Shown one piece after another: positions 1 to 64,000 of a stretch of DNA of 64,000 nucleotides. The notes beneath the pieces are model-generated. The model was given only the letters and a program-made list of their open reading frames with translations, searched no databases and had not been told where the DNA came from. The position numbers and the translations under genes are program-made. The first letter of the stretch is position 1. Each line of letters begins with the position of its first letter. The DNA is from Psychroflexus longus (GTDB taxonomy: Bacteria > Bacteroidota > Bacteroidia > Flavobacteriales > Flavobacteriaceae), in contig NZ_JAIQZE010000003.1 of the NCBI RefSeq assembly GCF_020164595.1, forward strand, positions 62,001 to 126,000, in the 5' to 3' direction.

Positions 1-2
1 TA

Positions 3-1175
3 ACGGCTGTAATGAGAAGAGATGGAATCGATGGTGTTTCACAAAACGCCATGGAGCGTTATGAACGCATCAATAATCTGGAAGAAGAGCAAAAATATTT
101 GTGGCTAGATGCTATCAAAGAAATGGCGTCAAAAATTCCAATACATAAGCGCGTAGATACCTTGGAAATCAAGAAATTGATTGAAGAGCAAATGGATAAG
201 CGAAATCTGAAATCTGATTATGACTTTGGCATTTACAGCAATGCTTTATCTACAAAGGTGAGAACATCAAGTTTTGAATTGAATTCACCATCGACTTATG
301 GTATCCCTGTTTATAGTTACAATGACGAATTTTCAGATTATCAACTATTCATTAATTTCAAAGATAAGAATCAGCAGATTTTATCATCAATTGCATTGAT
401 GGGTGGGCTTTCAGTATTGTTTACTTTGGTGATAGTTTTAGCGTTTTCTTCAGCAATTGGTCAATTGATAAGACAAAGACAGATATCTCAGATCAAAACA
501 GATTTTATCAATAACATGACTCACGAATTTAAAACACCCATAGCTACGATAAATCTTGCATTAGATTCTGTAAAAAACCCAATGATTTCAAAAAATCCTG
601 AAGCTGTTGATCGATATATGAATATGATTCGGGAAGAAAATAAGAGGATGCACGCTCAGGTCGAAAATGTGTTGAGAATTTCTAAGCTCGAAAAAAATGA
701 GCTGGACATTGATAAAGAAAAATTGAATCTTCATGAAATTATTGAAGATGCTATTAGTCACATCAACTTGATTGTGGAAGATAGAGGCGGTGTTATTAAA
801 ACAGACCTCAGAGCAAAGAGGGATACTATACTGGCAAATGACTCACATTTTTCCAATGTGATCGTGAATATTTTGGATAACGCTGTAAAATATTCAACAG
901 ATGCCCCTGTTATTAACGTAGAGACAGAGAATGTAAATAATTATGTTGTTCTGATTGTCACCGACCATGGAAATGGAATGTCAAAACAAGTACAGAAAAA
1001 AGTATTCGATAAATTTTACAGAGAACATACAGGTGATGTTCATAATGTAAAGGGTCATGGTTTAGGCCTCTCTTACGTTAAAAGAATAGTAGACGATCAC
1101 CACGGTGACATCTCTGTGAAAAGCGAAAAAGGAAAAGGAAGTTCATTTATAATTAAATTACCATTAATATCATAA
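3..1175 (+). CDS. Two-component sensor histidine kinase (5' end outside window)
   Basis: Membrane sensor kinase that would autophosphorylate and pass phosphate to the regulator encoded 4 bases downstream. The frame is open to the left edge, so the N-terminus and first membrane segment are missing. Residues below count from the ATG at 12. An extracytoplasmic part (about 1-122) is followed by a membrane helix (about 125-150). The HisKA H-box has His171 in MTHEFKTP. The ATPase domain has an N-box around Asn290 (ILDNAVKYS), G1 DHGNG (318-322), an F-box and G2 GHGLGLS (348-354), so all catalytic boxes are intact. It resembles the RprX type of Bacteroidota kinases. The stimulus cannot be read from the sequence. 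Confidence 0.93.
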   Translation, partial: TAVMRRDGIDGVSQNAMERYERINNLEEEQKYLWLDAIKEMASKIPIHKRVDTLEIKKLIEEQMDKRNLKSDYDFGIYSNALSTKVRTSSFELNSPSTYGIPVYSYNDEFSDYQLFINFKDKNQQILSSIALMGGLSVLFTLVIVLAFSSAIGQLIRQRQISQIKTDFINNMTHEFKTPIATINLALDSVKNPMISKNPEAVDRYMNMIREENKRMHAQVENVLRISKLEKNELDIDKEKLNLHEIIEDAISHINLIVEDRGGVIKTDLRAKRDTILANDSHFSNVIVNILDNAVKYSTDAPVINVETENVNNYVVLIVTDHGNGMSKQVQKKVFDKFYREHTGDVHNVKGHGLGLSYVKRIVDDHHGDISVKSEKGKGSSFIIKLPLIS

Positions 1176-1179
1176 ATAT

Positions 1180-1902
1180 ATGGAAACTGAAAACAAAAAG
1201 ATTTTATTAGTAGAAGACGATCCGAATTTTGGAATCGTACTTAAGGACTATTTGTCCATGAATGAATACGACGTTACCCACGCTAAAAACGGTATGGAAG
1301 GCTTCGAAAAATTCAAGAAAGGAAATTATGACTTATGTATTTTGGACGTCATGATGCCTTACAAAGATGGTTTTACCCTAGCAAAGGAAATAAGAGCCAA
1401 AAACGAAGACATACCTATTATCTTCCTTACTGCTAAAGCAATGAAGGATGATGTGTTGAAAGGATACAAGGTTGGAGCTGATGATTACCTCAATAAACCA
1501 TTTGATAGCGAAGTACTATTGATGAAAATAAAGGCCATCATGCAACGCAAAAATTCAGATACACTTGCAGACAGCAAGCAATTTGAATTTAGCGTAGGTA
1601 ACTTTCACCTTAATTCTAAGTTGAGATTCTTAACATTTAAAGATGAGGAGCCTATAAAGCTATCTCCAAAAGAGAACGAATTATTGCGCTTACTTGCTCT
1701 ATATGAAAATGATCTGATGCCAAGAGAATTGGCATTGACCAAAATTTGGAGAGATGACAATTACTTTACGTCAAGAAGTATGGACGTATATATCGCCAAA
1801 TTGAGGAAATATCTGAAAAAAGATGATTCTGTGGAAATTTTAAATATTCACGGTGAAGGATTCCGTTTGGTAGTAAAAGGCTCGGACGGAAGAGGTGCTT
1901 AA
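1180..1902 (+). CDS. OmpR/RprY-type response regulator
   Basis: DNA-binding response regulator, cognate to the kinase immediately upstream (4-base gap, same operon). The receiver domain has the acidic pair Asp13/Asp14, phospho-acceptor Asp56 in LCILDVMMP, Thr84 and Lys106 (NKPFD). A winged-helix OmpR/PhoB-type domain follows (about 135-233), with the conserved SPKENELL and SMDVYIAKLRKYL segments. Length (240 residues) is normal. Similarity to RprY of Bacteroides is likely. Its targets are not apparent from the neighbourhood. The gene ends 30 bases before a strong hairpin terminator. Confidence 0.94.
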   Translation: METENKKILLVEDDPNFGIVLKDYLSMNEYDVTHAKNGMEGFEKFKKGNYDLCILDVMMPYKDGFTLAKEIRAKNEDIPIIFLTAKAMKDDVLKGYKVGADDYLNKPFDSEVLLMKIKAIMQRKNSDTLADSKQFEFSVGNFHLNSKLRFLTFKDEEPIKLSPKENELLRLLALYENDLMPRELALTKIWRDDNYFTSRSMDVYIAKLRKYLKKDDSVEILNIHGEGFRLVVKGSDGRGA

Positions 1903-1932
1903 CAAGCTCACTTTTTTCAGTTCCAAAGTGAT

Positions 1933-1967
1933 AAAAAGTCTAATCGTTTAGAACGATTAGACTTTTT
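1933..1967. terminator. Bidirectional terminator between regulator and miaA
   Basis: Perfect 16-bp inverted repeat (1933-1948 and 1952-1967) with a 3-base loop. It is flanked by A5 on one side and T5 on the other, so it can terminate in both directions. It lies between two convergent genes and its right arm reaches the miaA stop codon. Confidence 0.85.
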
Positions 1968-2871
1968 ATGTTTTAATATGGGCGATAATATCTTCGAAAT
2001 GTGTCTCGTAATAAAACCACTTTATCTCCGAATCTTTTTTGAACCATGTTAGCTGCCTTTTAGCAAATCTTCTTGTATTTTTTTTTATTTCTGAAATGGC
2101 TTCTGCTAAGCTTAATTCACCATCGAAGTAACTGAACAATTCTTTATAACCTACAGTTTGTAAAGCATTGAGATGTCTATATGGATATAGTTTTTTTGCT
2201 TCTTCTACCAAACCTTTCTCTATCATCAAGTTTACTCGTTGTTCAATTCTGTCGTAAATGACTTCTCTAGGGGCGTCTAAACCAATCTTTATCACATCAA
2301 ATTTTCGCTGTTTTTTAGTTTGATTTTGATAAAAAGTGAAAGACTTACCCGAGGCTTCTATAACCTCCAAAGCCCTCGTCAATCGTCGAGGATTGGAAAC
2401 TTCAATAGAATCATAAGTTTCAGGATCTTTTTCTAGAAGTAAAGCTTGTAATTTTTTGATACCATCATTTTTCAAAATCCTAATGTACTTCTGTCTTATT
2501 TCTGAAGGAATTTCTGGAAAGGAATCCAATCCTTCAGTTATTGCTTTTTGATAAAGTCCACTCCCACCAACAAGTATTGCATTGGAGTTTAATTTGAATA
2601 TTTCGCCCAAAACTTTAATAGCATCTTCTTCAAACCTACCAACGTTATATTCTTCTTCAATCGAAATGTGTTGAATAAAATGATGATTGGCCTGAGAAAG
2701 TTCATTTTCAGAAGGGACTGCTGTTCCAATGTTCATTTCTTTGTAAAACTGCCTTGAATCTGCTGAAATAATTTCAGTAGAAAAATAGTTGGCAAGCTTA
2801 AGGCTCAAAGAAGTTTTACCAATTGCTGTTGGACCAACAATACATATGAGACTTGTACGGTTAGTCTTCAT
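1966..2871 (-). CDS. miaA: tRNA dimethylallyltransferase MiaA
   Basis: Transfers the dimethylallyl group from DMAPP to A37 of tRNAs reading UNN codons, the first step of ms2i6A synthesis. From the ATG at 2871 it is 301 residues, the usual length. The P-loop GPTAIGKTS is at 13-21, ISADSRQ follows at 35-41, and the family segment VGGSGLY is present. I chose 2871 rather than an in-frame ATG at 2967 because the extra N-terminus would precede the P-loop by an atypical tail and lies inside the upstream channel gene. The chosen start overlaps the end of that gene by 11 bases, which suggests translational coupling. Confidence 0.95.
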   Translation of the reverse strand: MKTNRTSLICIVGPTAIGKTSLSLKLANYFSTEIISADSRQFYKEMNIGTAVPSENELSQANHHFIQHISIEEEYNVGRFEEDAIKVLGEIFKLNSNAILVGGSGLYQKAITEGLDSFPEIPSEIRQKYIRILKNDGIKKLQALLLEKDPETYDSIEVSNPRRLTRALEVIEASGKSFTFYQNQTKKQRKFDVIKIGLDAPREVIYDRIEQRVNLMIEKGLVEEAKKLYPYRHLNALQTVGYKELFSYFDGELSLAEAISEIKKNTRRFAKRQLTWFKKDSEIKWFYYETHFEDIIAHIKT

Positions 2872-3703
2872 TTTCGACTGTTTTGGATTCTTCTTTGTTT
2901 TTTGGTTTATTGAGATTGTATCCGCAGTTGTGACAAAATTCAGCTTTATCACTATGTTCTTTCTCACCGCAATTATAGCATACCTGAGTGTTTCTAGTGA
3001 TATTTTCTTTAGTCATTTCAGCAGTGACAATACCAGTTGGAACAGCAATGACACCGTAACCCAAAAGCATAATGATAGTAGCTATAAATTGACCTAAGGG
3101 AGTGACTGGATGAATATCCCCAAACCCTACTGTGGTAAGCGTCACAATCGTCCAATAGATTCCTCTAGGTATTGAGGTAAACCCGTGTTCTGGACCTTCA
3201 ACAAGGTACATAATAGTACCAGCAATAAAGGAAACGATGATAACGCTGTAAAGAAAGATGAAAATTTTTGGTAAACTCTTTTTCAAAGCAACGCTTACTC
3301 TAGACCCCGCACCAGTAAATCTCACCAACTTCAAAACTCTGAAAACTCTCAATAAACGTAGAGCTCTTAATGACAAAAGTGCACCAGAGCTGGCGAAAAT
3401 TAGTGAAATGTAAAGTGGAATCGTAGAAAGAAAATCTACAATGCCATAAAAGCTAAAAATATATTTTTTTGGCTTTTTTATGCTTATAACTCTTAATATG
3501 TATTCAACTGTGAAAAATATGGTGATGATCCATTCAAAAACTAAGAATAATGAGTGATACTCCGCGCTTATGTAATCTACAGAGTCAAGAATGACCAGCA
3601 CTAAACTTATTAAAATAATGATAAGTAGAGCGACATCAAAAGCTTTTCCTGCTTTGGTATCCGCTTCATAAATCACCTCATGAACTTTTTCTTTCCAAGT
3701 CAT
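2861..3703 (-). CDS. Voltage-gated-type K+ channel with C-terminal zinc ribbon
   Basis: Six-helix potassium channel of the Kv/KvAP type, inner membrane. S1 lies at about 23-42, S2 at 52-72 and S3 at 86-105. S4 has positive residues at every third position (R113, R116, R119, R122, K125, R128). S5 lies at 146-167, the pore filter TTVGFGD at 190-196, and S6 at 205-228. After S6 comes a short linker and a four-Cys zinc ribbon (C242, C245, C257, C260: CYNCG and CHNCG), where a ligand-sensing domain would often be. The last 15 residues are highly charged. The six-helix channel assignment is firm from the filter and S4; what the ribbon does is unknown to me. Confidence 0.9.
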   Translation of the reverse strand: MTWKEKVHEVIYEADTKAGKAFDVALLIIILISLVLVILDSVDYISAEYHSLFLVFEWIITIFFTVEYILRVISIKKPKKYIFSFYGIVDFLSTIPLYISLIFASSGALLSLRALRLLRVFRVLKLVRFTGAGSRVSVALKKSLPKIFIFLYSVIIVSFIAGTIMYLVEGPEHGFTSIPRGIYWTIVTLTTVGFGDIHPVTPLGQFIATIIMLLGYGVIAVPTGIVTAEMTKENITRNTQVCYNCGEKEHSDKAEFCHNCGYNLNKPKNKEESKTVENED

Positions 3704-3709
3704 ATAAGG

Positions 3710-5077
3710 TTATTTATAATTGATGATTTTCATTGTTTTATGAGTTTTTCTCAAGTAACTCTGTATGATGTGTTGCGTATCCCTATCATTTTCCATAGGA
3801 TTGATAACATTTTTTAATATTGAAATCTTTTCAACCTGAAAGTTGAGTTCCGTATAGCCAGCACCGGCAAGTTCACCATTTTCTATTAAAACCACACTTT
3901 TCTCTCCAGGATGTCGCCCTCTGTCTTGTATAATCATGTTTTTGTTTTGATAATCATAAAAGTCGATGAGTTGCTTCACGCGCTTATTGTAGATTTCGGG
4001 AGTTTCTTCTCCAATACAGGCTCCATCACATTGCTTGATGGTGTAATTGAAGCACGCACCTTTGGTCTTATGCAATCCCGTCAGTTTTTGACAAAGTGCG
4101 TAAGTTTCCAAGGCTCTTTCCATAAAAGCTTTGCCTTGCTGAAAATTTGTAAAACTTGTAATATAACTTTCCTTAGGATTCAGTTTGGTTACGCAAAGGT
4201 TGATGTAGCCGTTATGGTCTGTAAATGCATAGAGACCGTGAGAAAATAAATCTTTCTTGAGTGCCGAATTGAATTTTGGTTTCAGTTTTTTGATAGATTG
4301 ATTCTCTTTGAGCAAAGCTAAAAGTTCGTTTCCTGTTTTCTCAAAATCGATGGAAGTAACGTGTTCTTGAATTTCTTTAGATTTTGGAGCATCGCTCGTA
4401 AAATGCTGGTTAGCCCGCTTTTTGATGTCATTGCTTTTTCCTACGTAAATAATTTCGCCCTGATTATCAGAAAAATAATATACCCCAACTGCATTTGGTA
4501 AATCCTCAATCAAACGAATCAACTTTTGGTCAACACTGCTTATAGAATTGAGCTTCAGGTTCGAACTTATGATTTCTTTATCTGTATCTTTTTCAAGTAA
4601 AAGTTTAAATAACTTCACTGTAGCCAAAGCATCACCATTGGCGCGGTGGCGGTCTGTGATAGGAATACCAAGTTTTTTCACCAGTTTTCCTAAACTATAA
4701 GACTCAAATCCAGGTAGAAGTTTTTTAGATAATTTGACGGTGCATAAAGTTTTTCGCTCAAAATTGTAGCCTAATCTGTCAAATTCCAATCTCAACATTC
4801 TGTAGTCAAATTTGGCATTGTGGGCAACAATAATGCAGCCTTCCGTGATTTCAATAATCCGTTTTGCTACTTCATAGAACTTCGGCGCGTGGTGCAGCAT
4901 TTCATTGTTGATGCCCGTCAACCCTACTACAAAAGACTGAATTTTCCTCTCAGGATTCACCAAGGAGATGAACTGGTCCACAACCTCGTGCCCATCAAAT
5001 TTGTAAATAGCAATTTCCGTGATTCCCTCTTCGTTATATTTTCCTCCTGTGGATTCTATGTCTAGTATGGCGTACAA
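3710..5077 (-). CDS. DEDDh exonuclease fused to GIY-YIG (UvrC/Cho-like) nuclease
   Basis: Two nuclease domains in one 455-residue protein. The N-terminal 3'-5' exonuclease of the DnaQ/epsilon type has Asp6 and Glu8 (LDIEST), the Exo II segment HNAKFD (86-91) and an Exo III stretch TDRHRANGDA (141-150). A GIY-YIG domain follows, with GVYYF (198-202), YVGKS (211-215) and Arg221. The C-terminal part has a Cys-containing UvrC-like segment (QCDGACIGEETPE). The architecture is known from actinobacterial and Bacteroidota Cho-like repair proteins, so a role in excision repair is an inference from the family. It starts 338 bases from the divergent hsp20 gene and ends 6 bases before the channel gene. 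Confidence 0.88.
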   Translation of the reverse strand: MYAILDIESTGGKYNEEGITEIAIYKFDGHEVVDQFISLVNPERKIQSFVVGLTGINNEMLHHAPKFYEVAKRIIEITEGCIIVAHNAKFDYRMLRLEFDRLGYNFERKTLCTVKLSKKLLPGFESYSLGKLVKKLGIPITDRHRANGDALATVKLFKLLLEKDTDKEIISSNLKLNSISSVDQKLIRLIEDLPNAVGVYYFSDNQGEIIYVGKSNDIKKRANQHFTSDAPKSKEIQEHVTSIDFEKTGNELLALLKENQSIKKLKPKFNSALKKDLFSHGLYAFTDHNGYINLCVTKLNPKESYITSFTNFQQGKAFMERALETYALCQKLTGLHKTKGACFNYTIKQCDGACIGEETPEIYNKRVKQLIDFYDYQNKNMIIQDRGRHPGEKSVVLIENGELAGAGYTELNFQVEKISILKNVINPMENDRDTQHIIQSYLRKTHKTMKIINYK

Positions 5078-5415
5078 TCTATGCGCGTAAATTATCTTAA
5101 GTGAGCCACAAAAATAAAGATATAAATCTGTTTCAAAGCCATCTAAGAGAAAGTTTAAGCATTACATCACATCGGTTTTTATTTGTTGATACTGAATTTA
5201 ATTCTGCTAGATTTTTATTTACATGACAAAATGACATTTAAAATTCATATAAAGCCGACAGTTTGGCGTATAATTCACTAAAAATCTTTCAACCTTTTCA
5301 TTTTAAGCTTAGAACACATCTGAAACATCCACTTTTTCTGTCAAAAACTAATTTGGTATTTATTTTGAAATAACCATAAGTAAAAATTAATATTAACCTT
5401 TAAAACCTTATAATT
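5078..5415. other. Divergent intergenic region upstream of hsp20
   Basis: 338 bases with no credible coding frame, between the exonuclease/GIY-YIG gene and hsp20. It must hold both promoters. A short direct repeat, ATGACA twice separated by AA (5223-5236), is the only regular pattern. I could not place a clear TAnnTTTG element for hsp20, and no CIRCE-type inverted repeat is visible. Confidence 0.5.
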
Positions 5416-5844
5416 ATGATACCAACACGTTATGCAAATCAGGAAGTAAGTCTGCTAGATAGACTATTTAACAACGACATGTTCAACAGAGATTTCTCTG
5501 AAACTAACACAACTTTGCCTTCTGTCAACATCAAGGAAAACGAAGACAAATTCAGTGTAGAAATGGCAGTACCAGGCTTCAATAAAAACGATTTCAATAT
5601 CGAATTGAATAATAACGACCTCACCATTTCTTCAGAACGTAAGGAAGAAAACGAACACACAGAAGGTGAGCGTTATACTAGAAAGGAGTTTAGTTATCAG
5701 TCCTTTAGAAGATCGTTTACGTTGCCAAACACAGTAGATGGCGAAAAAATATCTGCTGAATATAAAAATGGAGTTCTGCACGTGGATATTCCGAAACGTG
5801 AAGAAGCGAAACCAAGACCACCAAAACAAATAGCGATTAAGTAA
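5416..5844 (+). CDS. Small heat-shock protein, Hsp20/alpha-crystallin family
   Basis: Cytoplasmic ATP-independent holdase chaperone that keeps unfolding proteins soluble. The 142-residue protein has a short N-terminal arm, an alpha-crystallin domain (about 35-128) with the signature NGVLHVDIPK near its end, and a C-terminal IxI motif (IAI at the last residues before Lys) that docks subunits in the oligomer. It is monocistronic: there is a long upstream region and a strong terminator 34 bases downstream. Heat or stress induction is expected for the family but no operator was recognised. Confidence 0.95.
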   Translation: MIPTRYANQEVSLLDRLFNNDMFNRDFSETNTTLPSVNIKENEDKFSVEMAVPGFNKNDFNIELNNNDLTISSERKEENEHTEGERYTRKEFSYQSFRRSFTLPNTVDGEKISAEYKNGVLHVDIPKREEAKPRPPKQIAIK

Positions 5845-5877
5845 TGCTTTTAGAATAATTAGAATTAGCCAAATTTT

Positions 5878-5911
5878 AAAGACCCTGAACTTGTTTCAGG
5901 GTCTTTTTTTT
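5878..5911 (+). terminator. Rho-independent terminator of hsp20
   Basis: Stem AAAGACCCTGAA pairs with TTCAGGGTCTTT around a 5-base loop, followed by a T run to 5911. The loop-proximal part (TGAACTTGTTTCAG) resembles a dispersed sequence I remember from Bacteroidota intergenic regions, so the terminator may derive from such a repeat. Confidence 0.85.
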
Positions 5912-5919
5912 ACGATCTA

Positions 5920-6224
5920 CTTGTCATGCTGAATTTGCAAAGCGGAATGAAGTATCTAAAAACAGCTAGCAGATAAATTAGTTGACCTAACTTAAAATTT
6001 TGATTCACAAGACCTCACAGGTTTTCAAAACCTGTGAGGTCTATTTATAAGATGAGGACTAAACGTATCAGAATCATAGTTAGATTCTACTTTAAACTAA
6101 TTTCCGTGTCCTCTGTGACTTTGAGGTGAATAGCAAAAGTAGCCTCATTTTAAAAAGGGCAGCGCCCTGTAATCTTAGTAACGCACAAATAATAGCATGA
6201 CATAAAGGGGCATAGCCCTGACAT
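5920..6224. repeat. Intergenic patch of dispersed repeats
   Basis: About 300 bases without coding potential between hsp20 and yggS, containing several repeat-like pieces in a row. They are a GTCATGCTGAA-type segment near 5926; a 16-bp palindrome at 6010-6042; a segment at 6104-6131 whose reverse complement recurs at 12611-12636 and 12775-12800 in this window; and two small hairpins of the same style, AGGGCAGCGCCCT (6156-6168) and AGGGGCATAGCCCT (6206-6219). No RNA gene was recognised. Confidence 0.7.
6010..6042. repeat. REP-like perfect palindrome
   Basis: A perfect 16-bp inverted repeat (6010-6025 and 6027-6042) with a single-base centre, core GACCTCACAGG / CCTGTGAGGTC. There is no T run beside it, so it is not an obvious terminator. 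I recall this palindrome type as widely dispersed in Bacteroidota genomes; that is memory, not a search. Confidence 0.75.
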
Positions 6225-6884
6225 CTAATGCCTTGCCCCAAAAATTGAACTACCAATTCTTACCATAGTCGTGCCATGCTGCATAGCAATTTTATAATCG
6301 CCGCTCATACCCATAGACAGAATACTAAAATCGGGATAAGTTTTTGAAGTTTCTTCGTAAAGATCTTGTAGGACTTGAAATTCTCTATGGATTTGGTCTT
6401 CATCGTCTGTAAAAGTAGCCATTGCCATTAAGCCTTTCAGTTTTACATTTTTCAATTCTGAAAGTTTTTCATCTTTCAAAAATGCTCTTAATTCATCTGG
6501 GGACATCCCGTATTTAGAATCTTCTTCAGCAATTTTTACCTGCAATAAACAATTGATGACGCGATCGTTTTCTTTACCTCGTTTGTTGATTTCTTTTAGT
6601 AGTTTCAGTTTATGAACAGCATGAATCAAGTCCACATAAGGCGCCATATACTTCACTTTGTTGGTTTGTACGTGACCTACCATATGCCATTGAATGTCCT
6701 TGGGTAAAGATTCCCATTTATCGGTCATTTCCTGGACTTTGTTTTCTCCAAAAATACGCTGACCTGCTTCGTAAGCTTGCATCAGGTCTTCGTTGGGCTT
6801 AGTTTTGGACACGGCAACCAAGTCGATGTTTTCACCAAGCTCATCTTTGAATGATTTGATATGTTCTTTAATAGTTCCTTCCAT
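6225..6884 (-). CDS. yggS: YggS/PLPBP-type pyridoxal-phosphate homeostasis protein
   Basis: Single-domain PLP-binding protein of the alanine racemase N-terminal fold, thought to buffer and deliver PLP rather than catalyse a reaction. 219 residues is normal for the family. PLP would bind Lys27 in VAVSKTKP. The family segments FGENKVQE, HMVGHVQTNK and SMGMSGDY are all present, and the C-terminus has VRIGSSIFG. It is the last gene of a leftward run behind DUF1015 (11-base gap). Confidence 0.95.
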   Translation of the reverse strand: MEGTIKEHIKSFKDELGENIDLVAVSKTKPNEDLMQAYEAGQRIFGENKVQEMTDKWESLPKDIQWHMVGHVQTNKVKYMAPYVDLIHAVHKLKLLKEINKRGKENDRVINCLLQVKIAEEDSKYGMSPDELRAFLKDEKLSELKNVKLKGLMAMATFTDDEDQIHREFQVLQDLYEETSKTYPDFSILSMGMSGDYKIAMQHGTTMVRIGSSIFGARH

Positions 6885-6895
6885 GTAGTCTTGTT

Positions 6896-8134
6896 TTAAA
6901 ATTCGTAAATTGTAATCCCACTCCTTAATCTTGGTTCAATAAACGTCGTTTTCGGTGGCATTTTCATGCCTTCATCGGCAATTGTTTTCATCTCGTCAAT
7001 TTTAGCAGGATACATCCCAAAACCAACTTCAAACTCTCCATTATCTATCATACCTTTAATATATGCCATGTCCTTCTGGCCTTGACTGTACTCTAACCTG
7101 GCATTATTTCTCAGATCATCAATTCCAAGAATAGGTTCTAAAATAGTGTTATACAGAATCTGAGCATCAAGCTTGGATAAGGCATCATGAAAATCATAAT
7201 TTCTGAATCTCAAGTTTAATTCATAAAAATCACCATCCAAATACATGCTAAAATGATGAGGTTTGGAAGGCTTGTAGTAATTCTGCTTTAAATTTTCAAT
7301 TTTGAATTGCTCATCGAGTTTAATCAAAAACTCATCTTTGCTCAACCCATTCAGATCTTTTACTAACCTGTTGAATTCGTGGATTCTGAGATGACTTTCA
7401 GGAATAAAAAACCCCATAAAATAGTTGTAAGCTTCATGGCCTTGGTGAGCCTCATTTTCAGCTTGAAGTTTTTTCTTAAGATCGATATGTGATAAACTTC
7501 TGTGATGACCATCGGCGATGTAAATATGTTCCATAGCCTTAAATTCAGCTTCAATTTGTTTCTGAAAGTCTAGGTTCCCAATCACCCAAAAGTGATGTGT
7601 TTCTCTGGAAGTGGTCGTAAATTCGTATTCTGGACGCTCCTGCATCAGTTGTTGAGAAATGCTTTCCAAGATAGCATTGTCAGGATACGTAAGAAGAACC
7701 GGATCGGCATTAAACCTTACGGTTTTTAAATATTCAGAAAAAATATCCACCTTTTTCTTAAGCGTATCTTCATGCTTGCGGATGATGTTATTCTCATAAT
7801 CTTCGGTACTCGCCGCGCCTACAAATCCTACAAATTGAATTGAATTGCGGTAAATAATTTTATGTAAATAGTAGCATGGTTTATCATCCTGCTGAAAGCT
7901 TCCATCTTCTTTAAACTCTTCAAACCTGTTTTTGACCAGTCCAAATCGCTCCTTCCCGGAAATTTCTTTGTTGTATTTGTACCCAGGATTAACGATATGC
8001 AAAAATGAAAACGGATTGTTATCCAATCGCGCTTCTATCTGTGCTTTGGTGTAGGTATCATAGGGTTTAGATGCAATTAGACCTACTTTATCGCGAGTAG
8101 GTCTAGTTGCTCTAAAAGGTTTTACTGTAGGCAT
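6896..8134 (-). CDS. DUF1015 family protein
   Basis: Conserved protein of unknown function, 412 residues, the family's normal length. The most recognisable part is YIADGHHRSLSH (about 204-215), a His-rich motif that looks like an active or metal site. The N-terminal region has the VKPFRATRP opening typical of the family. No signal peptide or membrane helix is present, so it is probably cytoplasmic. It starts 3 bases after the stop of the 3-hydroxybutyryl-CoA dehydrogenase gene and ends 11 bases before yggS, so the three are very likely cotranscribed. I cannot assign a reaction. Confidence 0.9.
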   Translation of the reverse strand: MPTVKPFRATRPTRDKVGLIASKPYDTYTKAQIEARLDNNPFSFLHIVNPGYKYNKEISGKERFGLVKNRFEEFKEDGSFQQDDKPCYYLHKIIYRNSIQFVGFVGAASTEDYENNIIRKHEDTLKKKVDIFSEYLKTVRFNADPVLLTYPDNAILESISQQLMQERPEYEFTTTSRETHHFWVIGNLDFQKQIEAEFKAMEHIYIADGHHRSLSHIDLKKKLQAENEAHQGHEAYNYFMGFFIPESHLRIHEFNRLVKDLNGLSKDEFLIKLDEQFKIENLKQNYYKPSKPHHFSMYLDGDFYELNLRFRNYDFHDALSKLDAQILYNTILEPILGIDDLRNNARLEYSQGQKDMAYIKGMIDNGEFEVGFGMYPAKIDEMKTIADEGMKMPPKTTFIEPRLRSGITIYEF

Positions 8135-8137
8135 GTG

Positions 8138-9028
8138 TTAGGACGTAAATTGTGAAGATACTTTTTCAGCTTTTTTGCTTTCGCTATAGTCGTAAAAGCC
8201 TTCACCAGATTTAACGCCGAGTTTTCCTGCTCTTACCATATTCACTAGCAATGGACATGGGGCGTATTTTGGATTTTTGAAGCCGTCGTACATCACTTCT
8301 AGTATTGACAAACAAACGTCCAATCCAATAAAGTCAGCTAACTGTAAGGGTCCCATAGGGTGAGCCATACCAAGTTTCATAACGGTGTCAATTTCTTCAA
8401 CTCCAGCTACATTATTGTAAAGTGTTTCTACCGCTTCGTTGATCATCGGCATCAGGATTCGGTTTGCTACAAATCCTGGATAGTCGTTGACTTCAGTAGG
8501 AACTTTTCTAAGGTTTTTAGCCAGTTCAACAATGGTATTGGTAATTTCATCACTGGTATTGTAACCTCTAATGATTTCAACCAATTTCATAATTGGCACT
8601 GGATTCATAAAGTGCATCCCAATTATTTGCTTTGGTCTGCCAGTGACGGCTGCAATTTTGGTAATGGGAATAGAACTTGTATTTGTAGCTAAAATAGCCT
8701 CAGAAGGACAAATTTTATCCAATTCTCTGAAGATATCCAGCTTTACCTTTTCATTTTCAGTTGCTGCTTCAACCACCAAGTCTGCATTTTTAGAGCCTTC
8801 AGCTATGCTGGTAAATGTGGTAAGGTTGCTTAATGTTCTTTTTTTATCATCCTCAGTTATCTTTTCTTTACTGACCATACGGTCCAGATTTCTGGTTATG
8901 GTAGCAATGCCTTTATCAAGGCTGTCTTTTGAAACATCGATGAGGCTAACGTTGTAATCAAATTGAGCAAACGTATGCGCAATACCATTGCCCATGGTTC
9001 CTGCACCTATAATTGAAATATTTTTCAT
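8138..9028 (-). CDS. 3-hydroxybutyryl-CoA dehydrogenase
   Basis: NAD(P)-dependent oxidation/reduction of 3-hydroxyacyl-CoA to acetoacetyl-CoA-type products. 296 residues, a stand-alone (non-fused) enzyme of the Hbd/PaaH type. The Rossmann loop is GAGTMGNG (8-15). The catalytic His lies in MHFMNPVP, and the family segments LATNTSSIPIT and PGFVANRILMP are present. Cytoplasmic. It belongs to the leftward run Gfo/Idh oxidoreductase, this gene, DUF1015, yggS. Whether it serves fatty-acid, amino-acid or phenylacetate breakdown cannot be decided from the neighbours. Confidence 0.94.
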   Translation of the reverse strand: MKNISIIGAGTMGNGIAHTFAQFDYNVSLIDVSKDSLDKGIATITRNLDRMVSKEKITEDDKKRTLSNLTTFTSIAEGSKNADLVVEAATENEKVKLDIFRELDKICPSEAILATNTSSIPITKIAAVTGRPKQIIGMHFMNPVPIMKLVEIIRGYNTSDEITNTIVELAKNLRKVPTEVNDYPGFVANRILMPMINEAVETLYNNVAGVEEIDTVMKLGMAHPMGPLQLADFIGLDVCLSILEVMYDGFKNPKYAPCPLLVNMVRAGKLGVKSGEGFYDYSESKKAEKVSSQFTS

Positions 9029-9049
9029 GATCTGTTTATTTTGTAATGT

Positions 9050-10015
9050 TTAGTTATCAAATGCTTTTATAATCTGCATAGCCACTTTTAAAGCTTCGGT
9101 GCCTTGTTCCAAAGTAACTATGGGTGATGTGTTTGTTTCTATGGCTGTGGCAAAAGTTTCCAGCTCATCCAGAATGGCGTTGTTGGTTTCCACTTCAGGA
9201 TTGTCAAAGTAAATTTGTTTTTTGACGCCCTCAGCATTTTGAAGAATCATGGCAAAGTCATCCGGTTCTTTTGGAGCATCTTTCATTTTTACCACTTCAG
9301 TGACTTTTTCCAGAAAATCGACTGAAACATATGCATCTCTTTGGAAAAAACGGGATTTCCGCATGTTTTTCAATGAAATTCTACTGGCCGTTAAGTTGGC
9401 AACGCATCCATTTTCAAATTGAATTCTGGCATTGGCAATATCAGGGGTTTCAGAAATAATTGACACGCCACTGGCATTAATGCTTTTGACTTTGGAATCT
9501 ACAATGCTCAAAATCGCATCGATATCGTGTATCATCAAGTCCAAAACTACCGGCACATCCGTACCTCTTGGGTTGAATTCTGCCAAACGGTGTGACTCGA
9601 TGAACATCGGATTATCTATTTTATCAATGGCCGCTCTAAAGGCAGGATTGAAACGTTCTACATGCCCCACCTGACCTTTAACGTTGTAGTATTTGGCTAA
9701 AGCAATCAACTCTTCTGCTTCTTCAACAGTAGAAGTAATAGGTTTTTCAATAAACACATGCACACCAGCTTTTATGGCTTGTATGGCAGTCTGGTAATGA
9801 TAGGTGGTTGGAGTAACGATATCGATAACATCTATTTTCTCTAGTAATTTATCGATGCTTTCGTAATGCGGATAGCCAAATTCCTTTTCAATGGCTAAGG
9901 CATGAGTTTTATTGGTATCGTGAAATCCAACGAAGTTGTATTTTTTGGATTCATTGAGCAATCTCAGGTGAATTTTACCGAGATGTCCTGCTCCCAAAAC
10001 GCCGACTTTTAGCAT
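9050..10015 (-). CDS. Gfo/Idh/MocA-family NAD(P)-dependent oxidoreductase
   Basis: Sugar- or inositol-type dehydrogenase fold, 321 residues from the ATG at 10015 (an in-frame ATG 30 bases upstream adds a tail before the Rossmann strand and is less likely). The nucleotide loop is GVLGAGHLG (5-13). The family EKP motif appears as FIEKPIT, and a catalytic-site-like His lies in LDLMIHDID. The substrate is not readable. It is the first gene of the leftward run with 3-hydroxybutyryl-CoA dehydrogenase (21-base gap), DUF1015 and yggS. Confidence 0.9.
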   Translation of the reverse strand: MLKVGVLGAGHLGKIHLRLLNESKKYNFVGFHDTNKTHALAIEKEFGYPHYESIDKLLEKIDVIDIVTPTTYHYQTAIQAIKAGVHVFIEKPITSTVEEAEELIALAKYYNVKGQVGHVERFNPAFRAAIDKIDNPMFIESHRLAEFNPRGTDVPVVLDLMIHDIDAILSIVDSKVKSINASGVSIISETPDIANARIQFENGCVANLTASRISLKNMRKSRFFQRDAYVSVDFLEKVTEVVKMKDAPKEPDDFAMILQNAEGVKKQIYFDNPEVETNNAILDELETFATAIETNTSPIVTLEQGTEALKVAMQIIKAFDN

Positions 10016-10191
10016 AAATAGTGTGATTTTATACAAAAGTAACATTTCTTTTTCAGTAAACTGAACTCCCTTTAAGTCTTATAGAGTTTCTTTTAGATTT
10101 TGTAATGGTATACAGCTCAATAGTAAATTATGAATGCACTATTTTTAATTTACTGTTCACTGTGATGTTGTTTCTTAGGGTAAATATTTAA

Positions 10192-10235
10192 ATAACCCTC
10201 TATAAATCACAAATTCATGATTTATAGAGGGTTAT
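10192..10235. repeat. Long perfect hairpin in a divergent intergenic region
   Basis: Perfect 18-bp inverted repeat (10192-10209 and 10218-10235) around an 8-base loop. It lies between two genes transcribed away from each other, where no terminator is needed, and neither side has a T run. Possible operator, attenuator or dispersed repeat. Confidence 0.75.
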
Positions 10236-10307
10236 CCATATTAAAACACTATCTTATATAAATTAATAAAGATTATATGTCATTAAAATTATTATAACCA
10301 ATGGATT

Positions 10308-11113
10308 ATGGATAATACAAAAGAATTGGAAAAGTTGCGGAATTTAAAACGAATTTTAGGGTTTCAGGAATTAGAAATTAAAACATTGAAAAAAGAATTA
10401 GTTTCCTTAGGGAAAAAAATAAATCTCAATTTGAACAAAAACACAAACAAGCGGAAGACTTATCTATTGCAAATAAAAAGCTCGCATTGCAAAATATTGA
10501 AAAGCGAAGACGAATTGAGGAATTGATAAAAACTAATGATGAACTTGATTTTCAAAAAGAGCAAAAACAAAAACTTGCGGATGAATTACTACTTGCCAAT
10601 AAAGATCATGCTTTGCAATATCAGAAAAAGCTTAAACAGGCTGACGAATTAAATGACACTCAAAAAGAACTCTCTAATCAAAAAGGCGCATTAAAAAAAT
10701 GGGCGAATGAATTATTGAAGGCGAATAAAGAACTTGCTACACAATTTTACAAAAAGCAAAAAAAAGATGATGAATTAATAGAAGTACAAAAGGAGTTAGT
10801 TCAACAATATGATGCAAAAAAAGATTTGGCATCAGAACTTACTGCTGCTTACAAAGAGCTATCAGAAACCGAGGACTCACTGAGAAAATATATTGATGGA
10901 TTAGAAGAGATGATTTTTATGGTTTCTCATGACGTAAGACAACCTGTTACCAAACTTATCGGTTTAACTAACCTTCTTGAAATTCCAGAAAATTATTCAT
11001 CAGATGAAATAAAAATAATGATTAGTTATTTAAAACCATCAGCAATAGAACTAGATGTTGTGACTAAAAAGTTCACATCTTTAATAAGAGAAATTTTAGC
11101 AAAGAAGGTTTAA
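10308..11113 (+). pseudogene. Coiled-coil histidine-kinase DHp-like protein, frameshifted at an A7 run
   Basis: Two frames make one gene. The first reads from ATG 10308 and leaves the conserved frame at the A7 run 10413-10419. The second then continues to 11113. Adding one A gives about 268 residues. The restored product has about nine consecutive 21-residue units, each ending in a Glu/Asp-Leu pair with Gln at position 10 in most units. It continues into a HisKA-like segment with VSHDVRQPV (His in H-box position). There is no ATPase domain. Such signalling-helix repeats are known from Bacteroidota sensor kinases. The break may be real decay, slippage that restores the frame, or an assembly error. 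A short TTG-initiated product from 10487 is possible but unlikely. Confidence 0.8.
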
Positions 11114-11161
11114 AATATGATAATATATCAAGATTAAACATTAACATAAAACACAAAAGTC

Positions 11162-11509
11162 ATGAACATAGCAAACTTTAACGGTGATAAAATTTTTGGA
11201 GATAAAATAATGACGAAAGTAATTTTAGAGTCAGATTTCTCCAAAGAAATCAGAATTTTATTAGCTACTGGGCAGGTTTTGAAAGAGCATAAAAGTAAAT
11301 TCCCAATTGTCATTCATGTGGTTGATGGCGCAATTGATCTAGGCGTAGAAAAAGTAACTCATAAACTAAACAAAGGTGGGATAATTGCTTTGAAAGCTAA
11401 TGTACATCATGATTTGTCTGCTTTAAAAGATAGTGTCATCCGATTGACCTTGTCTAAGTCTGATTCAGTTGACCGCGTAAATGCAGTAGCAAAAGATTCT
11501 GCAAAATAA
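11162..11509 (+). CDS. Small cupin-domain protein
   Basis: 115-residue single-domain cupin. The second half shows the double-stranded beta-helix pattern: an IVIHVVDGAIDLGV strand pair, a KGGIIALKANVHH turn with two adjacent His, then a closing strand. The usual first-motif His cluster is weak (LKEHKSKFP), so metal binding is uncertain. It follows the frameshifted coiled-coil gene by 48 bases on the same strand. Ligand and role are unknown. Confidence 0.75.
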   Translation: MNIANFNGDKIFGDKIMTKVILESDFSKEIRILLATGQVLKEHKSKFPIVIHVVDGAIDLGVEKVTHKLNKGGIIALKANVHHDLSALKDSVIRLTLSKSDSVDRVNAVAKDSAK

Positions 11510-11682
11510 TGTGGAATTAAAAAGATAAACTATTGATTTTTAATTATATAGTTGATAATCTGTGGCTTAAATAAACTATGGTAACGTTAGTTTTAATATT
11601 TCAGAAATAGAATGTCAATTCTTTCAAAATTTGCTTACAATTTTTTCTAATTTTACTTTAAGAGAAGTAAAAATCTAATCAC

Positions 11683-12324
11683 TTGGAAGACAGTTACAGA
11701 CAGCAAGGCAAACGCAAATTATTGGTAGAATTGATTCGAGAGAAAGGCATCAAAGATGAAAAAGTCTTGAGTGCCATCAACGCTATTCCAAGGCATTTGT
11801 TTATGGACAGCAGTTTTGAAGATCATGCCTACCAGGATAAAGCTTTTCCTATTGCCGCTGGTCAAACCATTTCTCAACCCTACACCGTAGCTTTTCAAAC
11901 TGAACTTCTTCAGGTCGAACCTGGAGATCTAGTCTTGGAAGTAGGGACGGGGAGTGGTTATCAGGCGGCGGTGTTATGCGAACTCGGAGCCAAGGTTTAC
12001 ACGATAGAACGTCAGCAAAAACTCTATAAGAAAACGAAAAACTTTCTTCAGCAACTCGGTTACAGACCAAAATTTATGAGTTTTGGAGACGGATATAAAG
12101 GCTTGCCAGACTATGCTCCTTTCGATAAAATTATCGTTACTGCAGGAGCGCCGTTTATTCCTAAACCGCTTCTATCTCAACTTAAAGTAGGAGGCAGGCT
12201 GGTAATACCCGTGGGAGAGGATCCACAAATTATGACCTTGCTTAAGAGAACTTCAGCTACTAAATTTCAAAAAGAAACCTTTGGTGAATTTCGGTTTGTA
12301 CCCTTGTTGGAGGATAAGAATTAG
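11683..12324 (+). CDS. pcm: Protein-L-isoaspartate O-methyltransferase
   Basis: Repairs isoaspartyl residues in aged proteins by SAM-dependent carboxyl methylation, cytoplasmic. 213 residues. The SAM loop is LEVGTGSGYQ (85-94), the substrate segment TISQPYTVA is at 62-70, and the post-motif is VTAGAP followed by GGRLVIPVG. The start must be TTG at 11683: an in-frame stop lies at 11668 and the next ATG would remove a conserved N-terminal segment. The RQQGKRKLL opening fits the family. Confidence 0.94.
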   Translation: MEDSYRQQGKRKLLVELIREKGIKDEKVLSAINAIPRHLFMDSSFEDHAYQDKAFPIAAGQTISQPYTVAFQTELLQVEPGDLVLEVGTGSGYQAAVLCELGAKVYTIERQQKLYKKTKNFLQQLGYRPKFMSFGDGYKGLPDYAPFDKIIVTAGAPFIPKPLLSQLKVGGRLVIPVGEDPQIMTLLKRTSATKFQKETFGEFRFVPLLEDKN

Positions 12325-13020
12325 TTTTATGAGAATGATGTAAATACTGTAGGTTCTCTTTTTTACTCAGAGAGCGCTAAGAACAAGGCTAAGAAAATTA
12401 AGATAAGAACTCTCTCTTGTAATTCAGAAAGAGCCTTTTCAGCTTCGATGAGGAATCTTTGCGTTGATTTTAGAGATTTTTTAATTAATTATTCCTGCAC
12501 TGTTTCAAGTTCGAGTGAAGTCGAGAACAAACTGTAATATAAATATTGAATACAGAATATCGAATATTAAATACTGAAGTATTTTTAATTTGTCTCTTGT
12601 CTCAAAACTAATTCACCACAAAGTCACTGAGGGCACAAAGTTAAAGTAACTCAAAAACATCCTTGTTTGAAGTTCGAGCGAAGTCGAGAACAAACTGTAA
12701 TATAAATATTGAATACAGAATATCGAATATTAAATACTGAAGTATTTTTTAATTTGTCTCTTGTCTCAAAACTAATTCACCACAAAGTCACAGGGGTCAC
12801 AAAGTTAAAGTAACTCAAAAACATCCTTGTTTCAAGTTCGAGCGAAGTCGAGAACAAATCACTTGATAAATACCAAATACAGAACATTGAATACTAAATA
12901 CTGAAGTATTTTTTAATTTGACTTCTTAACTTAAATACCCAAAATACATTTCCTAAAACCTATTATCTAATAACTGATACCTTGATAATCAGAATGACAA
13001 GAAAAACATGTTATACGATT
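12325..13020. other. 696-base noncoding region with tandem repeats
   Basis: No credible gene between pcm and the convergent DUF5686 gene. The centre is occupied by the tandem repeats described separately (12501-12918). The remainder, 12325-12500 and 12921-13020, is AT-rich with no feature I recognise apart from a weak AGAGAG/CTCTCT pairing near 12370-12415. Confidence 0.7.
12501..12918. repeat. Tandem ~164-bp repeat, about 2.5 copies
   Basis: Copy 1 is 12501-12663, copy 2 is 12664-12827 and partial copy 3 is 12828-12918. Copies 1 and 2 are nearly identical. Each unit opens with an element TTCGAGYGAAGTCGAGAAC, has a small hairpin AAATACT-GA-AGTATTT about 70 bases in, and carries an ATTCACCACAAAGTCAC element near its end (12611, 12775). 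A copy of that last element lies inverted at 6104-6131. No coding potential. Confidence 0.85.
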
Positions 13021-15495
13021 CTATAACGCATCCAGCAGTTTAATTCCAAATACAAAAGCACCGCTTTGCCATCCATCCTGATAAGGCTTCACATAATCTA
13101 ATCTGAAAAATCTAAATTGGCCAAATCCTAAATTATCCAAGCCGACAGAAAATTCAGAATAAGGTTTGTTGGCATCGGTAAATAAACTTTTGGCACCAAT
13201 TACCATATTGAAATTTAACCGATTGAGTAAAGGGACTTTATTCAGAAGGTAGCCTTTGAAGTTATGTTCCAGATGCACATCAGCATAATCTGAATTGGTA
13301 GACAGTTCGTAATAGGGCAGAAGGTTGAACTGGTTGAGGTAAGTGCTGGAAGTACCCACTCTGGTTTGGTTGCCGTTAAAATGTTTAAAATCCAAAAAGG
13401 AGATGTTCTCCGCATTGAAAAATAAACCGCCGTTTAAGCTGTATCCCAACTCACCAAATCTGGAAATGGTCTTGGTTTGTGTGAGTCTGGCTTTTATGAG
13501 GTCGTAATTAAAATCAGAGATGTCTGAAGCAAATCCTTTTTCATAACTAAAACTCAATACAGGAAAACGGTTACTGTAAGTATCGTACTTTCCATTGGGG
13601 GTTTCTATATACTTTTGGTCAAAATTGACGCGACCAGCAATGGTGGCTCTACCTATATTATGAGAAGGAAAGAGTAAAGAACCAAAGGCTTCGGGAGCCA
13701 GTGGATTATTGGAAGTAAAACCTCCATTTTTGTTGCTTATTAGCGGTGAATTGGTGGAGTTGGTCAAGGCGCGTCGTCTTTCAAACTCCAGGCTGGCACT
13801 CATCCGCAATCCATTTATAACCTCCTGACTATAAGTAGCTTTGCCAAATACTTTCTCGTAAAGTTTTAGGTAATTTCTTTCAAAAAAGATTGAGGCTATC
13901 GAAGATAAACGCTCATTAATAGGATTGGTAGAATTGATTTCCTCCAATTTAGTTCCACCAGATAGACTTAAAAAGGGTTTTGAAAAATTATTGAACTTTT
14001 TGGTGAATTGTCCGTAGGCTCTCAGTTTTTCTTCAGAAAATCCGTAATCTAAAAAGGCTCTTGCTTCCCAAAAACTTCTATAAGTTCCAGCGCTGTCTTT
14101 TTGGGTAAAATAAACATCAGATTTGATGTTGTAACCTTGTACTGTGTTGTAGTTAACATCGGTAAGTCCGGTAAATCCTGCAGCTTGATTGGTCGTTGAA
14201 TTTTGCCAGGAATACCCGAAAATAGGATCAGTTACATTGAATTTGTTTCTGGCGGTATCCACAGAATCTTTGTAAGGTTGAGAATTTCTAAGGGTTTGGA
14301 TGCTGTCTTTGAAGCTGTAATCCTTAAGTTCTAGTTCCGTTAATGGAACTGGCCTGTTTTTCTCCCAGAACAAACTGTCTTTGGTATTGGCTTCTTTGTC
14401 AAAAACGATGATGGCATTGCTAAAATCTTTTTTAGTCAAGCCAGGATTGAAGTCATAATTTTTATAAGACGCAACAAAATTTCCATTTCCAGAAATCCCG
14501 AAAATACCCCAGCTAAAAGAAATGTCTTGAGATATCAAGACCCAAAACTTATTTTCTTCGCTGTAACTAAAGGTTTGATTGAGATTGATTTCGTCGATGA
14601 CTTCAATTTGTAGCGATTTTCCAGTGGTTTTTAGCTCCACGCCAAAAACTTCCCAGGTATCTTCTATGATGTAAATAAGTCCACTAAACACCGCATCATT
14701 TGGCCGTTTGGGTATCACCTTTATTTTATTAACAAGAAATCTGTCGTTATCATAAAACGTCCCGACTAGTTCATAATCGTAGTAATTCATGGCGTAGTTG
14801 GCAATAGGTGAAACTAGATTATTACCCAGATTTAAAGTGTTTTCATAGACTGAAAAATTAAATTCTTCAGCAGAATTAAAGCTAAAACCTCGGTCGTTTC
14901 CACTAACTTTTGAAGCGATGATGTTTTCCTTGAAATTATTTGGGGCTTTGTAGGCGATTTTAGAAACAGTTTCACTTAAATAGACTACACCACTACGTGT
15001 TGAATCTAAGCCACCGCCAAGGTCACCAATTTCTTGACCCAAAATTTTCTCTGGTGCATTCTGAATTTCCCACAATCCTTTGGAATAAAATTCAGCTTTG
15101 AATTCTTTAATTTTAGTCAAATTTTCTTTCCGTTTTTCTATCGCATTTCGGATGATTCCATAAGCAGGATCTTCATTGTTACTAATCACCACATCATCCA
15201 GGCTAGTTACTTTTTCTAACAATTTGACCTCAATAAAATTATCTTGATCTTTCAGAACGACAGTTTTTGTTTCAAACCCTAAAAATTTAAAAACAATCGA
15301 CTGTTCTTTTGAAGCATCAACTCTAATTCTAAACTCACCATTAGCATTGGTCGTAGTTCCATTGAAAGTCCCTTCTACATAGACATTCACATTCTGTAAT
15401 GGGAGATTATTGGTGTCTGTGACTTTACCTTTAACTTGTGCAAGAGAATAGGAGGTAGAAACTAGTAAAATGAGGAGGATGAACGAATGCTTCAT
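13021..15495 (-). CDS. DUF5686 family outer-membrane protein with carboxypeptidase-regulatory-like domain
   Basis: 824-residue envelope protein of Bacteroidota. A signal peptide (about 1-19, ending SYSLAQ) is followed by a carboxypeptidase-D regulatory-like beta-sandwich (about 20-105, GKVTDTNNLPLQNVNVYV...GEFRI). The long remainder has alternating polar/aromatic strands and ends in a pattern suited to an outer-membrane barrel (C-terminal strand GAFVFGIKLL). The DUF5686 assignment rests on the combination and the segment DPAYGIIRNAI after the sandwich. Function unknown. It is not a classical TonB receptor because no TonB box or plug is visible. Confidence 0.85.
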   Translation of the reverse strand: MKHSFILLILLVSTSYSLAQVKGKVTDTNNLPLQNVNVYVEGTFNGTTTNANGEFRIRVDASKEQSIVFKFLGFETKTVVLKDQDNFIEVKLLEKVTSLDDVVISNNEDPAYGIIRNAIEKRKENLTKIKEFKAEFYSKGLWEIQNAPEKILGQEIGDLGGGLDSTRSGVVYLSETVSKIAYKAPNNFKENIIASKVSGNDRGFSFNSAEEFNFSVYENTLNLGNNLVSPIANYAMNYYDYELVGTFYDNDRFLVNKIKVIPKRPNDAVFSGLIYIIEDTWEVFGVELKTTGKSLQIEVIDEINLNQTFSYSEENKFWVLISQDISFSWGIFGISGNGNFVASYKNYDFNPGLTKKDFSNAIIVFDKEANTKDSLFWEKNRPVPLTELELKDYSFKDSIQTLRNSQPYKDSVDTARNKFNVTDPIFGYSWQNSTTNQAAGFTGLTDVNYNTVQGYNIKSDVYFTQKDSAGTYRSFWEARAFLDYGFSEEKLRAYGQFTKKFNNFSKPFLSLSGGTKLEEINSTNPINERLSSIASIFFERNYLKLYEKVFGKATYSQEVINGLRMSASLEFERRRALTNSTNSPLISNKNGGFTSNNPLAPEAFGSLLFPSHNIGRATIAGRVNFDQKYIETPNGKYDTYSNRFPVLSFSYEKGFASDISDFNYDLIKARLTQTKTISRFGELGYSLNGGLFFNAENISFLDFKHFNGNQTRVGTSSTYLNQFNLLPYYELSTNSDYADVHLEHNFKGYLLNKVPLLNRLNFNMVIGAKSLFTDANKPYSEFSVGLDNLGFGQFRFFRLDYVKPYQDGWQSGAFVFGIKLLDAL

Positions 15496-15519
15496 AAAGT
15501 TAGGTTAGTCAGGATAAAA

Positions 15520-15984
15520 TCAGGTGTTGTAGGTTTTGTTGATTCGATTTAGTTTTCGTTTGGTGTCCCGATCTTTGATGGTTTCACGTTTGTCATGAAG
15601 CTTTTTACCTTTACACAAAGCAATCTGAAGCTTTGCAAAACCTCGGTCGTTTAGAAACAGTTTTAAAGGAATGATCGTCAATCCAGTATTTCTGACTTCT
15701 TTGTACAGTTTTTTCAACTCCTGCTTGTTGAGCAAAAGCTTTCTTGCATTTTTGGGTTTGTGGTTGAAATGAGTAGCATGGGAATATTCCTGTACATCCA
15801 TATTGATAACAAACAATTCACCTTTGTCGTTGAACTCGCAGAAGCTTTCGGCAATGTTGGCCTTTCCTTCCCGAATTGATTTGATTTCAGTGCCTGCTAA
15901 AACAATTCCAGCTGTATATTTGTCCAAAATTTCATATTGAAATCTTGCTTTCTTATTCTTTATGTTAATCTTATTTTTTACCAT
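15520..15984 (-). CDS. smpB: SsrA-binding protein SmpB
   Basis: Binds tmRNA and brings it to stalled ribosomes in trans-translation. 154 residues from the ATG at 15984; an in-frame start at 16041 would add 19 residues that do not belong to the family. Typical segments are KARFQYEILDKYTAGI, GTEIKSIREGKANI and the basic tail after GKKLHDKRETIK. It ends 24 bases before the DUF5686 gene on the same strand. The tmRNA gene itself is not in this window. Confidence 0.97.
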   Translation of the reverse strand: MVKNKINIKNKKARFQYEILDKYTAGIVLAGTEIKSIREGKANIAESFCEFNDKGELFVINMDVQEYSHATHFNHKPKNARKLLLNKQELKKLYKEVRNTGLTIIPLKLFLNDRGFAKLQIALCKGKKLHDKRETIKDRDTKRKLNRINKTYNT

Positions 15985-16070
15985 ATAGATTTTGAGTAAT
16001 TGGTTCAAAAATAAGACTTTTGAAAGGATAGGAGTAAGCAATGATTAATGTTTATATTTAAATTAATACT

Positions 16071-16820
16071 ATGACGAAGTATATTTTTAGCTTTCTAATA
16101 CTTGCTTTAATAAGTTGTAAAGACTCAGAGAAGCCATTAATTTCAGAAGAAATAATTGACAAGGCAATCGAATATTCTGGTAAAACTAAGTTGAATAAAA
16201 ACGTATTGAAATTCACCTTCAGAGATTACGATTACAAGGCTACTCCCACTTGTGATGGGTTTGAGTTCGAAAGAATTTCCAAAACTAAATCTATCAAAGA
16301 TGTGCTTTACAAGGGAGAATTAACTCGTTACAAAAACGATTCTGTAGTGAAGCTGGCAGATACAACTGCATTTAAATACATGGAATCGGTTAATTCGGTG
16401 CATTACTTTATGCAACTTCCTTTGAGACTCAAAGATGATGCGGTAAAGCTAACCGATCTTGGGACTGAAGAAATAGAAGGTAACGAATACTATAAGTTAA
16501 AAGTCAATTTCTCTGAAGATGGTGGTGGAGTCGATTTTGAAGATATTTACATCTATTGGTTCGATGTAGAAGATTTTTCTATGGATTATTTGGCTTACAG
16601 TTTTATAGTTAACGAAGGTGGATTACGCTTTAGAAAAGCTATCAATAGGCGAACTGTTGACGGTGTTGTATTTCAGGATTACGAGAATTACAAGCCAAAA
16701 TCCAAGTCTAAAAAGTTAGAGGATATTGGAAAAATGTACGAAAATGATAAACTTGAGCTCTTATCTCTGATACAAAACGAAGAAATTGAACTTCTTCCAA
16801 AAGAACTCAATTGTAACTGA
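16071..16820 (+). CDS. Lipoprotein of unknown function (DUF6503-like)
   Basis: 249-residue predicted lipoprotein: signal peptide with lipobox LISC, lipidated Cys16. The body is a mix of beta strands with conserved-looking TFRDYDY and DIYIYWFDVEDFSMDYLAY segments, resembling proteins annotated DUF6503 in flavobacteria (from memory). No catalytic motif is evident. Its 3' end overlaps the convergent histidine phosphatase gene by 14 bases. Confidence 0.75.
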   Translation: MTKYIFSFLILALISCKDSEKPLISEEIIDKAIEYSGKTKLNKNVLKFTFRDYDYKATPTCDGFEFERISKTKSIKDVLYKGELTRYKNDSVVKLADTTAFKYMESVNSVHYFMQLPLRLKDDAVKLTDLGTEEIEGNEYYKLKVNFSEDGGGVDFEDIYIYWFDVEDFSMDYLAYSFIVNEGGLRFRKAINRRTVDGVVFQDYENYKPKSKSKKLEDIGKMYENDKLELLSLIQNEEIELLPKELNCN

Positions 16821-17388
16821 AATTTTCAGGAACTATTCTGGTGATTATATAATCTTTTACGTTGAGGTTTTCATCAACTTCAACTTTAAAGAATACATCG
16901 TAGGTGCTTTCGTCTAATTTTTCGTATTTATTCTCAGCTAATATTTCATTGACAAATCTCGGGCTGGTATTGCTGTGACCAACCACTACAACATTTTTAC
17001 CATAGGTGTCTTGCCAGAATTTTTTTGTGAACAACGAATCCTTACCACCATCATAACTTAAAATATCTCCTTTATAGTAGTGTACTGTTGGAATCAAGGT
17101 TTGGATTGTTCTGCTGAAATCTGTAGAATAAAATAAATCCAGTTCTTTATCTGCAAAATAGACTTTAGCCAGATAATTAGCGCGTTTTATTCCTTCTTCA
17201 GTAAGTTGTGGATCTTTATCATTGGGGTCTAGCGTGTCCTTTTCGGCATGCCTCAGAAAATAATAAGTTGTGGTTTGAGCTTCTTTTTCTTCTGGAATAT
17301 CAAATTGAAACGTGTTTTCTTCTTCATTTTTACAAGAAAATAATAAAGAGATGAAGGCTAACGCAAGAAAGTAGTATTTTGTTTTCAT
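16807..17388 (-). CDS. Histidine-phosphatase superfamily lipoprotein (SixA/phosphoglycerate-mutase-like)
   Basis: 193-residue exported lipoprotein (lipobox LFSC, Cys19) with a phosphohistidine-phosphatase fold. The catalytic RHAEK motif is at 46-50 (His47), with a second Arg in STDFSRTIQT and a second His in VVGHSN. All core residues are present, so it should be active, but on the outer side of the inner membrane or at the outer membrane. The substrate is unknown. Its ATG overlaps the stop of the upstream phytase-like gene as ATGA, so the two are translationally coupled. Confidence 0.88.
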   Translation of the reverse strand: MKTKYYFLALAFISLLFSCKNEEENTFQFDIPEEKEAQTTTYYFLRHAEKDTLDPNDKDPQLTEEGIKRANYLAKVYFADKELDLFYSTDFSRTIQTLIPTVHYYKGDILSYDGGKDSLFTKKFWQDTYGKNVVVVGHSNTSPRFVNEILAENKYEKLDESTYDVFFKVEVDENLNVKDYIITRIVPENFSYN

Positions 17389-18500
17389 TGATTTTCTATT
17401 AATTCTAAAAGAATAAATTGGTTGATTTGTGGCCCAAAACTACTGAAATTATCGTCCGATGCAATTATTAAACTCTTGTTTCCATTGGGTAATATAGGTC
17501 CAAAGCATAAGCCTTCCAGATTGTCAATGATCTTGTCGGTCAGTTTCGACTTAATACTTTTAAAATCAAAGAGCAGACTTTTTTTAGCATAAATAACATT
17601 TTCAGAAGTGTTTTCAAGTTGCTCAATATCTTTAGTATTTGAAGCATTTCTGATGTCTACAAGAAAGAGTTTTACTTTATTACCCTGACTTTTATGACCT
17701 GCTGAATAAGATCTTTCCAGCACTAAAAATTTTACATTTTCTAGCTGTAAAATTTCAGTTAATCCGTTCACGGCAAAAGGGACAAGTGGAATTTTAGTAA
17801 TTCTATCTAGGTCCATTGCATATTGACGGGTAACTTGATTTAGTTCTCTGTCAAAATAACTCAGCCGAATTGGAGAATTGGTATTATAAAGTTTTGGGGC
17901 TTTACCATCTTCAATTAAAGGTAATTCGTTGGCAAACCAAAACCCATCCGAATTCAAACTCATAGAAAGTCCTTCAAAAACACCGTTTTGCCGAGGTTGA
18001 TTTTCACCTCCTGGTAGAAAATAGTCCGGCAACGTATATTCTTTCAGAAATCGTCCATCGGGACTGACTTTGAATATCGTTGGGGGTAATTCTTTATTAA
18101 TACTACCTTCTGTAGAAATCAGATAATTGTCTTCATCAAAGCGAAGGGACTCCATGTCCAGAGCATTTTTTTTAAAAAAAGGATCTGCTTTAAGTTTCAC
18201 TACTGAAGTAAAAACCAAAGTATCTAGCTTGAAGTCAACGAGATTAAATTCAGCAGAAAAGATGAGTGGATTGGAAGGTGAATCATTGACCATTATGAGT
18301 TGTCCGTCTTTGTAATCGATGCCTGAGATTCCGCCATAGGTTTCATTACTATAAGTAAATCCACTTGGTATTGTGTATTCATCAATGAATTTTACTTGGT
18401 AGTTTCCACCCTTTAATGTCTTAGTTGTGCTACAGCTTATTAAAAAAACTAAAAGAAAACAAAAACTCAAAAATTGAGTTAAATTGGATTTTGTTAGCAT
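17385..18500 (-). CDS. Esterase-like-activity-of-phytase family lipoprotein
   Basis: 371-residue lipoprotein (lipobox LISC, Cys23) with the beta-propeller of the family named for esterase-like activity of phytase. Supporting segments are YGGISGIDY, LDMESLRF, FEGLSMS, GLTEIL and NLEGLCFGP, spread through the chain as expected for propeller blades. It is coupled to the downstream histidine phosphatase by an ATGA overlap. The pair could act together on exported phosphoesters; that is inference from the two families only. Confidence 0.85.
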   Translation of the reverse strand: MLTKSNLTQFLSFCFLLVFLISCSTTKTLKGGNYQVKFIDEYTIPSGFTYSNETYGGISGIDYKDGQLIMVNDSPSNPLIFSAEFNLVDFKLDTLVFTSVVKLKADPFFKKNALDMESLRFDEDNYLISTEGSINKELPPTIFKVSPDGRFLKEYTLPDYFLPGGENQPRQNGVFEGLSMSLNSDGFWFANELPLIEDGKAPKLYNTNSPIRLSYFDRELNQVTRQYAMDLDRITKIPLVPFAVNGLTEILQLENVKFLVLERSYSAGHKSQGNKVKLFLVDIRNASNTKDIEQLENTSENVIYAKKSLLFDFKSIKSKLTDKIIDNLEGLCFGPILPNGNKSLIIASDDNFSSFGPQINQFILLELIENQ

Positions 18501-18555
18501 AAAATAAAGAATTGTTGAGTAAATTGTATATATAATAATTTAAAAATTTAATATT

Positions 18556-18741
18556 ATGAACTGAGATCAATTAGAAGGAAAATTCAATGAAGCTAAAGGT
18601 AAATTGAAGCAAAAATATGCAAAACTTACAGATGACGATTTAAAATATTCTGAAGGTAAATTTGATGAAATGCTCGGTAAGCTTCAAGAAAAAACCGGAA
18701 AAACCAAAGAACAATTGAAGGAAGAAATCGATAAGTTATAA
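18556..18741 (+). pseudogene. csbD: CsbD-family stress protein with in-frame TGA at codon 3
   Basis: Reading from ATG 18556 gives Met-Asn-stop-Asp-Gln-Leu-Glu-Gly-Lys and then an intact 61-codon CsbD-like frame ending at TAA 18739-18741. CsbD proteins normally open Met-Asn-Trp-Asp, so the TGA at 18562-18564 looks like a Trp TGG to TGA change. The rest (LTDDDLKYSEGK, GKLQEKTGKT) has no other damage. No ATG lies just after the stop, so no alternative start is evident. TGA is used as an ordinary stop elsewhere in this window. CsbD proteins are small general-stress proteins without a defined mechanism. Confidence 0.8.
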
Positions 18742-18753
18742 CTGATATTCAAT

Positions 18754-18799
18754 AAATTAAAAATCCCCAATTTCAAGTGAAATTGGGGATTTTTAATTT
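18754..18799. terminator. Bidirectional terminator between csbD and a cyclophilin-FKBP gene
   Basis: Perfect 22-bp inverted repeat (18754-18775 and 18778-18799) with a 2-base loop and A/T-rich flanks. It terminates two convergent genes; its right end reaches the stop codon of the isomerase gene. Confidence 0.88.
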
Positions 18800-19880
18800 A
18801 TTGCTTTTTAAAGTCCACGAGTTCCACATCAAATATCAAAATTGAATAGGGAGGGACTGGCCCTGCTGCTCTCTCATTATATGATAAATAGGGCGGTATT
18901 ATAAATTTTGCTTTTTCTCCTTTCTTTAAAAGCTGTAGTCCTTCGTCCCAACCTGGAATAACTTTTCCTATCCCAAGTTCAAACTCTATGGGCTGACCAC
19001 GGTCATAGGATGAATCGAATTTTGTGCTATCGATTAAAAAACCTTCGTAGTGAACTTTTAGCATATCTCCAGGTTTTGGAGATTCCCCCTTGTTATTCTC
19101 TTTGGTGATTTTATATCTTAATCCACTTTCGGTCTCTTGATAACCTTTAGAATTTTCTTCAACCCATAGTTTTCTTTCTTCAGCTTCTTTTCTCAAATTT
19201 TCTTCATAAGCAGCTACACGGCTTTCAAAAGCCTCTATGGCATCAAATTTTTCTGCATCGCTTCCTTTCCTGATGATAGTTACTTTTTCAATATAAACTT
19301 TGTCTACTGGTCTATTGGCACCACCTGTTTCTACATCACCAATAGAATCTACGACATCATAATTGATAACAACTTCTCCAAAAACAGTGTGTAAACCGTC
19401 AAGATGTGGGGTTGGACGCAATGTTATAAAAAATTGACTTCCATTGGTTTGCCCAGTGTTGGCAAAAGGATCCTTCGTATCCTGAGCATCACTATTAGCC
19501 ATGGATAAGATGCCTTTTGCATCATGTGTGTAATTGCCATCAGTTTCATCAGGAAACTTAAATCCTGGTCCACCTCGTCCTGTACCTCTTGGATCACCAC
19601 CCTGGATAATAAAATCTTTGATCACTCTATGAAAAATCAAACTATCGTACAATGGCTTGTCGCTATATCGCTTTTCGGTAAGTGGATGCACTCCTTCTGC
19701 AAGGGCTACAAAATTTCCTACAGTCATGGGAACATCTTTGTAGTGCAGCTTTGCAACAAAATCTCCTTTGGAAGTTTTGAATTCTGCATAAAGTCCATCT
19801 TCCAATTCTGAATATTCCGAAGAGCAGCTTTGAATTAGAATTACAAATACTGCAAAAAGTGACAACCGTAAATATTTCAT
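18798..19880 (-). CDS. Cyclophilin-FKBP fusion peptidyl-prolyl isomerase, lipoprotein (copy 1)
   Basis: Two unrelated prolyl isomerase domains in one 360-residue lipoprotein (Cys19 after LIQS). The start is the ATG at 19880; the frame extends to a TTG three codons upstream. A cyclophilin domain (about 28-200) has FHRVIKDFIIQGGDP and NGSQFFIT. A charged helical linker (about 205-245) leads to an FKBP domain (about 250-357) with VHYEGFL, DSSYDRGQP, GWDEGLQLL and the closing FDVELVDF. This domain order is known as CFBP in Flavobacterium. It is probably an envelope-folding chaperone. It carries a TKDPFANTG insertion in the cyclophilin part that copy 2 lacks. Confidence 0.94.
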   Translation of the reverse strand: MKYLRLSLFAVFVILIQSCSSEYSELEDGLYAEFKTSKGDFVAKLHYKDVPMTVGNFVALAEGVHPLTEKRYSDKPLYDSLIFHRVIKDFIIQGGDPRGTGRGGPGFKFPDETDGNYTHDAKGILSMANSDAQDTKDPFANTGQTNGSQFFITLRPTPHLDGLHTVFGEVVINYDVVDSIGDVETGGANRPVDKVYIEKVTIIRKGSDAEKFDAIEAFESRVAAYEENLRKEAEERKLWVEENSKGYQETESGLRYKITKENNKGESPKPGDMLKVHYEGFLIDSTKFDSSYDRGQPIEFELGIGKVIPGWDEGLQLLKKGEKAKFIIPPYLSYNERAAGPVPPYSILIFDVELVDFKKQ

Positions 19881-19953
19881 TCTATTCAAGTTTAAGTATC
19901 TTATGGAAAGATTTTATTTAATAAAATCAACCAAATTAAATTATATATAGTCC

Positions 19954-19999
19954 TTCAAAAAAATTTCCAATTGGATGAAGGATGTCCAATTGGAAATTT
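19954..19999 (-). terminator. Terminator of the second cyclophilin-FKBP gene
   Basis: Perfect 15-bp inverted repeat (19961-19975 and 19985-19999), 9-base loop, followed on the minus strand by a T run. It separates the two tandem isomerase genes, so copy 1 probably has its own promoter. Confidence 0.8.
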
Positions 20000-20028
20000 A
20001 AAACAATTGATCACTTAAATGTATAGGT

Positions 20029-21078
20029 CTAATTGTTTGATTCCACTTCCAACAATTCGACTTCAAATTTTAAAATTGAGTTTGGAGGAATTGGTCCAGC
20101 CTGCCTAGCACCATAAGCTAATTCGGAAGGAATAACGAGTTCTGCTTTTTCTCCTGTTTGCAACAACATAATACCTTCATCCCAACCTGGGATAACTCTT
20201 CCTGTCCCCACAGGAAATTCAATGGGCTGGTCTCTGTCTAGAGACGAGTCAAACTTAGTTCCATCAAGAAGATAACCTGTGTAATGAACTTTTACTAAGT
20301 CACCAGCTTTTGGAGTAGTACCATTTGGATTTTCTTCTGTCATTTTGTAACGGAGTCCACTTTCTGTTATTTCAAAACCTTCACTAGCTTCCTCTAATTT
20401 AGCTTTTCTTGCTTCTTCAGCTTCAGCCATTGCTTCTTCTGCTTTTTGCACTCCATTTTTGAAAGCTTCAACGGCATCAAATGCTTTAGCATCACTTCCT
20501 TTTCTAAGAATGTTGACTGTCTCTATCACTACATCTTCTACAGGTTTATCTCTTGCGCCGGTTTCTACCTTACCGATGCTATCAACAACTTTTTCACCAA
20601 CCACTGTTTTCCCAAAAACACTATGTTTTCCGTCAAGGTGTGCTGTTGGAACCAATGTAATAAAAAACTGACTGCCATTGGTTTTTGGTCCAGCATTGGC
20701 CATAGAAAGAACTCCTTTTTCATGACCCAATTTTGGAGTTAATTCGTCTGGAAATTTGTAGCCAGGACCTCCCTGGCCTGTACCGCTAGGATCGCCACCT
20801 TGAATCATAAATCCGTCTATTATTCTATGAAAAATGATACTGTCGTAGAATTTTTTGCCTTCATACTTTTCATCAACTTTAGGATGGTTGCCTTCGGCTA
20901 GAGCTACAAAATTACCAACGGTCATGGGTACTTGTTGGTAATATAATTCGGTTACGAAATCTCCTTCTGAAGTTTTAAATTCTGCATACAAACCATCCTC
21001 AAGATCTGGATATTTGGAAGAACAGCTATAAATAAGCAATCCAAGTAGGGCAACTAATGATAATTTCAGTGTTTTCAT
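20029..21078 (-). CDS. Cyclophilin-FKBP fusion peptidyl-prolyl isomerase, lipoprotein (copy 2)
   Basis: 349-residue paralogue of the next gene to the left, with the same order of parts: lipobox (Cys19 after IYS), cyclophilin domain with FHRIIDGFMIQGGDP and NGSQFFIT, an Ala/Glu/Lys-rich helical linker (EEAMAEAEEARKAKLEEA), and an FKBP domain with VHYTGYL, DSSLDRDQP, GWDEGIMLL and YGARQAGPIPPNS. Compared with copy 1 its FKBP active-site region is closer to the canonical form (AYGAR against SYNER in copy 1). It lies 12 bases downstream of gldI and is probably cotranscribed with it. Confidence 0.95.
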   Translation of the reverse strand: MKTLKLSLVALLGLLIYSCSSKYPDLEDGLYAEFKTSEGDFVTELYYQQVPMTVGNFVALAEGNHPKVDEKYEGKKFYDSIIFHRIIDGFMIQGGDPSGTGQGGPGYKFPDELTPKLGHEKGVLSMANAGPKTNGSQFFITLVPTAHLDGKHSVFGKTVVGEKVVDSIGKVETGARDKPVEDVVIETVNILRKGSDAKAFDAVEAFKNGVQKAEEAMAEAEEARKAKLEEASEGFEITESGLRYKMTEENPNGTTPKAGDLVKVHYTGYLLDGTKFDSSLDRDQPIEFPVGTGRVIPGWDEGIMLLQTGEKAELVIPSELAYGARQAGPIPPNSILKFEVELLEVESNN

Positions 21079-21090
21079 TTTACTTTAGTT

Positions 21091-21633
21091 TTAATCTTTA
21101 TTAATTTTTATTTCATTCAATGTTACAGTAGCCTTGAGAGCAACGTGAGTTCCTATTTTATCGTTGTCTCCATAATATCCGTAGGCCTGGTGGGAAGGAA
21201 AAAGAAAAGTAACAGTTTCACCTTCTTTCATCAGTTTGAGACCTTGTCGCAAGCCTGTAAAAATTTCTTCTTTATCGATAACGTAAGCTCTCTCACCAAG
21301 CTCTTTTCTCGAATAGATGGTATCTCCCTGTAAAGTGAGAATATTATAATTAAACTCTACTTCGTCTCCGAAATTTGGAGTGATAGAATCCTTTTTATTT
21401 TCTGAATTGTAATAATACCAGAATCCATCTGCCGATGTGATATAGGTGTTTGTAGAATCTTTTTCTATTATTTCTTGGATATAAGCTTCTTCCTTTTCCA
21501 CTATAGCTTTATTCATCACTAAAGACTTGGTTGTAAAACTTTTTGAAGCTCTACTCACAGGTTTTCTCGGTTCAGGAGATTTACATGCCTGTATCGAGAC
21601 GATTAAGAAAACTAAATAAATTATTGATTTCAT
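21091..21633 (-). CDS. gldI: GldI-type FKBP peptidyl-prolyl isomerase lipoprotein
   Basis: Gliding-motility-associated FKBP-type isomerase of flavobacteria, 180 residues, lipid-anchored (lipobox IQAC, Cys17). The mature part opens with KSPEPRKPVS, typical of GldI. An FKBP domain occupies about 85-178 (FGDEVEFNYNI, EIFTGLRQGLKLMKEGE, LFPSHQAYGYYGD). GldI is required for gliding in Flavobacterium johnsoniae, probably for folding of secretion-system parts. Its ATG overlaps the nrnA stop as ATGA, and the cyclophilin-FKBP gene follows by 12 bases, forming a folding-factor operon. Confidence 0.9.
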   Translation of the reverse strand: MKSIIYLVFLIVSIQACKSPEPRKPVSRASKSFTTKSLVMNKAIVEKEEAYIQEIIEKDSTNTYITSADGFWYYYNSENKKDSITPNFGDEVEFNYNILTLQGDTIYSRKELGERAYVIDKEEIFTGLRQGLKLMKEGETVTFLFPSHQAYGYYGDNDKIGTHVALKATVTLNEIKINKD

Positions 21634-22643
21634 GAAAGTTCTTTCCTGTAGTTAGTTAATGTCTCTTCAAATTTTTCTAAAGTTGAATTTAGATCCAAAT
21701 CGCTTTTACCTCCAGCCGCATTGTTGTGACCACCACCACTATAATGGTTTCTTGCAAAAGTATTTACATCAAAATCACCAATGGATCTGAAAGAAATTTT
21801 AATAATATTCTCCGCTTTATTTTCAATAAAAATAACTGCGAATTTGATTCCTCTCAAGGATAATGCGTAATTCACAAAACCCTCGGTATCGCCCTTTTTG
21901 AAACCATGCTCATTTAAATCTTTCTGGGATAGATAAATGTAAGCCGTGCTTAAATCCTTTAGGACTTTTAAATTCTGCAGAGCTTTTCCTAGCAAATGCA
22001 GTCGGCTTTCAGCATTATTGTCAAATGTGTTTTGATGTATTTCAGAGTTATTTGCACCAGCATCGATCAAGTCTGCAATAATCCTATGGGTTTTGCTGGT
22101 CGTTGATGGAAACCTGAATGAACCTGTGTCCGTCATAATGCCAGTATAAAGACAGCTAGCGATATCTGCTGTCAATTTTGTTTCTGGATATTCTGTGGTT
22201 ATATATTCATGTACAAGTTCGCAGGTAGACGCTATAGACGTGTCCGATAGCATGTAAGGAGCGTAATCTGCTGGTTGTTGATGATGATCTATCATTATAA
22301 AAGTTATGTCCATTTTTTGAAGATAATCACCAAGGCTTCCTGTTCTATCCAGGTGATTAAAATCTAAGGTGAATACAAAATCGGAGTTATCCAATTTTTC
22401 TTCACATTGAGATTTTTCAGTATCGTAGCAGAGAATTTCATCTACACCGGGTAGCCAGGCCAGAAAGTCTGGAAAGCTATTTGGCATAATCACCTGAGAT
22501 GTAATCCCTAGCTCTTTCATAAATAGATGCAGGCCAAGTGTCGATCCTAAAGCATCACCATCTGGATTTTTATGACCAATTATACTAACTTTTGAATTCT
22601 TATTCAGTTGGCCTTTGAGCCCATCTATCGTATTTTTCCTCAT
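21630..22643 (-). CDS. nrnA: DHH-family phosphoesterase, NrnA-like
   Basis: DHH/DHHA1 phosphoesterase of the NrnA type, which in other bacteria degrades nanoRNA and dephosphorylates pAp. 337 residues from the ATG at 22643 (the frame extends to a TTG three codons upstream). The metal motifs are GHKNPDGDALGS (I), LDFNHLDR (II), IDHHQQPADY (III, DHH) and the C-terminal GGGHNNAAGG of DHHA1. Cytoplasmic. Its pairing with gldI by ATGA overlap is, as I remember it, common in flavobacteria. Confidence 0.92.
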   Translation of the reverse strand: MRKNTIDGLKGQLNKNSKVSIIGHKNPDGDALGSTLGLHLFMKELGITSQVIMPNSFPDFLAWLPGVDEILCYDTEKSQCEEKLDNSDFVFTLDFNHLDRTGSLGDYLQKMDITFIMIDHHQQPADYAPYMLSDTSIASTCELVHEYITTEYPETKLTADIASCLYTGIMTDTGSFRFPSTTSKTHRIIADLIDAGANNSEIHQNTFDNNAESRLHLLGKALQNLKVLKDLSTAYIYLSQKDLNEHGFKKGDTEGFVNYALSLRGIKFAVIFIENKAENIIKISFRSIGDFDVNTFARNHYSGGGHNNAAGGKSDLDLNSTLEKFEETLTNYRKELS

Positions 22644-22714
22644 AGAAGTCAAATGTACAAATTCTTAATAATGCAATAACATTTGAATTTCTAGATTTGT
22701 GAAAATTATATATT

Positions 22715-23770
22715 ATGAAAAATACATGCTTACTTTTGGTTTTTGCCAGTCTTTCGCTTTTATCCTGTAAATCCAAAACAGAAAATGAGAGTTCAGAAGT
22801 AACTTCTAAATCATTACAAAAGACAAGCTTCAGAATAGCTTTAGGTAGTTGTAACCGCCAAAATATGTCACAGGGATTCTGGTCCACTATTGAAAAAGAT
22901 TCAGCAGATATTTTTGTTTGGGGGGGGGACAACATATACGCTGACACTCCAGATATGGAACTGATGGGAGCTAAGTATGATACTTTAAAAAGCAACACCT
23001 ATTATCAATCTTTCGTTTCCAGTCTACCAAATGCCCCCATTGGCGTTTGGGATGACCACGATTATGGAAAAAATGATGCGGGTAAAGAATGGAAGTATAA
23101 AGATCAAGCAAAATTTTTGTACATGGACTTTTTTGAGTTGGATTCTACTCATGCGATGGCGTCCAGAGGAGGAACTTATTATTCTAAAGTCATCAGTGCA
23201 GGCGATAAAAGTATCAAGTTCTACTTGTTAGACACGCGGTATTTCAGAGACGGAATGCAGGGTGCTGAAAATCCAAATCATAGATATCAGCCTCATTCAT
23301 CTAAAGACTCAACATTATTAGGGCAGGAGCAGTGGAAGTGGCTTGAAGATGAAGTTGAAAATTCGCAAGCAGACTTTAATATTATTGTAAGCAGTATCCA
23401 GTTTTTATCTAGTGAGCATGGTTTTGAAACCTGGGGTAATTTTCCACATGAAGTGGATAAAATGGAAGCTCTGCTTCAATCAAATTCTTTAAAAAATATT
23501 CTTTTATTGAGTGGTGACCGACATATTTCCGAGTTTTCACAAAAGAAAGTAGAAGATCTTGGTTACCCATTGACAGATTTCACCTCTAGTGGATTAACGC
23601 ATTCTTACTCTTCTTATGATGGAGAACCAAATCGTTATAGAGTAGGTGAGGTGACTGCTGAAAGCAGCTATGGAATAGTGGATTTAAATTTGACAGAAGA
23701 AAATGCTTATTTGAAAATAAAATCAACGAAAGATGGACGTATCCTGCAAAGTTTAACTCTCAAATTCTAA
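22715..23770 (+). CDS. PhoD-like alkaline phosphatase D family lipoprotein
   Basis: 351-residue exported metallophosphoesterase of the PhoD type, lipid-anchored (lipobox LLSC, Cys18). The metal and active-site segments are GSCNRQNM, WGGDNIYAD (about 69-77), GVWDDHDYGKND and LSGDRHISEF. Codons for Trp-Gly-Gly-Asp contain a run of nine G (22920-22928), very unusual in this AT-rich sequence, and an indel there would break the protein just before its first half is complete. It probably releases phosphate from phosphodiesters or phosphoesters at the envelope. It is divergent from nrnA. Confidence 0.9.
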   Translation: MKNTCLLLVFASLSLLSCKSKTENESSEVTSKSLQKTSFRIALGSCNRQNMSQGFWSTIEKDSADIFVWGGDNIYADTPDMELMGAKYDTLKSNTYYQSFVSSLPNAPIGVWDDHDYGKNDAGKEWKYKDQAKFLYMDFFELDSTHAMASRGGTYYSKVISAGDKSIKFYLLDTRYFRDGMQGAENPNHRYQPHSSKDSTLLGQEQWKWLEDEVENSQADFNIIVSSIQFLSSEHGFETWGNFPHEVDKMEALLQSNSLKNILLLSGDRHISEFSQKKVEDLGYPLTDFTSSGLTHSYSSYDGEPNRYRVGEVTAESSYGIVDLNLTEENAYLKIKSTKDGRILQSLTLKF

Positions 23771-23815
23771 TGTTAAGGCTTAATATTTAAGTCTAAAGAA
23801 TTGCTTACTTTTGCA

Positions 23816-23823
23816 ACCAAAAT
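23816..23823 (+). promoter_or_regulatory. Bacteroidota -7 element upstream of ndk
   Basis: TACTTTTG matches TAnnTTTG and lies 13 bases before the ndk ATG. No TTG at the right distance upstream was found, so only the -7 half is supported. Confidence 0.45.
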
Positions 23824-23836
23824 AAAAAACACTATA

Positions 23837-24256
23837 ATGGCAGTAACTAAAACATTTACTATGCTTAAGCCAGATGCAGTTTCTAAAGGCTACATCGGTG
23901 ATATCTTAAAACAAATTACTGGATCAGGTTTCAGAATTGTGGCACTTAAAATGACGCACATGACTGAGAATGATGCTAAGGCTTTTTACGAAGTCCATAA
24001 GGAAAGACCTTTTTATGGTGAACTAGTTGAGTACATGACTAGTGGACCTATAGTTGCTGCAGTTCTTGAAAAAGAAAATGCAGTAGACGATTTCAGAACT
24101 TTGATTGGTGCAACCAATCCAGAAGAAGCTGCTGAAGGAACTATACGTAAAACATACGCAACATCAATCAGTGAAAACGCTATTCATGGAAGCGATAGCG
24201 ATGAAAATGCTACGATAGAGAGCAACTTCCACTTTTCAGGCAGAGAGCAGTTTTAA
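23837..24256 (+). CDS. ndk: Nucleoside diphosphate kinase
   Basis: Transfers phosphate from ATP to other nucleoside diphosphates via a phosphohistidine. 139 residues from the ATG at 23837, the normal length; an in-frame ATG at 23801 would add 12 residues that overlap the promoter element. Lys11 (LKPDAV) and the active-site His117 in NAIHGSDS are present. Cytoplasmic. It is monocistronic, with a strong terminator after it. Confidence 0.97.
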
Positions 24257-24276
24257 GTTAAAACATTACTTTAAAC

Positions 24277-24310
24277 AAGAAGGGCTGTTTCAATCGAAAC
24301 AGCCCTTCTT
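24277..24310. terminator. Terminator between ndk and rny
   Basis: Perfect 15-bp stem (24277-24291 and 24296-24310) with loop AATC, followed by CTTTT on the plus strand. It lies between convergent genes. Confidence 0.88.
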
Positions 24311-24330
24311 CTTTTAGGTCGTAAATCTAT

Positions 24331-25893
24331 TTATTTAGCAATATTAATCGCTCTAGTCTCTCGTATGACGGTCACTTTTACCTGACCTGGATATGTCATA
24401 TCCGTTTGAATTTTTTGAGAGATTTCAAAGGATAATGCGGAGGCCTTTTCGTCAGTTACTTTTTCACTTTCTACAATCACTCTCAATTCTCTACCTGCTT
24501 GAATAGCATAAGCCTTCTTGACGCCTCCAAATCCAAAGGCAATTTCTTCAAGATCTTTTAGACGTTTCACATAGGAATCTAAGACTTGTCTTCTTGCGCC
24601 TGGTCTTGCACCACTTATAGCATCACAAACCTGAACTAATGGCGAAAGTAATGAGGTCATCTCCACTTCATCATGGTGAGCCCCGATGGCGTTGCAAATC
24701 TCAGGTTTTTCACCATATTTTTCTGCCCATTGCATACCTAAAATAGCGTGAGGTAATTCTGTTTCATTTTCTGGAACTTTACCAATATCATGGAGCAAAC
24801 CAGCTCGCTTGGCGAGTTTTGGATTCAATCCCAATTCTGAAGCCATGATTCCACAAAGGTTGGCGACTTCTCTGGAGTGTTGTAGCAGATTCTGTCCGTA
24901 AGACGATCTGTATTTCATTCTACCGACCATCTTCACAAGTTCAGGGTGTAAACCATGAATTCCAAGATCAATGATAGTTCGTTTACCAATGTCCGCAATT
25001 TCTTCATCAATTGCTTTTCTTGTTTTCTTAACGACTTCTTCAATTCTCGCCGGGTGAATTCTACCGTCGGTTACTAATTTATGTAAGGATAATCTAGCGA
25101 CTTCCCGACGAATAGAATCAAAGCAAGAGAGGATGATAGCTTCTGGCGTATCATCCACTATGATTTCAACTCCAGTTGCCGCTTCGATTGCTCGTATATT
25201 ACGTCCCTCTCTACCTATTATTCTACCTTTTACATCATCACTTTCAAGGTTGAACACCGATACACAATTATCAATGGCTTCTTCTGTTCCAACTCTCTGT
25301 ATAGTATTGATGACAATTTTCCTTGCTTCCTGTTGAGCTGTAAGTTTTGCCTCTTCAACGGTATCCTGGATCATCTGCATGGCTTCAGCCTTCGCAGTTT
25401 CACGTAGAGACTCCATAAGTTGTTTTTTTGCATCCTCCGCGCTAAGACCACTTAAGACTTCAAGTTGATTGATTTTACGCTGGAGAATCTTATCAATTTC
25501 TTCTTGTCTTTTCTCAAGATACTCCGTCCTGTAGGCGTAATCTTTCAATTTCTCCTCCAAATCTGTATTGAGTTTCTTTTGTTTGGAAAGTTCATTGGAA
25601 ACCTGAGACTCTTTGTCTTTAGTTCTCTTTTCAGCTTCGCTTATTTTTTGGTCTCTGTTAAGGATGACCTTTTCATGCTCAGATTTGAGTTCAATAAATT
25701 TCTCCTTAGCTTGAAGTATTTTGTCTTTTTTGAGGCTTTCGCCTTCTTTTTCAGCTTCCTTAAGTATTTTCTGGGCTTCTTTTTCCGCAGTTTTTAAAGT
25801 TCCTGTTGCATTTTTACTATCAATTGTTTTCGAAATGATGAATCCTATGACAAGTCCAGCTACCGCTGCTATTATAATAAATGTAATCTCCAT
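24331..25893 (-). CDS. rny: Ribonuclease Y
   Basis: Membrane-anchored endoribonuclease that starts mRNA decay. 520 residues from the ATG at 25893. The parts in order are an N-terminal membrane helix (about 3-21), a long coiled coil rich in Lys/Glu (about 25-185), a KH domain with [15 protein letters not shown], and an HD domain with [10 protein letters not shown]. An in-frame ATG at 25920 is rejected because it lies inside the 3' stem and T run of the 6S-like RNA just upstream, so rny begins only 12 bases after that RNA ends. Confidence 0.96.
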
Positions 25894-25905
25894 AATTGTA
25901 TATAT

Positions 25906-26085
25906 AAAAAAAGCCTGCATTAGCCTAGTTTTGTATAAAACTCCGTGTAAACAGGTTTAGGGATACTCAATTGATCAAGGATCCGCTGCACCGAAGTGGC
26001 GGCTTGCTTTAGCAACTGAAACTCACCCTTTTTAAATAGTAAATGTTGAGTTTATCAAAAAGGTACGACTAATACAGGCAGTATC
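25906..26085 (-). ncRNA. ssrS: 6S-like regulatory RNA (6S-Flavo type) between zapA and rny
   Basis: The zapA-rny gap folds on the minus strand as one long hairpin-like RNA of about 180 bases. The two ends pair over 11 bp: 26069-26079 reads GCCTGTATTAG and 25913-25923 reads CTAATGCAGGC on the RNA strand, with one G-U pair, followed at once by seven T (25912-25906), a natural 3' end. Inside is a stable UUCG hairpin, CCGC-CAC-TTCG-GTG-CA-GCGG. 6S RNA sits next to zapA in many bacteria, and a Bacteroidota version (6S-Flavo) has been described. It would bind RNA polymerase holoenzyme. The 5' end is approximate. Confidence 0.8.
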
Positions 26086-26102
26086 GATTTATGTAATGAA
26101 CG

Positions 26103-26396
26103 TTAGTTTAATTGTTTTTTGAGCATTTCATCTAATTCTTCAAGCCTTAGTTCAGCATTTTTTAATTCTGAAGAAGATGATAATTGATTTTGCTCAAGTT
26201 CTGCAGCAAATTGCAAAGCACTCATTGCTAATACATCTTGCTTGTCCCTTACAGCATAATCTTGCTCATATTTTTTGATAACTCCGTTTATTCTTTTAGC
26301 TGCTTTCCTTAGTCCTTCTTCTTGCTCTGGTCTGATGGTTAAAGGATAAACCCTGTCTGCAATCGATAATTTAATTTTTAGTTTATCTAAAGCCAT
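26103..26396 (-). CDS. zapA: Cell division protein ZapA
   Basis: Small FtsZ-ring stabilising protein. 97 residues with an N-terminal ZapA domain (LKIKLSIADRVYPLTI, then EEGLRKAAKRINGVI) and a C-terminal coiled coil. Cytoplasmic. It begins one base after the stop of an upstream coiled-coil gene and is followed by the 6S-like RNA and rny. Confidence 0.93.
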   Translation of the reverse strand: MALDKLKIKLSIADRVYPLTIRPEQEEGLRKAAKRINGVIKKYEQDYAVRDKQDVLAMSALQFAAELEQNQLSSSSELKNAELRLEELDEMLKKQLN

Positions 26397-26397
26397 T

Positions 26398-26688
26398 TCA
26401 TTCTGCTAATTGAATAATACAAATATCTATTTCCTTAATTAAGCTATTTATTTTAAGTTTTGTCTCTCTTTTGTGCTCGGTACTGCCTAGCATTGCGTTG
26501 GCTGTTCTGAGTGTTTTGTTTTCTTGTTGTAATCTTTCTATTTCTGAATTTAATCCCGAAACAGATTCTGATGTAGAATGAAACTGGCTTTTTAAACGAT
26601 TATGTTCAACCTTTAGACTTTCATAATCTGAAATCAATTTTTTCAAATTGACTTCTAAAGATTCAACGCTTGATACCAATTTACTCAT
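26398..26688 (-). CDS. Small coiled-coil protein upstream of zapA (ZapB-like)
   Basis: 96 residues, almost entirely heptad-patterned coiled coil (LEVNLKKLISDYESLKVEH, then LNSEIERLQQENKTLRTAN), with no membrane segment. One base separates its stop from the zapA ATG, so the two are cotranscribed and probably coupled. By analogy with ZapA-ZapB pairs, a cell-division role is likely, but coiled-coil composition alone cannot prove homology. Confidence 0.75.
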   Translation of the reverse strand: MSKLVSSVESLEVNLKKLISDYESLKVEHNRLKSQFHSTSESVSGLNSEIERLQQENKTLRTANAMLGSTEHKRETKLKINSLIKEIDICIIQLAE

Positions 26689-26833
26689 CTACAACTTTCG
26701 CATTGCTTTAAAGCAAATTTAGCATCTATTAATGAATATGACAACCTACTTTGCATAAAATTCAAAATCAATTGAATTGTCGTTCCACAATCAAATTCGA
26801 AAACATGATTTAGATTTGTTCAAAAATCAAAAA

Positions 26834-28072
26834 ATGTCTCCAGAAATTATTTTTTATTTCATTATTGGTATTATTATTTTCAATTTCCTGCTTGACAGCT
26901 TTCTAGACTATCTTAATTATACAAGATTTGACGCCAAACCTCCAGAGGAGATTGAAGATCTTTACGACGAGTCAGAATATTTAAAATCTCAGAATTACAA
27001 AAAAGATAAATTCAAATTTGGAGTCGTCCAGTCCACTTTTTCTTTGGTATTGATTCTTGTATTTTTGAGTGTGGACGGATTTCAAATTGTCAATTCTATT
27101 GTCAATCAATACGCTGATCATTCTATCTTGGTTTCTTTGCTTTTTTTCGGTATTTTATTTCTTGTGAGTGAATTCCTTAGTTTACCATTCGATTATTATT
27201 TCACATTCACTACAGAGGAGCGTTATGATTTCAATACATCTACTCGGCTTTTGTTCTGGAAGGATAAATTAAAGTCATTGCTTTTAACTGTTGTCTTAGG
27301 TGGTGTTATTCTTGGCTTGATTGTAGTTTTCTACAATTATGTGGGAATAGATTTCTGGTGGTATACCTGGATTTTAGTGACAATTATTTCTGTATTGCTG
27401 AATATGTTTTATGCCAAACTATTTGTTCCAATATTCAATAAACAAACTCCATTAAAGGAAGGTGACCTGAGGTCTAAAATTGAAAGGTATGCTCACAAAA
27501 TGAACTTCAAGCTAGAAAATGTTTTCGTTATTGATGGTTCTAAGAGAAGCAAAAAAGCCAATGCTTATTTTTCTGGCTTTGGTAAAGAAAAGAGGATCAC
27601 TCTTTTTGACACTTTAATTGATGATTTGGAAGATGAAGAAATTGTTGCCGTTCTTGCACATGAAGTTGGACATTATGAGAAGAAGCATGTCATTATAAAT
27701 CTATTTGTTTCAATAATTACTGTGGGTTTTACCTTGTGGTTGCTTTCTTTGTTTGTAAGTGAACCTTTATTGGCTCAGGCTTTAGGTGTTGAAGAACCAA
27801 GTTTTCAGATTGGTCTAGTTGCATTCAGTTTTTTGTATGCCCCTATTTCCTTGGTATTGGGCATTTTTACAAATATTTTATCACGTAAATTTGAATTTCA
27901 AGCAGATGATTTTGCAAAATCTACTTATTCCGGTGAATATTTGAGCTCGGCACTTAAGAAATTATCAAAAAATAGCTTAAGTAATTTGACACCTCACCCT
28001 GCATACGTATATTTTTACTTTTCTCATCCACCACTGGCAAAAAGGCTAAGAAATCTGGAAAATAATTCGTAA
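26834..28072 (+). CDS. M48-family zinc metalloprotease, Ste24/CAAX-prenyl-protease-1-like
   Basis: Integral membrane protease, 412 residues from the ATG at 26834; a TTG 57 bases upstream is rejected because the family starts at the first membrane helix (IIFYFIIGIIIF). The zinc motif HEVGH lies in VLAHEVGHYEKKH, with the third ligand region near FEFQADDFA. There are several membrane helices, before and after the active site. Eukaryotic Ste24 cleaves prenylated proteins; in bacteria the substrates are unknown, possibly damaged membrane proteins. It precedes rel by 25 bases. Confidence 0.92.
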   Translation: MSPEIIFYFIIGIIIFNFLLDSFLDYLNYTRFDAKPPEEIEDLYDESEYLKSQNYKKDKFKFGVVQSTFSLVLILVFLSVDGFQIVNSIVNQYADHSILVSLLFFGILFLVSEFLSLPFDYYFTFTTEERYDFNTSTRLLFWKDKLKSLLLTVVLGGVILGLIVVFYNYVGIDFWWYTWILVTIISVLLNMFYAKLFVPIFNKQTPLKEGDLRSKIERYAHKMNFKLENVFVIDGSKRSKKANAYFSGFGKEKRITLFDTLIDDLEDEEIVAVLAHEVGHYEKKHVIINLFVSIITVGFTLWLLSLFVSEPLLAQALGVEEPSFQIGLVAFSFLYAPISLVLGIFTNILSRKFEFQADDFAKSTYSGEYLSSALKKLSKNSLSNLTPHPAYVYFYFSHPPLAKRLRNLENNS

Positions 28073-28097
28073 TTTCATTTAAATAAGAGACAAGATT

Positions 28098-30317
28098 ATG
28101 GAGATCACCGATGCATATCTAGAGCAGGAGAGCAAAGAAATTACAAAAGAATACAAGAAGCTTTTGCGCATCAGTTACAGAACTTTAAGCAATAAAGATA
28201 AAAAGCTAATTCGCAAGGCTTTTGAAACCGCAGTAGAAGCCCATAAAGATCAAAGGCGTAAATCTGGAGAAGCTTATATTTTTCATCCTATTGCTGTGGC
28301 AAAAATTGTAGCTTACGAAATAGGTCTTGATGCTACTTCCATTGCTTCAGCTTTATTGCATGATGTTGTGGAAGATACTCGCTATAGTTTATCAGATATT
28401 GAGCGTATGTTTGGCGAAGTAGTCGCTCGAATTGTTGATGGATTAACGAAAATTTCTAGCCTTAAGAAGGACGGGGACATCTCCATGCAGGCAGAGAATT
28501 TCAGGAAGATGCTGTTGACTCTCAATGATGATATACGAGTAATTATTATCAAAATTGCAGATAGACTCCATAACATGCAAACTATGGATGCTATGCGCCC
28601 TGATAAGCAGGTAAAAATTGCAAGTGAAACGCTTTACATTTACGCACCCTTAGCTCACCGTATAGGCCTTTACAATATAAAAACTGAGTTGGAAGATCTT
28701 AGTTTGAAATACACTGAGCCAGAAGTTTATAATGATATTTTAGGAAAAATAAAAGAGAGTAAAGAAGAACAAGATCAATACATTAAAGATTTCTCTAAGA
28801 TATTATCTACGGCCTTAGAAAAAGAGGATATTAATTTTGAAATTAAGGGGAGGCCAAAGTCAATATACTCAATAAGGAAGAAAATTGTAAATCAAAATAT
28901 ATCATTTGATGAGATATATGACAAGTTTGCACTTAGAATTATCTATGAATCTAATCCTGAAAATGAGAAGTTTCTAGCCTGGAAAATTTATTCTATTGTT
29001 ACTGATTATTTTAGGCCCAATCCTACAAGGCTTCGTGATTGGATTTCCTCACCAAAGACTACTGGATATGAAGCATTACATATCACTGTCATGGGGCCCA
29101 AAGGAAAATGGGTAGAAGTGCAGATCCGTAGCGAGCGGATGAATGAGATAGCAGAAAAAGGCTATGCTGCTCATTACAAATACAAGCATAAGGATGAAGC
29201 TCAAGATGAACAAGGTCTAGATTTATGGCTGAATAGGCTTCAGGAAGCTTTAGAGAATAATGAGATGAATGCTGTAGACTTTGTAGAACAATTCAAACTA
29301 AACTTGTATTCTAAAGAGATTTTTGTTTTCACTCCGCAAGGGGATTTAAAGTCTTTGCCTAAAGGCGCTACAGTATTAGATTTTGCATTTTCTATTCACA
29401 CCGATATAGGATATCAAACTCGTGGAGCTAAAGTCAATGGTAAAATTGTGGCTTTAAGTAGAGTGTTAAAAAGTGGTGACCAAGTTGAAATTATAACTTC
29501 TTCAAATGCAAAGCCAACCAAAAACTGGCTAGACTATGCAACTACAGCAAGAGCTCGAACTAAAATAAAATCAGCACTTAGAGAAAAACGTAAACTTATT
29601 GCTGCTGAAGGCAAAGAAATTTTGAGGCGAAAATTGAAATCACAGCGCATTAGCCTAAACGAAAGAACTGTGAACGAAATGGTTGTTTTCTTTAAATTGA
29701 AAACAAGTCTTGATTTATTTTACAGAGTTGGTATTGGTACCATCGACAATAAACAAATAAAAGACTATGCATCTTCAAGAAGTAATGCTTTGGTTTCCTT
29801 TTTCAAAAATAAAATTAGGCGTTCACCAACCAAAGACACTACACAAGAGGAGGAGGATGTAACAAGTAATTATGATCAACTCGTGTTTGGAGATGACGAA
29901 CAAAAATTAGATTATAAACTAGCTGCATGTTGCAATCCAATCCCTGGGGATGAGGTTTTTGGTTTTACTACCATAAAAGAAGGTATAAAAGTACACAAGA
30001 AGAATTGCCCAAATGCGATTCAGCTTCAAAGTAATTATGCTTATCGTATCTTGAAAGCAAAATGGATTGATTCTTCTCAAGAGGAATTCAGCGCAACCAT
30101 AAGACTTACAGGTATAGATGATCTTGGTTTGGTAAGCATAATTACCAATGAAATTTCAAAAAACCTTCATGTTAATATATTAAGTATAGCCTTTTCTAGT
30201 AACGACGGTATTTTTGAGGGTAAACTGGTTGTTAAAGTTAAAAACAATTCAATATTGACAACACTTATAGAAAGATTGAAAAAAATCGATGGAATCGATA
30301 AGGTTAAGCGTGAATAA
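28098..30317 (+). CDS. rel: Bifunctional (p)ppGpp synthetase/hydrolase (Rel/SpoT)
   Basis: Makes and degrades the stringent-response alarmone. 739 residues, full length. The parts in order are an HD hydrolase domain with FHPIAVAKI and ALLHDVVEDT (about 45-190), a synthetase domain with GRPKSIYSIRKK and FDEIYDKFALRI (about 235-370), a TGS domain (VFTPQGDLKSLPKGAT, about 407-465), a zinc-finger-like region with AACCNPIPGDEVFGF, and a C-terminal ACT domain (about 660-739). The HD residues are intact, so it should hydrolyse as well as synthesise. It is the first of a run with fur-like and purA genes on the same strand. Confidence 0.97.
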   Translation: MEITDAYLEQESKEITKEYKKLLRISYRTLSNKDKKLIRKAFETAVEAHKDQRRKSGEAYIFHPIAVAKIVAYEIGLDATSIASALLHDVVEDTRYSLSDIERMFGEVVARIVDGLTKISSLKKDGDISMQAENFRKMLLTLNDDIRVIIIKIADRLHNMQTMDAMRPDKQVKIASETLYIYAPLAHRIGLYNIKTELEDLSLKYTEPEVYNDILGKIKESKEEQDQYIKDFSKILSTALEKEDINFEIKGRPKSIYSIRKKIVNQNISFDEIYDKFALRIIYESNPENEKFLAWKIYSIVTDYFRPNPTRLRDWISSPKTTGYEALHITVMGPKGKWVEVQIRSERMNEIAEKGYAAHYKYKHKDEAQDEQGLDLWLNRLQEALENNEMNAVDFVEQFKLNLYSKEIFVFTPQGDLKSLPKGATVLDFAFSIHTDIGYQTRGAKVNGKIVALSRVLKSGDQVEIITSSNAKPTKNWLDYATTARARTKIKSALREKRKLIAAEGKEILRRKLKSQRISLNERTVNEMVVFFKLKTSLDLFYRVGIGTIDNKQIKDYASSRSNALVSFFKNKIRRSPTKDTTQEEEDVTSNYDQLVFGDDEQKLDYKLAACCNPIPGDEVFGFTTIKEGIKVHKKNCPNAIQLQSNYAYRILKAKWIDSSQEEFSATIRLTGIDDLGLVSIITNEISKNLHVNILSIAFSSNDGIFEGKLVVKVKNNSILTTLIERLKKIDGIDKVKRE

Positions 30318-30322
30318 AAGTA

Positions 30323-30330
30323 TATTTTTG
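30323..30330 (+). promoter_or_regulatory. Candidate -7 element just before the Fur-family gene
   Basis: TATTTTTG matches TAnnTTTG and ends only 5 bases before the ATG, which would give a nearly leaderless transcript. No TTG was found at -33, and the gene may instead be read from the rel promoter. Confidence 0.3.
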
Positions 30331-30335
30331 TAATT

Positions 30336-30797
30336 ATGGTAAATAAAAATAATTTAAAAAACGATTTAGCTGTTGTAAAAAATGTGTTTACAAAATTTTT
30401 AGAAAACAACGGACATCGTAAGACCCCAGAAAGATACGCTATACTCCAGGAAATTTACGAAAGTGATGATCACTTTGATATCGAGTCTCTTTACATTAAA
30501 ATGAAGACGAAAAATTATCGGGTAAGTAGAGCTACATTATATAATACCATAGACTTACTTTTAGACTGTGGTTTGGTGAGAAAACATCAGTTTGGAAAAA
30601 ACCAGGCTCAATACGAGAAATCCTACTTTGATAAACAACATGATCACGTTATCCTTACGGATACAGGTGAAGTCATTGAGTTTTGTGACCCCAGAATTGA
30701 GTCCATCAAAAAAACAATTGAAGAGGTGTTCGACATATCTATAGATCGACATTCATTATATTTTTACGGAACTAAAAATGAACCAAAGACAGACTAA
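30336..30797 (+). CDS. Fur-family transcriptional regulator
   Basis: Metal-sensing or peroxide-sensing winged-helix regulator, 153 residues. The DNA-binding domain (about 15-90) contains [16 protein letters not shown] and [14 protein letters not shown]. The dimerisation domain has a metal-site-like QHDHVI. The CxxC pairs that hold structural zinc in many Fur proteins are absent; only two Cys residues are seen (LLDCGL, EFCDPR). Whether it is Fur, Zur or PerR cannot be decided. It is 18 bases after rel and 3 bases before purA. Confidence 0.92.
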
Positions 30798-30800
30798 AAC

Positions 30801-32072
30801 ATGGCAGTAGACTTACTACTTGGACTCCAGTGGGGAGATGAAGGCAAAGGAAAGATTGTTGATTATCTTACCAAAAACTACAATATTATAGCAAGATTTC
30901 AAGGCGGGCCCAATGCAGGTCATACTTTAGAATTTGACGGTATAAAGCACGTTTTACATACAATTCCATCCGGTATTTTTCACAAAGAAGCAGTAAATGT
31001 AGTCGGAAACGGAGTAGTGATTGATCCGGTTATTTTTCAAAAAGAACTTAATGCATTGGCAAAGTTTAATCTTGATTTTAAAGAAACTTTGCTCATTTCA
31101 AGAAAAGCTCACATCATATTACCAACGCACAGATTGTTGGATGCCGCTTCAGAAACTTCTAAAGGTAAGGCAAAAATTGGTTCGACCTTGAAAGGTATTG
31201 GTCCAACATATATGGACAAAACAGGACGTAACGGCCTACGAATCGGTGATCTTGAATTTGATAACTGGAAAGAAAAATACCGTCAATTAGCCAATAAACA
31301 TCAAGCGTTGATAGAATTTTATAATGTAGATGTTCAGTACAATTTGAAGGAACTAGAGCATGAATTTTTTGAGGCTGTCGAATCTATAAAATCATTACAA
31401 TTTATCGATTCTGAAGAGTACCTTCACCAGGCTCAAGTTAATAATAAAACAATTTTAGCTGAAGGTGCTCAAGGATCTTTATTGGACATTGATTTCGGAA
31501 CGTATCCATTTGTTACTTCCTCAAACACAACTGCTGCGGGTGCATGTACAGGCTTAGGAATTGCGCCTAATAAAATCAAAAATGTTTTTGGAATTTTCAA
31601 AGCCTATACAACTAGAGTTGGAAGTGGGCCATTTCCTACAGAGCTATTCGATGAGGATGGCGCAAGAATGGCTAAAATTGGTAATGAATTTGGAGCCACA
31701 ACAGGTCGACCAAGACGATGCGGATGGTTGGATTTAGTCGCTTTAAAATATGCAGTACAAGTGAATGGAGTTACCGAATTGATGATGATGAAAGGTGATG
31801 TGTTGAGTGGATTCAAGACTTTAAAAGTTTGCGTTGCTTATAAATACAATGGTAAAGAGATTCAGCATCTACCATATAATATAGAGTCTGAAAATTTAGA
31901 ACCGATTTATAAAGAATTCAAAGGTTGGAAAGAAGATATATCAAAACATTCTAGTTTTGATACCCTGCCTCGAAGCTTAAAAGATTACATCAAATTCATT
32001 GAAGATGAACTTCTTGTACCTATAAAAATTGTTTCAGTTGGACCTGACCGAAAAGAAACAATTTTAAGATAA
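30801..32072 (+). CDS. purA: Adenylosuccinate synthetase
   Basis: Condenses IMP with aspartate using GTP, the first committed step to AMP. 423 residues, the normal length. The GTP/IMP segments are LGLQWGDEGKGKIVD (near the start), NGVVIDP, GIGPTYMDK, TTGRPRRCGWLDL and the Asp-binding loop near TTAAGACTGLG. Cytoplasmic. It ends the rel, fur-like, purA run and is followed by a strong terminator. Placing rel and purA together links purine nucleotide supply with alarmone synthesis, though that may be coincidence. Confidence 0.97.
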   Translation: MAVDLLLGLQWGDEGKGKIVDYLTKNYNIIARFQGGPNAGHTLEFDGIKHVLHTIPSGIFHKEAVNVVGNGVVIDPVIFQKELNALAKFNLDFKETLLISRKAHIILPTHRLLDAASETSKGKAKIGSTLKGIGPTYMDKTGRNGLRIGDLEFDNWKEKYRQLANKHQALIEFYNVDVQYNLKELEHEFFEAVESIKSLQFIDSEEYLHQAQVNNKTILAEGAQGSLLDIDFGTYPFVTSSNTTAAGACTGLGIAPNKIKNVFGIFKAYTTRVGSGPFPTELFDEDGARMAKIGNEFGATTGRPRRCGWLDLVALKYAVQVNGVTELMMMKGDVLSGFKTLKVCVAYKYNGKEIQHLPYNIESENLEPIYKEFKGWKEDISKHSSFDTLPRSLKDYIKFIEDELLVPIKIVSVGPDRKETILR

Positions 32073-32099
32073 ATCTTATTTATAAATCTATTTATAAAT

Positions 32100-32127
32100 A
32101 GCCTCTAGACTCTAGAGGCTTTTTTTG
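32100..32127 (+). terminator. Terminator of purA
   Basis: AGCCTCTAGA pairs with TCTAGAGGCT (32100-32109, 32111-32120), followed by seven T. Confidence 0.88.
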
Positions 32128-32163
32128 TGTTTAATAATTTGAATCTAAAGCTTAACAATTTAT

Positions 32164-32194
32164 TTGGGTTGGTTATGATACAAGCATAGGTTTC
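32164..32194 (+). promoter_or_regulatory. Candidate promoter of the GAPN-like gene
   Basis: TTG (32164-32166) and, after 20 bases, TAGGTTTC (32187-32194), which matches TAnnTTTG except for the last base. The spacing suits the Bacteroidota consensus. It lies 42 bases before the ATG. Confidence 0.4.
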
Positions 32195-32236
32195 TTTAAT
32201 TAAATTGGAATTTTTTAATATAAATCACAAATAATT

Positions 32237-33814
32237 ATGACTAATTCAAATTTCTCAAAGATAGATTCTTTATTGCATCAAACCACTTATCTGGATAATG
32301 GCAAACTGGTGAAATGGGAAGGTAAAATGGATGAGGTACATTCTACAATCTCATCAACCGACGAATACAAGCCAACAATGCTTGGTACAGTTCCTCATAT
32401 GGACGAAAAGACAGCTTTAGATGTTTTAGATTCTGCCTTAAATGCATATGATTATGGAAAAGGTGAATGGCCCACCATGAAGGTGAAAGACAGAATTAAG
32501 TGCATGAGGAATTTTGTCGAATTGATGGAAACGAAAAGAGAAGAAGTCGTGAAGCTTCTCATGTGGGAAATAGGTAAAACTTTACCAGATTCAGAAAAAG
32601 AATTTGACAGAACAGTAGATTATATTTATGATACTATCGAAGATTACAAACAGTTGGATAGAGATAGCGATACCTTCCAGAAAGTTGGCGGAATCAACGC
32701 CCACATCAGAAGAGGTCCTCTTGGAGTTGTTTTGTGTTTAGGGCCTTACAACTATCCACTCAACGAAACTTTTGCTTTGCTTATTCCCGCATTGATTATG
32801 GGAAATACAGCTGTATTTAAACCTGCAAAACATGGAGTTTTGTTGTTATCTCCTTTACTTGACGCCTTTCAGAAAAGTTTTCCTGCAGGAGTTATCAATG
32901 TGATTTATGGTCGAGGCAGAGAAGTAGCCGCTCCTATTATGAAAACCGGAAGAATAGATGTACTTGCGCTTATAGGTAATTCCAAATCTGCTATAGCACT
33001 TCAAGATCAGCATCCTTATAAAAACAGATTACGATTAATTCTTGGCCTGGAAGCCAAAAATCCAGCAATTATTTTACCAAGCGCAGATTTAGATTTAGCT
33101 ATTGACGAATGTATTAATGGAACCTTGTCTTACAATGGGCAACGTTGTACAGCTCTAAAAATAGTATATGTGCATGACGATATTAGAGAAGAATTCAATA
33201 AGCGATTTGCTAATCGTGTAGATGAATTAAAATTCGGACAACCTTGGGAAGAGGGAGTAAAGTTGACCCCATTACCAGAACCTGGCAAACCCGCTTATAT
33301 TCAGGAATTGATAGATGATGCCAAAGAAAAAGGGGCAGAAATTCTAAATGCCAAAGGAGGAGAAACGTCAGAAAATTATATTTATCCAGCGGTTCTGTAT
33401 CCTGTAACTGAGTCAATGCGCGTCTATCAGGAAGAACAATTTGGACCCGTAATTCCTGTGAAATCCTTTAGTGATATACAAGATCTTTTAGAAGAGATAG
33501 CAAAATCAAATTACGGTCAGCAGGTCAGCTTATTTGGTGACAATGTAGATGCACTTGCCCCACTAATTGACGTGCTAGTTAATTTGGTATGTAGAGTTAA
33601 TCTCAATAGTTCTTGTCAGCGAGGTCCTGATGTATTGCCTTTTACAGGTCGTAAAGATTCTGCGGTTGGGACATTGAGTGTTCATGATGCCTTACGCTCA
33701 TTTTCTATACGAACTTTTGTAGCTTCAAAAGACAATCCCAAAAACAATGAAATTTTAAAATCACTGCTGAAAAGTAAAAAATCAAATTTTGTGAATACAG
33801 ACTATTTGTTGTAA
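32237..33814 (+). CDS. gapN: Aldehyde dehydrogenase, NADP-dependent glyceraldehyde-3-phosphate dehydrogenase (GAPN)-like
   Basis: Aldehyde dehydrogenase superfamily, 525 residues. It would oxidise glyceraldehyde 3-phosphate to 3-phosphoglycerate with NADP, bypassing ATP formation. The catalytic Cys is in [12 protein letters not shown], and the cofactor part has [19 protein letters not shown] and FKPAKHG. The usual Glu-Leu-Gly-Gly-Lys motif reads GLEAK here, so the canonical general-base Glu position holds Gly, with a Glu two residues later. The GAPN label rests on overall resemblance and the QRCTA motif; another aldehyde substrate is possible. Promoter and terminator suggest a single-gene unit. 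Confidence 0.8.
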
Positions 33815-33882
33815 TGACCTAAAGCTGCAAATATGTATTTGTTTTCATAGTATGATAAGTTTTAAATAGTTAAGTCATACCT

Positions 33883-33923
33883 TAAGGAATCGATTTTTGA
33901 TGTCATCAAAAATCGATTCCTTA
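33883..33923. terminator. Bidirectional terminator between gapN and the metal-efflux operon
   Basis: Perfect 20-bp inverted repeat (33883-33902 and 33904-33923) with a one-base centre, so the real loop is a few bases larger. It lies between convergent genes. Confidence 0.85.
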
Positions 33924-33925
33924 TT

Positions 33926-35080
33926 TTAATGATCGTAATCACCACTTGCTCCACCGAAGATATCAAAAGCACCTTTGATCAAAAATTTTTCATCTGGTGT
34001 TATTTCTTTTTCATTCAAAAGGGGTTGAGACCCATTCTGTGGATCTGAAGTTTTCATCAGAACAGATTCAAAAGTATATTCACCGTTTGTCTCTTCAATC
34101 AATTTTAAAACATATTGCTTATTATTTTTTTCAACAAAAGCGGTTTGTGGTAAAGCTAGGTGTTTTTGGGGATTGTCATTAAAGAAAGCTTCCACATACA
34201 TCCCCACCGCAAAATTCTGGTTATCATCATCGGGGTGAGCATGAACTTTTACTGTCCTGTTCGAGCTTATTTCTGCACCCACCAACTTCACGTGCGCTAT
34301 AAATTCCTGATCGGTTTGTTCGGGCAGTTTAAAAGTAAGCGGTTGCTCTTCTTTAATTTTCATGATATCTTTTTCAAATATATCTAGCTCCAAATGAACG
34401 TGGTCGGTATCCAGAATTTCCATCATCATCATGGACTTATTTACAAACGTACCCTGAGAAATATTCAGTTTTGAAATCTTTCCAGACAAAGGCGCATAAA
34501 TATGAATTTCAGAATTAAAATTTCCATTTCTGACTTTGTCTAAAGAGACGTTCATCAATTGCAATGTTTTCTCCAATCCGGAAACACTCGCTTTAGTCGT
34601 CAAATAATCACTTTTTGCTTTTTGAAATACCTTTTCAGAAATCACCAGATCCTCCAGTAAATTCTTTTTTCTTTCAAATTCAGATTTCAAATAGTCTAGC
34701 TGAGAAAGATTTTCCAGGTAAGTCTGCTGAAGCTTTATAAATTCTGGATTTTCCAGCGTCACCAACAAATCTCCTTTTTCGACTTTATTCCCAATCAACA
34801 AAGTGGTTTTGCTTACGTAACCTTCAAAAAACGAATTTATCGAAGCTCTGTTTTCCGGGGGAACGTCAATCATTCCCGTCACCCGAAAGCGATTGGAAAA
34901 TTCAATTGTGTCTGCATTACCAAGTGCGAAATTTCCATTTTCAAATTGAGTTTTAGTCAGAATGATGTGCTCATCATTGTCATGGGATTCTTCTTTCTCT
35001 TCTGAATTTGATTCAGTTGAGTTACAGCTTAAAACTAGTAAGCTTAAACTGAGTATGAAATATATATAAGGCGTCTTCAT
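33926..35080 (-). CDS. RND efflux periplasmic adaptor, CzcB/CusB-like lipoprotein
   Basis: Membrane-fusion subunit of a tripartite heavy-metal pump, 384 residues, lipid-anchored (lipobox VLSC, Cys19). The order is beta-barrel/lipoyl parts around a coiled-coil hairpin (LQQTYLENLSQLDYLKSEF to SEKVFQKAKSDYLTTKAS), lipoyl halves near LLIGNKVEKGDLLVTLENPE and IYAPLSGKISKLNISQGTFV, then the barrel domain. An acidic/His stretch after the lipobox (ESHDNDEHI) and a C-terminal GDYDH may bind metal. It is 6 bases downstream of the RND-TolC fusion gene in the same operon. Confidence 0.93.
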   Translation of the reverse strand: MKTPYIYFILSLSLLVLSCNSTESNSEEKEESHDNDEHIILTKTQFENGNFALGNADTIEFSNRFRVTGMIDVPPENRASINSFFEGYVSKTTLLIGNKVEKGDLLVTLENPEFIKLQQTYLENLSQLDYLKSEFERKKNLLEDLVISEKVFQKAKSDYLTTKASVSGLEKTLQLMNVSLDKVRNGNFNSEIHIYAPLSGKISKLNISQGTFVNKSMMMMEILDTDHVHLELDIFEKDIMKIKEEQPLTFKLPEQTDQEFIAHVKLVGAEISSNRTVKVHAHPDDDNQNFAVGMYVEAFFNDNPQKHLALPQTAFVEKNNKQYVLKLIEETNGEYTFESVLMKTSDPQNGSQPLLNEKEITPDEKFLIKGAFDIFGGASGDYDH

Positions 35081-35086
35081 TTTTAG

Positions 35087-38000
35087 TTAATTTAAAGTGA
35101 GGTAATTTAGTGAGATAACGGTAGCATTGAAGTCCATAAGTTGTTGCAGATACTCCAGCTTGATTTGTTGAGCCGTTTCCAGACTTTGTACAAATCTGAA
35201 GAAATCAATTTCACCGTTTTTAAAAGATAAGTTGGCTGTTTTGAAAATTTCATCGGCCACCTTGAGTTGACCATTTTCAAAAGTAACTAAACTTTCATCC
35301 TGGCTGGATAGTGAATTGATAAGCGTTCTCTGTTTTTGCTCCAGTTGGATTTTGGTTTCTTGTTGAGCCATAGCCATCATTTCATTTTCTAGTTGACGTG
35401 CTTTAATTTTGGATTGATTTCCGAAAAATAACAGAGGAATATTCAATCCTATTTGATAACCTTCAAAATTTTTGTCGATGCTGGAATTGCTCCGCATAAA
35501 GTAACTCGCACTTATCCCAGGCAATAATTCATTTTTAGCGAGTTGTTCACTGCGTTTAGCTTGTTGAGTCTGTAATTCACTCAATACGAAATCGGGTAAA
35601 TTTTCAATACTGTTGAGGTTGTTTAAAGTCAGCCGGTGTGGCGTTTCCCCTTCAATACTAAGTTCAACATCAGACTGAACAATAGTTCTTATTTGGTTTG
35701 ACGAATTTACCAGCTCATTCCTGACTTTTACAAGTTGAGCTTCAATTTGCTTTTGTTTGGACTGGGCAGTTATTTTTTCCAAATAAGAAGATTCACCTTC
35801 TTCAAATTTTCGCCTGGCCATTCTGGAAAAATCTTTATAAATGCTGTCCAGATAGCTGTAAATCTGAAGCTTCTCTTTAATGATCGAATATTCCATATAA
35901 CTGATTTCTAGGTTCTTAAGCCTCAACCTTTCCTCAATTGAATAACTGGTTTCGGCAAGCTCGGTAGTTACTTTATTAAGTTTTAAGCGACTATTGTAAA
36001 CTGTGGGAAAATCGAAATTTTGGATAATTCCCCATTGGTATAAGGGGCGATTAGCAATCGGATCAATTTCAGCTTCATCGTAATTTTGATAAATCTGTGC
36101 TTTATCGAACGTAAAGGCTTGTCCTTCGGCTGCTTCAGCCCGATTTATATTGAGTTTGGAAGCATTCAAGCCTTTATTGTTGGCCAGCATTTCAGCTTTA
36201 AGCTGATCCAGTTCTGGATTTTGTGCCTGACTTGAGAATACGCCACCAAGTCCAAAAAGGATAACTAAAATTGTGGTCTTTGGCATTTTTACTTTTTTAG
36301 ATTTTCCTTCAAAAATGTAATACAACACTGGAAGGATAATTAATGTCAGTAGGGTAGAAGTGATAAGCCCGCCAATGACCACCGTAGCTAGTGGTCGTTG
36401 CACCTCAGCACCTGCACCTGTGGAGATCGCCATAGGCAGAAATCCAAGAGCCGTGGAACTTGCTGTAAGCAGGACTGCTCTCAACCGGTCCAGCGTGGCT
36501 TCTATAATGTTATCTTTATTGAGCTCTCTGTTGTCATTTTGCAGGTCTTTAAAATATTCCACTAAAATAATCCCGTTTAATACGGCAATTCCGAATAGAG
36601 CAATAAAACCAACACCTGCCGAAATGCTAAAGGGCATATCTCTTATCCACAATAAAAACACGCCTCCAACAGCCGAAAACGGAATAGCTGTAAAAATAAG
36701 TAAGGCATCTTTGTAATTTTTCAAAGCAAAATAAAGCATGACAAAAATAAGCACAAGCACTATCGGTACAGTGATTTCCAAACGTTTGGTGGCACTTTGT
36801 AGATTTTCAAACTGACCGCCATAAGTCATGGTATATCCTACAGGTAAAGATAATTTGTCTTCCAAAATCACTTGAATATCTTCAACGACTGAAGCCAAAT
36901 CACGATTTCTTACGTTGACACCAACGACGATTCGTCGTTTGGTTTCATCTCTGGAAATCTTGGCAGGCCCTTTGGCGTAAATGATGTCGGCGACTTCGCT
37001 CAATGGAATTTTCCCAGCGTTTGGCGTATCGATCATCAGGTTTTGCAGATCAGTTATATCCTCGCGTTTATCTTCCTGAAGTCTTACAACCATGTCATAA
37101 CGCTTTTCACCTTCAAAAACAACACCTGTTTTCTGACCGGCAAATCCAGCAGCAATAATGTTGTTCAAGTCTTCAATATTCAACCCGTAACGGGCAATTT
37201 TTGATCTATTAAAATTTACTGCCATTTGTGGCAAGCCAACGATTTTCTCGACAGAAATATCTGCAGCACCATCCACATTACGAATGAGGTTTTGGACTTC
37301 ATTTCCTTTTTCAGCGAGAATATCCAAATCTTCTCCAAAGATTTTAATAGCGATATCCGATCGAACTCCTGTAATCAGTTCGTTAAAACGCATCTCGATA
37401 GGCTGTGTAAATTCGATTTCCATCCCTGGGATTACGGTTAGCGCTTCTTTGAATTTATTAGCCAGTTCTTCTTTACTTTCAGCGCTGGTCCATTCATCTT
37501 TGGGTTTAAGCCGAATTATGACGTCAGAATCCTGCATTGACATGGGATCGGTCGGCACTTCCGCAGCACCAATTCTGCTGACAACTTGTGTCACTTCAGG
37601 AAAATTATCCAAAAGTATTTTTTCTATTTGGGTGGTACGTTCAATGGTGCTCGATAGAGATTTACCAGTTTTAAGAATGGGCTGGATCACGAAATCTCCC
37701 TCATCCAGCGTAGGTACAAATTCACCTCCCATCTTGGTAAAGGTAAACACAGCTAAGGCCACAATGACCAAGGCAGAAATGACAACGGCTTTCGTATGAT
37801 TTAAAGCCCAGCTCACCGAGGGGACGTAAGCTTTTTTAACCTGATCTAAAATTTTTGTCGAGATATTTTTAGATTTCAGTTTCTTAGGATTTAAAAATAA
37901 GCTACAAGCTACCGGAATCCAGGTTAGACATAAAAACATGGCTCCAATAAGCGCAAAACCGAAGGTGAGAGCCATCGGTCTAAACATTTTACCTTCAACT

Positions 38001-39415
38001 CCGGAAAGGGAAACAATTGGAATAAATACAATCAAAATGATGAGTTGTCCAAAAATGGCAGAATTCATCATTTTGGAAGCGCCTTTTGCGGCGATTTCAT
38101 TTTTTTCTGAAGTATAGTCTTCACCTGTTAAAGTTTTAAATTTCTCAGATTTCAGTAGCATTTTAAAGGCGACAAACTCCACGATAATGACCGCTCCGTC
38201 TATAATGATTCCGAAGTCGAGCGCCCCAAGACTCATCAGGTTAGCATCGATGTTGAAAATATACATCAAGCTTATAGCAATAAGAAAACTAAGTGGGATT
38301 ACAGAGGAAATGATCAATCCCGATCGGATATCTCCGATAAGTAAAGTCACAATAAAAGCAACGACTAGAAATCCTAAAATTAAATTTTCAGCTATTGTGG
38401 AGGTAGTTTTACCAATCAATTCACTTCTATCCAGAAAGCCATTGATGTAAACGCCTTCGGGTAAACTTTCTTCAATTTGTTGTAGTCGGTCTTTTAAAGC
38501 CGTAATTACAGCTTTGGAATCAGCATCCTTGAGCATCATGATTTGTCCGAGTACTTTTTCACCTTCACCATTTCCAGTGATGGCTCCAAATCGTCTGGCA
38601 AATCCGAAGCCTACTTCTGCCACATCTCCAATGAGGATGGGAACCCCATTTCTGTTTTCTACACTTATATTTCGGATGTCTTCCAGACTTTTGACCAGTC
38701 CGTTACCACGGATAAAATAGGCTTGCTCTTCTTTTTCAATATAGCTTCCACCGGCAATGCTGTTATTTTTTTCTAAAGCTGTAAACACCTGCTGAATACT
38801 GATGTTTCTGGCTTGAAGCTTTTCGGAAGAAATAGCAACTTCGTATTCTTTAAGGAATCCGCCCCAGGTATTGATTTCAACAATTCCCGGAATACCAGAA
38901 AGTTGGCGTTTCACGATCCAGTCCTGGATACTTCTGAGCTCCATGACGCTAAACTCATTTTCATAGCCGGGTTTGGTTTCCAGCGTATATTGATAAATTT
39001 CTCCCAGACCCGTTGTAATAGGTCCCATTTCTGGGGTACCAAAATTATTGGGAATGGTTTCTTCGACATTGTTTAGCTTTTCTGCAATCAGCTGGCGGGG
39101 AAGATAAGTTCCCATATCATCTTCAAAAATGACAGTAACTACGGAAAGACCAAATTTTGACACCGATCGGATTTCTTTCACTCCAGGCAAATTGGACATT
39201 TCCAACTCAACGGGATAAGTGATAAATTGTTCCACATCTATGGTGGACAGGCTTCTGGAGGTAGTAATGACTTGTACCTGGTTGTTGGTGATGTCTGGTA
39301 CAGCACCTACGGAAATATTGGTCAAACTGTAAACGCCAAAACCAACAATAAAGCTAAGCATTAATATGATAAAGAATTTAGACTTTAAACTAAATTCAAT
39401 GATTTTTGTTAACAT
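35087..39415 (-). CDS. CzcA/CusA-type heavy-metal RND transporter fused to a TolC-like outer-membrane domain
   Basis: A single 1442-residue protein (start ATG 39415; an ATG at 39439 is possible) holding pump and outer-membrane channel. Residues 1 to about 1040 are an HME-family RND transporter. TM4 carries the proton/cation signature DFGIIIDGAVIIVE, with Asp400, Asp406 and Glu413 as in CzcA, which points to Zn/Co/Cd/Ni rather than copper. At 1044 a second start-like segment begins, MPKTTILVILFGLGGVF then SSQAQ, an internal signal-peptide-like helix. About 375 residues of TolC/CzcC-like coiled coil follow to the end. Such fusions occur in Bacteroidota. How one chain spans both membranes, with or without cleavage, is unresolved. 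Confidence 0.93.
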   Translation of the reverse strand: MLTKIIEFSLKSKFFIILMLSFIVGFGVYSLTNISVGAVPDITNNQVQVITTSRSLSTIDVEQFITYPVELEMSNLPGVKEIRSVSKFGLSVVTVIFEDDMGTYLPRQLIAEKLNNVEETIPNNFGTPEMGPITTGLGEIYQYTLETKPGYENEFSVMELRSIQDWIVKRQLSGIPGIVEINTWGGFLKEYEVAISSEKLQARNISIQQVFTALEKNNSIAGGSYIEKEEQAYFIRGNGLVKSLEDIRNISVENRNGVPILIGDVAEVGFGFARRFGAITGNGEGEKVLGQIMMLKDADSKAVITALKDRLQQIEESLPEGVYINGFLDRSELIGKTTSTIAENLILGFLVVAFIVTLLIGDIRSGLIISSVIPLSFLIAISLMYIFNIDANLMSLGALDFGIIIDGAVIIVEFVAFKMLLKSEKFKTLTGEDYTSEKNEIAAKGASKMMNSAIFGQLIILIVFIPIVSLSGVEGKMFRPMALTFGFALIGAMFLCLTWIPVACSLFLNPKKLKSKNISTKILDQVKKAYVPSVSWALNHTKAVVISALVIVALAVFTFTKMGGEFVPTLDEGDFVIQPILKTGKSLSSTIERTTQIEKILLDNFPEVTQVVSRIGAAEVPTDPMSMQDSDVIIRLKPKDEWTSAESKEELANKFKEALTVIPGMEIEFTQPIEMRFNELITGVRSDIAIKIFGEDLDILAEKGNEVQNLIRNVDGAADISVEKIVGLPQMAVNFNRSKIARYGLNIEDLNNIIAAGFAGQKTGVVFEGEKRYDMVVRLQEDKREDITDLQNLMIDTPNAGKIPLSEVADIIYAKGPAKISRDETKRRIVVGVNVRNRDLASVVEDIQVILEDKLSLPVGYTMTYGGQFENLQSATKRLEITVPIVLVLIFVMLYFALKNYKDALLIFTAIPFSAVGGVFLLWIRDMPFSISAGVGFIALFGIAVLNGIILVEYFKDLQNDNRELNKDNIIEATLDRLRAVLLTASSTALGFLPMAISTGAGAEVQRPLATVVIGGLITSTLLTLIILPVLYYIFEGKSKKVKMPKTTILVILFGLGGVFSSQAQNPELDQLKAEMLANNKGLNASKLNINRAEAAEGQAFTFDKAQIYQNYDEAEIDPIANRPLYQWGIIQNFDFPTVYNSRLKLNKVTTELAETSYSIEERLRLKNLEISYMEYSIIKEKLQIYSYLDSIYKDFSRMARRKFEEGESSYLEKITAQSKQKQIEAQLVKVRNELVNSSNQIRTIVQSDVELSIEGETPHRLTLNNLNSIENLPDFVLSELQTQQAKRSEQLAKNELLPGISASYFMRSNSSIDKNFEGYQIGLNIPLLFFGNQSKIKARQLENEMMAMAQQETKIQLEQKQRTLINSLSSQDESLVTFENGQLKVADEIFKTANLSFKNGEIDFFRFVQSLETAQQIKLEYLQQLMDFNATVISLNYLTLN

Positions 39416-39432
39416 ATGAGTTGAATTTGAAT

Positions 39433-39523
39433 CCCTCATTGAGGGGTTTTATTTCCCGACCTATTAGGTCAAAATTTTAAAGTATTTCACTTTGGATAAC
39501 CAGGTGGCTCTGCCTTGAGGCAG
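39433..39523. repeat. Three short palindromes between the His-rich protein gene and the RND gene
   Basis: CCCTCA-T-TGAGGG (39433-39445), GACCTA-T-TAGGTC (39458-39470) and CTGCCT-TG-AGGCAG (39510-39523), all within about 90 bases of the 143-base gap. They could be mRNA-processing or attenuation hairpins that set the ratio of the small protein to the pump. The first overlaps the alternative upstream ATG of the pump gene. Confidence 0.6.
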
Positions 39524-39557
39524 CTTATTGATCATAAAAAGTAAATTGAATTATTAT

Positions 39558-39938
39558 TCAAGCTTTTGGTGGCTGAAGAATTTCAGTAGTATGTAAGGTT
39601 GAAAAGAAATCTTGATAATTGAAATTTTTAGTTGATGAAATTTCAATATGCACTGGGAGAAGCTGAACTAATTCTGGGGTGGTAAAATAAATGGTGTTTA
39701 TTGATGAAATGACATCCTGGAAAGGTAAATTTTCGTGTTCTTCATGCTCATTAGAGTGGGCTTCCTTCTTGCTGCCATAATGTAAATCCAAAAAATCGTT
39801 GAACGAATTGTTATAGTTTGTTTTATGAAGTTGATAGTGGTTTACCAAATTATAAAAACTTGATACATCACCGATATTCATACCAAAGGATTGCATGGTA
39901 AATAGAAAGATCAGCAGATATGAAAATATTTTTTTCAT
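39558..39938 (-). CDS. Small secreted His-rich protein, first gene of the metal-efflux operon
   Basis: 126 residues with a signal peptide (about 1-19, FLFTMQSFG) and a His/Glu-rich patch KKEAHSNEHEEHENLPF in the middle. It ends in EILQPPKA. I remember similar small proteins with a C-terminal QPP in front of CzcA/CusA genes of flavobacteria, but know no functional name. The histidines and operon position suggest periplasmic metal binding or sensing; that is inference. A -7 promoter element ends 5 bases before its ATG, so its mRNA is probably leaderless. Confidence 0.75.
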   Translation of the reverse strand: MKKIFSYLLIFLFTMQSFGMNIGDVSSFYNLVNHYQLHKTNYNNSFNDFLDLHYGSKKEAHSNEHEEHENLPFQDVISSINTIYFTTPELVQLLPVHIEISSTKNFNYQDFFSTLHTTEILQPPKA

Positions 39939-39943
39939 AAATA

Positions 39944-39951
39944 CAAATGTA
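39944..39951 (-). promoter_or_regulatory. -7 element of the metal-efflux operon
   Basis: On the minus strand TACATTTG matches TAnnTTTG exactly, with only 5 bases between it and the ATG at 39938. Transcription would begin at or very near the start codon. No TTG was found at the -33 position. Confidence 0.55.
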
Positions 39952-39970
39952 GCTTATTTATAGAAGTTTA

Positions 39971-39989
39971 ATCTTAAGATAGGCTTAAG
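39971..39989. promoter_or_regulatory. Twin CTTAAG palindromes, candidate operator
   Basis: CTTAAG at 39973-39978 (inside the 10-bp palindrome ATCTTAAGAT) and again at 39984-39989. The centres are 11 bases apart, about one helical turn, in the -33 region of the metal-efflux promoter. This is the spacing expected for a dimeric regulator. Confidence 0.45.
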
Positions 39990-40194
39990 TATAAAGTTGT
40001 GCATCTATTCAAATTCAGAACAGTCTTTACTAAGCAAATGAACACTGGCTTTTATTAATAAACGCTCTACATGTTCTTCAGCTTCATATGTAATCAGATT
40101 TCACACATTTAATATTTATTCAGAATGGATTATTCTTAAGTCTTGCTAAAGTTATTTGTAAATTTTTATTTAAAAAAATAAGACATGACTGGAA

Positions 40195-41928
40195 TTGCTT
40201 AATTTTGTTACCAAATCTTATAATTTGAAATATTTCTTTCTATTATTATCCTTTCTCATATTAACTAGTTCACTGTTTTCCCAGGAAGGCAAAAAAATTT
40301 ACTACGAAAGCGACAGGACCCGGGTAGACGAAGCTACATATCCTGACGCAACTATTCTGCAAAAAGTATCCAGACAGGTATATTTCCTTCATAAAGGCAT
40401 AGAAGTCTGGTGTGATCGGGCTATTTTTTATCAGGCTGATGATTTTTTTAAAGCTTATGGTAATGTGAGAATGAAGCAGGGGGATACCATCAACATGACC
40501 AGTAAATATGCTGAATATAATGGTAATACCCAGTTCGCATTTGCTAGTGAAGACGTGGTTTTAACCACACCAAGTAATAAGTTAACCACAGATTCTTTGT
40601 TTTTCAATAGGGTCAAGCAGGAAGCTTTTTACCGCAGCGGTGGCAAAGTTCAGGATTCTGCATCTACTATTACCAGCATAAGAGGAAGGTATTTTATGAA
40701 TCAGGAGAAATTTTCTTTTAAACAGAATGTAAAAGTTAGAAATCCAGAATATGATATTGATTCTGAAAATCTTGATTTTTATTCTGAAGAAGGGCATGCT
40801 TATTTATACGGTCCCTCAACTATAACGAGCGAAACAAGCGTTGTTTATTGTGAGCGCGGTTTTTATGATACAAGAAATGACAATGGTTTTTTTGTGAAAA
40901 ACTCTAAAGTTGATTACGAAAATCGAAAACTAGAAGGCGACAGTATATTTTTTGACAGACCTAGCGGTTTTGCTTCCGCAACCAATAATATCAAGGTAAC
41001 AGACACCATAAATCATTCGGTGATTACAGGTCATTATGCAGAGGTGTTTAGAAAAAAAGATTCTTTATTTATAACCAAAAATCCGATAGTAGCTATTAAA
41101 CAGGAAAAAGATTCTGTTTACCTGGCCAGTGATACTTTGCTCGTCACCGGAGAAGTAGATAATAGAGATATAAGAGCTTATTATGATGCAAGAATATTCA
41201 AATTTGACCTAAGCGGCAAAGCTGATTCCATTCATAGTAGTGAAAAAACAGGGTTGACCAAACTGATAAGAAATCCAGTTTTATGGTCTGGAGAAAGTCA
41301 AATTACTGGAGATACCATACATCTAATTAGTGATACTGAAACTGAAAAACTAGATTCTTTAAGAGTTTTTGAAAATTCATTTATGATTCAAAAAGATTCT
41401 ATCGAAGGATATAATCAAATTAAGGGAAAGGAACTTTATGCACTCTTTGAAAACAATGAGATCTATGAAGTGGACATTATAAAAAACACAGAATCTTTGT
41501 TTTATGTAAGAGATGACAGTTCCGATCTTATAGGAATTGATAAAACCTTATCAGCGAAGATTAAAATACTATTAGAAAACCAAGAAATTCTGGAAGTGGT
41601 TTACTACAATAATGTAGATTCAAAGACTTTCCCAAGTTCTCAATTCCCGGAAAACTCTAAGGAATTAAAAGGCTTTACTTGGCGTGGAGAAGAAAGGCTT
41701 ACGACCAAAGCTGATTTATTGAAAGGAAGAGAAAGACCAGTTTTACCTAAAATAAAGGGAATAAAAGATCCAGAAATTTACGAGGATTTCTTTGAAGGTG
41801 TGGATGAATTAAATTCCAATTCCAATTTGAAAAATTCCACTCTGAAAAATTCTAAAGGGAATACTCCATCTAAAGCTCTTGAGAAATCACCTAAACCTAA
41901 AACCATAAAACCAATTGATGAAGAGTGA
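40195..41928 (+). CDS. OstA/LptA-like envelope protein
   Basis: 577-residue exported protein with a signal peptide (to about 29, SSLFSQ) and repeated OstA-type beta strands, for example IYYESDRTRVDEATYPDATI, IFYQADDFFKAYGNVRMKQGD and FYSEEGHAYLYGPSTI. It belongs with LptA/LptD N-terminal domains that carry lipopolysaccharide across the periplasm. The C-terminal tail is low-complexity (NSNSNLKNSTLKNSKG). The start is uncertain: TTG at 40195 or TTG at 40225 (which would give LKYFFLLLSF as a compact signal peptide); no ATG fits. The 3' end overlaps the next gene. Confidence 0.85.
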   Translation: MLNFVTKSYNLKYFFLLLSFLILTSSLFSQEGKKIYYESDRTRVDEATYPDATILQKVSRQVYFLHKGIEVWCDRAIFYQADDFFKAYGNVRMKQGDTINMTSKYAEYNGNTQFAFASEDVVLTTPSNKLTTDSLFFNRVKQEAFYRSGGKVQDSASTITSIRGRYFMNQEKFSFKQNVKVRNPEYDIDSENLDFYSEEGHAYLYGPSTITSETSVVYCERGFYDTRNDNGFFVKNSKVDYENRKLEGDSIFFDRPSGFASATNNIKVTDTINHSVITGHYAEVFRKKDSLFITKNPIVAIKQEKDSVYLASDTLLVTGEVDNRDIRAYYDARIFKFDLSGKADSIHSSEKTGLTKLIRNPVLWSGESQITGDTIHLISDTETEKLDSLRVFENSFMIQKDSIEGYNQIKGKELYALFENNEIYEVDIIKNTESLFYVRDDSSDLIGIDKTLSAKIKILLENQEILEVVYYNNVDSKTFPSSQFPENSKELKGFTWRGEERLTTKADLLKGRERPVLPKIKGIKDPEIYEDFFEGVDELNSNSNLKNSTLKNSKGNTPSKALEKSPKPKTIKPIDEE

Positions 41929-43114
41929 TTTTCTAGAATATCAGGCTCAAACGACTCCTCATCCTCTTGGTATGGAAGTGAGTCATGCTGAAGGGTCTTT
42001 TATTTATACAACCGACGGCAAACAATACTTGGATTTTGTAGCTGGAGTATCAGCTTGCGGTCTAGGTCACAGGCATCCAATAGTGATCAAAGCTATCAAA
42101 GATCAACTCGACAAATACATGCATGTCATGGTGTATGGAGAGTATATCCAGTCTCCTGCAGTTGAATTTACAAAACTACTGGCAGAGCATTTGCCAGAAC
42201 CTTTATCACAGACTTACCTGGTCAATAGCGGAACTGAAGCTATTGACGGAGCGATGAAGTTAGCCAGAAGAGCTACAGGAAGAAGTCAAATTATTGCAGC
42301 CAGAAATTGCTACCACGGTAATTCATATGGAGCCTTAAGTTTAATGGATTATGAAGAACGTATCGCTCCATTTCGACCTTTGGTTGGAGACATCACTCAC
42401 ATTCAGTTCAATACAGAAACCTGCCTAGATGTCATTACCAAAAACACTGCAGCTGTCATCTTAGAAACCATTCAGGGAGGTGCAGGTTTTATTGTACCTA
42501 AAACCGATTATTTAAAAAAGATAAAACAACGATGTGAAGACGTTGGTGCTTTATTAATCTTGGACGAAATTCAGCCAGGATTTGGAAGAACAGGCAAGCT
42601 TTTCGGGTTTGAACATTTTGGAATTGTTCCAGATATTTTAGTAATAGGAAAAGCTATGGCTTCTGGTTTGCCGGTTGGTGCTTTTACAGCTTCTAAAACT
42701 TTGATGAGTTTATTAAGCGACAAGCCAAAACTTGGCCATATTACCACGTTTGGCGGAAATCCTGTAATTGCATCCGCTTGTAAGGCAACTTTAGAAGTTT
42801 TGACGTCAACGAGCATTATTAAAGACATTGAAAAGAAAGAAAAGTTATTTAGAAAACTGCTTTCCCATGAATTAATAACTGAAATAAGAGGGATGGGCTT
42901 AATGCTTGCTCCAATTTTTAGAACCTCAGATATTGCAAATCATTTAGTTTTGGAAGCTAAAGAAAGGGGTCTTGTTTTATTTTGGTTACTTTACGAAAAT
43001 AAAGCAGTGAGAATATCACCGCCTTTAACCATATCTGAAGAGGAAATAGCCCAAGGCTGTGGCATTATAATTGATATATTGGATTCGTATTCAAAATCCA
43101 AAATAAGTGAATAA
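41918..43114 (+). CDS. Class-III pyridoxal-phosphate aminotransferase
   Basis: Ornithine/acetylornithine-type aminotransferase fold, 398 residues from ATG 41918, overlapping the OstA-like gene by 11 bases. PLP segments: NSGTEAIDGAMKLARRATGR, ILDEIQPGFGRTGKLFGFEH and the Schiff-base Lys in VIGKAMASGLPVGAF. The TTFGGNPV loop is also typical. The amino donor cannot be read; lysine, 4-aminobutyrate or ornithine-type substrates are possible. No arginine-synthesis genes are nearby. Confidence 0.9.
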   Translation: MKSDFLEYQAQTTPHPLGMEVSHAEGSFIYTTDGKQYLDFVAGVSACGLGHRHPIVIKAIKDQLDKYMHVMVYGEYIQSPAVEFTKLLAEHLPEPLSQTYLVNSGTEAIDGAMKLARRATGRSQIIAARNCYHGNSYGALSLMDYEERIAPFRPLVGDITHIQFNTETCLDVITKNTAAVILETIQGGAGFIVPKTDYLKKIKQRCEDVGALLILDEIQPGFGRTGKLFGFEHFGIVPDILVIGKAMASGLPVGAFTASKTLMSLLSDKPKLGHITTFGGNPVIASACKATLEVLTSTSIIKDIEKKEKLFRKLLSHELITEIRGMGLMLAPIFRTSDIANHLVLEAKERGLVLFWLLYENKAVRISPPLTISEEEIAQGCGIIIDILDSYSKSKISE

Positions 43115-43193
43115 CTTGTGGATAACATTTTTAAAAATTCTATTCTTTATTGAATAAAGACGTTTACCTTAACCTAAAATTAAATCATTTTAT

Positions 43194-44555
43194 ATGCAAC
43201 TAGGATCCTCTCACAATGAAGACTTCGATTTTCCTATAGAGAAATTTGAAATGATGCTAAAAACCAATGAGGTCTTATTTTTTGACGCTGCAGAATTTGA
43301 GAATATTATAGGTCATTATATTGATAGTGGAAGGTTAGCATTAGCTAAAAAAGCTCTCAAGCTTGCGTTGGATCAGCATCCTAAATCCGTCAACTTACTT
43401 TTGATGAAAGCTGAGCTTTTAACATTTGAAGACAAGTTTGAAAAGGCTATGGAGTTACTGGAGCGCCTTAAAGCTTTAGAACCCAATAATGAAGAAATTT
43501 ATATCCTGATTGCGAATATATATTCAAAACAAGATCTCCATTTTGATGCTATTGATGTTTTAAAAGAGGCTCTGGATTTTGCAGACGATCTTATTGAAAT
43601 ACATAGCATAATGGGTATGGAGTATCTATTTCTTGAAGATTTTGAAAATGCCAAAGACAGCTATATACAGTGTCTGGAGAATGATGAAAATGATTATACA
43701 GCCCTATATAATATTATTTATTGTTTCGATTTTTTAGATCAAAACGAAGCAGCTATAGTTTTTCTAAAAGATTTTCTAGATCGCCAGCCTTACTGTGAAG
43801 TTGCCTGGCATCAGCTAGGTAAAATATATTTTGAAAATAAACAATATGAACAAGCACTTGAGGCTTTTGATTTTGCAATTATTTCAGATGATTATTTTAT
43901 TGGAGCTTATCTCGAAAAAGGTAAAGTTTTAGAAAGATTAAGTCGTTACAAGGAAGCTATAGAGTGTTACACATTAACTCTTCAGATAGACGATCCTACT
44001 GCTTTTGCTTATTTAAGAATAGGAAAGTGTTTCCTGAAACTTAATGATCCAGAGAAAGCCCTCAAACATTACAAAAAAGCATTGCATGAGGATCCGCTTT
44101 TAGATAAAGTTTGGTTAGCACTTTCAGACTATCATGTAAAAATCAAGGATTATAAAAAAGCGCTTTACTATATCAATAAGGCTATTAACATTGACGAAGA
44201 AAATGTTTTGTATTGGAAGCATTTCGCTATCATCAATTTAGAGTTAGATAATATTAAAGATTCTGCTTTTGGTTTCAAAAAAAGTTTAGAGCTAGGTAAT
44301 TATGAATTAGAAACCTGGATTACCCGGTTGGATATTCTCATAGATCTAAAACATTTTGAGGATGCCTTAGAAACTCTAAAGCATGCTGAAGACTTTTTTC
44401 CTCACTTCGCAGAATTAGAATATAGATATGCTGGTATTTATTTTGAACTCGGGGAATTACAGGACTCAGTAGATCATTATGAGAAGGCTTATTTCCTAGA
44501 TCCTAACTACAGTTATATTATGAAGGATTTGTTCCCAAAATTTAATTTAAGGTAA
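43194..44555 (+). CDS. Tetratricopeptide-repeat protein
   Basis: 453 residues made almost wholly of TPR-type helix pairs, without signal peptide or membrane helix, so probably a cytoplasmic scaffold. Clear units include KAMELLERLKALEPNNEEIY, YEQALEAFDFAIISDDYF, YKEAIECYTLTLQIDDP, PEKALKHYKKALHEDPLL and YKKALYYINKAINIDEE. No other domain is visible. It lies 79 bases after the aminotransferase gene. Partner unknown. Confidence 0.93.
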   Translation: MQLGSSHNEDFDFPIEKFEMMLKTNEVLFFDAAEFENIIGHYIDSGRLALAKKALKLALDQHPKSVNLLLMKAELLTFEDKFEKAMELLERLKALEPNNEEIYILIANIYSKQDLHFDAIDVLKEALDFADDLIEIHSIMGMEYLFLEDFENAKDSYIQCLENDENDYTALYNIIYCFDFLDQNEAAIVFLKDFLDRQPYCEVAWHQLGKIYFENKQYEQALEAFDFAIISDDYFIGAYLEKGKVLERLSRYKEAIECYTLTLQIDDPTAFAYLRIGKCFLKLNDPEKALKHYKKALHEDPLLDKVWLALSDYHVKIKDYKKALYYINKAINIDEENVLYWKHFAIINLELDNIKDSAFGFKKSLELGNYELETWITRLDILIDLKHFEDALETLKHAEDFFPHFAELEYRYAGIYFELGELQDSVDHYEKAYFLDPNYSYIMKDLFPKFNLR

Positions 44556-45224
44556 TTAATTAAAGGTGATCAACTTTGATTCTATCTGAACTCCATTGAA
44601 GTCAAATTTTTTAGCTATATATTTTAAAGTCCTAGATGTGTAAAAAAAGACATGTGTTGGATCATTATTGTACCACCAGTCTTTAAAATGATCTTCATCG
44701 TTATCATCTTTCAGAATACTCGTTTTACAGAAAAGCTTGCCAGAAGGCTTAAGTAAACTTCGTAAAAGAGTGAACTCTTTTTTAGGATCAAAAAAATGTT
44801 CCATGACTTCGCAGCAAATGATAAAATCATAGTTCCTGGAAAGATTATCTTCATTGGTCTGAAAAAAGGGATCGTATAAAGCTATTTCTTTAAAACCATC
44901 TTCTTCCAGAACTACCGATGCCACAGGCCCTGTACCACAACCATAGTCAAGTCCTTCTGCAGTTTTTGGGAATTGAGTCTGGATCGCGTTTGTAATTGGA
45001 CTTACAAAGTTTTGGTATCGGGGGTCCTCAACATCGTTATTATGTTCTTCATACCTGGATTTTTCGGAAGAATAATCGATATATTTTTTTGGATGAAGAA
45101 AAACTGAATGACAGGTAACACACTTGTAATAGTCTCTCCCTTTTTTGCCGATAGAACAAAAATAATCCGCTACACTGTTGCATAGCGGACATTTATAATT
45201 TGGTTCTGGTTTGCTTTTGCTCAT
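44556..45224 (-). CDS. Zinc-ribbon SAM-dependent methyltransferase
   Basis: 222 residues from the ATG at 45224. An N-terminal four-Cys zinc ribbon (CPLCN, then CVTC) is followed by a class-I methyltransferase domain: GLDYGCGTGPVA, CEVMEHFFDP and LLKPSGKLFCKT. The start TAATG overlaps the stop of the DUF349 gene by one base, so translation is coupled; an in-frame ATG at 45260 lies inside DUF349 coding sequence and is less likely. The ribbon-plus-methyltransferase layout is seen in small-molecule or sugar methyltransferases. Substrate unknown. Confidence 0.88.
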   Translation of the reverse strand: MSKSKPEPNYKCPLCNSVADYFCSIGKKGRDYYKCVTCHSVFLHPKKYIDYSSEKSRYEEHNNDVEDPRYQNFVSPITNAIQTQFPKTAEGLDYGCGTGPVASVVLEEDGFKEIALYDPFFQTNEDNLSRNYDFIICCEVMEHFFDPKKEFTLLRSLLKPSGKLFCKTSILKDDNDEDHFKDWWYNNDPTHVFFYTSRTLKYIAKKFDFNGVQIESKLITFN

Positions 45225-47329
45225 TAAAGCTCTTTGATTTTCTTCAATTTCGTTTTCCACATTTCCAGATCTTCTTTTAGCTTGTCTATATTGCTATACA
45301 CTTCTTTTACAAGTGGATTATCTCTGTCAGCATCAACTGAGAAGAATTGAAGGTTGTTTTCGAGCTGTTGTAGTTCAGACTTGGTGTCATCTATTTTCTT
45401 TCTAAGAAAAGTTTGCTCTTTGTAGATGCGTTGAGAATCATCTGACTCCTCAAGGTTTTGAAGCCTATTCTGATATTTCATCAATTCTGCATCCGTCTTA
45501 CTGATGTCAATTCTTTTGAAAATTTGGTCTAGTGCTCTGTTAAATTTATTTTCAACATAACGTTTGTTGGTTGGCACCATTCCAACTTCATTCCACTTAG
45601 AAATATAAGATTTTACAAGTGCAATTGTTTTGTCTTCATCATCACTTAGCTCTTCATCTTTGAGCTTTTGGATAAGCTCTCTTTTTTGGTTGAAAGCTTT
45701 CATTTCCTCATTATCTTCATTGTTTTTATTGGCATGAAACCTGTCAAAATAATGATTGCAAGCCGATTTGAACTGCTTCCAGATTTTATCAGAATCCTTT
45801 CTAGGGACGTGCCCAATTTTCTTCCAGTCGTTTTGAATTTTCTTCATTAGTGGAGTAGTGGTCTTGAAATCATCACTATCCTTGTGTTTTTCAGCAATTT
45901 TTATAAGCTCTTTTTTCTTTTCAAGATTTTCATATTGCTCAGCTTTTAGGTCCTTATAAAAATCATTCTTATTCTTATTAAATTCTCGAGTCGCTTTTCT
46001 GAAGGCATCCCAGGTAGCATCCTGCTTTTGTCTTGGAACACTTCCAGCCTTAAAAAAAAGATCTCTCAATTTGTTCACATTCTTGATGCGTTCTTGAGCA
46101 TCTTTATGTTGAGTGATTTTGCTTTCAGTTAACTTCTGAATTTGTTCAATAATCTCCAGCTTAACTTTGAGATTCTCTTCACGCTTCTCATCTAGCTTTT
46201 CAAAATGTGCCTGGCGCTTATCATGTATAAGCCTTGTAGCCTCACTAAATTTCTCCCAAATCTCATCTCTGAACTCCCTGGCTACAGGTCCTAATTCCTC
46301 CTTCCACATTTTGTGTAGCAGTTGCAACTCACGGAAAGCCCTGTTGACATCTTCTTCCTGAGTTAATTCCTCAGCGCGATTGATGATTTTCAACTTTTGA
46401 TCTAAATTATACTTGAAATCCATGTCGCGAAATTCACGGTCCAGGTGCAAGAAATCGTAAAATCGTTCGATGTGGTGGTGGTAATTATTCCAAACTGTAT
46501 TATAATCGCTTCTAGGCACGGAGCCTGCATTTTTCCAACGCTCTTGAAGTTCTTTGAACTGCTTGAAGCTTGAAGTCATACTTTCTCCAGAACCAATCAT
46601 GTTCTTTAACTCTTCAATAATTCCAAGTCTTGTTTTGAGGTTGGTATTGAGGTTCTTTTTTAACTGAGAGTAATACTGATCCCGTTTTTCACGGTAATTA
46701 AAATAGATGGTGTTGAAGTTTTTCTTAACTGGGGAAGAATAATGAAAATCTATAATATTTCCTCCATCAGCAATAAACTCCTCTTTCTTCTCTTCGATAA
46801 TATCATTGAACTTTTTATCAAACTCAATTTTAATATTATTGACATGATCCTTTATGGATTGAACCTTTTCTTTTTTGACAAGACTTTCGAGTTCAAGCAC
46901 AAGCTCATCGAGGGACATTGCATGATAATCCTTCATTTCTATCTCATGCCTTCTGGCAACATCGTGATCTTCACTATCCTCAGCATTGGCCTCATCCACA
47001 TCCTGATCTTTAGCTTCTGAATTTCCATCTTCCGCAAAGTCATCATCAGATTCTACACTCTCTTCACCTTCATTTTTTTCTTCTGAATTTGATGCAGATT
47101 CATTAGTTACTTCTTCATTTATAGGAGTTTTGTGTTCGTCATGTTCAGAAGTTTCCTCAATTGTCTCCGAGATGCTATCTTGTTTGTCTTCTCCTTCTGA
47201 ATTTGCTTCAGTTTCACTAGATGTCTTCTCATCTTTAGAAGTTTCACTAGTATTATTTTCTGAAGCGTCTTCAATCGGTTTTGAGACGTTTTCTTCATTT
47301 AAGTCCTTGGGATCTTTCTGTTCTGACAT
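45224..47329 (-). CDS. DUF349-repeat protein with acidic N-terminus
   Basis: 701 residues from the ATG at 47329. The first ~140 are very acidic and Ser/Glu/Asp-rich (low complexity). The rest is helical with five or so DUF349-type units, recognisable by recurring WK-x-x-G-x-VPR (RWKNAGSVPRSDY, FKAGSVPRQKQDATW, DWKKIGHVPRKDSDKIW, KWNEVGMVPTNKRYV). The C-terminus is a coiled coil ending in a Lys-rich tail. No signal peptide. Function is unknown. It is translationally coupled to the methyltransferase downstream. Confidence 0.9.
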   Translation of the reverse strand: MSEQKDPKDLNEENVSKPIEDASENNTSETSKDEKTSSETEANSEGEDKQDSISETIEETSEHDEHKTPINEEVTNESASNSEEKNEGEESVESDDDFAEDGNSEAKDQDVDEANAEDSEDHDVARRHEIEMKDYHAMSLDELVLELESLVKKEKVQSIKDHVNNIKIEFDKKFNDIIEEKKEEFIADGGNIIDFHYSSPVKKNFNTIYFNYREKRDQYYSQLKKNLNTNLKTRLGIIEELKNMIGSGESMTSSFKQFKELQERWKNAGSVPRSDYNTVWNNYHHHIERFYDFLHLDREFRDMDFKYNLDQKLKIINRAEELTQEEDVNRAFRELQLLHKMWKEELGPVAREFRDEIWEKFSEATRLIHDKRQAHFEKLDEKREENLKVKLEIIEQIQKLTESKITQHKDAQERIKNVNKLRDLFFKAGSVPRQKQDATWDAFRKATREFNKNKNDFYKDLKAEQYENLEKKKELIKIAEKHKDSDDFKTTTPLMKKIQNDWKKIGHVPRKDSDKIWKQFKSACNHYFDRFHANKNNEDNEEMKAFNQKRELIQKLKDEELSDDEDKTIALVKSYISKWNEVGMVPTNKRYVENKFNRALDQIFKRIDISKTDAELMKYQNRLQNLEESDDSQRIYKEQTFLRKKIDDTKSELQQLENNLQFFSVDADRDNPLVKEVYSNIDKLKEDLEMWKTKLKKIKEL

Positions 47330-47390
47330 GTCTTTCAATGTTAAGGTTCGTAATATCGTTGAAATATAATAACTACTCAGCTACCTCACA

Positions 47391-47408
47391 AAATTTTGAT
47401 CAAAATTT
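47391..47408. promoter_or_regulatory. 18-bp perfect palindrome in a divergent intergenic region
   Basis: AAATTTTGATCAAAATTT reads the same on both strands. It lies between the DUF349 gene and the outer-membrane barrel gene (start 47511), where operators are expected. No regulator is assigned. Confidence 0.45.
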
Positions 47409-47510
47409 GCTTATAAATCGGCTTATACTGTGTTAACTCAACTTTAACGACAGCGGATTAAACTGAATTCACTTCATTAAGTCCTAAGACTAAATTTAAA
47501 ACTAAATATA

Positions 47511-49961
47511 GTGTACAAAAAGATAATGATCATACTTATGTTTCTTCCTATCGTTGGATTTGCACAGAAGTATGAGTTAACCGGAAAAGTTATAGATAAA
47601 TCAATGGATTTTCCTTTGGAATATGCTTCAATTTCAGCAAAAAGCATTGAAGATGGAAGTATCGTCAATGGAGGAGTCACCAACCAGCAAGGTGTATTCT
47701 CTATCCAATTGGAAAAAGGTACTTACAATCTAGAAATTGAATATATTTCTTTTGAAATCAAAAAGATTAATAATTTCACTATAAATAAAGATACAGATTT
47801 AGGGACAATTGGTCTTGGAGCTAAAGCAGGTGAGCTGGATGAAGTTACTGTTGTAGCAGAAACTACTCAGGTAGAAGTCAGGCTTGACAAAAAAATCTAC
47901 AATGTCGGTAAAGACCTTACCACTTCCGGAGGTACAGTAGGAGACGCCTTAGGTAACGTCCCTTCAGTTACAGTAGATATAGATGGTGCTATAAGTTTAA
48001 GAGGAAATGAAAATGTAAGAATTCTTATCAATGGAAAACCATCTTCAATTGCGGGTTTTGGTGACCAGGATATTTTTCAGCAACTACCTGCTGATGCTAT
48101 AGAATCGGTTGAAGTGATTACAAGTCCTTCTGCTAGATATGACGCTGAAGGTACTGCAGGAATTATAAATATTATATTAAAAAGGGAGAATACACTTGGA
48201 TTTAATGGTTCTGTACGAGGAACTTTGGGAGATCCAACTAACTCTGGAGCTTTTCTGGATTTAAACTTGAGGACCGATAATTTTAATGTATTTACAAGTC
48301 TTGGTTACACCGATAGAACAAGACCAGGTAACGCGTTTACTGATACGAGATATACTGGTAATTCAAGTTTTGATAGAATTATCGAGGATAGAGAATTTGA
48401 CAGAACTGGTCAAAATTTCAATGTTAATGCGGGTGTCGAGTATTTTATTGATGACATGTCCTCGATTACTGCAAGCTTTTTTACAAGGTTAGGAGATGAT
48501 CGAGATATTTCAACCAATATCAATAGAAGATTCGATCAAGGCATTGAAAATAGTACAACCGAAAGAATTGAAACTGAATTGGAAGATGATGAACGTTTTC
48601 AATACGCCTTAAATTATGAAAAGCGGTTTGATGAGGAAAACAGAGATCATAAGTTAACTGCAGATTTACAATATTCCAATAGTGATGAAACTAAAACCGC
48701 TTTAATTAATGAAAATCAAACAATCCCTGTAGATTCACTAGTAGCTTTTCAAGATAATCTTGAAACTGAATTTGAAGAAAGTTTTTTAATTCAGGCAGAT
48801 TATGTTTTGCCTATAGGTGATGCTCAGTTTGAAGCTGGATTTAGAGGAGAGTATGAAGATCAATCTCAAGGATTTTTGGTTCAGAGACAAGATCTTGAAA
48901 CCGGAAATCTATTGACAGATGAATTTGTTTCCAGTGATTTCAACTTTCAGCAGAATGTTACTGCTGTTTATACTCAATATGGTGATAAAATGGGTAAGTT
49001 CTCATACCTGTTAGGATTGAGATATGAAAATACTCAATTGAAAGGAAACACATTACCGCTAGTACCAGAAAACTTTGATAGAAACTTTGATTTTGACAAA
49101 AATTTTGATGGACTTTTCCCAACAGTTAATTTGGTTTACGAATTAGGAGAAGACGAAAATGTTACTTTAGGTTATAACCGAAGAATTAATAGACCACGAA
49201 GCTGGTTCTTGAATCCTTTTCCATCACAATCCAGTAGAATAAATGTTTTTCAGGGAAATCCGGATTTAGATCCATCATTTGCGAGTGCTTTTGATTTAGG
49301 ATACTTAAAACGCTGGGAAAAATTAACCTTAACCAGCTCCGTATATTTTCAAAGAGAAACTGATGCTTTTGAGCGTGTGGAAAGAGATACTGGACGAGTA
49401 ACTGAAGAAGATGGTATTCCTATTATAGAAAACATACCTATTAACCTTGCTACTGAAGAGAGATATGGGGCAGAAGTTGGTATTCTATATAACCCGGCTA
49501 AATGGCTAAGGACTAATTTAAGTTTCAACTATTTTAGATTTGAAACAGAAGGCGCATTTGAGGGAATTGAATATGGAGCTACCAACGAAAGTTATTTTGG
49601 AAGATTTAGTTCAAACATTATTTTACCCTGGAAAATACAATGGCAGACTAATGCTTTTTACAGAGGTCCTAGACAAAATGCACAGACTGAAACAGATCCT
49701 ATTGCTTCAGTAGATTTAGGTTTTAGTAAAGACTTTCTGGAAGATGATAACTTAACTGTTTCTTTTAATGTCAGAGATTTATTTAACTCTAGAAAAAGAG
49801 ACCAATTTACAATTACAGAAAACTTCACTTCCAATAGTTCATCTCAGTGGAGAGTAAGACAGTTTACTGCAACAGTAGTATATAGATTTAATCAACAAAA
49901 AAGAGATCAAAGAAGAGGCGGTGGCGATGATTACGATGACGGAGAATTTGGAGCTCAGTAA
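47511..49961 (+). CDS. Outer-membrane beta-barrel protein of the TonB-dependent receptor type
   Basis: 816-residue outer-membrane protein. A signal peptide (about 1-18, IVGFAQ) is followed by a carboxypeptidase-regulatory-like sandwich (about 20-100) and a plug-like domain (NVRILINGKPSSIAGFGDQD, ADAIESVEVITSPSARYDAEGTAGIINIILKRE, about 160-225). A barrel of the OMP_b-brl_3 type follows, down to the final strand. A C-terminal GGGDDYDDGEFG tail is unusual. Start: GTG at 47511, or ATG at 47526 which still leaves a signal peptide. Ligand unknown; no SusD partner is next to it. Confidence 0.9.
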   Translation: MYKKIMIILMFLPIVGFAQKYELTGKVIDKSMDFPLEYASISAKSIEDGSIVNGGVTNQQGVFSIQLEKGTYNLEIEYISFEIKKINNFTINKDTDLGTIGLGAKAGELDEVTVVAETTQVEVRLDKKIYNVGKDLTTSGGTVGDALGNVPSVTVDIDGAISLRGNENVRILINGKPSSIAGFGDQDIFQQLPADAIESVEVITSPSARYDAEGTAGIINIILKRENTLGFNGSVRGTLGDPTNSGAFLDLNLRTDNFNVFTSLGYTDRTRPGNAFTDTRYTGNSSFDRIIEDREFDRTGQNFNVNAGVEYFIDDMSSITASFFTRLGDDRDISTNINRRFDQGIENSTTERIETELEDDERFQYALNYEKRFDEENRDHKLTADLQYSNSDETKTALINENQTIPVDSLVAFQDNLETEFEESFLIQADYVLPIGDAQFEAGFRGEYEDQSQGFLVQRQDLETGNLLTDEFVSSDFNFQQNVTAVYTQYGDKMGKFSYLLGLRYENTQLKGNTLPLVPENFDRNFDFDKNFDGLFPTVNLVYELGEDENVTLGYNRRINRPRSWFLNPFPSQSSRINVFQGNPDLDPSFASAFDLGYLKRWEKLTLTSSVYFQRETDAFERVERDTGRVTEEDGIPIIENIPINLATEERYGAEVGILYNPAKWLRTNLSFNYFRFETEGAFEGIEYGATNESYFGRFSSNIILPWKIQWQTNAFYRGPRQNAQTETDPIASVDLGFSKDFLEDDNLTVSFNVRDLFNSRKRDQFTITENFTSNSSSQWRVRQFTATVVYRFNQQKRDQRRGGGDDYDDGEFGAQ

Positions 49962-49980
49962 GGGGATGTAAAGAATATTT

Positions 49981-50027
49981 AAAATAAAAAAGGGCTGTAA
50001 TCAAAGATTACAGCCCTTTTTTATTTT
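49981..50027. terminator. Terminator between the barrel gene and a small membrane-protein gene
   Basis: Perfect 22-bp inverted repeat (49981-50002 and 50006-50027), loop AAA, A/T runs at both ends. It serves two convergent genes. Confidence 0.9.
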
Positions 50028-50041
50028 AAATATAATATGGT

Positions 50042-50209
50042 TTAGTCGTCTTTCTTTTTCTTACCGTCCTTGATTTCTTTTAAACGTTCAATTAAAGAAC
50101 CCCCAATCCAATAAGGGATGATTGCAGTTAAAAAAATCAATAACCAAAAACCAATGGTTAAGATGAGTAAGAAAAGTAAAAACCCTAAATATTGATCAAA
50201 TTCGAACAT
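50042..50209 (-). CDS. Small one- or two-helix membrane protein (55 residues)
   Basis: ATG at 50209, stop at 50042, 55 residues. The sequence opens MFEFDQYLGF, has a hydrophobic stretch LLFLLILTIGFWLLIFLTA (about 11-29), then IIPYWIGGSLIERLKE and a Lys/Asp tail (DGKKKKDD). A strong shared terminator lies directly after its stop, which supports it as a real transcription unit. Function unknown. Confidence 0.65.
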   Translation of the reverse strand: MFEFDQYLGFLLFLLILTIGFWLLIFLTAIIPYWIGGSLIERLKEIKDGKKKKDD

Positions 50210-50322
50210 CAGATTAAATTTTGTTTCTGCAAAGATAATTAAACAATGAAATACAAGCTCCTATTTCTTTAAAATAATTCTTTAGAAAGTTGACTTTAAA
50301 GTTTACTCAATTTAATATTTCT

Positions 50323-50330
50323 TAAATTTG
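50323..50330 (+). promoter_or_regulatory. Candidate -7 element of fumC
   Basis: TAAATTTG matches TAnnTTTG and lies 19 bases before the fumC ATG. A TTG at 50290-50292 is 30 bases upstream of it, too far for the usual spacing, so only the -7 half is supported. Confidence 0.45.
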
Positions 50331-50349
50331 ACAAACAAAAAATCATACT

Positions 50350-51741
50350 ATGTCCTACAGAATAGAAAAAGATACTATAGGTGACGTTCAAGTCCCTGCT
50401 GATAAACTTTGGGCAGCTCAAACCGAGCGCTCAAGAAACAATTTTAAAATCGGACCACAGGCTTCTATGCCATTAGAAATCATCTATGGATTTGCATACC
50501 TTAAAAAAGCTGCTGCATTTACTAATGCTGAGTTAGGAGTTTTAGAAGTTGAAAAAAGAGATCTCATCGCTCAAGTTTGTGATGAAATCCTAGAAGGTAA
50601 ACACGACGATCAGTTTCCATTAGTGATCTGGCAAACAGGATCCGGGACTCAGAGTAATATGAATGTCAATGAAGTAATTTCAAATAGAATTCACCAATTG
50701 CAAGGCCATAAATTGGGAAAAGGCAACAAATTCGTATCACCCAATGATGATGTTAACAAATCTCAATCGTCCAATGATACATTCCCAACCGGAATGCATA
50801 TTGCGATTTACAAAAAAATCGTAGAAGTTACCATTCCTGGAGTTTCACAACTTAGAGATCAACTTCAGAGTAAAGCGGAAGCTTTTAAAGATGTAGTGAA
50901 AATAGGAAGAACACATTTCATGGATGCGACTCCATTAACTTTGGGTCAGGAATTTAGCGGATATGTATCCCAATTGAATCACGGACTTAGAGCTTTAGAA
51001 AATACGTTACCTCACCTTCAAGAGTTAGCTCTGGGTGGAACTGCAGTGGGAACAGGCCTCAATACTCCAGAAGGTTATGCAGATAAAGTTGCACAATTCA
51101 TTTCAGATTTTACGAATCTTCCTTTCGTCTCTGCAGAAAATAAATTTGAAGCTCTTGCTGCTCATGATTCACTAGTAGAGACTCATGGTGCCTTAAAGCA
51201 ACTAGCTGTATCATTGAATAAAATTGGTAACGATATCAGAATGCTCTCTTCTGGACCACGAAGTGGAATTGGTGAAATCACCATTCCAGCCAACGAACCA
51301 GGTTCGTCAATCATGCCTGGAAAAGTCAATCCGACCCAGTGTGAAGCTTTAACCATGGTTTGCGCTCAGGTTATGGGAAATGATGTTGCGATTGGAGTAG
51401 GAGGTATGCAGGGTCAGTTTGAGCTGAATGTGTTCAAACCTGTGATGGCTGCTAACGTTTTGCAATCTGCAGAATTGATTGGTGATGCCTGTGTTTCTTT
51501 TGATGAAAATTGTGCTGCTGGAATCGAGCCAAATCAAGAGCGTATTGATGAATTGTTGAGAAATTCATTGATGTTGGTTACTGCTCTTAATACTAAAATC
51601 GGTTATTATAAAGCAGCTGAAATTGCCAACACTGCTCATAAAAATGGAACCACTTTAAGGGAAGAAGCAGTTAGGTTAGGTTATACTACTGAAGAAGAAT
51701 TTGATAAATGGGTTAGGCCAGAAGACATGACGAATTCTTAA
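50350..51741 (+). CDS. fumC: Class II fumarate hydratase
   Basis: Iron-independent fumarase of the citric acid cycle, interconverting fumarate and malate. 463 residues, normal length. The superfamily signature [13 protein letters not shown] is intact, with [29 protein letters not shown] and [16 protein letters not shown] for substrate binding. Cytoplasmic. Monocistronic, with a terminator after the stop. Confidence 0.97.
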
Positions 51742-51760
51742 TTGAGATATAAACAATCTT

Positions 51761-51796
51761 AAAAAGCTGGTTCGAAATACTTCAAACCAGCTTTTT
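51761..51796. terminator. Terminator between fumC and the PCIF1-like gene
   Basis: AAAAAGCTGGTT pairs with AACCAGCTTTTT. Inner GAA/TTC pairs continue the stem after one C-A mismatch. Both strands end in a T run, so it serves both convergent genes. Confidence 0.85.
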
Positions 51797-52775
51797 ATTT
51801 GGAGTACCCCTCTAAAATAGCTTTAGCAGAGAAATTATCAAGCTTGCCATATCTGTGAATGCAAACATTAACGGGTAAAGGTTTTAGGACTCCTTCCAAA
51901 CCCTCATAATAATGAATATCTTTTTTTAAAGTCACTGTTTCGTCAGGTTTATTTTTTGGCGTGTGACTTTCTGGAATAATGAGTAAAAAGCTTAGGTTTT
52001 TATATTTAGCCAGCCATTCTTTTAGAATGCTGTCAACTTTAGACATGATTTCAGTTGTAAATGGAGGATCCAGGCACCAGTGGCCAGGATTTTCAGGCTG
52101 GCTCAAACGGAAATAACTCCCTGCACTACCAAAAATTTCATCAGTATCTTTAAATAAACTGTAGAACTGTGCATTTTCCTTGCCCAATAACCTGGCGTTA
52201 AAAGGCGAAGCAAAGCCTTCATTTTTGATGCCCCAGTTATAGAACATATCATACACCTTTTGTGGTGGTCCGATATGTCGCGTTTCAGCATAAATCGAAC
52301 CGTATCTTAAAGCTGAACTCAAAATGGCATTAGTTGCTATAGCCTCACCAGATTTAGACTTTACATAATTGTAAGCTTTGTCGATATACTGGTTGCGTTT
52401 TAATTTGAAATTACCGATTTTAAATAGATTGGAATCAACTTTAGCTTCGTTAGGAATTTCAATAGTTTCAAAGTAAGTTTTTGAAGCATCCTGAATCAAT
52501 TGAAAACAATGTTGGGTTTCAATTTCAGTCAGAATTAAATTCGCATATCCAAATCCTGATTTTATAGAATCATAGTCAACTTTCAGAAATAAATCCTGAC
52601 CATACATTTCATGACTTGGCTGTAAATTCATCAGTGTGTTTTCAAGTCCAGCTTTTACTTCTGCTTTATTTCCTTTCACTGATAAATACTGAAAAACATC
52701 TTCAAGTATTTTTTGGCTCAACGCCCAATGTTGGTATTCATCTTTTACTTCTGAATTTATCTCAACTGAATTCAT
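51795..52775 (-). CDS. PCIF1/CAPAM-like adenine N6-methyltransferase homologue
   Basis: 326 residues with no signal peptide. The C-terminal half carries, in the right order, the motifs of human PCIF1 (the cap-adjacent m6Am methyltransferase): GFASPFNARLL (187-197), DTDEIFGSAGSYF (210-222), the catalytic tetrad DPPF (236-239; NPPF in PCIF1), a hydrophobic strand FLLIIPES (263-270; FIVFIPEW in PCIF1) and HYY (288-290). The N-terminal WW domain of PCIF1 is absent. DPPF/NPPF tetrads bind the target adenine in N6-methyltransferases. Bacterial mRNA lacks an m7G cap, so the substrate is open: RNA, DNA or protein. It lies 58 bases after an ArsC-like gene and prfB on the same strand. Confidence 0.75.
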   Translation of the reverse strand: MNSVEINSEVKDEYQHWALSQKILEDVFQYLSVKGNKAEVKAGLENTLMNLQPSHEMYGQDLFLKVDYDSIKSGFGYANLILTEIETQHCFQLIQDASKTYFETIEIPNEAKVDSNLFKIGNFKLKRNQYIDKAYNYVKSKSGEAIATNAILSSALRYGSIYAETRHIGPPQKVYDMFYNWGIKNEGFASPFNARLLGKENAQFYSLFKDTDEIFGSAGSYFRLSQPENPGHWCLDPPFTTEIMSKVDSILKEWLAKYKNLSFLLIIPESHTPKNKPDETVTLKKDIHYYEGLEGVLKPLPVNVCIHRYGKLDNFSAKAILEGYSK

Positions 52776-52833
52776 GCTTTGTTTTTAAAGTTCAATTTAC
52801 GAAGACCTACACTCTACGTGCTTTCAATATTTA

Positions 52834-53175
52834 TTAAAGAATCCTTTTAATATCCTCAGGAGGTCTCCCGATGACAGCTTTATCGCCATTGATAACTATT
52901 GGACGCTCAATCAATTTTGGATATTCAAGTATGGCATCTATTACTTCTGCATCAGAAAGGGATTTGCCTTTGAAGTTCTCTTTCCAAATTTTTTCCTGAG
53001 TCCTCACCAGATCCATTGGTGAGATATTGAGTTTATTCAGAATAGAGGAAATCTCTTCTTTGGAAGGAACTTCTTCTAAATACTTAACAATTTCAAACTC
53101 GTTTCCAGAAGCTTCCAAAATAGCTAAGCCTTCTCTGGATTTTTTACATCTTGGGTTATGGTATATTGTAATCAT
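52834..53175 (-). CDS. arsC: ArsC/Spx-family thioredoxin-fold protein
   Basis: 113 residues of the ArsC (glutaredoxin-dependent arsenate reductase) family. The active-site Cys10 lies in YHNPRCKKSR, and the C-terminal part has RPIVINGDKAVIGRPPEDI. There are no other ars genes around, so a YfgD-like housekeeping role is as likely as arsenate reduction. Its ATG overlaps the prfB stop as ATGA, meaning translational coupling to release factor 2. Confidence 0.88.
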   Translation of the reverse strand: MITIYHNPRCKKSREGLAILEASGNEFEIVKYLEEVPSKEEISSILNKLNISPMDLVRTQEKIWKENFKGKSLSDAEVIDAILEYPKLIERPIVINGDKAVIGRPPEDIKRIL

Positions 53176-54279
53176 AAGGTATCATTTTCTTTTTTCTGTC
53201 CGCTGCTCATCAAGAAGGTTTTCAAAAAGGAATCAATATGACCATTCATAATGTCGTCTACATTTCCACTTTCATGACCTGTTCTCACATCCTTAACAAG
53301 CTTGTAGGGATGCATGACGTAATTACGAATCTGTGATCCCCATTCTATACTTTTCTTTTCAGACTCAATTTCAGTTCTGGCCGCTTGCTGTTTCTGAAGC
53401 TCAATTTCATACAACTGAGATTTCAACATCTGCATGGCTTTTTGCCGATTTTCTAATTGAGATCGGGTTTCAGAATTATGAATCACGATACCGCTAGGGT
53501 GGTGAGTCAAAATTGCTTTAGTTTCAACTTTGTTGACGTTTTGACCACCGGCACCACCAGATCTGGCAAAATCCCAATTGATGTCGGATGGATTGATATC
53601 AATTTCTATCGTGTCATCAACCAAAGGATAAACATATACGGAAGCGAAGGAGGTGTGACGTTTAGCATTACTATCAAATGGAGAAATTCTGACTAATCGA
53701 TGAACTCCATTTTCACCTTTCAACCAACCAAAAGCATAATCGCCCTCAATTTCTAAAGTTACCGTCTTGATACCCGCTACATCACCTGATTGATGGTTCA
53801 GTTCTCTTACTTTGAAGCCTCTGCGCTCAGCCCACATCACATACATTCTCATAAGCATCTCCGCCCAGTCACAGCTCTCGGTACCTCCAGCACCGGCTGT
53901 GATTTGTAAAATAGCCGTTAAAGGATCGCTTTCTTCAGAAAGCATATTTTTAAATTCTAAATCTTCGATAAGCTCTAAAGCTTCATCATGTTTTTCTTGT
54001 ATTTCCTCTTCAGAAACATCTCCTTCTTCGTAGAATTCAAATAAGACGTTGAGGTCTTCTACTTTTTGTTTGGCTTCATCAAAACTTTTGATCCATTGCT
54101 TTATATCATTGATGGCTTGCATCAATTTTTGTGCTTCCTGAGGTTTATCCCAGAAATTTGGAGCAAATGTTTTTTCTTCTTCGTTGGAAACTTTTACGCG
54201 TTTAGCATCTAAGTCAAAGATATTGATTTAGGGAAGTGATACGCTTGTTTATAGTCTTTATGGAGTCTGAATTGATCAT
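53172..54279 (-). CDS. prfB: Peptide chain release factor 2, with programmed +1 frameshift
   Basis: Recognises UGA and UAA stop codons. The gene is in two frames: ATG 54279 reads 21 codons to a TGA at 54216-54214, preceded by TAT CTT, giving the classical TAT-CTT-TGA-C shift site. Skipping one base continues as Asp-Leu-Asp-Ala-Lys-Arg-Val in the frame that runs to 53172. The full product is about 368 residues, normal for RF2. The catalytic GGQ is in SGGAGGQNVNK and the UGA-reading loop is nearby. RF2 thereby controls its own synthesis. The AGGGGG-like Shine-Dalgarno that stimulates the shift in E. coli is missing here (upstream reads CCCTAAATCAA). Confidence 0.95.
54214..54219 (-). promoter_or_regulatory. 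Programmed +1 frameshift site of prfB
   Basis: CTT-TGA (54219-54214), followed by C (54213). The zero-frame Leu tRNA slips forward one base so that GAC is read next. Both flanking peptides match RF2. Confidence 0.92.
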
Positions 54280-54361
54280 AGTTAGAAGTTTTGTCAAATT
54301 TAGAAATTATCTCGGTGGTCATCAATCTAATTATGTTTATTTTCGAATAAAATGTGCTCTG

Positions 54362-55396
54362 ATGAAAATTGATTTAAGAAGTGATACAGTGACAAGGCCA
54401 ACCAAAGCAATGTTGGATTATATGATGAATGCTGAAGTTGGCGATGATGTCTACAAAGAAGATCCGTCTGTCAATCAGCTTGAAACCTATCTAGCTGATT
54501 TGTTCGGTATGGATGCCGCTTTGTATTTTCCAACAGGATCTATGTCCAACCAAGCTGCCATCAAGCTCCATACGCAACCTGGCGAACAGTTGATCTGCGA
54601 TAAATGGGCTCACGTTTACAATTATGAAGGCGGCGGCGTCTCCTTCAATAGTGGAGTATCCTGCAAACTCGTAGACGGTGATAAAGGTAAAATCACTGCC
54701 AATTTGGTTGAAGAAGCGATCAATCCGCCAGATTTTTATCACAGTCCTTTAACTTCACTAGTATGTTTAGAAAACACAACCAACAAAGGAGGTGGTGCTT
54801 GTTATGATTTAGAAACCATTCGTTCTATCAGAGCCGTTTGCGATAAGCACGGTTTGGGATTACATCTCGACGGCGCCAGACTTTATAACGCTATTGTTGC
54901 CAATAATCACGATCCAAAAGATTTCGGGAAAGAATTTGATACGATTTCATTATGTCTGTCCAAAGGTCTTGGCGCACCCATGGGCACAGTTTTGATGGGA
55001 AATGACGATCTGATGAAAAACGCTATTAGAGTTAGAAAAGTGTTGGGTGGAGGCATGCGACAGGTAGGGTATATGGCCGCAGGAGCCTATTACGCCTTAC
55101 ATAATCATGTCGAGAGGTTGAATATAGATCATCAGAGAGCTAAACATATCGAGAAGGTATTGAATAAGCATCCGTTGATCAAAGCCGTAGATCACGTTGA
55201 AACCAATATCGTGATCTTCAATTTAGAGCCACATTTGGATGAGGTTAAATTCATGAGAGATCTCGAAGAAAAAGGCATCCGAATCAGTAATATGGGAAAC
55301 GGTAAAATGCGATTGGTAACCCACTTGGATTACACTGAAGAACAGCATGAGTATTTTCTGGAAACTATCACAAGCATGGAAATGCAAACTGCTTAA
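54362..55396 (+). CDS. ltaE: Low-specificity L-threonine aldolase family protein
   Basis: PLP enzyme cleaving L-threonine or allo-threonine to glycine and acetaldehyde. 344 residues from the ATG at 54362; the frame is open farther upstream but that part would overlap the divergent prfB leader. The typical opening is DLRSDTVTRPT, then VGDDVYKEDPSVNQLE, HLDGARLYNA and the PLP Lys in LCLSKGLGAPMGTVL. Cytoplasmic. Divergent from prfB with 82 bases between the start codons. Confidence 0.94.
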   Translation: MKIDLRSDTVTRPTKAMLDYMMNAEVGDDVYKEDPSVNQLETYLADLFGMDAALYFPTGSMSNQAAIKLHTQPGEQLICDKWAHVYNYEGGGVSFNSGVSCKLVDGDKGKITANLVEEAINPPDFYHSPLTSLVCLENTTNKGGGACYDLETIRSIRAVCDKHGLGLHLDGARLYNAIVANNHDPKDFGKEFDTISLCLSKGLGAPMGTVLMGNDDLMKNAIRVRKVLGGGMRQVGYMAAGAYYALHNHVERLNIDHQRAKHIEKVLNKHPLIKAVDHVETNIVIFNLEPHLDEVKFMRDLEEKGIRISNMGNGKMRLVTHLDYTEEQHEYFLETITSMEMQTA

Positions 55397-55397
55397 C

Positions 55398-55500
55398 TTT
55401 TTTTCGGGGCTTCCCGCGCCTAAAAAGGTGCAGTCGGGCTTTCCGTTTCAATGCTTTTGGGGGCCTGCAGGATTTTCACTTCAATTCCTAAGCCGCGCTA
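55398..55500. other. GC-rich intergenic element with an internal repeated module
   Basis: About 100 bases much richer in G and C than the surroundings, directly after ltaE. It contains CGGGGCTTCCCGCG and a TCGGGCTTTCC block, then a GGATTTTCAC block and CCTAAGCCGCGCTA. On the minus strand the pattern ATTGAARYGRAAAKCC occurs twice (within 55436-55453 and 55470-55488). I remember close relatives of this sequence (TCGGGCTTTCCGTTTCAATC ... CACTTCAATCCC) between genes in many Bacteroidota genomes. No coding potential. RNA or mobile remnant, function unknown. Confidence 0.6.
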
Positions 55501-55506
55501 AAAAAA

Positions 55507-55542
55507 GAAAGGTGTTCACAAATTAATTTGAGAGCACCTTTC
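55507..55542 (-). terminator. Terminator of the fsa transcription unit
   Basis: GAAAGGTG pairs with CACCTTTC and the stem continues inward with one mismatch and a G-T pair. On the minus strand it is followed by a T-rich tract of about ten bases. Confidence 0.75.
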
Positions 55543-55582
55543 AAGTTATATTCAGTAATTATTTTTGACTAATCACTAGTCA

Positions 55583-56236
55583 TTAGTTATTCTTATTATA
55601 ATCAGCTAAGAATTTTTCCAATCCACTATCGGTTAGAGGATGTTTTAGAAGTCCTTCGATAGAAGATAAGGGTCCAGTCATCACATCAGCACCAAGTTTT
55701 GCACAGTCAATGATGTGCATAGTGTGTCTTACTGAGGCTGCAAGAATTTGAGTTTCGAACATATAGTTATCATATACCAATCTTATCTCTTCGATCAAAT
55801 TCAAACCATCTGTAGAAATATCATCCAGGCGACCTATAAATGGTGAAACGTATGTAGCTCCAGCTTTGGCTGCAAGAAGCGCTTGTCCTACGGAAAAGAC
55901 AAGCGTACAATTGGTTCTAATTCCTTTTTCAGAAAAATATTTAATGGCTTTTACACCTTCTTTGATCATTGGAACTTTTACAACAATTTGGTCATGAAGT
56001 TTTGCAAGAGCTTCACCTTCTTTAACAATTCCTTCAAAATCAGTAGAAATTACTTCAGCACTTACATCGCCATCGACAATTTCACAAATCTTGATGTAGT
56101 GGTTTTTAATATTTTCTTCACCAGTGATTCCTTCTTTAGCCATTAAAGATGGATTGGTAGTTACCCCATCTAGAATCCCAAGATCCTGAGCTTCTTTGAT
56201 TTGGTCAATATTTGCAGTATCAATAAAAAATTTCAT
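55583..56236 (-). CDS. fsa: Fructose-6-phosphate aldolase/transaldolase (FSA-type)
   Basis: Small class-I aldolase of the transaldolase family, 217 residues. Typical segments: [35 protein letters not shown] with the Schiff-base Lys, and [20 protein letters not shown]. In Bacteroidota this short form most probably acts as transaldolase in the pentose phosphate pathway. Cytoplasmic. It is downstream of the SDR gene by 23 bases, same strand, and followed by a terminator. Confidence 0.95.
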
Positions 56237-56259
56237 AAGTATATGTTTTGATTACAAAT

Positions 56260-57063
56260 TTACAGTTTATAGTGTTTAAGTAGCATTTTTTCAAAAACTT
56301 TATCAGGAAGAATGTGTTTGAGAAAAACTGATATTTTTTGAGTAAAATCGCCAACCTTATAATGGATTTTTGGATTTGATTCTTGCATGATAGCATGTAT
56401 GCTTTTTGCCATGAGATTTGGATCTTTTCCATGGTCTACGTGCTCGTCCATTAGCTTTAAGCTTTTTTCATAAACTTCTTTGTAAGGCGAATTTTCTTGA
56501 ATCGGGGCATGGTATCTTCCAGCAGCAATGTTGGTAGCAAAATCTCCAGGAGCTACATTACACATTTTGATGCCGAATGCTTTCAATTCCATTCGGTAAG
56601 CTTCTGTGGCCAATTCTAAGGCACCTTTGGCGGCAGAATAAAACCCTCTAAAAGGAAGTCCCATATAGCCGGCAATGGAAGTAACATTAATAATGAATCC
56701 TTTTTTATTTGACCTCATATGAGGTAATACAGCGTTTATAACCCTTAAAGGCCCAAAATAATTGGTTTCAAAAATATTTTTTTGTTCTTCTTCTGGAATT
56801 TCTTCCATTGGTCCGGTGATTCCAACGCCAGCATTATTGATAAGAAAATCTATTCTTCCTTCTTTCTCAATAAGAACATCAACTGCAGATTTTACACTTT
56901 CTGTATTGGTTACGTCAAGTTTTAGGAAATGAATTCCATTGAGTTGATCTTGCTTAGGCTGTCTTGAAGTTCCATAGACTTTGTAACTATGTTTGGCTAA
57001 ATATTCGCCAATAGATTTTCCGATCCCTGAAGAAGCTCCAGTAATCAATACGACGTTTTGCAT
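56260..57063 (-). CDS. SDR-family oxidoreductase
   Basis: Short-chain dehydrogenase, 267 residues. The nucleotide loop TGASSGIG (about 8-15), NNAGVG and the catalytic pair YSAAKGAL (Tyr, Lys) are present, with a Ser in NVTSIAGYMG. The PG motif after the active site is PGDFATNIA. NADP preference is likely from the Arg in GTSRQP. Substrate unknown. Its start is close to the 3' end of the SRP RNA gene on the same strand. Confidence 0.93.
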   Translation of the reverse strand: MQNVVLITGASSGIGKSIGEYLAKHSYKVYGTSRQPKQDQLNGIHFLKLDVTNTESVKSAVDVLIEKEGRIDFLINNAGVGITGPMEEIPEEEQKNIFETNYFGPLRVINAVLPHMRSNKKGFIINVTSIAGYMGLPFRGFYSAAKGALELATEAYRMELKAFGIKMCNVAPGDFATNIAAGRYHAPIQENSPYKEVYEKSLKLMDEHVDHGKDPNLMAKSIHAIMQESNPKIHYKVGDFTQKISVFLKHILPDKVFEKMLLKHYKL

Positions 57064-57138
57064 TGAATTTTGAGTTTTCGCAAATATCCAACTTATAGGC
57101 TTAAGAAAAAAATGAGAAAAGTTGAGGGAATAAAAAAA

Positions 57139-57232
57139 GGCAAGCTACCTACATCACACCGCTACGACCATCTACCCTTGCTGCGTTCCCGCCCTGGGGG
57201 ATTCGACAGGAGCTGGTTGTGTAGGACTTGCC
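57139..57232 (-). ncRNA. ffs: Signal recognition particle RNA (small bacterial type)
   Basis: 94-base RNA whose ends, GGCAAGTCC and GCTTGCC, pair, followed by seven T on the minus strand (57138-57132). The universally conserved SRP loop is present: GGGCGGGAACGCAGCAAGGG, containing the GGAA and AGCA of the Ffh-binding internal loop. It would form the Ffh-RNA particle for co-translational membrane targeting. Confidence 0.95.
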
Positions 57233-57237
57233 GATTG

Positions 57238-57267
57238 CAAATATACGATCTTATTTAAAGTCGGCAA
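57238..57267 (-). promoter_or_regulatory. Promoter of the SRP RNA gene
   Basis: On the minus strand TTG (57267-57265), exactly 19 bases, then TATATTTG (57245-57238), and 5 bases before the first G of the RNA. This is a full match to the Bacteroidota sigma-A consensus and the best promoter in the window. Confidence 0.85.
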
Positions 57268-57320
57268 GTCGTTTTCTTGTCAAATTCCCTATTTTTACTT
57301 CAGTTTTAAATTTTAAAATC

Positions 57321-58367
57321 ATGCAAGTTTTTAAGTCCTTAGTAATCATATTTTTAACTCTCATAGTCCTATCCTGTGATGAAGATTTGTCTAAAGATTT
57401 TAAAATTCAGTTAGATAATAAATCCAAAACTTTAAATAATAGCGAGACGCTTAAAGGAAATATAAAAGCATTGAAAGATCACAAGGTAAATTCAGTAGAA
57501 ATTAGATTTCAAAATGAAAGTGTATCAGATCTCAAATTTTCGGAGTCTTTTTCTTTTGACTTATCTGAAGTAAAATTGGGAAATCATAGCTTAGAAATAC
57601 TTCTTGAAGTAAATGGTGAAGAGGTAAAACTTTCTGAAACCATCAAAATATTAAATAATGAAAAACCAAAGCTATATAGGTATGAAATTGTAAATACCTA
57701 TCCGCACGATATCTTGGCATATACTCAAGGATTGGAGTTTCATGGTGATACACTTTACGAAAGTACAGGTCAACGCGGTGAGTCGAGTTTAAGAAAAGTA
57801 AATTATGAAACAGGAGAAGTCCTTCAGAAAGTGGAATTGGATCAGTTTTATTTTGGAGAAGGTCTGACAATTCTAAATGACAAGATTTATCAATTGACCT
57901 GGCAATCTCAGGAGGGTTTGGTCTATGATCTCCAAACTATGAACATGCTCAATAAATTTGCTTATTCTGAGAGTAAAGAAGGCTGGGGGCTTTGTAATGA
58001 TGGTGAAAAACTTTACAAAAGTGACGGCACCGATAAAATCTGGATCTTAAATAAAGAAAGCTTAGAGGAAGAATTTTATATCCAGCCTACAACCAACAGC
58101 GCTATTTTAAATCAAGTTAACGAACTGGAATGGGTTGAGGGTAAGATTTATGCCAATACTTATCAAAAAGACGGTGTGGTTATCATAAATCCTAAAACCG
58201 GAGCTGTTGATGGTGTTGTTGACTTTAGAGGACTCAGAGACAAAGTTAAACAGCATTCAAGATTGGATGTGTTGAATGGAATCGCTTACCATAAAAACTC
58301 CAACAGACTTTTTGTGACAGGTAAGAATTGGGATAAACTTTTTGAAGTGAAACTCACTGAAAAATAA
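57321..58367 (+). CDS. Glutaminyl-peptide cyclotransferase-like lipoprotein
   Basis: Beta-propeller glutamine cyclotransferase of the plant/bacterial type, which would cyclise N-terminal Gln to pyroglutamate on exported proteins. 348 residues from ATG 57321, with a lipobox LSC (Cys17, FLTLIVLSC). An extra N-terminal domain of about 110 residues precedes the propeller, which has YPHDILAYTQGLEFHGDTLYE, GEGLTILNDKIYQLTWQ and LEWVEGKIYANTYQKD. The upstream frame to 57228 overlaps the SRP promoter and is rejected. SPase-II pro-lipoproteins and mature N-terminal Gln residues are plausible targets. Confidence 0.88.
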   Translation: MQVFKSLVIIFLTLIVLSCDEDLSKDFKIQLDNKSKTLNNSETLKGNIKALKDHKVNSVEIRFQNESVSDLKFSESFSFDLSEVKLGNHSLEILLEVNGEEVKLSETIKILNNEKPKLYRYEIVNTYPHDILAYTQGLEFHGDTLYESTGQRGESSLRKVNYETGEVLQKVELDQFYFGEGLTILNDKIYQLTWQSQEGLVYDLQTMNMLNKFAYSESKEGWGLCNDGEKLYKSDGTDKIWILNKESLEEEFYIQPTTNSAILNQVNELEWVEGKIYANTYQKDGVVIINPKTGAVDGVVDFRGLRDKVKQHSRLDVLNGIAYHKNSNRLFVTGKNWDKLFEVKLTEK

Positions 58368-58405
58368 AATCACCACTACTAGCGTTCAATGCCTTATATA
58401 ATTTT

Positions 58406-59947
58406 ATGAAACAGTTTTTTCTTTTATTCTCAATTCTAATTTTGATTGTCTTAAGCTCATGTAGGGATGATTTTGAGTCTGAACCTAGCTTTGGAGAACT
58501 GGAATTTTCTCAGGATACGCTTTACCTTGATACGGTGTTTACCAATATTGGTTCTAGTACTTATAGCTTTAAAGTCTACAATAGAAGTAGCCGAGACATT
58601 ATGATTCCTAAGATTCAACTAAACGAAGGAGAGAATTCAAATTTTAGATTAAATGTCGATGGGGTAGCTGGTAAAACTATCAATAACATTAATATATTGT
58701 CAAGAGATAGCATTTTTGTGTTTGTGGAAGTCACTGCAGACATTCAAGAATTGAGTCAAAATCAACTTTCATTTTTATATACGGATCAAATCAATTTTGA
58801 TTCTGAAGCAAACCAGCAACAAGTTCAGCTTGTTACTTTAGTAAAGGATGCTAAATTTTTATTTCCAGAGAGATTTCCAGACGGATCTACAGAAACTTTG
58901 AGTCTTGGTCTTGATGCTGAAGGAGAAGAAATACAAATAGATGGATTTGTTTTAGATCAAGGGCATTTGACGTTCACCAATGAAAAGCCCTACGTGATCT
59001 ATGGTTTTGCGGGAGTGCCTTCAGGAGAAATTTTAACAATAGAGCCTGGAGCGAGAGTTCATTTTCATGAAAATAGTGGCATTATAGTTTCCAACGCGGC
59101 CTCTTTGAAAGCTAAAGGAAGTTTAAGCTCGACTGATCTTTTGGAAAACGAAATAATTTTTGAAGGAGATAGACTTGAACCAGAATTTTCTAATGTTCCA
59201 GGACAATGGGCAGCTATATGGCTTACTGAAGGTAGTACTGGTCATGAGTTTGATTATGTGACTATAAAAAATTCGACTGTTGGTATCCTAATGGATTCCA
59301 ATGATGGGTCCTCAGAACCAACATTAAAAATTAAAAATACGCAAATTTACAATTCGGCTAATGTTGGATTATTGGCTCGAACTGGTTTTATAGATGCAGA
59401 GAATTTAGTGATTAATAATAGTGGGCAGTCCTCCTTAAATCTTTCTCTTGGGGGTCGATATAATTTTAGACATTCCACATTTGCTAATTATTGGAGAAAT
59501 AGTTTTAGACAATTCCCTGCAGTTCTTATAGAAAACAATTTAGAAGCAGGTGAGACTCTTTTTGTTTCAGATCTTGATGTCAATTTTAGTAATTGTATCA
59601 TTTATGGTAATGAATCCATAGAATTACTTTTTAATAAATCAGATGAAGCTGAATTTAATTATAAGTTTCAGAATACTCTATTACGTTTCAACGATATCAA
59701 CAATCAGTATACTGACAATGAACTATATGATTTTGAAAATTCAGACTTATTTGAGAATGTGATTATTAACGAAGCACCGCAGTTTCAAAACACTGAAGAA
59801 AACAAAATGATTATTGGTGAAGAATCAGCTGCTAATAGTTTTGGAAACCAAAATACAGCGAACATGGTACCCTTTGATATTTTAGGGAAAAATAGAATTG
59901 AAAATCCAGATTCAGGTGCATACCAGAGTATTCAGTTTGAAGATTGA
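58406..59947 (+). CDS. Right-handed beta-helix lipoprotein
   Basis: 513-residue lipoprotein (lipobox SSC, Cys19). After a linker comes an immunoglobulin-like domain (TVFTNIGSSTYSFKVYNRSS, about 45-150) of the kind that precedes cell-surface repeats. Beta-helix coils follow, with recurrent Asn/Val rungs (IIVSNAASLKAKG, VTIKNSTVGILMDSN, TQIYNSANVGLLARTG, LVINNSGQSSLNLS). It belongs with parallel-beta-helix proteins but has no recognisable catalytic residues. It follows the cyclotransferase gene by 38 bases, same strand, so the two may form an operon. Confidence 0.8.
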   Translation: MKQFFLLFSILILIVLSSCRDDFESEPSFGELEFSQDTLYLDTVFTNIGSSTYSFKVYNRSSRDIMIPKIQLNEGENSNFRLNVDGVAGKTINNINILSRDSIFVFVEVTADIQELSQNQLSFLYTDQINFDSEANQQQVQLVTLVKDAKFLFPERFPDGSTETLSLGLDAEGEEIQIDGFVLDQGHLTFTNEKPYVIYGFAGVPSGEILTIEPGARVHFHENSGIIVSNAASLKAKGSLSSTDLLENEIIFEGDRLEPEFSNVPGQWAAIWLTEGSTGHEFDYVTIKNSTVGILMDSNDGSSEPTLKIKNTQIYNSANVGLLARTGFIDAENLVINNSGQSSLNLSLGGRYNFRHSTFANYWRNSFRQFPAVLIENNLEAGETLFVSDLDVNFSNCIIYGNESIELLFNKSDEAEFNYKFQNTLLRFNDINNQYTDNELYDFENSDLFENVIINEAPQFQNTEENKMIIGEESAANSFGNQNTANMVPFDILGKNRIENPDSGAYQSIQFED

Positions 59948-60011
59948 TTTTTTTAGCTTAATTTTTTTAGAAGTGTAAGTCAATCTAAAACATCAAAGGG
60001 TTCTTTTAAAT

Positions 60012-60046
60012 AAAAACACCCTACTTAAGGTTACTTAAACAGGGTG
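60012..60046 (-). terminator. Terminator of glyA
   Basis: CACCCT (60017-60022) pairs with AGGGTG (60041-60046), with inner TTAAG/CTTAA pairs and a GTTA loop. On the minus strand it ends in TTTTT. Confidence 0.75.
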
Positions 60047-60081
60047 CTTAATTTTGAAAAGTTTTCTACAATTTTGCTGAT

Positions 60082-61365
60082 TTAGCTCTTCACTGTTTCA
60101 GCAAATAAAGGTTTTTGACTCATCATAGAATGAACTTGCTCTTTGATAGATTCAAGATGGGATGTGTTTTCAAAGTTTTGGATAACATCATCAATCAATT
60201 CAACTATCTTTACCATTTCATTTTCCTGTAAGCCTCTTGTAGTGATAGCAGGCGTACCAATTCTAATTCCTGAAGTCACAAATGGAGACTTATCATCAAA
60301 AGGAACCATATTTTTATTAACTGTAATTCCAGCCACACCTAGAGCTTCTTCTGCTTGTTTACCTGAAATATTTTTATTTCTGAGGTCAATCAATATCATA
60401 TGGTTATCAGTTCCACCTGAAATAATTTTATAATCTCTTTCCATAAATGCTTTAGCCAAGGCTGAAGCATTTTTGATCACTTGCTTTTGGTAATCTACAA
60501 ATTCATCAGTTAAAGCTTCACCGAAAGCTACTGCTTTTGCAGCGATAATATGTTCTAAAGGTCCTCCTTGATTTCCAGGAAAGACTGAACTGTCCAGCAT
60601 GCTAGACATTTTCTTCAGCTTTCCATTTTTGAGTTTTTCACCGAATGGGTTTTCAAAATCTTTACCCATTAAGATAATTCCTCCGCGAGGGCCACGTATG
60701 GTTTTATGTGTTGTTGAAGTTATAATGTGGCAATGTTCAACAGGACTTTGTAATAATCCGGCAGCAATAAGTCCAGCAGGATGTGCCATGTCAGCTAGTA
60801 AAATGGCGCCAACTTCATCGGCAATTTTTCTAAAAGTTTTATAGTCGATTTCTCTGGAATAAGCAGAGGCGCCAGCAATAATCATTTTTGGTTTCTCTTT
60901 GTGTGCAACCTCTCTTACCATATCATAATCGATAAGACCAGTCGATTCTTTAACTCCGTAAAATACAGGATCATAAAGCTTACCAGAAAAATTTACTGGA
61001 GAACCATGCGTCAAATGCCCACCATGAGAAAGATCAAAACCTAAGATTTTATCACCAGGCTTTAGACAAATAGAAAAAACTGCAGTATTTGCCTGAGAAC
61101 CCGAATGCGGTTGAACATTGGCATATTCTGCACCAAATAATTTTTTTAATCGTTCTCTAGCGAGATCCTCAACTTTATCTACAACTTCGCATCCACCATA
61201 GTAGCGTTTGCCCGGATAACCTTCAGCATACTTGTTTGTAAGTACAGATCCTGCAGCATCCATCACATCTTGGCTTGCAAAATTCTCACTTGCAATCAAT
61301 TCCAAACCATTGGTTTGTCTGTTTTTTTCCTCAAGAATTAAGTCTGAAATAGCCTTATCTTTCAT
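60082..61365 (-). CDS. glyA: Serine hydroxymethyltransferase
   Basis: Interconverts serine and glycine with tetrahydrofolate, main source of one-carbon units. 427 residues. PLP and folate segments: [53 protein letters not shown] and the PLP Lys in [13 protein letters not shown]. Cytoplasmic. Monocistronic with its own terminator, and a TAATTTTG -7-like element on the minus strand at 61400-61393. Confidence 0.97.
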
Positions 61366-61432
61366 CTTTATATTTTAAAGTTAAATGTGATTCAAAATTA
61401 ACTAATTTGGATGGTTAATACGGTTAAAATAA

Positions 61433-61440
61433 TATATTTG
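61433..61440 (+). promoter_or_regulatory. Candidate -7 element of fahA
   Basis: TATATTTG matches TAnnTTTG, 43 bases before the fahA ATG. No correctly spaced TTG was found. Confidence 0.4.
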
Positions 61441-61483
61441 AAGGAAGTTTTAAGATTAATTTGAAATTTCTAAACCTTAACTT

Positions 61484-62764
61484 ATGTCCTTAAAAGCAAA
61501 TGATCCCTCAAGACGAACGTGGTTGGATCTTCCAGATAATACTGATTTTCCAATTCAAAATATCCCTTTTGGCGTTTTTCTTACTCGTGATGATATTATC
61601 ACAATAGGAACTCGTATCGGCGATTATGCTATAGATTTAGGGGCTTTACATCAGTTAGGATATTTTAAAGACATCCCACTCACAGATGATATTTTTCTAC
61701 AAGATAGTTTAAATGACTTTATTGCAGATGGAAGAAAGACATGGAGAGCAGTGAGAAATAGAGTAGCAGAGTTATTTGATATCAAAAATGATGAGTTGAA
61801 ATCGAATACTAAAGACAGGGAAACTATCCTTTTCACTCTGGACGAAATCGAGATGCAGATGCCTGTTCAGGTGGGGGATTATACAGATTTTTATTCTAGT
61901 AAAGAACATGCTACCAATGTTGGTAAAATGTTTCGTGATCCAGAAAATGCATTATTGCCCAACTGGTTGCACGCACCTATAGGATATCATGGAAGAAGTT
62001 CATCTATAGTGCCTAGTGGAATTCCAATCCATAGACCTCAAGGTCAGAAATTACCAAAAGGATCTGACGAACCTATTTTTGGCCCGACGCGCCATCTAGA
62101 CTTCGAGCTTGAAATGGCATTTATCACTACAGCCAGTAATGTTCTAGGTGAGCCGATCCCAGCAGAGGAAGCTGAGAGCTATATTTTTGGAATGGTTTTG
62201 TTTAACGACTGGAGCGCTAGAGATCTTCAAAAGTGGGAGTATCAGCCCTTAGGACCTTTCTTAGGCAAAAACTTCGGTTGTTCAATTTCACCATGGATTG
62301 TGACTTTGGATGCTTTAGAGCCTTTCAGAGTTGAAGGGCCTTCGCCAATAAAAAAGTTATTACCTTATCTTGTAACAACTGGTAAAAAAAGTTTTGACAT
62401 CAGTCTATCAGTATCAATTCGACCAGATAAAGGCGAAGAAACTACGATTACCAAGTCCAATTTTAAATACATGTATTGGAATATGAGTCAGCAATTGGCT
62501 CACCACACAGTCAATGGATGTCCTGTAAATAGTGGGGACTTGATGGCGAGTGGAACGATTTCCGGTCCAACACCAGAATCCTATGGTTCAATGCTCGAAT
62601 TATCCTGGAATGGGTCTAAGCCTATAAAGCTTAAAGATGGTCAAGAGCGCAGGTTTATTGAAGATAATGACACTGTGATTTTACGAGGTTACTGTCAGAA
62701 TTATGAAGTAAGAATAGGATTTGGAGAGGTGTCAACTAAAATTCTTCCAATATTTAAATCTTAA
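61484..62764 (+). CDS. fahA: Fumarylacetoacetase
   Basis: Last step of tyrosine/phenylalanine breakdown: fumarylacetoacetate to fumarate and acetoacetate. 426 residues, eukaryote-like length. Key parts: the His-containing YSSKEHATNVGKMFRD, APIGYHGRSSSIVPSG, FELEMAFITT, NDWSARDLQKWEYQPLGPF and LMASGTISGPTPESYGSML. Cytoplasmic. The product fumarate feeds the FumC reaction encoded elsewhere in the window. Other tyrosine-degradation genes are not adjacent here. Confidence 0.96.
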   Translation: MSLKANDPSRRTWLDLPDNTDFPIQNIPFGVFLTRDDIITIGTRIGDYAIDLGALHQLGYFKDIPLTDDIFLQDSLNDFIADGRKTWRAVRNRVAELFDIKNDELKSNTKDRETILFTLDEIEMQMPVQVGDYTDFYSSKEHATNVGKMFRDPENALLPNWLHAPIGYHGRSSSIVPSGIPIHRPQGQKLPKGSDEPIFGPTRHLDFELEMAFITTASNVLGEPIPAEEAESYIFGMVLFNDWSARDLQKWEYQPLGPFLGKNFGCSISPWIVTLDALEPFRVEGPSPIKKLLPYLVTTGKKSFDISLSVSIRPDKGEETTITKSNFKYMYWNMSQQLAHHTVNGCPVNSGDLMASGTISGPTPESYGSMLELSWNGSKPIKLKDGQERRFIEDNDTVILRGYCQNYEVRIGFGEVSTKILPIFKS

Positions 62765-62771
62765 TTAAGTA

Positions 62772-63188
62772 TTAAGTATCAAGAAATCTAGATTGTTCAT
62801 CTTCTGAGGGCATCGGGCAAGTTTCTGACTTTCCGAACCATTGATAGCGATTTCTGGCTATATAGTCATAAATAATATTTCTAAAGCCTTCTGGTAAAAA
62901 TAAAAAAAGACTTAATGCGGTGTACAACCCGCTTAGGTCTTTACTAATTTCTAAAGCAGCCGTCGACTTTATATAATAGGCATTTCCTGGATCTATTAAA
63001 ATTATAGAATCAATTTTAGAAGTATCAATTCCTCGCTCTGAAGTTAATTTTTGACCCAGATCACTCTGTAAGGAAGCAAACCTAAAAATGTCTTTTTTGT
63101 CCCTTTTCATGATAAATCTCACCGAAGAATTGCAGAAATTGCAAATACCATCAAAAAGAACAATTTTTTTATTTTCTGGTAGATCCAT
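62772..63188 (-). CDS. DCC (DUF393) family thiol-disulfide protein
   Basis: 138 residues of the DCC family. The name-giving motif lies in LFDGICNFCNSSVRF (CxxC at 16-19), followed by the family segments FRFASLQSDLG and the late Arg-x-Arg-Tyr (ARNRYQWFG). No signal peptide. These are thioredoxin-fold proteins without a clear reaction. Its ATG shares a base with the stop of the upstream MutS2-type gene (TAATG), so the two are coupled. Confidence 0.92.
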   Translation of the reverse strand: MDLPENKKIVLFDGICNFCNSSVRFIMKRDKKDIFRFASLQSDLGQKLTSERGIDTSKIDSIILIDPGNAYYIKSTAALEISKDLSGLYTALSLFLFLPEGFRNIIYDYIARNRYQWFGKSETCPMPSEDEQSRFLDT

Positions 63189-64000
63189 TATTTCGCTCGC
63201 TTTACAAGTTCTAATTGGTCATCGGAAACACTAGTTGTGAACATCCCATAGTTGACGACAACTTTTCCTTTTTCAAATTTATCGATTGTTCCTACAGCTC
63301 TTCCGTCGTAAATTCTTACGGAATCTCCTTCTTTCAATACTGGTTTATCAGGCATTTTGGAAGCATTTTTTTCTTCCTTTATCTTATCTTTTTTCTTTTT
63401 AGTTCTTATTTTTTCAACCTTCTCTTGGGCCTCCTCTTTTATTTTCTTTTCCTTTTCTCTCTGGATTTTCTCATCCTTACGAGTTTGCTTGATTCGTTTT
63501 GAATTCTCACGCTCGATTATTTTTAGGATATTGGAATAGAGCTGCTTTTTATTTTTATTGTTGAAATATTGTAGGCCAATTTTATCAACCTTTTCTCCAA
63601 TACCAATCATGCGTTGGTTGCTATCATAAAGTTCTTGATAACTTTCCAGCTTCTGTTGAATTTTAGAATTAATTTCATCAAACTTTTCTTGTTCTTTCCG
63701 GGTTTCGTCAGTTTTTGACTTTAATTCTGAATTTGTTTTTGCAAGCTTAGATCGTTCCATCTGTAACTTGGCGATACTTTTATCAAACCTGATTTTGCCA
63801 CGTTCAACTTTTTTCTTCGCCCTGTTGATTAAGCTGAAAGGAATTCCGTTTTTCTGAGCCACCTCAAAAGTAAACGAGCTACCAGCTTCTCCAAGTTTAA
63901 GTTCAAATAATGGTTCCATGGTATAACTATCAAAAGCCATATTAGCATTGACAATTTCTGGATTTTCATTAGCCATCATTTTCAAATTGGCGTAATGTGT
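63188..64000 (-). CDS. mutS2: MutS2-type DNA mismatch/recombination ATPase, C-terminal part (5' end outside window)
   Basis: The C-terminal part of a MutS-like protein; the frame is open through the right edge. The visible end of the ATPase domain reads THYANLKMMA and MAFDSYTMEPLFELKLGEAGSS, matching MutS2. It is followed by KNGIPFSLINRAK, a long Lys/Glu-rich coiled coil, and a small KOW-like barrel (EGDSVRIYDGRAVGTIDKF). The Smr nuclease domain of typical MutS2 is absent, as I recall for Bacteroidota forms. Coupled to the DCC-family gene downstream. Confidence 0.88.
   Translation of the reverse strand, partial: THYANLKMMANENPEIVNANMAFDSYTMEPLFELKLGEAGSSFTFEVAQKNGIPFSLINRAKKKVERGKIRFDKSIAKLQMERSKLAKTNSELKSKTDETRKEQEKFDEINSKIQQKLESYQELYDSNQRMIGIGEKVDKIGLQYFNNKNKKQLYSNILKIIERENSKRIKQTRKDEKIQREKEKKIKEEAQEKVEKIRTKKKKDKIKEEKNASKMPDKPVLKEGDSVRIYDGRAVGTIDKFEKGKVVVNYGMFTTSVSDDQLELVKRAK

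What the first reader, a model, noticed from the sequence alone, without database searches (positions are those of the whole stretch)
51795..52775. Bacterial homologue of PCIF1/CAPAM, the cap-adjacent adenosine methyltransferase
The C-terminal half reads GFASPFNAR, DTDxxFGSxGS, DPPF, LLIIPES and HYY in the order and spacing I remember for PCIF1 (ASPLNAR, DTDGYFGSRG, NPPF, FIVFIPEW, MHYY). PCIF1 is known for methylating the first transcribed adenosine next to the m7G cap of eukaryotic mRNA. Bacterial transcripts lack that cap, the WW domain is missing, and the tetrad is DPPF instead of NPPF. So the target could be a triphosphate or NAD-capped 5' end, rRNA, tRNA or DNA. This is the most unusual gene in the window.
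Basis: partly seen in the sequence, partly recalled or inferred. Interest (0 to 1): 0.8.

Follow-up and report, generated by a model that had tools for sequence, protein, structure and literature searches.

The report
Bacterial relative of mRNA-cap adenosine methyltransferase
A salt-loving marine bacterium (Psychroflexus) carries, as an ordinary well-kept chromosomal gene, a small relative of PCIF1, the enzyme that methylates the first adenosine beside the cap of our own mRNAs; since bacteria lack that cap, what it methylates is an open and testable question.

Summary
The 326-aa ORF (51795-52775, minus strand) hits Pfam PF12237 (PCIF1_WW, in fact the PCIF1 methyltransferase core) at E=1.4e-19. 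Human and zebrafish PCIF1 are the only significant matches in the PDB, by sequence and by predicted fold (pLDDT 93). The catalytic tetrad is DPPF instead of NPPF. There is no WW domain, and the N-terminal helical part is about half the size of PCIF1's.

The host is Psychroflexus. 14 of 27 sampled species carry the gene. In those with readable context it sits mostly at one site (fumC / PCIF1-like / arsC / prfB) and evolves under purifying selection (dN/dS 0.06-0.18). Elsewhere it is very rare: Salibacter halophilus and a few MAGs, in unrelated neighbourhoods with no conserved partner. All 17 bacterial proteins form one clade and share an invariant TRHIGPP loop at the position of PCIF1's active-site loop. 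A published survey states that PCIF1 is absent from prokaryotes.

Best reading: a stand-alone, active SAM-dependent adenine-N6 methyltransferase on RNA, most likely at a 5'-terminal adenosine (triphosphate, NAD or NpnN-capped). Enzyme class is well supported; the substrate is inference. m7G-cap specificity is unlikely but was not structurally tested. New variant of a known kind.

The parts
51795..52775 (-). PCIF1/CAPAM-family methyltransferase gene, 326 aa plus stop
52299..52775 (-). N-terminal mainly helical part (residues about 1-159), candidate counterpart of the much larger PCIF1 helical domain; less conserved
   Evidence: secondary structure; conservation; correspondence to the PCIF1 helical domain not shown residue by residue
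52263..52283 (-). TRHIGPP loop (residues 165-171), invariant in 17 bacterial proteins, GQQWA in two viral relatives; position of PCIF1 active-site loop 479-494
   Evidence: loop numbering from PMC10544176
52191..52214 (-). FASPFNAR motif (residues 188-195), shared with PCIF1 (FASPLN)
52059..52070 (-). DPPF catalytic tetrad (residues 236-239), aligned with human N553-F556 (NPPF)
51760..51797 (-). 17-pair terminator-like hairpin between the convergent fumC and methyltransferase genes
52834..53175 (-). arsC-family (PF03960) gene immediately upstream, same strand; conserved neighbour in Psychroflexus carriers
53172..54125 (-). prfB (release factor 2), upstream, same strand, overlapping arsC; conserved neighbour

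Best explanation
The gene encodes a stand-alone, minimal bacterial member of the PCIF1 methyltransferase family: a Rossmann-fold, SAM-dependent enzyme that puts a methyl group on N6 of adenine. Committed mechanism: the enzyme binds an RNA whose first nucleotide is A. The terminal adenine enters a pocket lined by FASPFN, DTDxxFGSxGS and DPPF, with F239 stacking on the base and D236 plus backbone carbonyls holding the N6 amine next to SAM. The TRHIGPP loop and the small helical N-terminal part contact the 5' phosphates or a non-canonical cap (pppA, NAD-A or NpnA). The product would be m6A at the RNA 5' end, which could change decapping or turnover by RppH/ApaH-type enzymes. Shown: family membership, fold, conservation of the catalytic tetrad, selection, stand-alone genomic setting. 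Inferred: methyl transfer to adenine N6 (about 0.85). Inferred more weakly: RNA as substrate (about 0.7) and the 5'-terminal adenosine as target (about 0.4).
For: PF12237 hit. PCIF1 is the only significant PDB match by sequence and by fold; giant-virus PCIF1-like proteins are the best viral fold matches. FASP, FGSxG and PPF are invariant across bacterial, viral and vertebrate proteins. dN/dS 0.06-0.18 argues for a working enzyme. The family's known biochemistry points to 5' ends: PCIF1 prefers 5'-terminal A, acts on uncapped 5'-Am RNA only 3-4 times more slowly than on a cap analogue, and has low activity on non-5' adenosines (PMC11550742). Bacteria do carry m6A at RNA 5' ends: m6Ap3A caps in E. 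coli, with NpnN-cap methylation protecting against RppH (PMC7044304).
Against: No substrate evidence was obtained. The m7G-contact residues of zebrafish PCIF1 (R239, R269, E563; PMC7948815) could not be placed confidently in the bacterial protein. The active-site loop differs completely from the viral one. The protein is not basic (pI 6.1, near the window median 5.7), which does not favour broad nucleic-acid binding. One study found PCIF1 about 100-fold less active on an ordinary RNA oligo than on the cap analogue. E. coli has methylated NpnN caps but, as far as I know, no PCIF1 relative (PF12237 was also found in none of 14 control genomes), so other enzymes can do this.
Confidence: 0.42

Rival explanations
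1. Same enzyme class but an internal RNA target: a site-specific m6A writer for rRNA, tRNA, tmRNA or internal mRNA positions.
For: DPPF is also the tetrad of the 28S rRNA writer ZCCHC4, and the bacterial RNA m6A writers RlmF and RlmJ act on internal 23S rRNA sites (PMC7927073). The gene is a settled single-copy chromosomal gene next to prfB, compatible with a translation-linked role.
Against: The closest characterised relative is strongly 5'-end directed. Presence in only about half of one genus and a handful of others is unusual for an rRNA or tRNA modifier. Neighbourhood is not conserved outside Psychroflexus.
Confidence: 0.28
2. A DNA adenine methyltransferase (orphan or defence-linked) that kept the PCIF1 fold.
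For: DPPF resembles the DPPY/DPPF tetrads of DNA adenine methyltransferases (established knowledge). PCIF1 itself methylates ssDNA at about half its level on uncapped RNA (PMC11550742).
Against: No meaningful PADLOC match, no restriction or defence neighbours recognised, no relatives in plasmid or phage collections, and a settled site shared across the carrier clade.
Confidence: 0.13
3. A methyltransferase acting on free nucleotides or dinucleotides (for example ApnA, NAD, ATP), perhaps supplying methylated initiating nucleotides.
For: Protein is neutral to acidic, without a basic N-terminal part, and has a reduced helical region; NpnNs serve as initiating nucleotides for RNA polymerase (PMC7044304).
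Against: No small-molecule gene partner recurs; no characterised family member is known to me to act on a free mononucleotide; acidity matches the proteome and RF2 itself has pI 4.9.
Confidence: 0.1
4. Not catalytically active, or not a nucleic-acid methyltransferase despite the fold.
For: Sequence divergence outside the core is large (16% identity to human PCIF1 in the fold alignment).
Against: The core motifs are invariant over 17 bacterial proteins down to 37% identity, and selection is purifying.
Confidence: 0.07

Closest known systems
PCIF1/CAPAM (human, zebrafish; PDB 6irv, 6irx; Pfam PF12237)
   Same: Rossmann methyltransferase core with FASP(L/F)N, DxDxxFGSxG and (N/D)PPF in the same order; only significant PDB match by sequence and fold.
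   Different: No WW domain or CTD link; 326 aa against 704; N-terminal helical part about half the size; DPPF for NPPF; bacterial TRHIGPP loop; host has no m7G cap.
Giant-virus PCIF1-like proteins (Cafeteria roenbergensis virus E3T4I2, Bodo saltans virus, Tetraselmis virus, pithoviruses; IMG/VR L086, L087)
   Same: Similar small size for several, same core, best viral fold matches (TM up to 0.64); profile match covers 267 columns including most of the N-terminal part, though alignment there is weak.
   Different: The two read here have NPPF and GQQWA in place of DPPF and TRHIGPP; separated from the bacterial clade by a long branch.
Jumbo-phage small adenine methyltransferases close to 'clade 3/PCIF1' (Iyer et al. 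2021, PMC7824862)
   Same: Proposed phage relatives of PCIF1 thought to act on RNA.
   Different: Could not be retrieved for comparison; no phage genome matched this protein by tblastn and no PHROG matched significantly.
ZCCHC4 (28S rRNA m6A writer)
   Same: DPPF tetrad in a Rossmann RNA adenine methyltransferase (PMC7927073).
   Different: No sequence or significant fold match here; zinc fingers; different family.

Membership tests
PCIF1 methyltransferase family (PF12237) | Profile match above the curated cut-off | tested here: met
   70.8 bits against 31.1, E=1.4e-19; bacterial relatives L017, L026, L029 and L031 also above
PCIF1 methyltransferase family (PF12237) | Rossmann core whose nearest solved structure is PCIF1 | tested here: met
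   Foldseek E=2.2e-10 to 6irv; next non-PCIF1 hit E=0.013. Global superposition is loose (TM 0.54, rmsd 18.7)
PCIF1 methyltransferase family (PF12237) | Catalytic N/D-P-P-F after FASP and FGSxG | tested here: met
   DPPF, invariant in 17 bacterial proteins
PCIF1 methyltransferase family (PF12237) | SAM-dependent N6-adenine methylation | not testable with these tools
   Needs enzymology
CAPAM proper (m7G-cap-specific, Pol II-linked) | NPPF tetrad exactly | tested here: not met
   DPPF in all 17 bacterial proteins
CAPAM proper (m7G-cap-specific, Pol II-linked) | N-terminal WW domain binding phospho-CTD | tested here: not met
   Chain starts at the helical part; no WW match in Pfam
CAPAM proper (m7G-cap-specific, Pol II-linked) | m7G contacts (zebrafish R239, R269, E563) | tested here: inconclusive
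   R239 and R269 lie in the helical domain, outside the sequence alignment; of the possible Glu positions, the one two residues after the tetrad is mostly not E in bacteria and the next one mostly is; zebrafish residue numbering could not be fixed
CAPAM proper (m7G-cap-specific, Pol II-linked) | Substrate m7GpppA(m) in the host | not testable with these tools
   Bacteria have no m7GpppN mRNA capping (established knowledge); methylated NpnN caps exist in E. coli
Anti-phage or restriction-modification methyltransferase | Defence-gene context or defence profile match | tested here: not met
   No meaningful PADLOC match and no such neighbours recognised

The most novel reading that the evidence does not exclude
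A bacterial 5'-end adenosine m6A writer: the enzyme methylates the first transcribed adenosine of bacterial RNAs (triphosphate, NAD or NpnN-capped). This would make terminal m6A an activity of the PCIF1 family that stands apart from the m7G cap, with a bacterial-specific TRHIGPP recognition loop.
Probability: 0.32. Interest if true: 0.85.

Novelty: new variant of a known kind. Interest (0 to 1): 0.57.

Why it matters
A 2022 survey states that PCIF1 occurs only in eukaryotes and has no prokaryotic homologue (PMC8868631). A cultured bacterial genus with a vertically kept member gives a small natural enzyme in which cap recognition and terminal-adenosine methylation can be separated. It is also a candidate for a writer of m6A at bacterial RNA 5' ends, where methylated products have been reported in E. 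coli (PMC7044304).

Tried and rejected
Phage or plasmid origin: tblastn against 50,697 phage and 72,556 plasmid records gave nothing. IMG/VR gave no close relative, only two giant-virus-like loci with a mixed vertebrate-bacterial profile. PHROGs, NCBIfam and PADLOC gave no meaningful match. Pfam Minor_capsid_2 (E=0.026) and the antibody light-chain hits are chance. A weak PF12237 match in another Flavobacteriaceae genome (G089, 37 aa, E=7.6e-4) lies in a frame full of stops and is taken as chance. Contamination rejected: 237-kb contig, same site in many other Psychroflexus genomes. Eukaryotic or giant-virus donor: not resolvable, since only short vertebrate segments and two viral proteins were at hand and their branches are very long. 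Net charge as a substrate clue: not diagnostic. PMC4738411, PMC8931429 (Yu 2022) and PMC6703822 (Boulias 2019) and the jumbo-phage record were not held. Metagenome scan not available.

Full report
Observation. The ORF at 51795-52775 (minus strand) encodes 326 aa beginning MNSVEINSEV. Pfam gives one significant family, PF12237 PCIF1_WW, E=1.4e-19, residues 154-272; this Pfam family is the methyltransferase core, not a WW domain (PMC7641849). Against all PDB chains, only zebrafish and human PCIF1 match significantly (about 6e-9 with a 17-member profile).

Structure. AlphaFold2 with 14 genus sequences gave pLDDT 87.7. With 19 sequences, including more distant bacterial and two viral ones, it gave 93.1 and pTM 0.90. 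Foldseek against the PDB finds human and zebrafish PCIF1 at E=2e-10 to 1e-8 and nothing else below 0.01 (earlier model). The alignment spans some 400 columns, but the global superposition is loose (TM about 0.54, 16% identity), as expected if the helical part is reduced and differently arranged. Against viral models the best hits are giant-virus PCIF1-like proteins.

Catalytic anatomy. Human N553-F556 (NPPF) aligns with D236-F239 (DPPF). Counting back from N553, the first aligned human residue is P494, the last residue of the published active-site loop 479-494 (PMC10544176), and it aligns with bacterial P171. The bacterial loop that ends there is TRHIGPP, invariant in all 17 bacterial proteins down to 37% identity, while the two viral proteins have GQQWA at that place. 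The loop differs by lineage while the rest of the core is shared, so I infer that it helps set substrate choice. D instead of N in the tetrad is compatible with N6-adenine chemistry: ZCCHC4 has DPPF (PMC7927073).

Host and distribution. The window lies in a 2.95-Mb genome (G000). 14 of 27 genus genomes carry the gene. PF12237 was found in no other genome of 120 family members except a chance match, in 2 of 296 phylum genomes (both in this genus) and in 3 of 396 order genomes. A scan of 84,980 species for this subfamily gave 14 loci: Psychroflexus, Salibacter halophilus and MAGs, one of them labelled a proteobacterium, from a GC-rich 7-Mb bin. Relatives of Salibacter and of that MAG lack it. 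The patterns used were specific to this subfamily, so more distant bacterial PCIF1 relatives could have been missed.

Neighbourhood and history. In the Psychroflexus carriers with long enough contigs, the order is fumC, PCIF1-like, arsC, prfB; genomes without the gene have other genes next to arsC/prfB (the arsC end of P. gondwanensis is seen). On the prfB tree the carriers fall within one 14-row subclade with two label changes, consistent with one gain and later loss. Two carrier MAGs assigned to the genus (G424, G433) have the gene elsewhere and branch outside the main group, suggesting separate arrivals. In Salibacter and the MAGs no neighbour recurs. The gene is a downstream neighbour of prfB-arsC with a short gap, followed by a terminator-like hairpin shared with fumC; an operon is possible but not shown. 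dN/dS is 0.06-0.18, against 0.01-0.03 for prfB and fumC: constrained, but evolving faster than housekeeping genes. GC (35.0%) matches the window (35.5%).

Tree. The 17 bacterial proteins form one clade (97/99) apart from two viral and two vertebrate sequences, across a very long branch. Vertebrate rows cover only 98 residues or fewer and viral branches are extreme, so neither the root nor the donor can be told.

Mechanism. From the family's chemistry, I infer a SAM-dependent adenine-N6 methyltransferase. PCIF1 itself prefers 5'-terminal A, tolerates lack of a cap (3-4 times slower on a 5'-Am oligo), is poor on non-5' A, and has some activity on ssDNA (PMC11550742); another study saw a drop of about 100-fold on an ordinary oligo (PMC7948815). 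E. coli contains m6Ap3A and other methylated NpnN caps, and methylation protects NpnN caps from RppH (PMC7044304). A terminal-adenosine writer without m7G dependence therefore fits best, but nothing here tests it. The zebrafish m7G contacts could not be placed. The bacterial proteins are mostly neutral to acidic, roughly as the window's other proteins, unlike the positively charged groove reported for the PCIF1 helical domain, which argues mildly for a small recognition element rather than long RNA binding.

Novelty. A published survey reports no prokaryotic PCIF1 (PMC8868631); Iyer et al. noted small jumbo-phage enzymes near the PCIF1 clade (PMC7824862). From memory, the earlier Aravind-group classification may mention bacterial members; those papers were not held, so I cannot say that nobody has listed these proteins. 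I rate it a new variant of a known kind.

Noticed in passing
window 54213-54219 (-): CTTTGAC upstream of the listed prfB ORF, inside the longer prfB frame: the classic RF2 programmed +1 frameshift site, so the listed TTG start is not the true one.
   Followed up: partly
window 25938-26051 (-) and 57134-57240 (-): Rfam matches: 6S-Flavo RNA and Bacteroidales small SRP RNA. Ordinary.
   Followed up: no
L086:2512-3411 and L087:2371-3411 (IMG/VR): Two giant-virus-like contigs encode PCIF1-family proteins with NPPF and a shared GQQWA loop; the L087 neighbour looks, by eye, like a family B DNA polymerase.
   Followed up: partly
BFVD entry A0A0H4XWM9: An uncharacterised protein of Salmon gill poxvirus matches the model at E=2.6e-7, TM about 0.6, so it may be a PCIF1-like protein encoded by a poxvirus.
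   Followed up: no
L082:7040-7963 (P. gondwanensis): An extra transposase-like ORF (identified by eye) lies between fumC and the TonB-type receptor gene near the locus.
   Followed up: no
L031 (10.2 kb MAG contig): The most divergent bacterial copy (37% identity) lies in GC-rich DNA between a flagellin-like gene and a BCCT-type transporter (identified by eye); its label 'proteobacterium' and its tree pairing with a Flavobacteriales MAG suggest transfer or binning error.
   Followed up: partly
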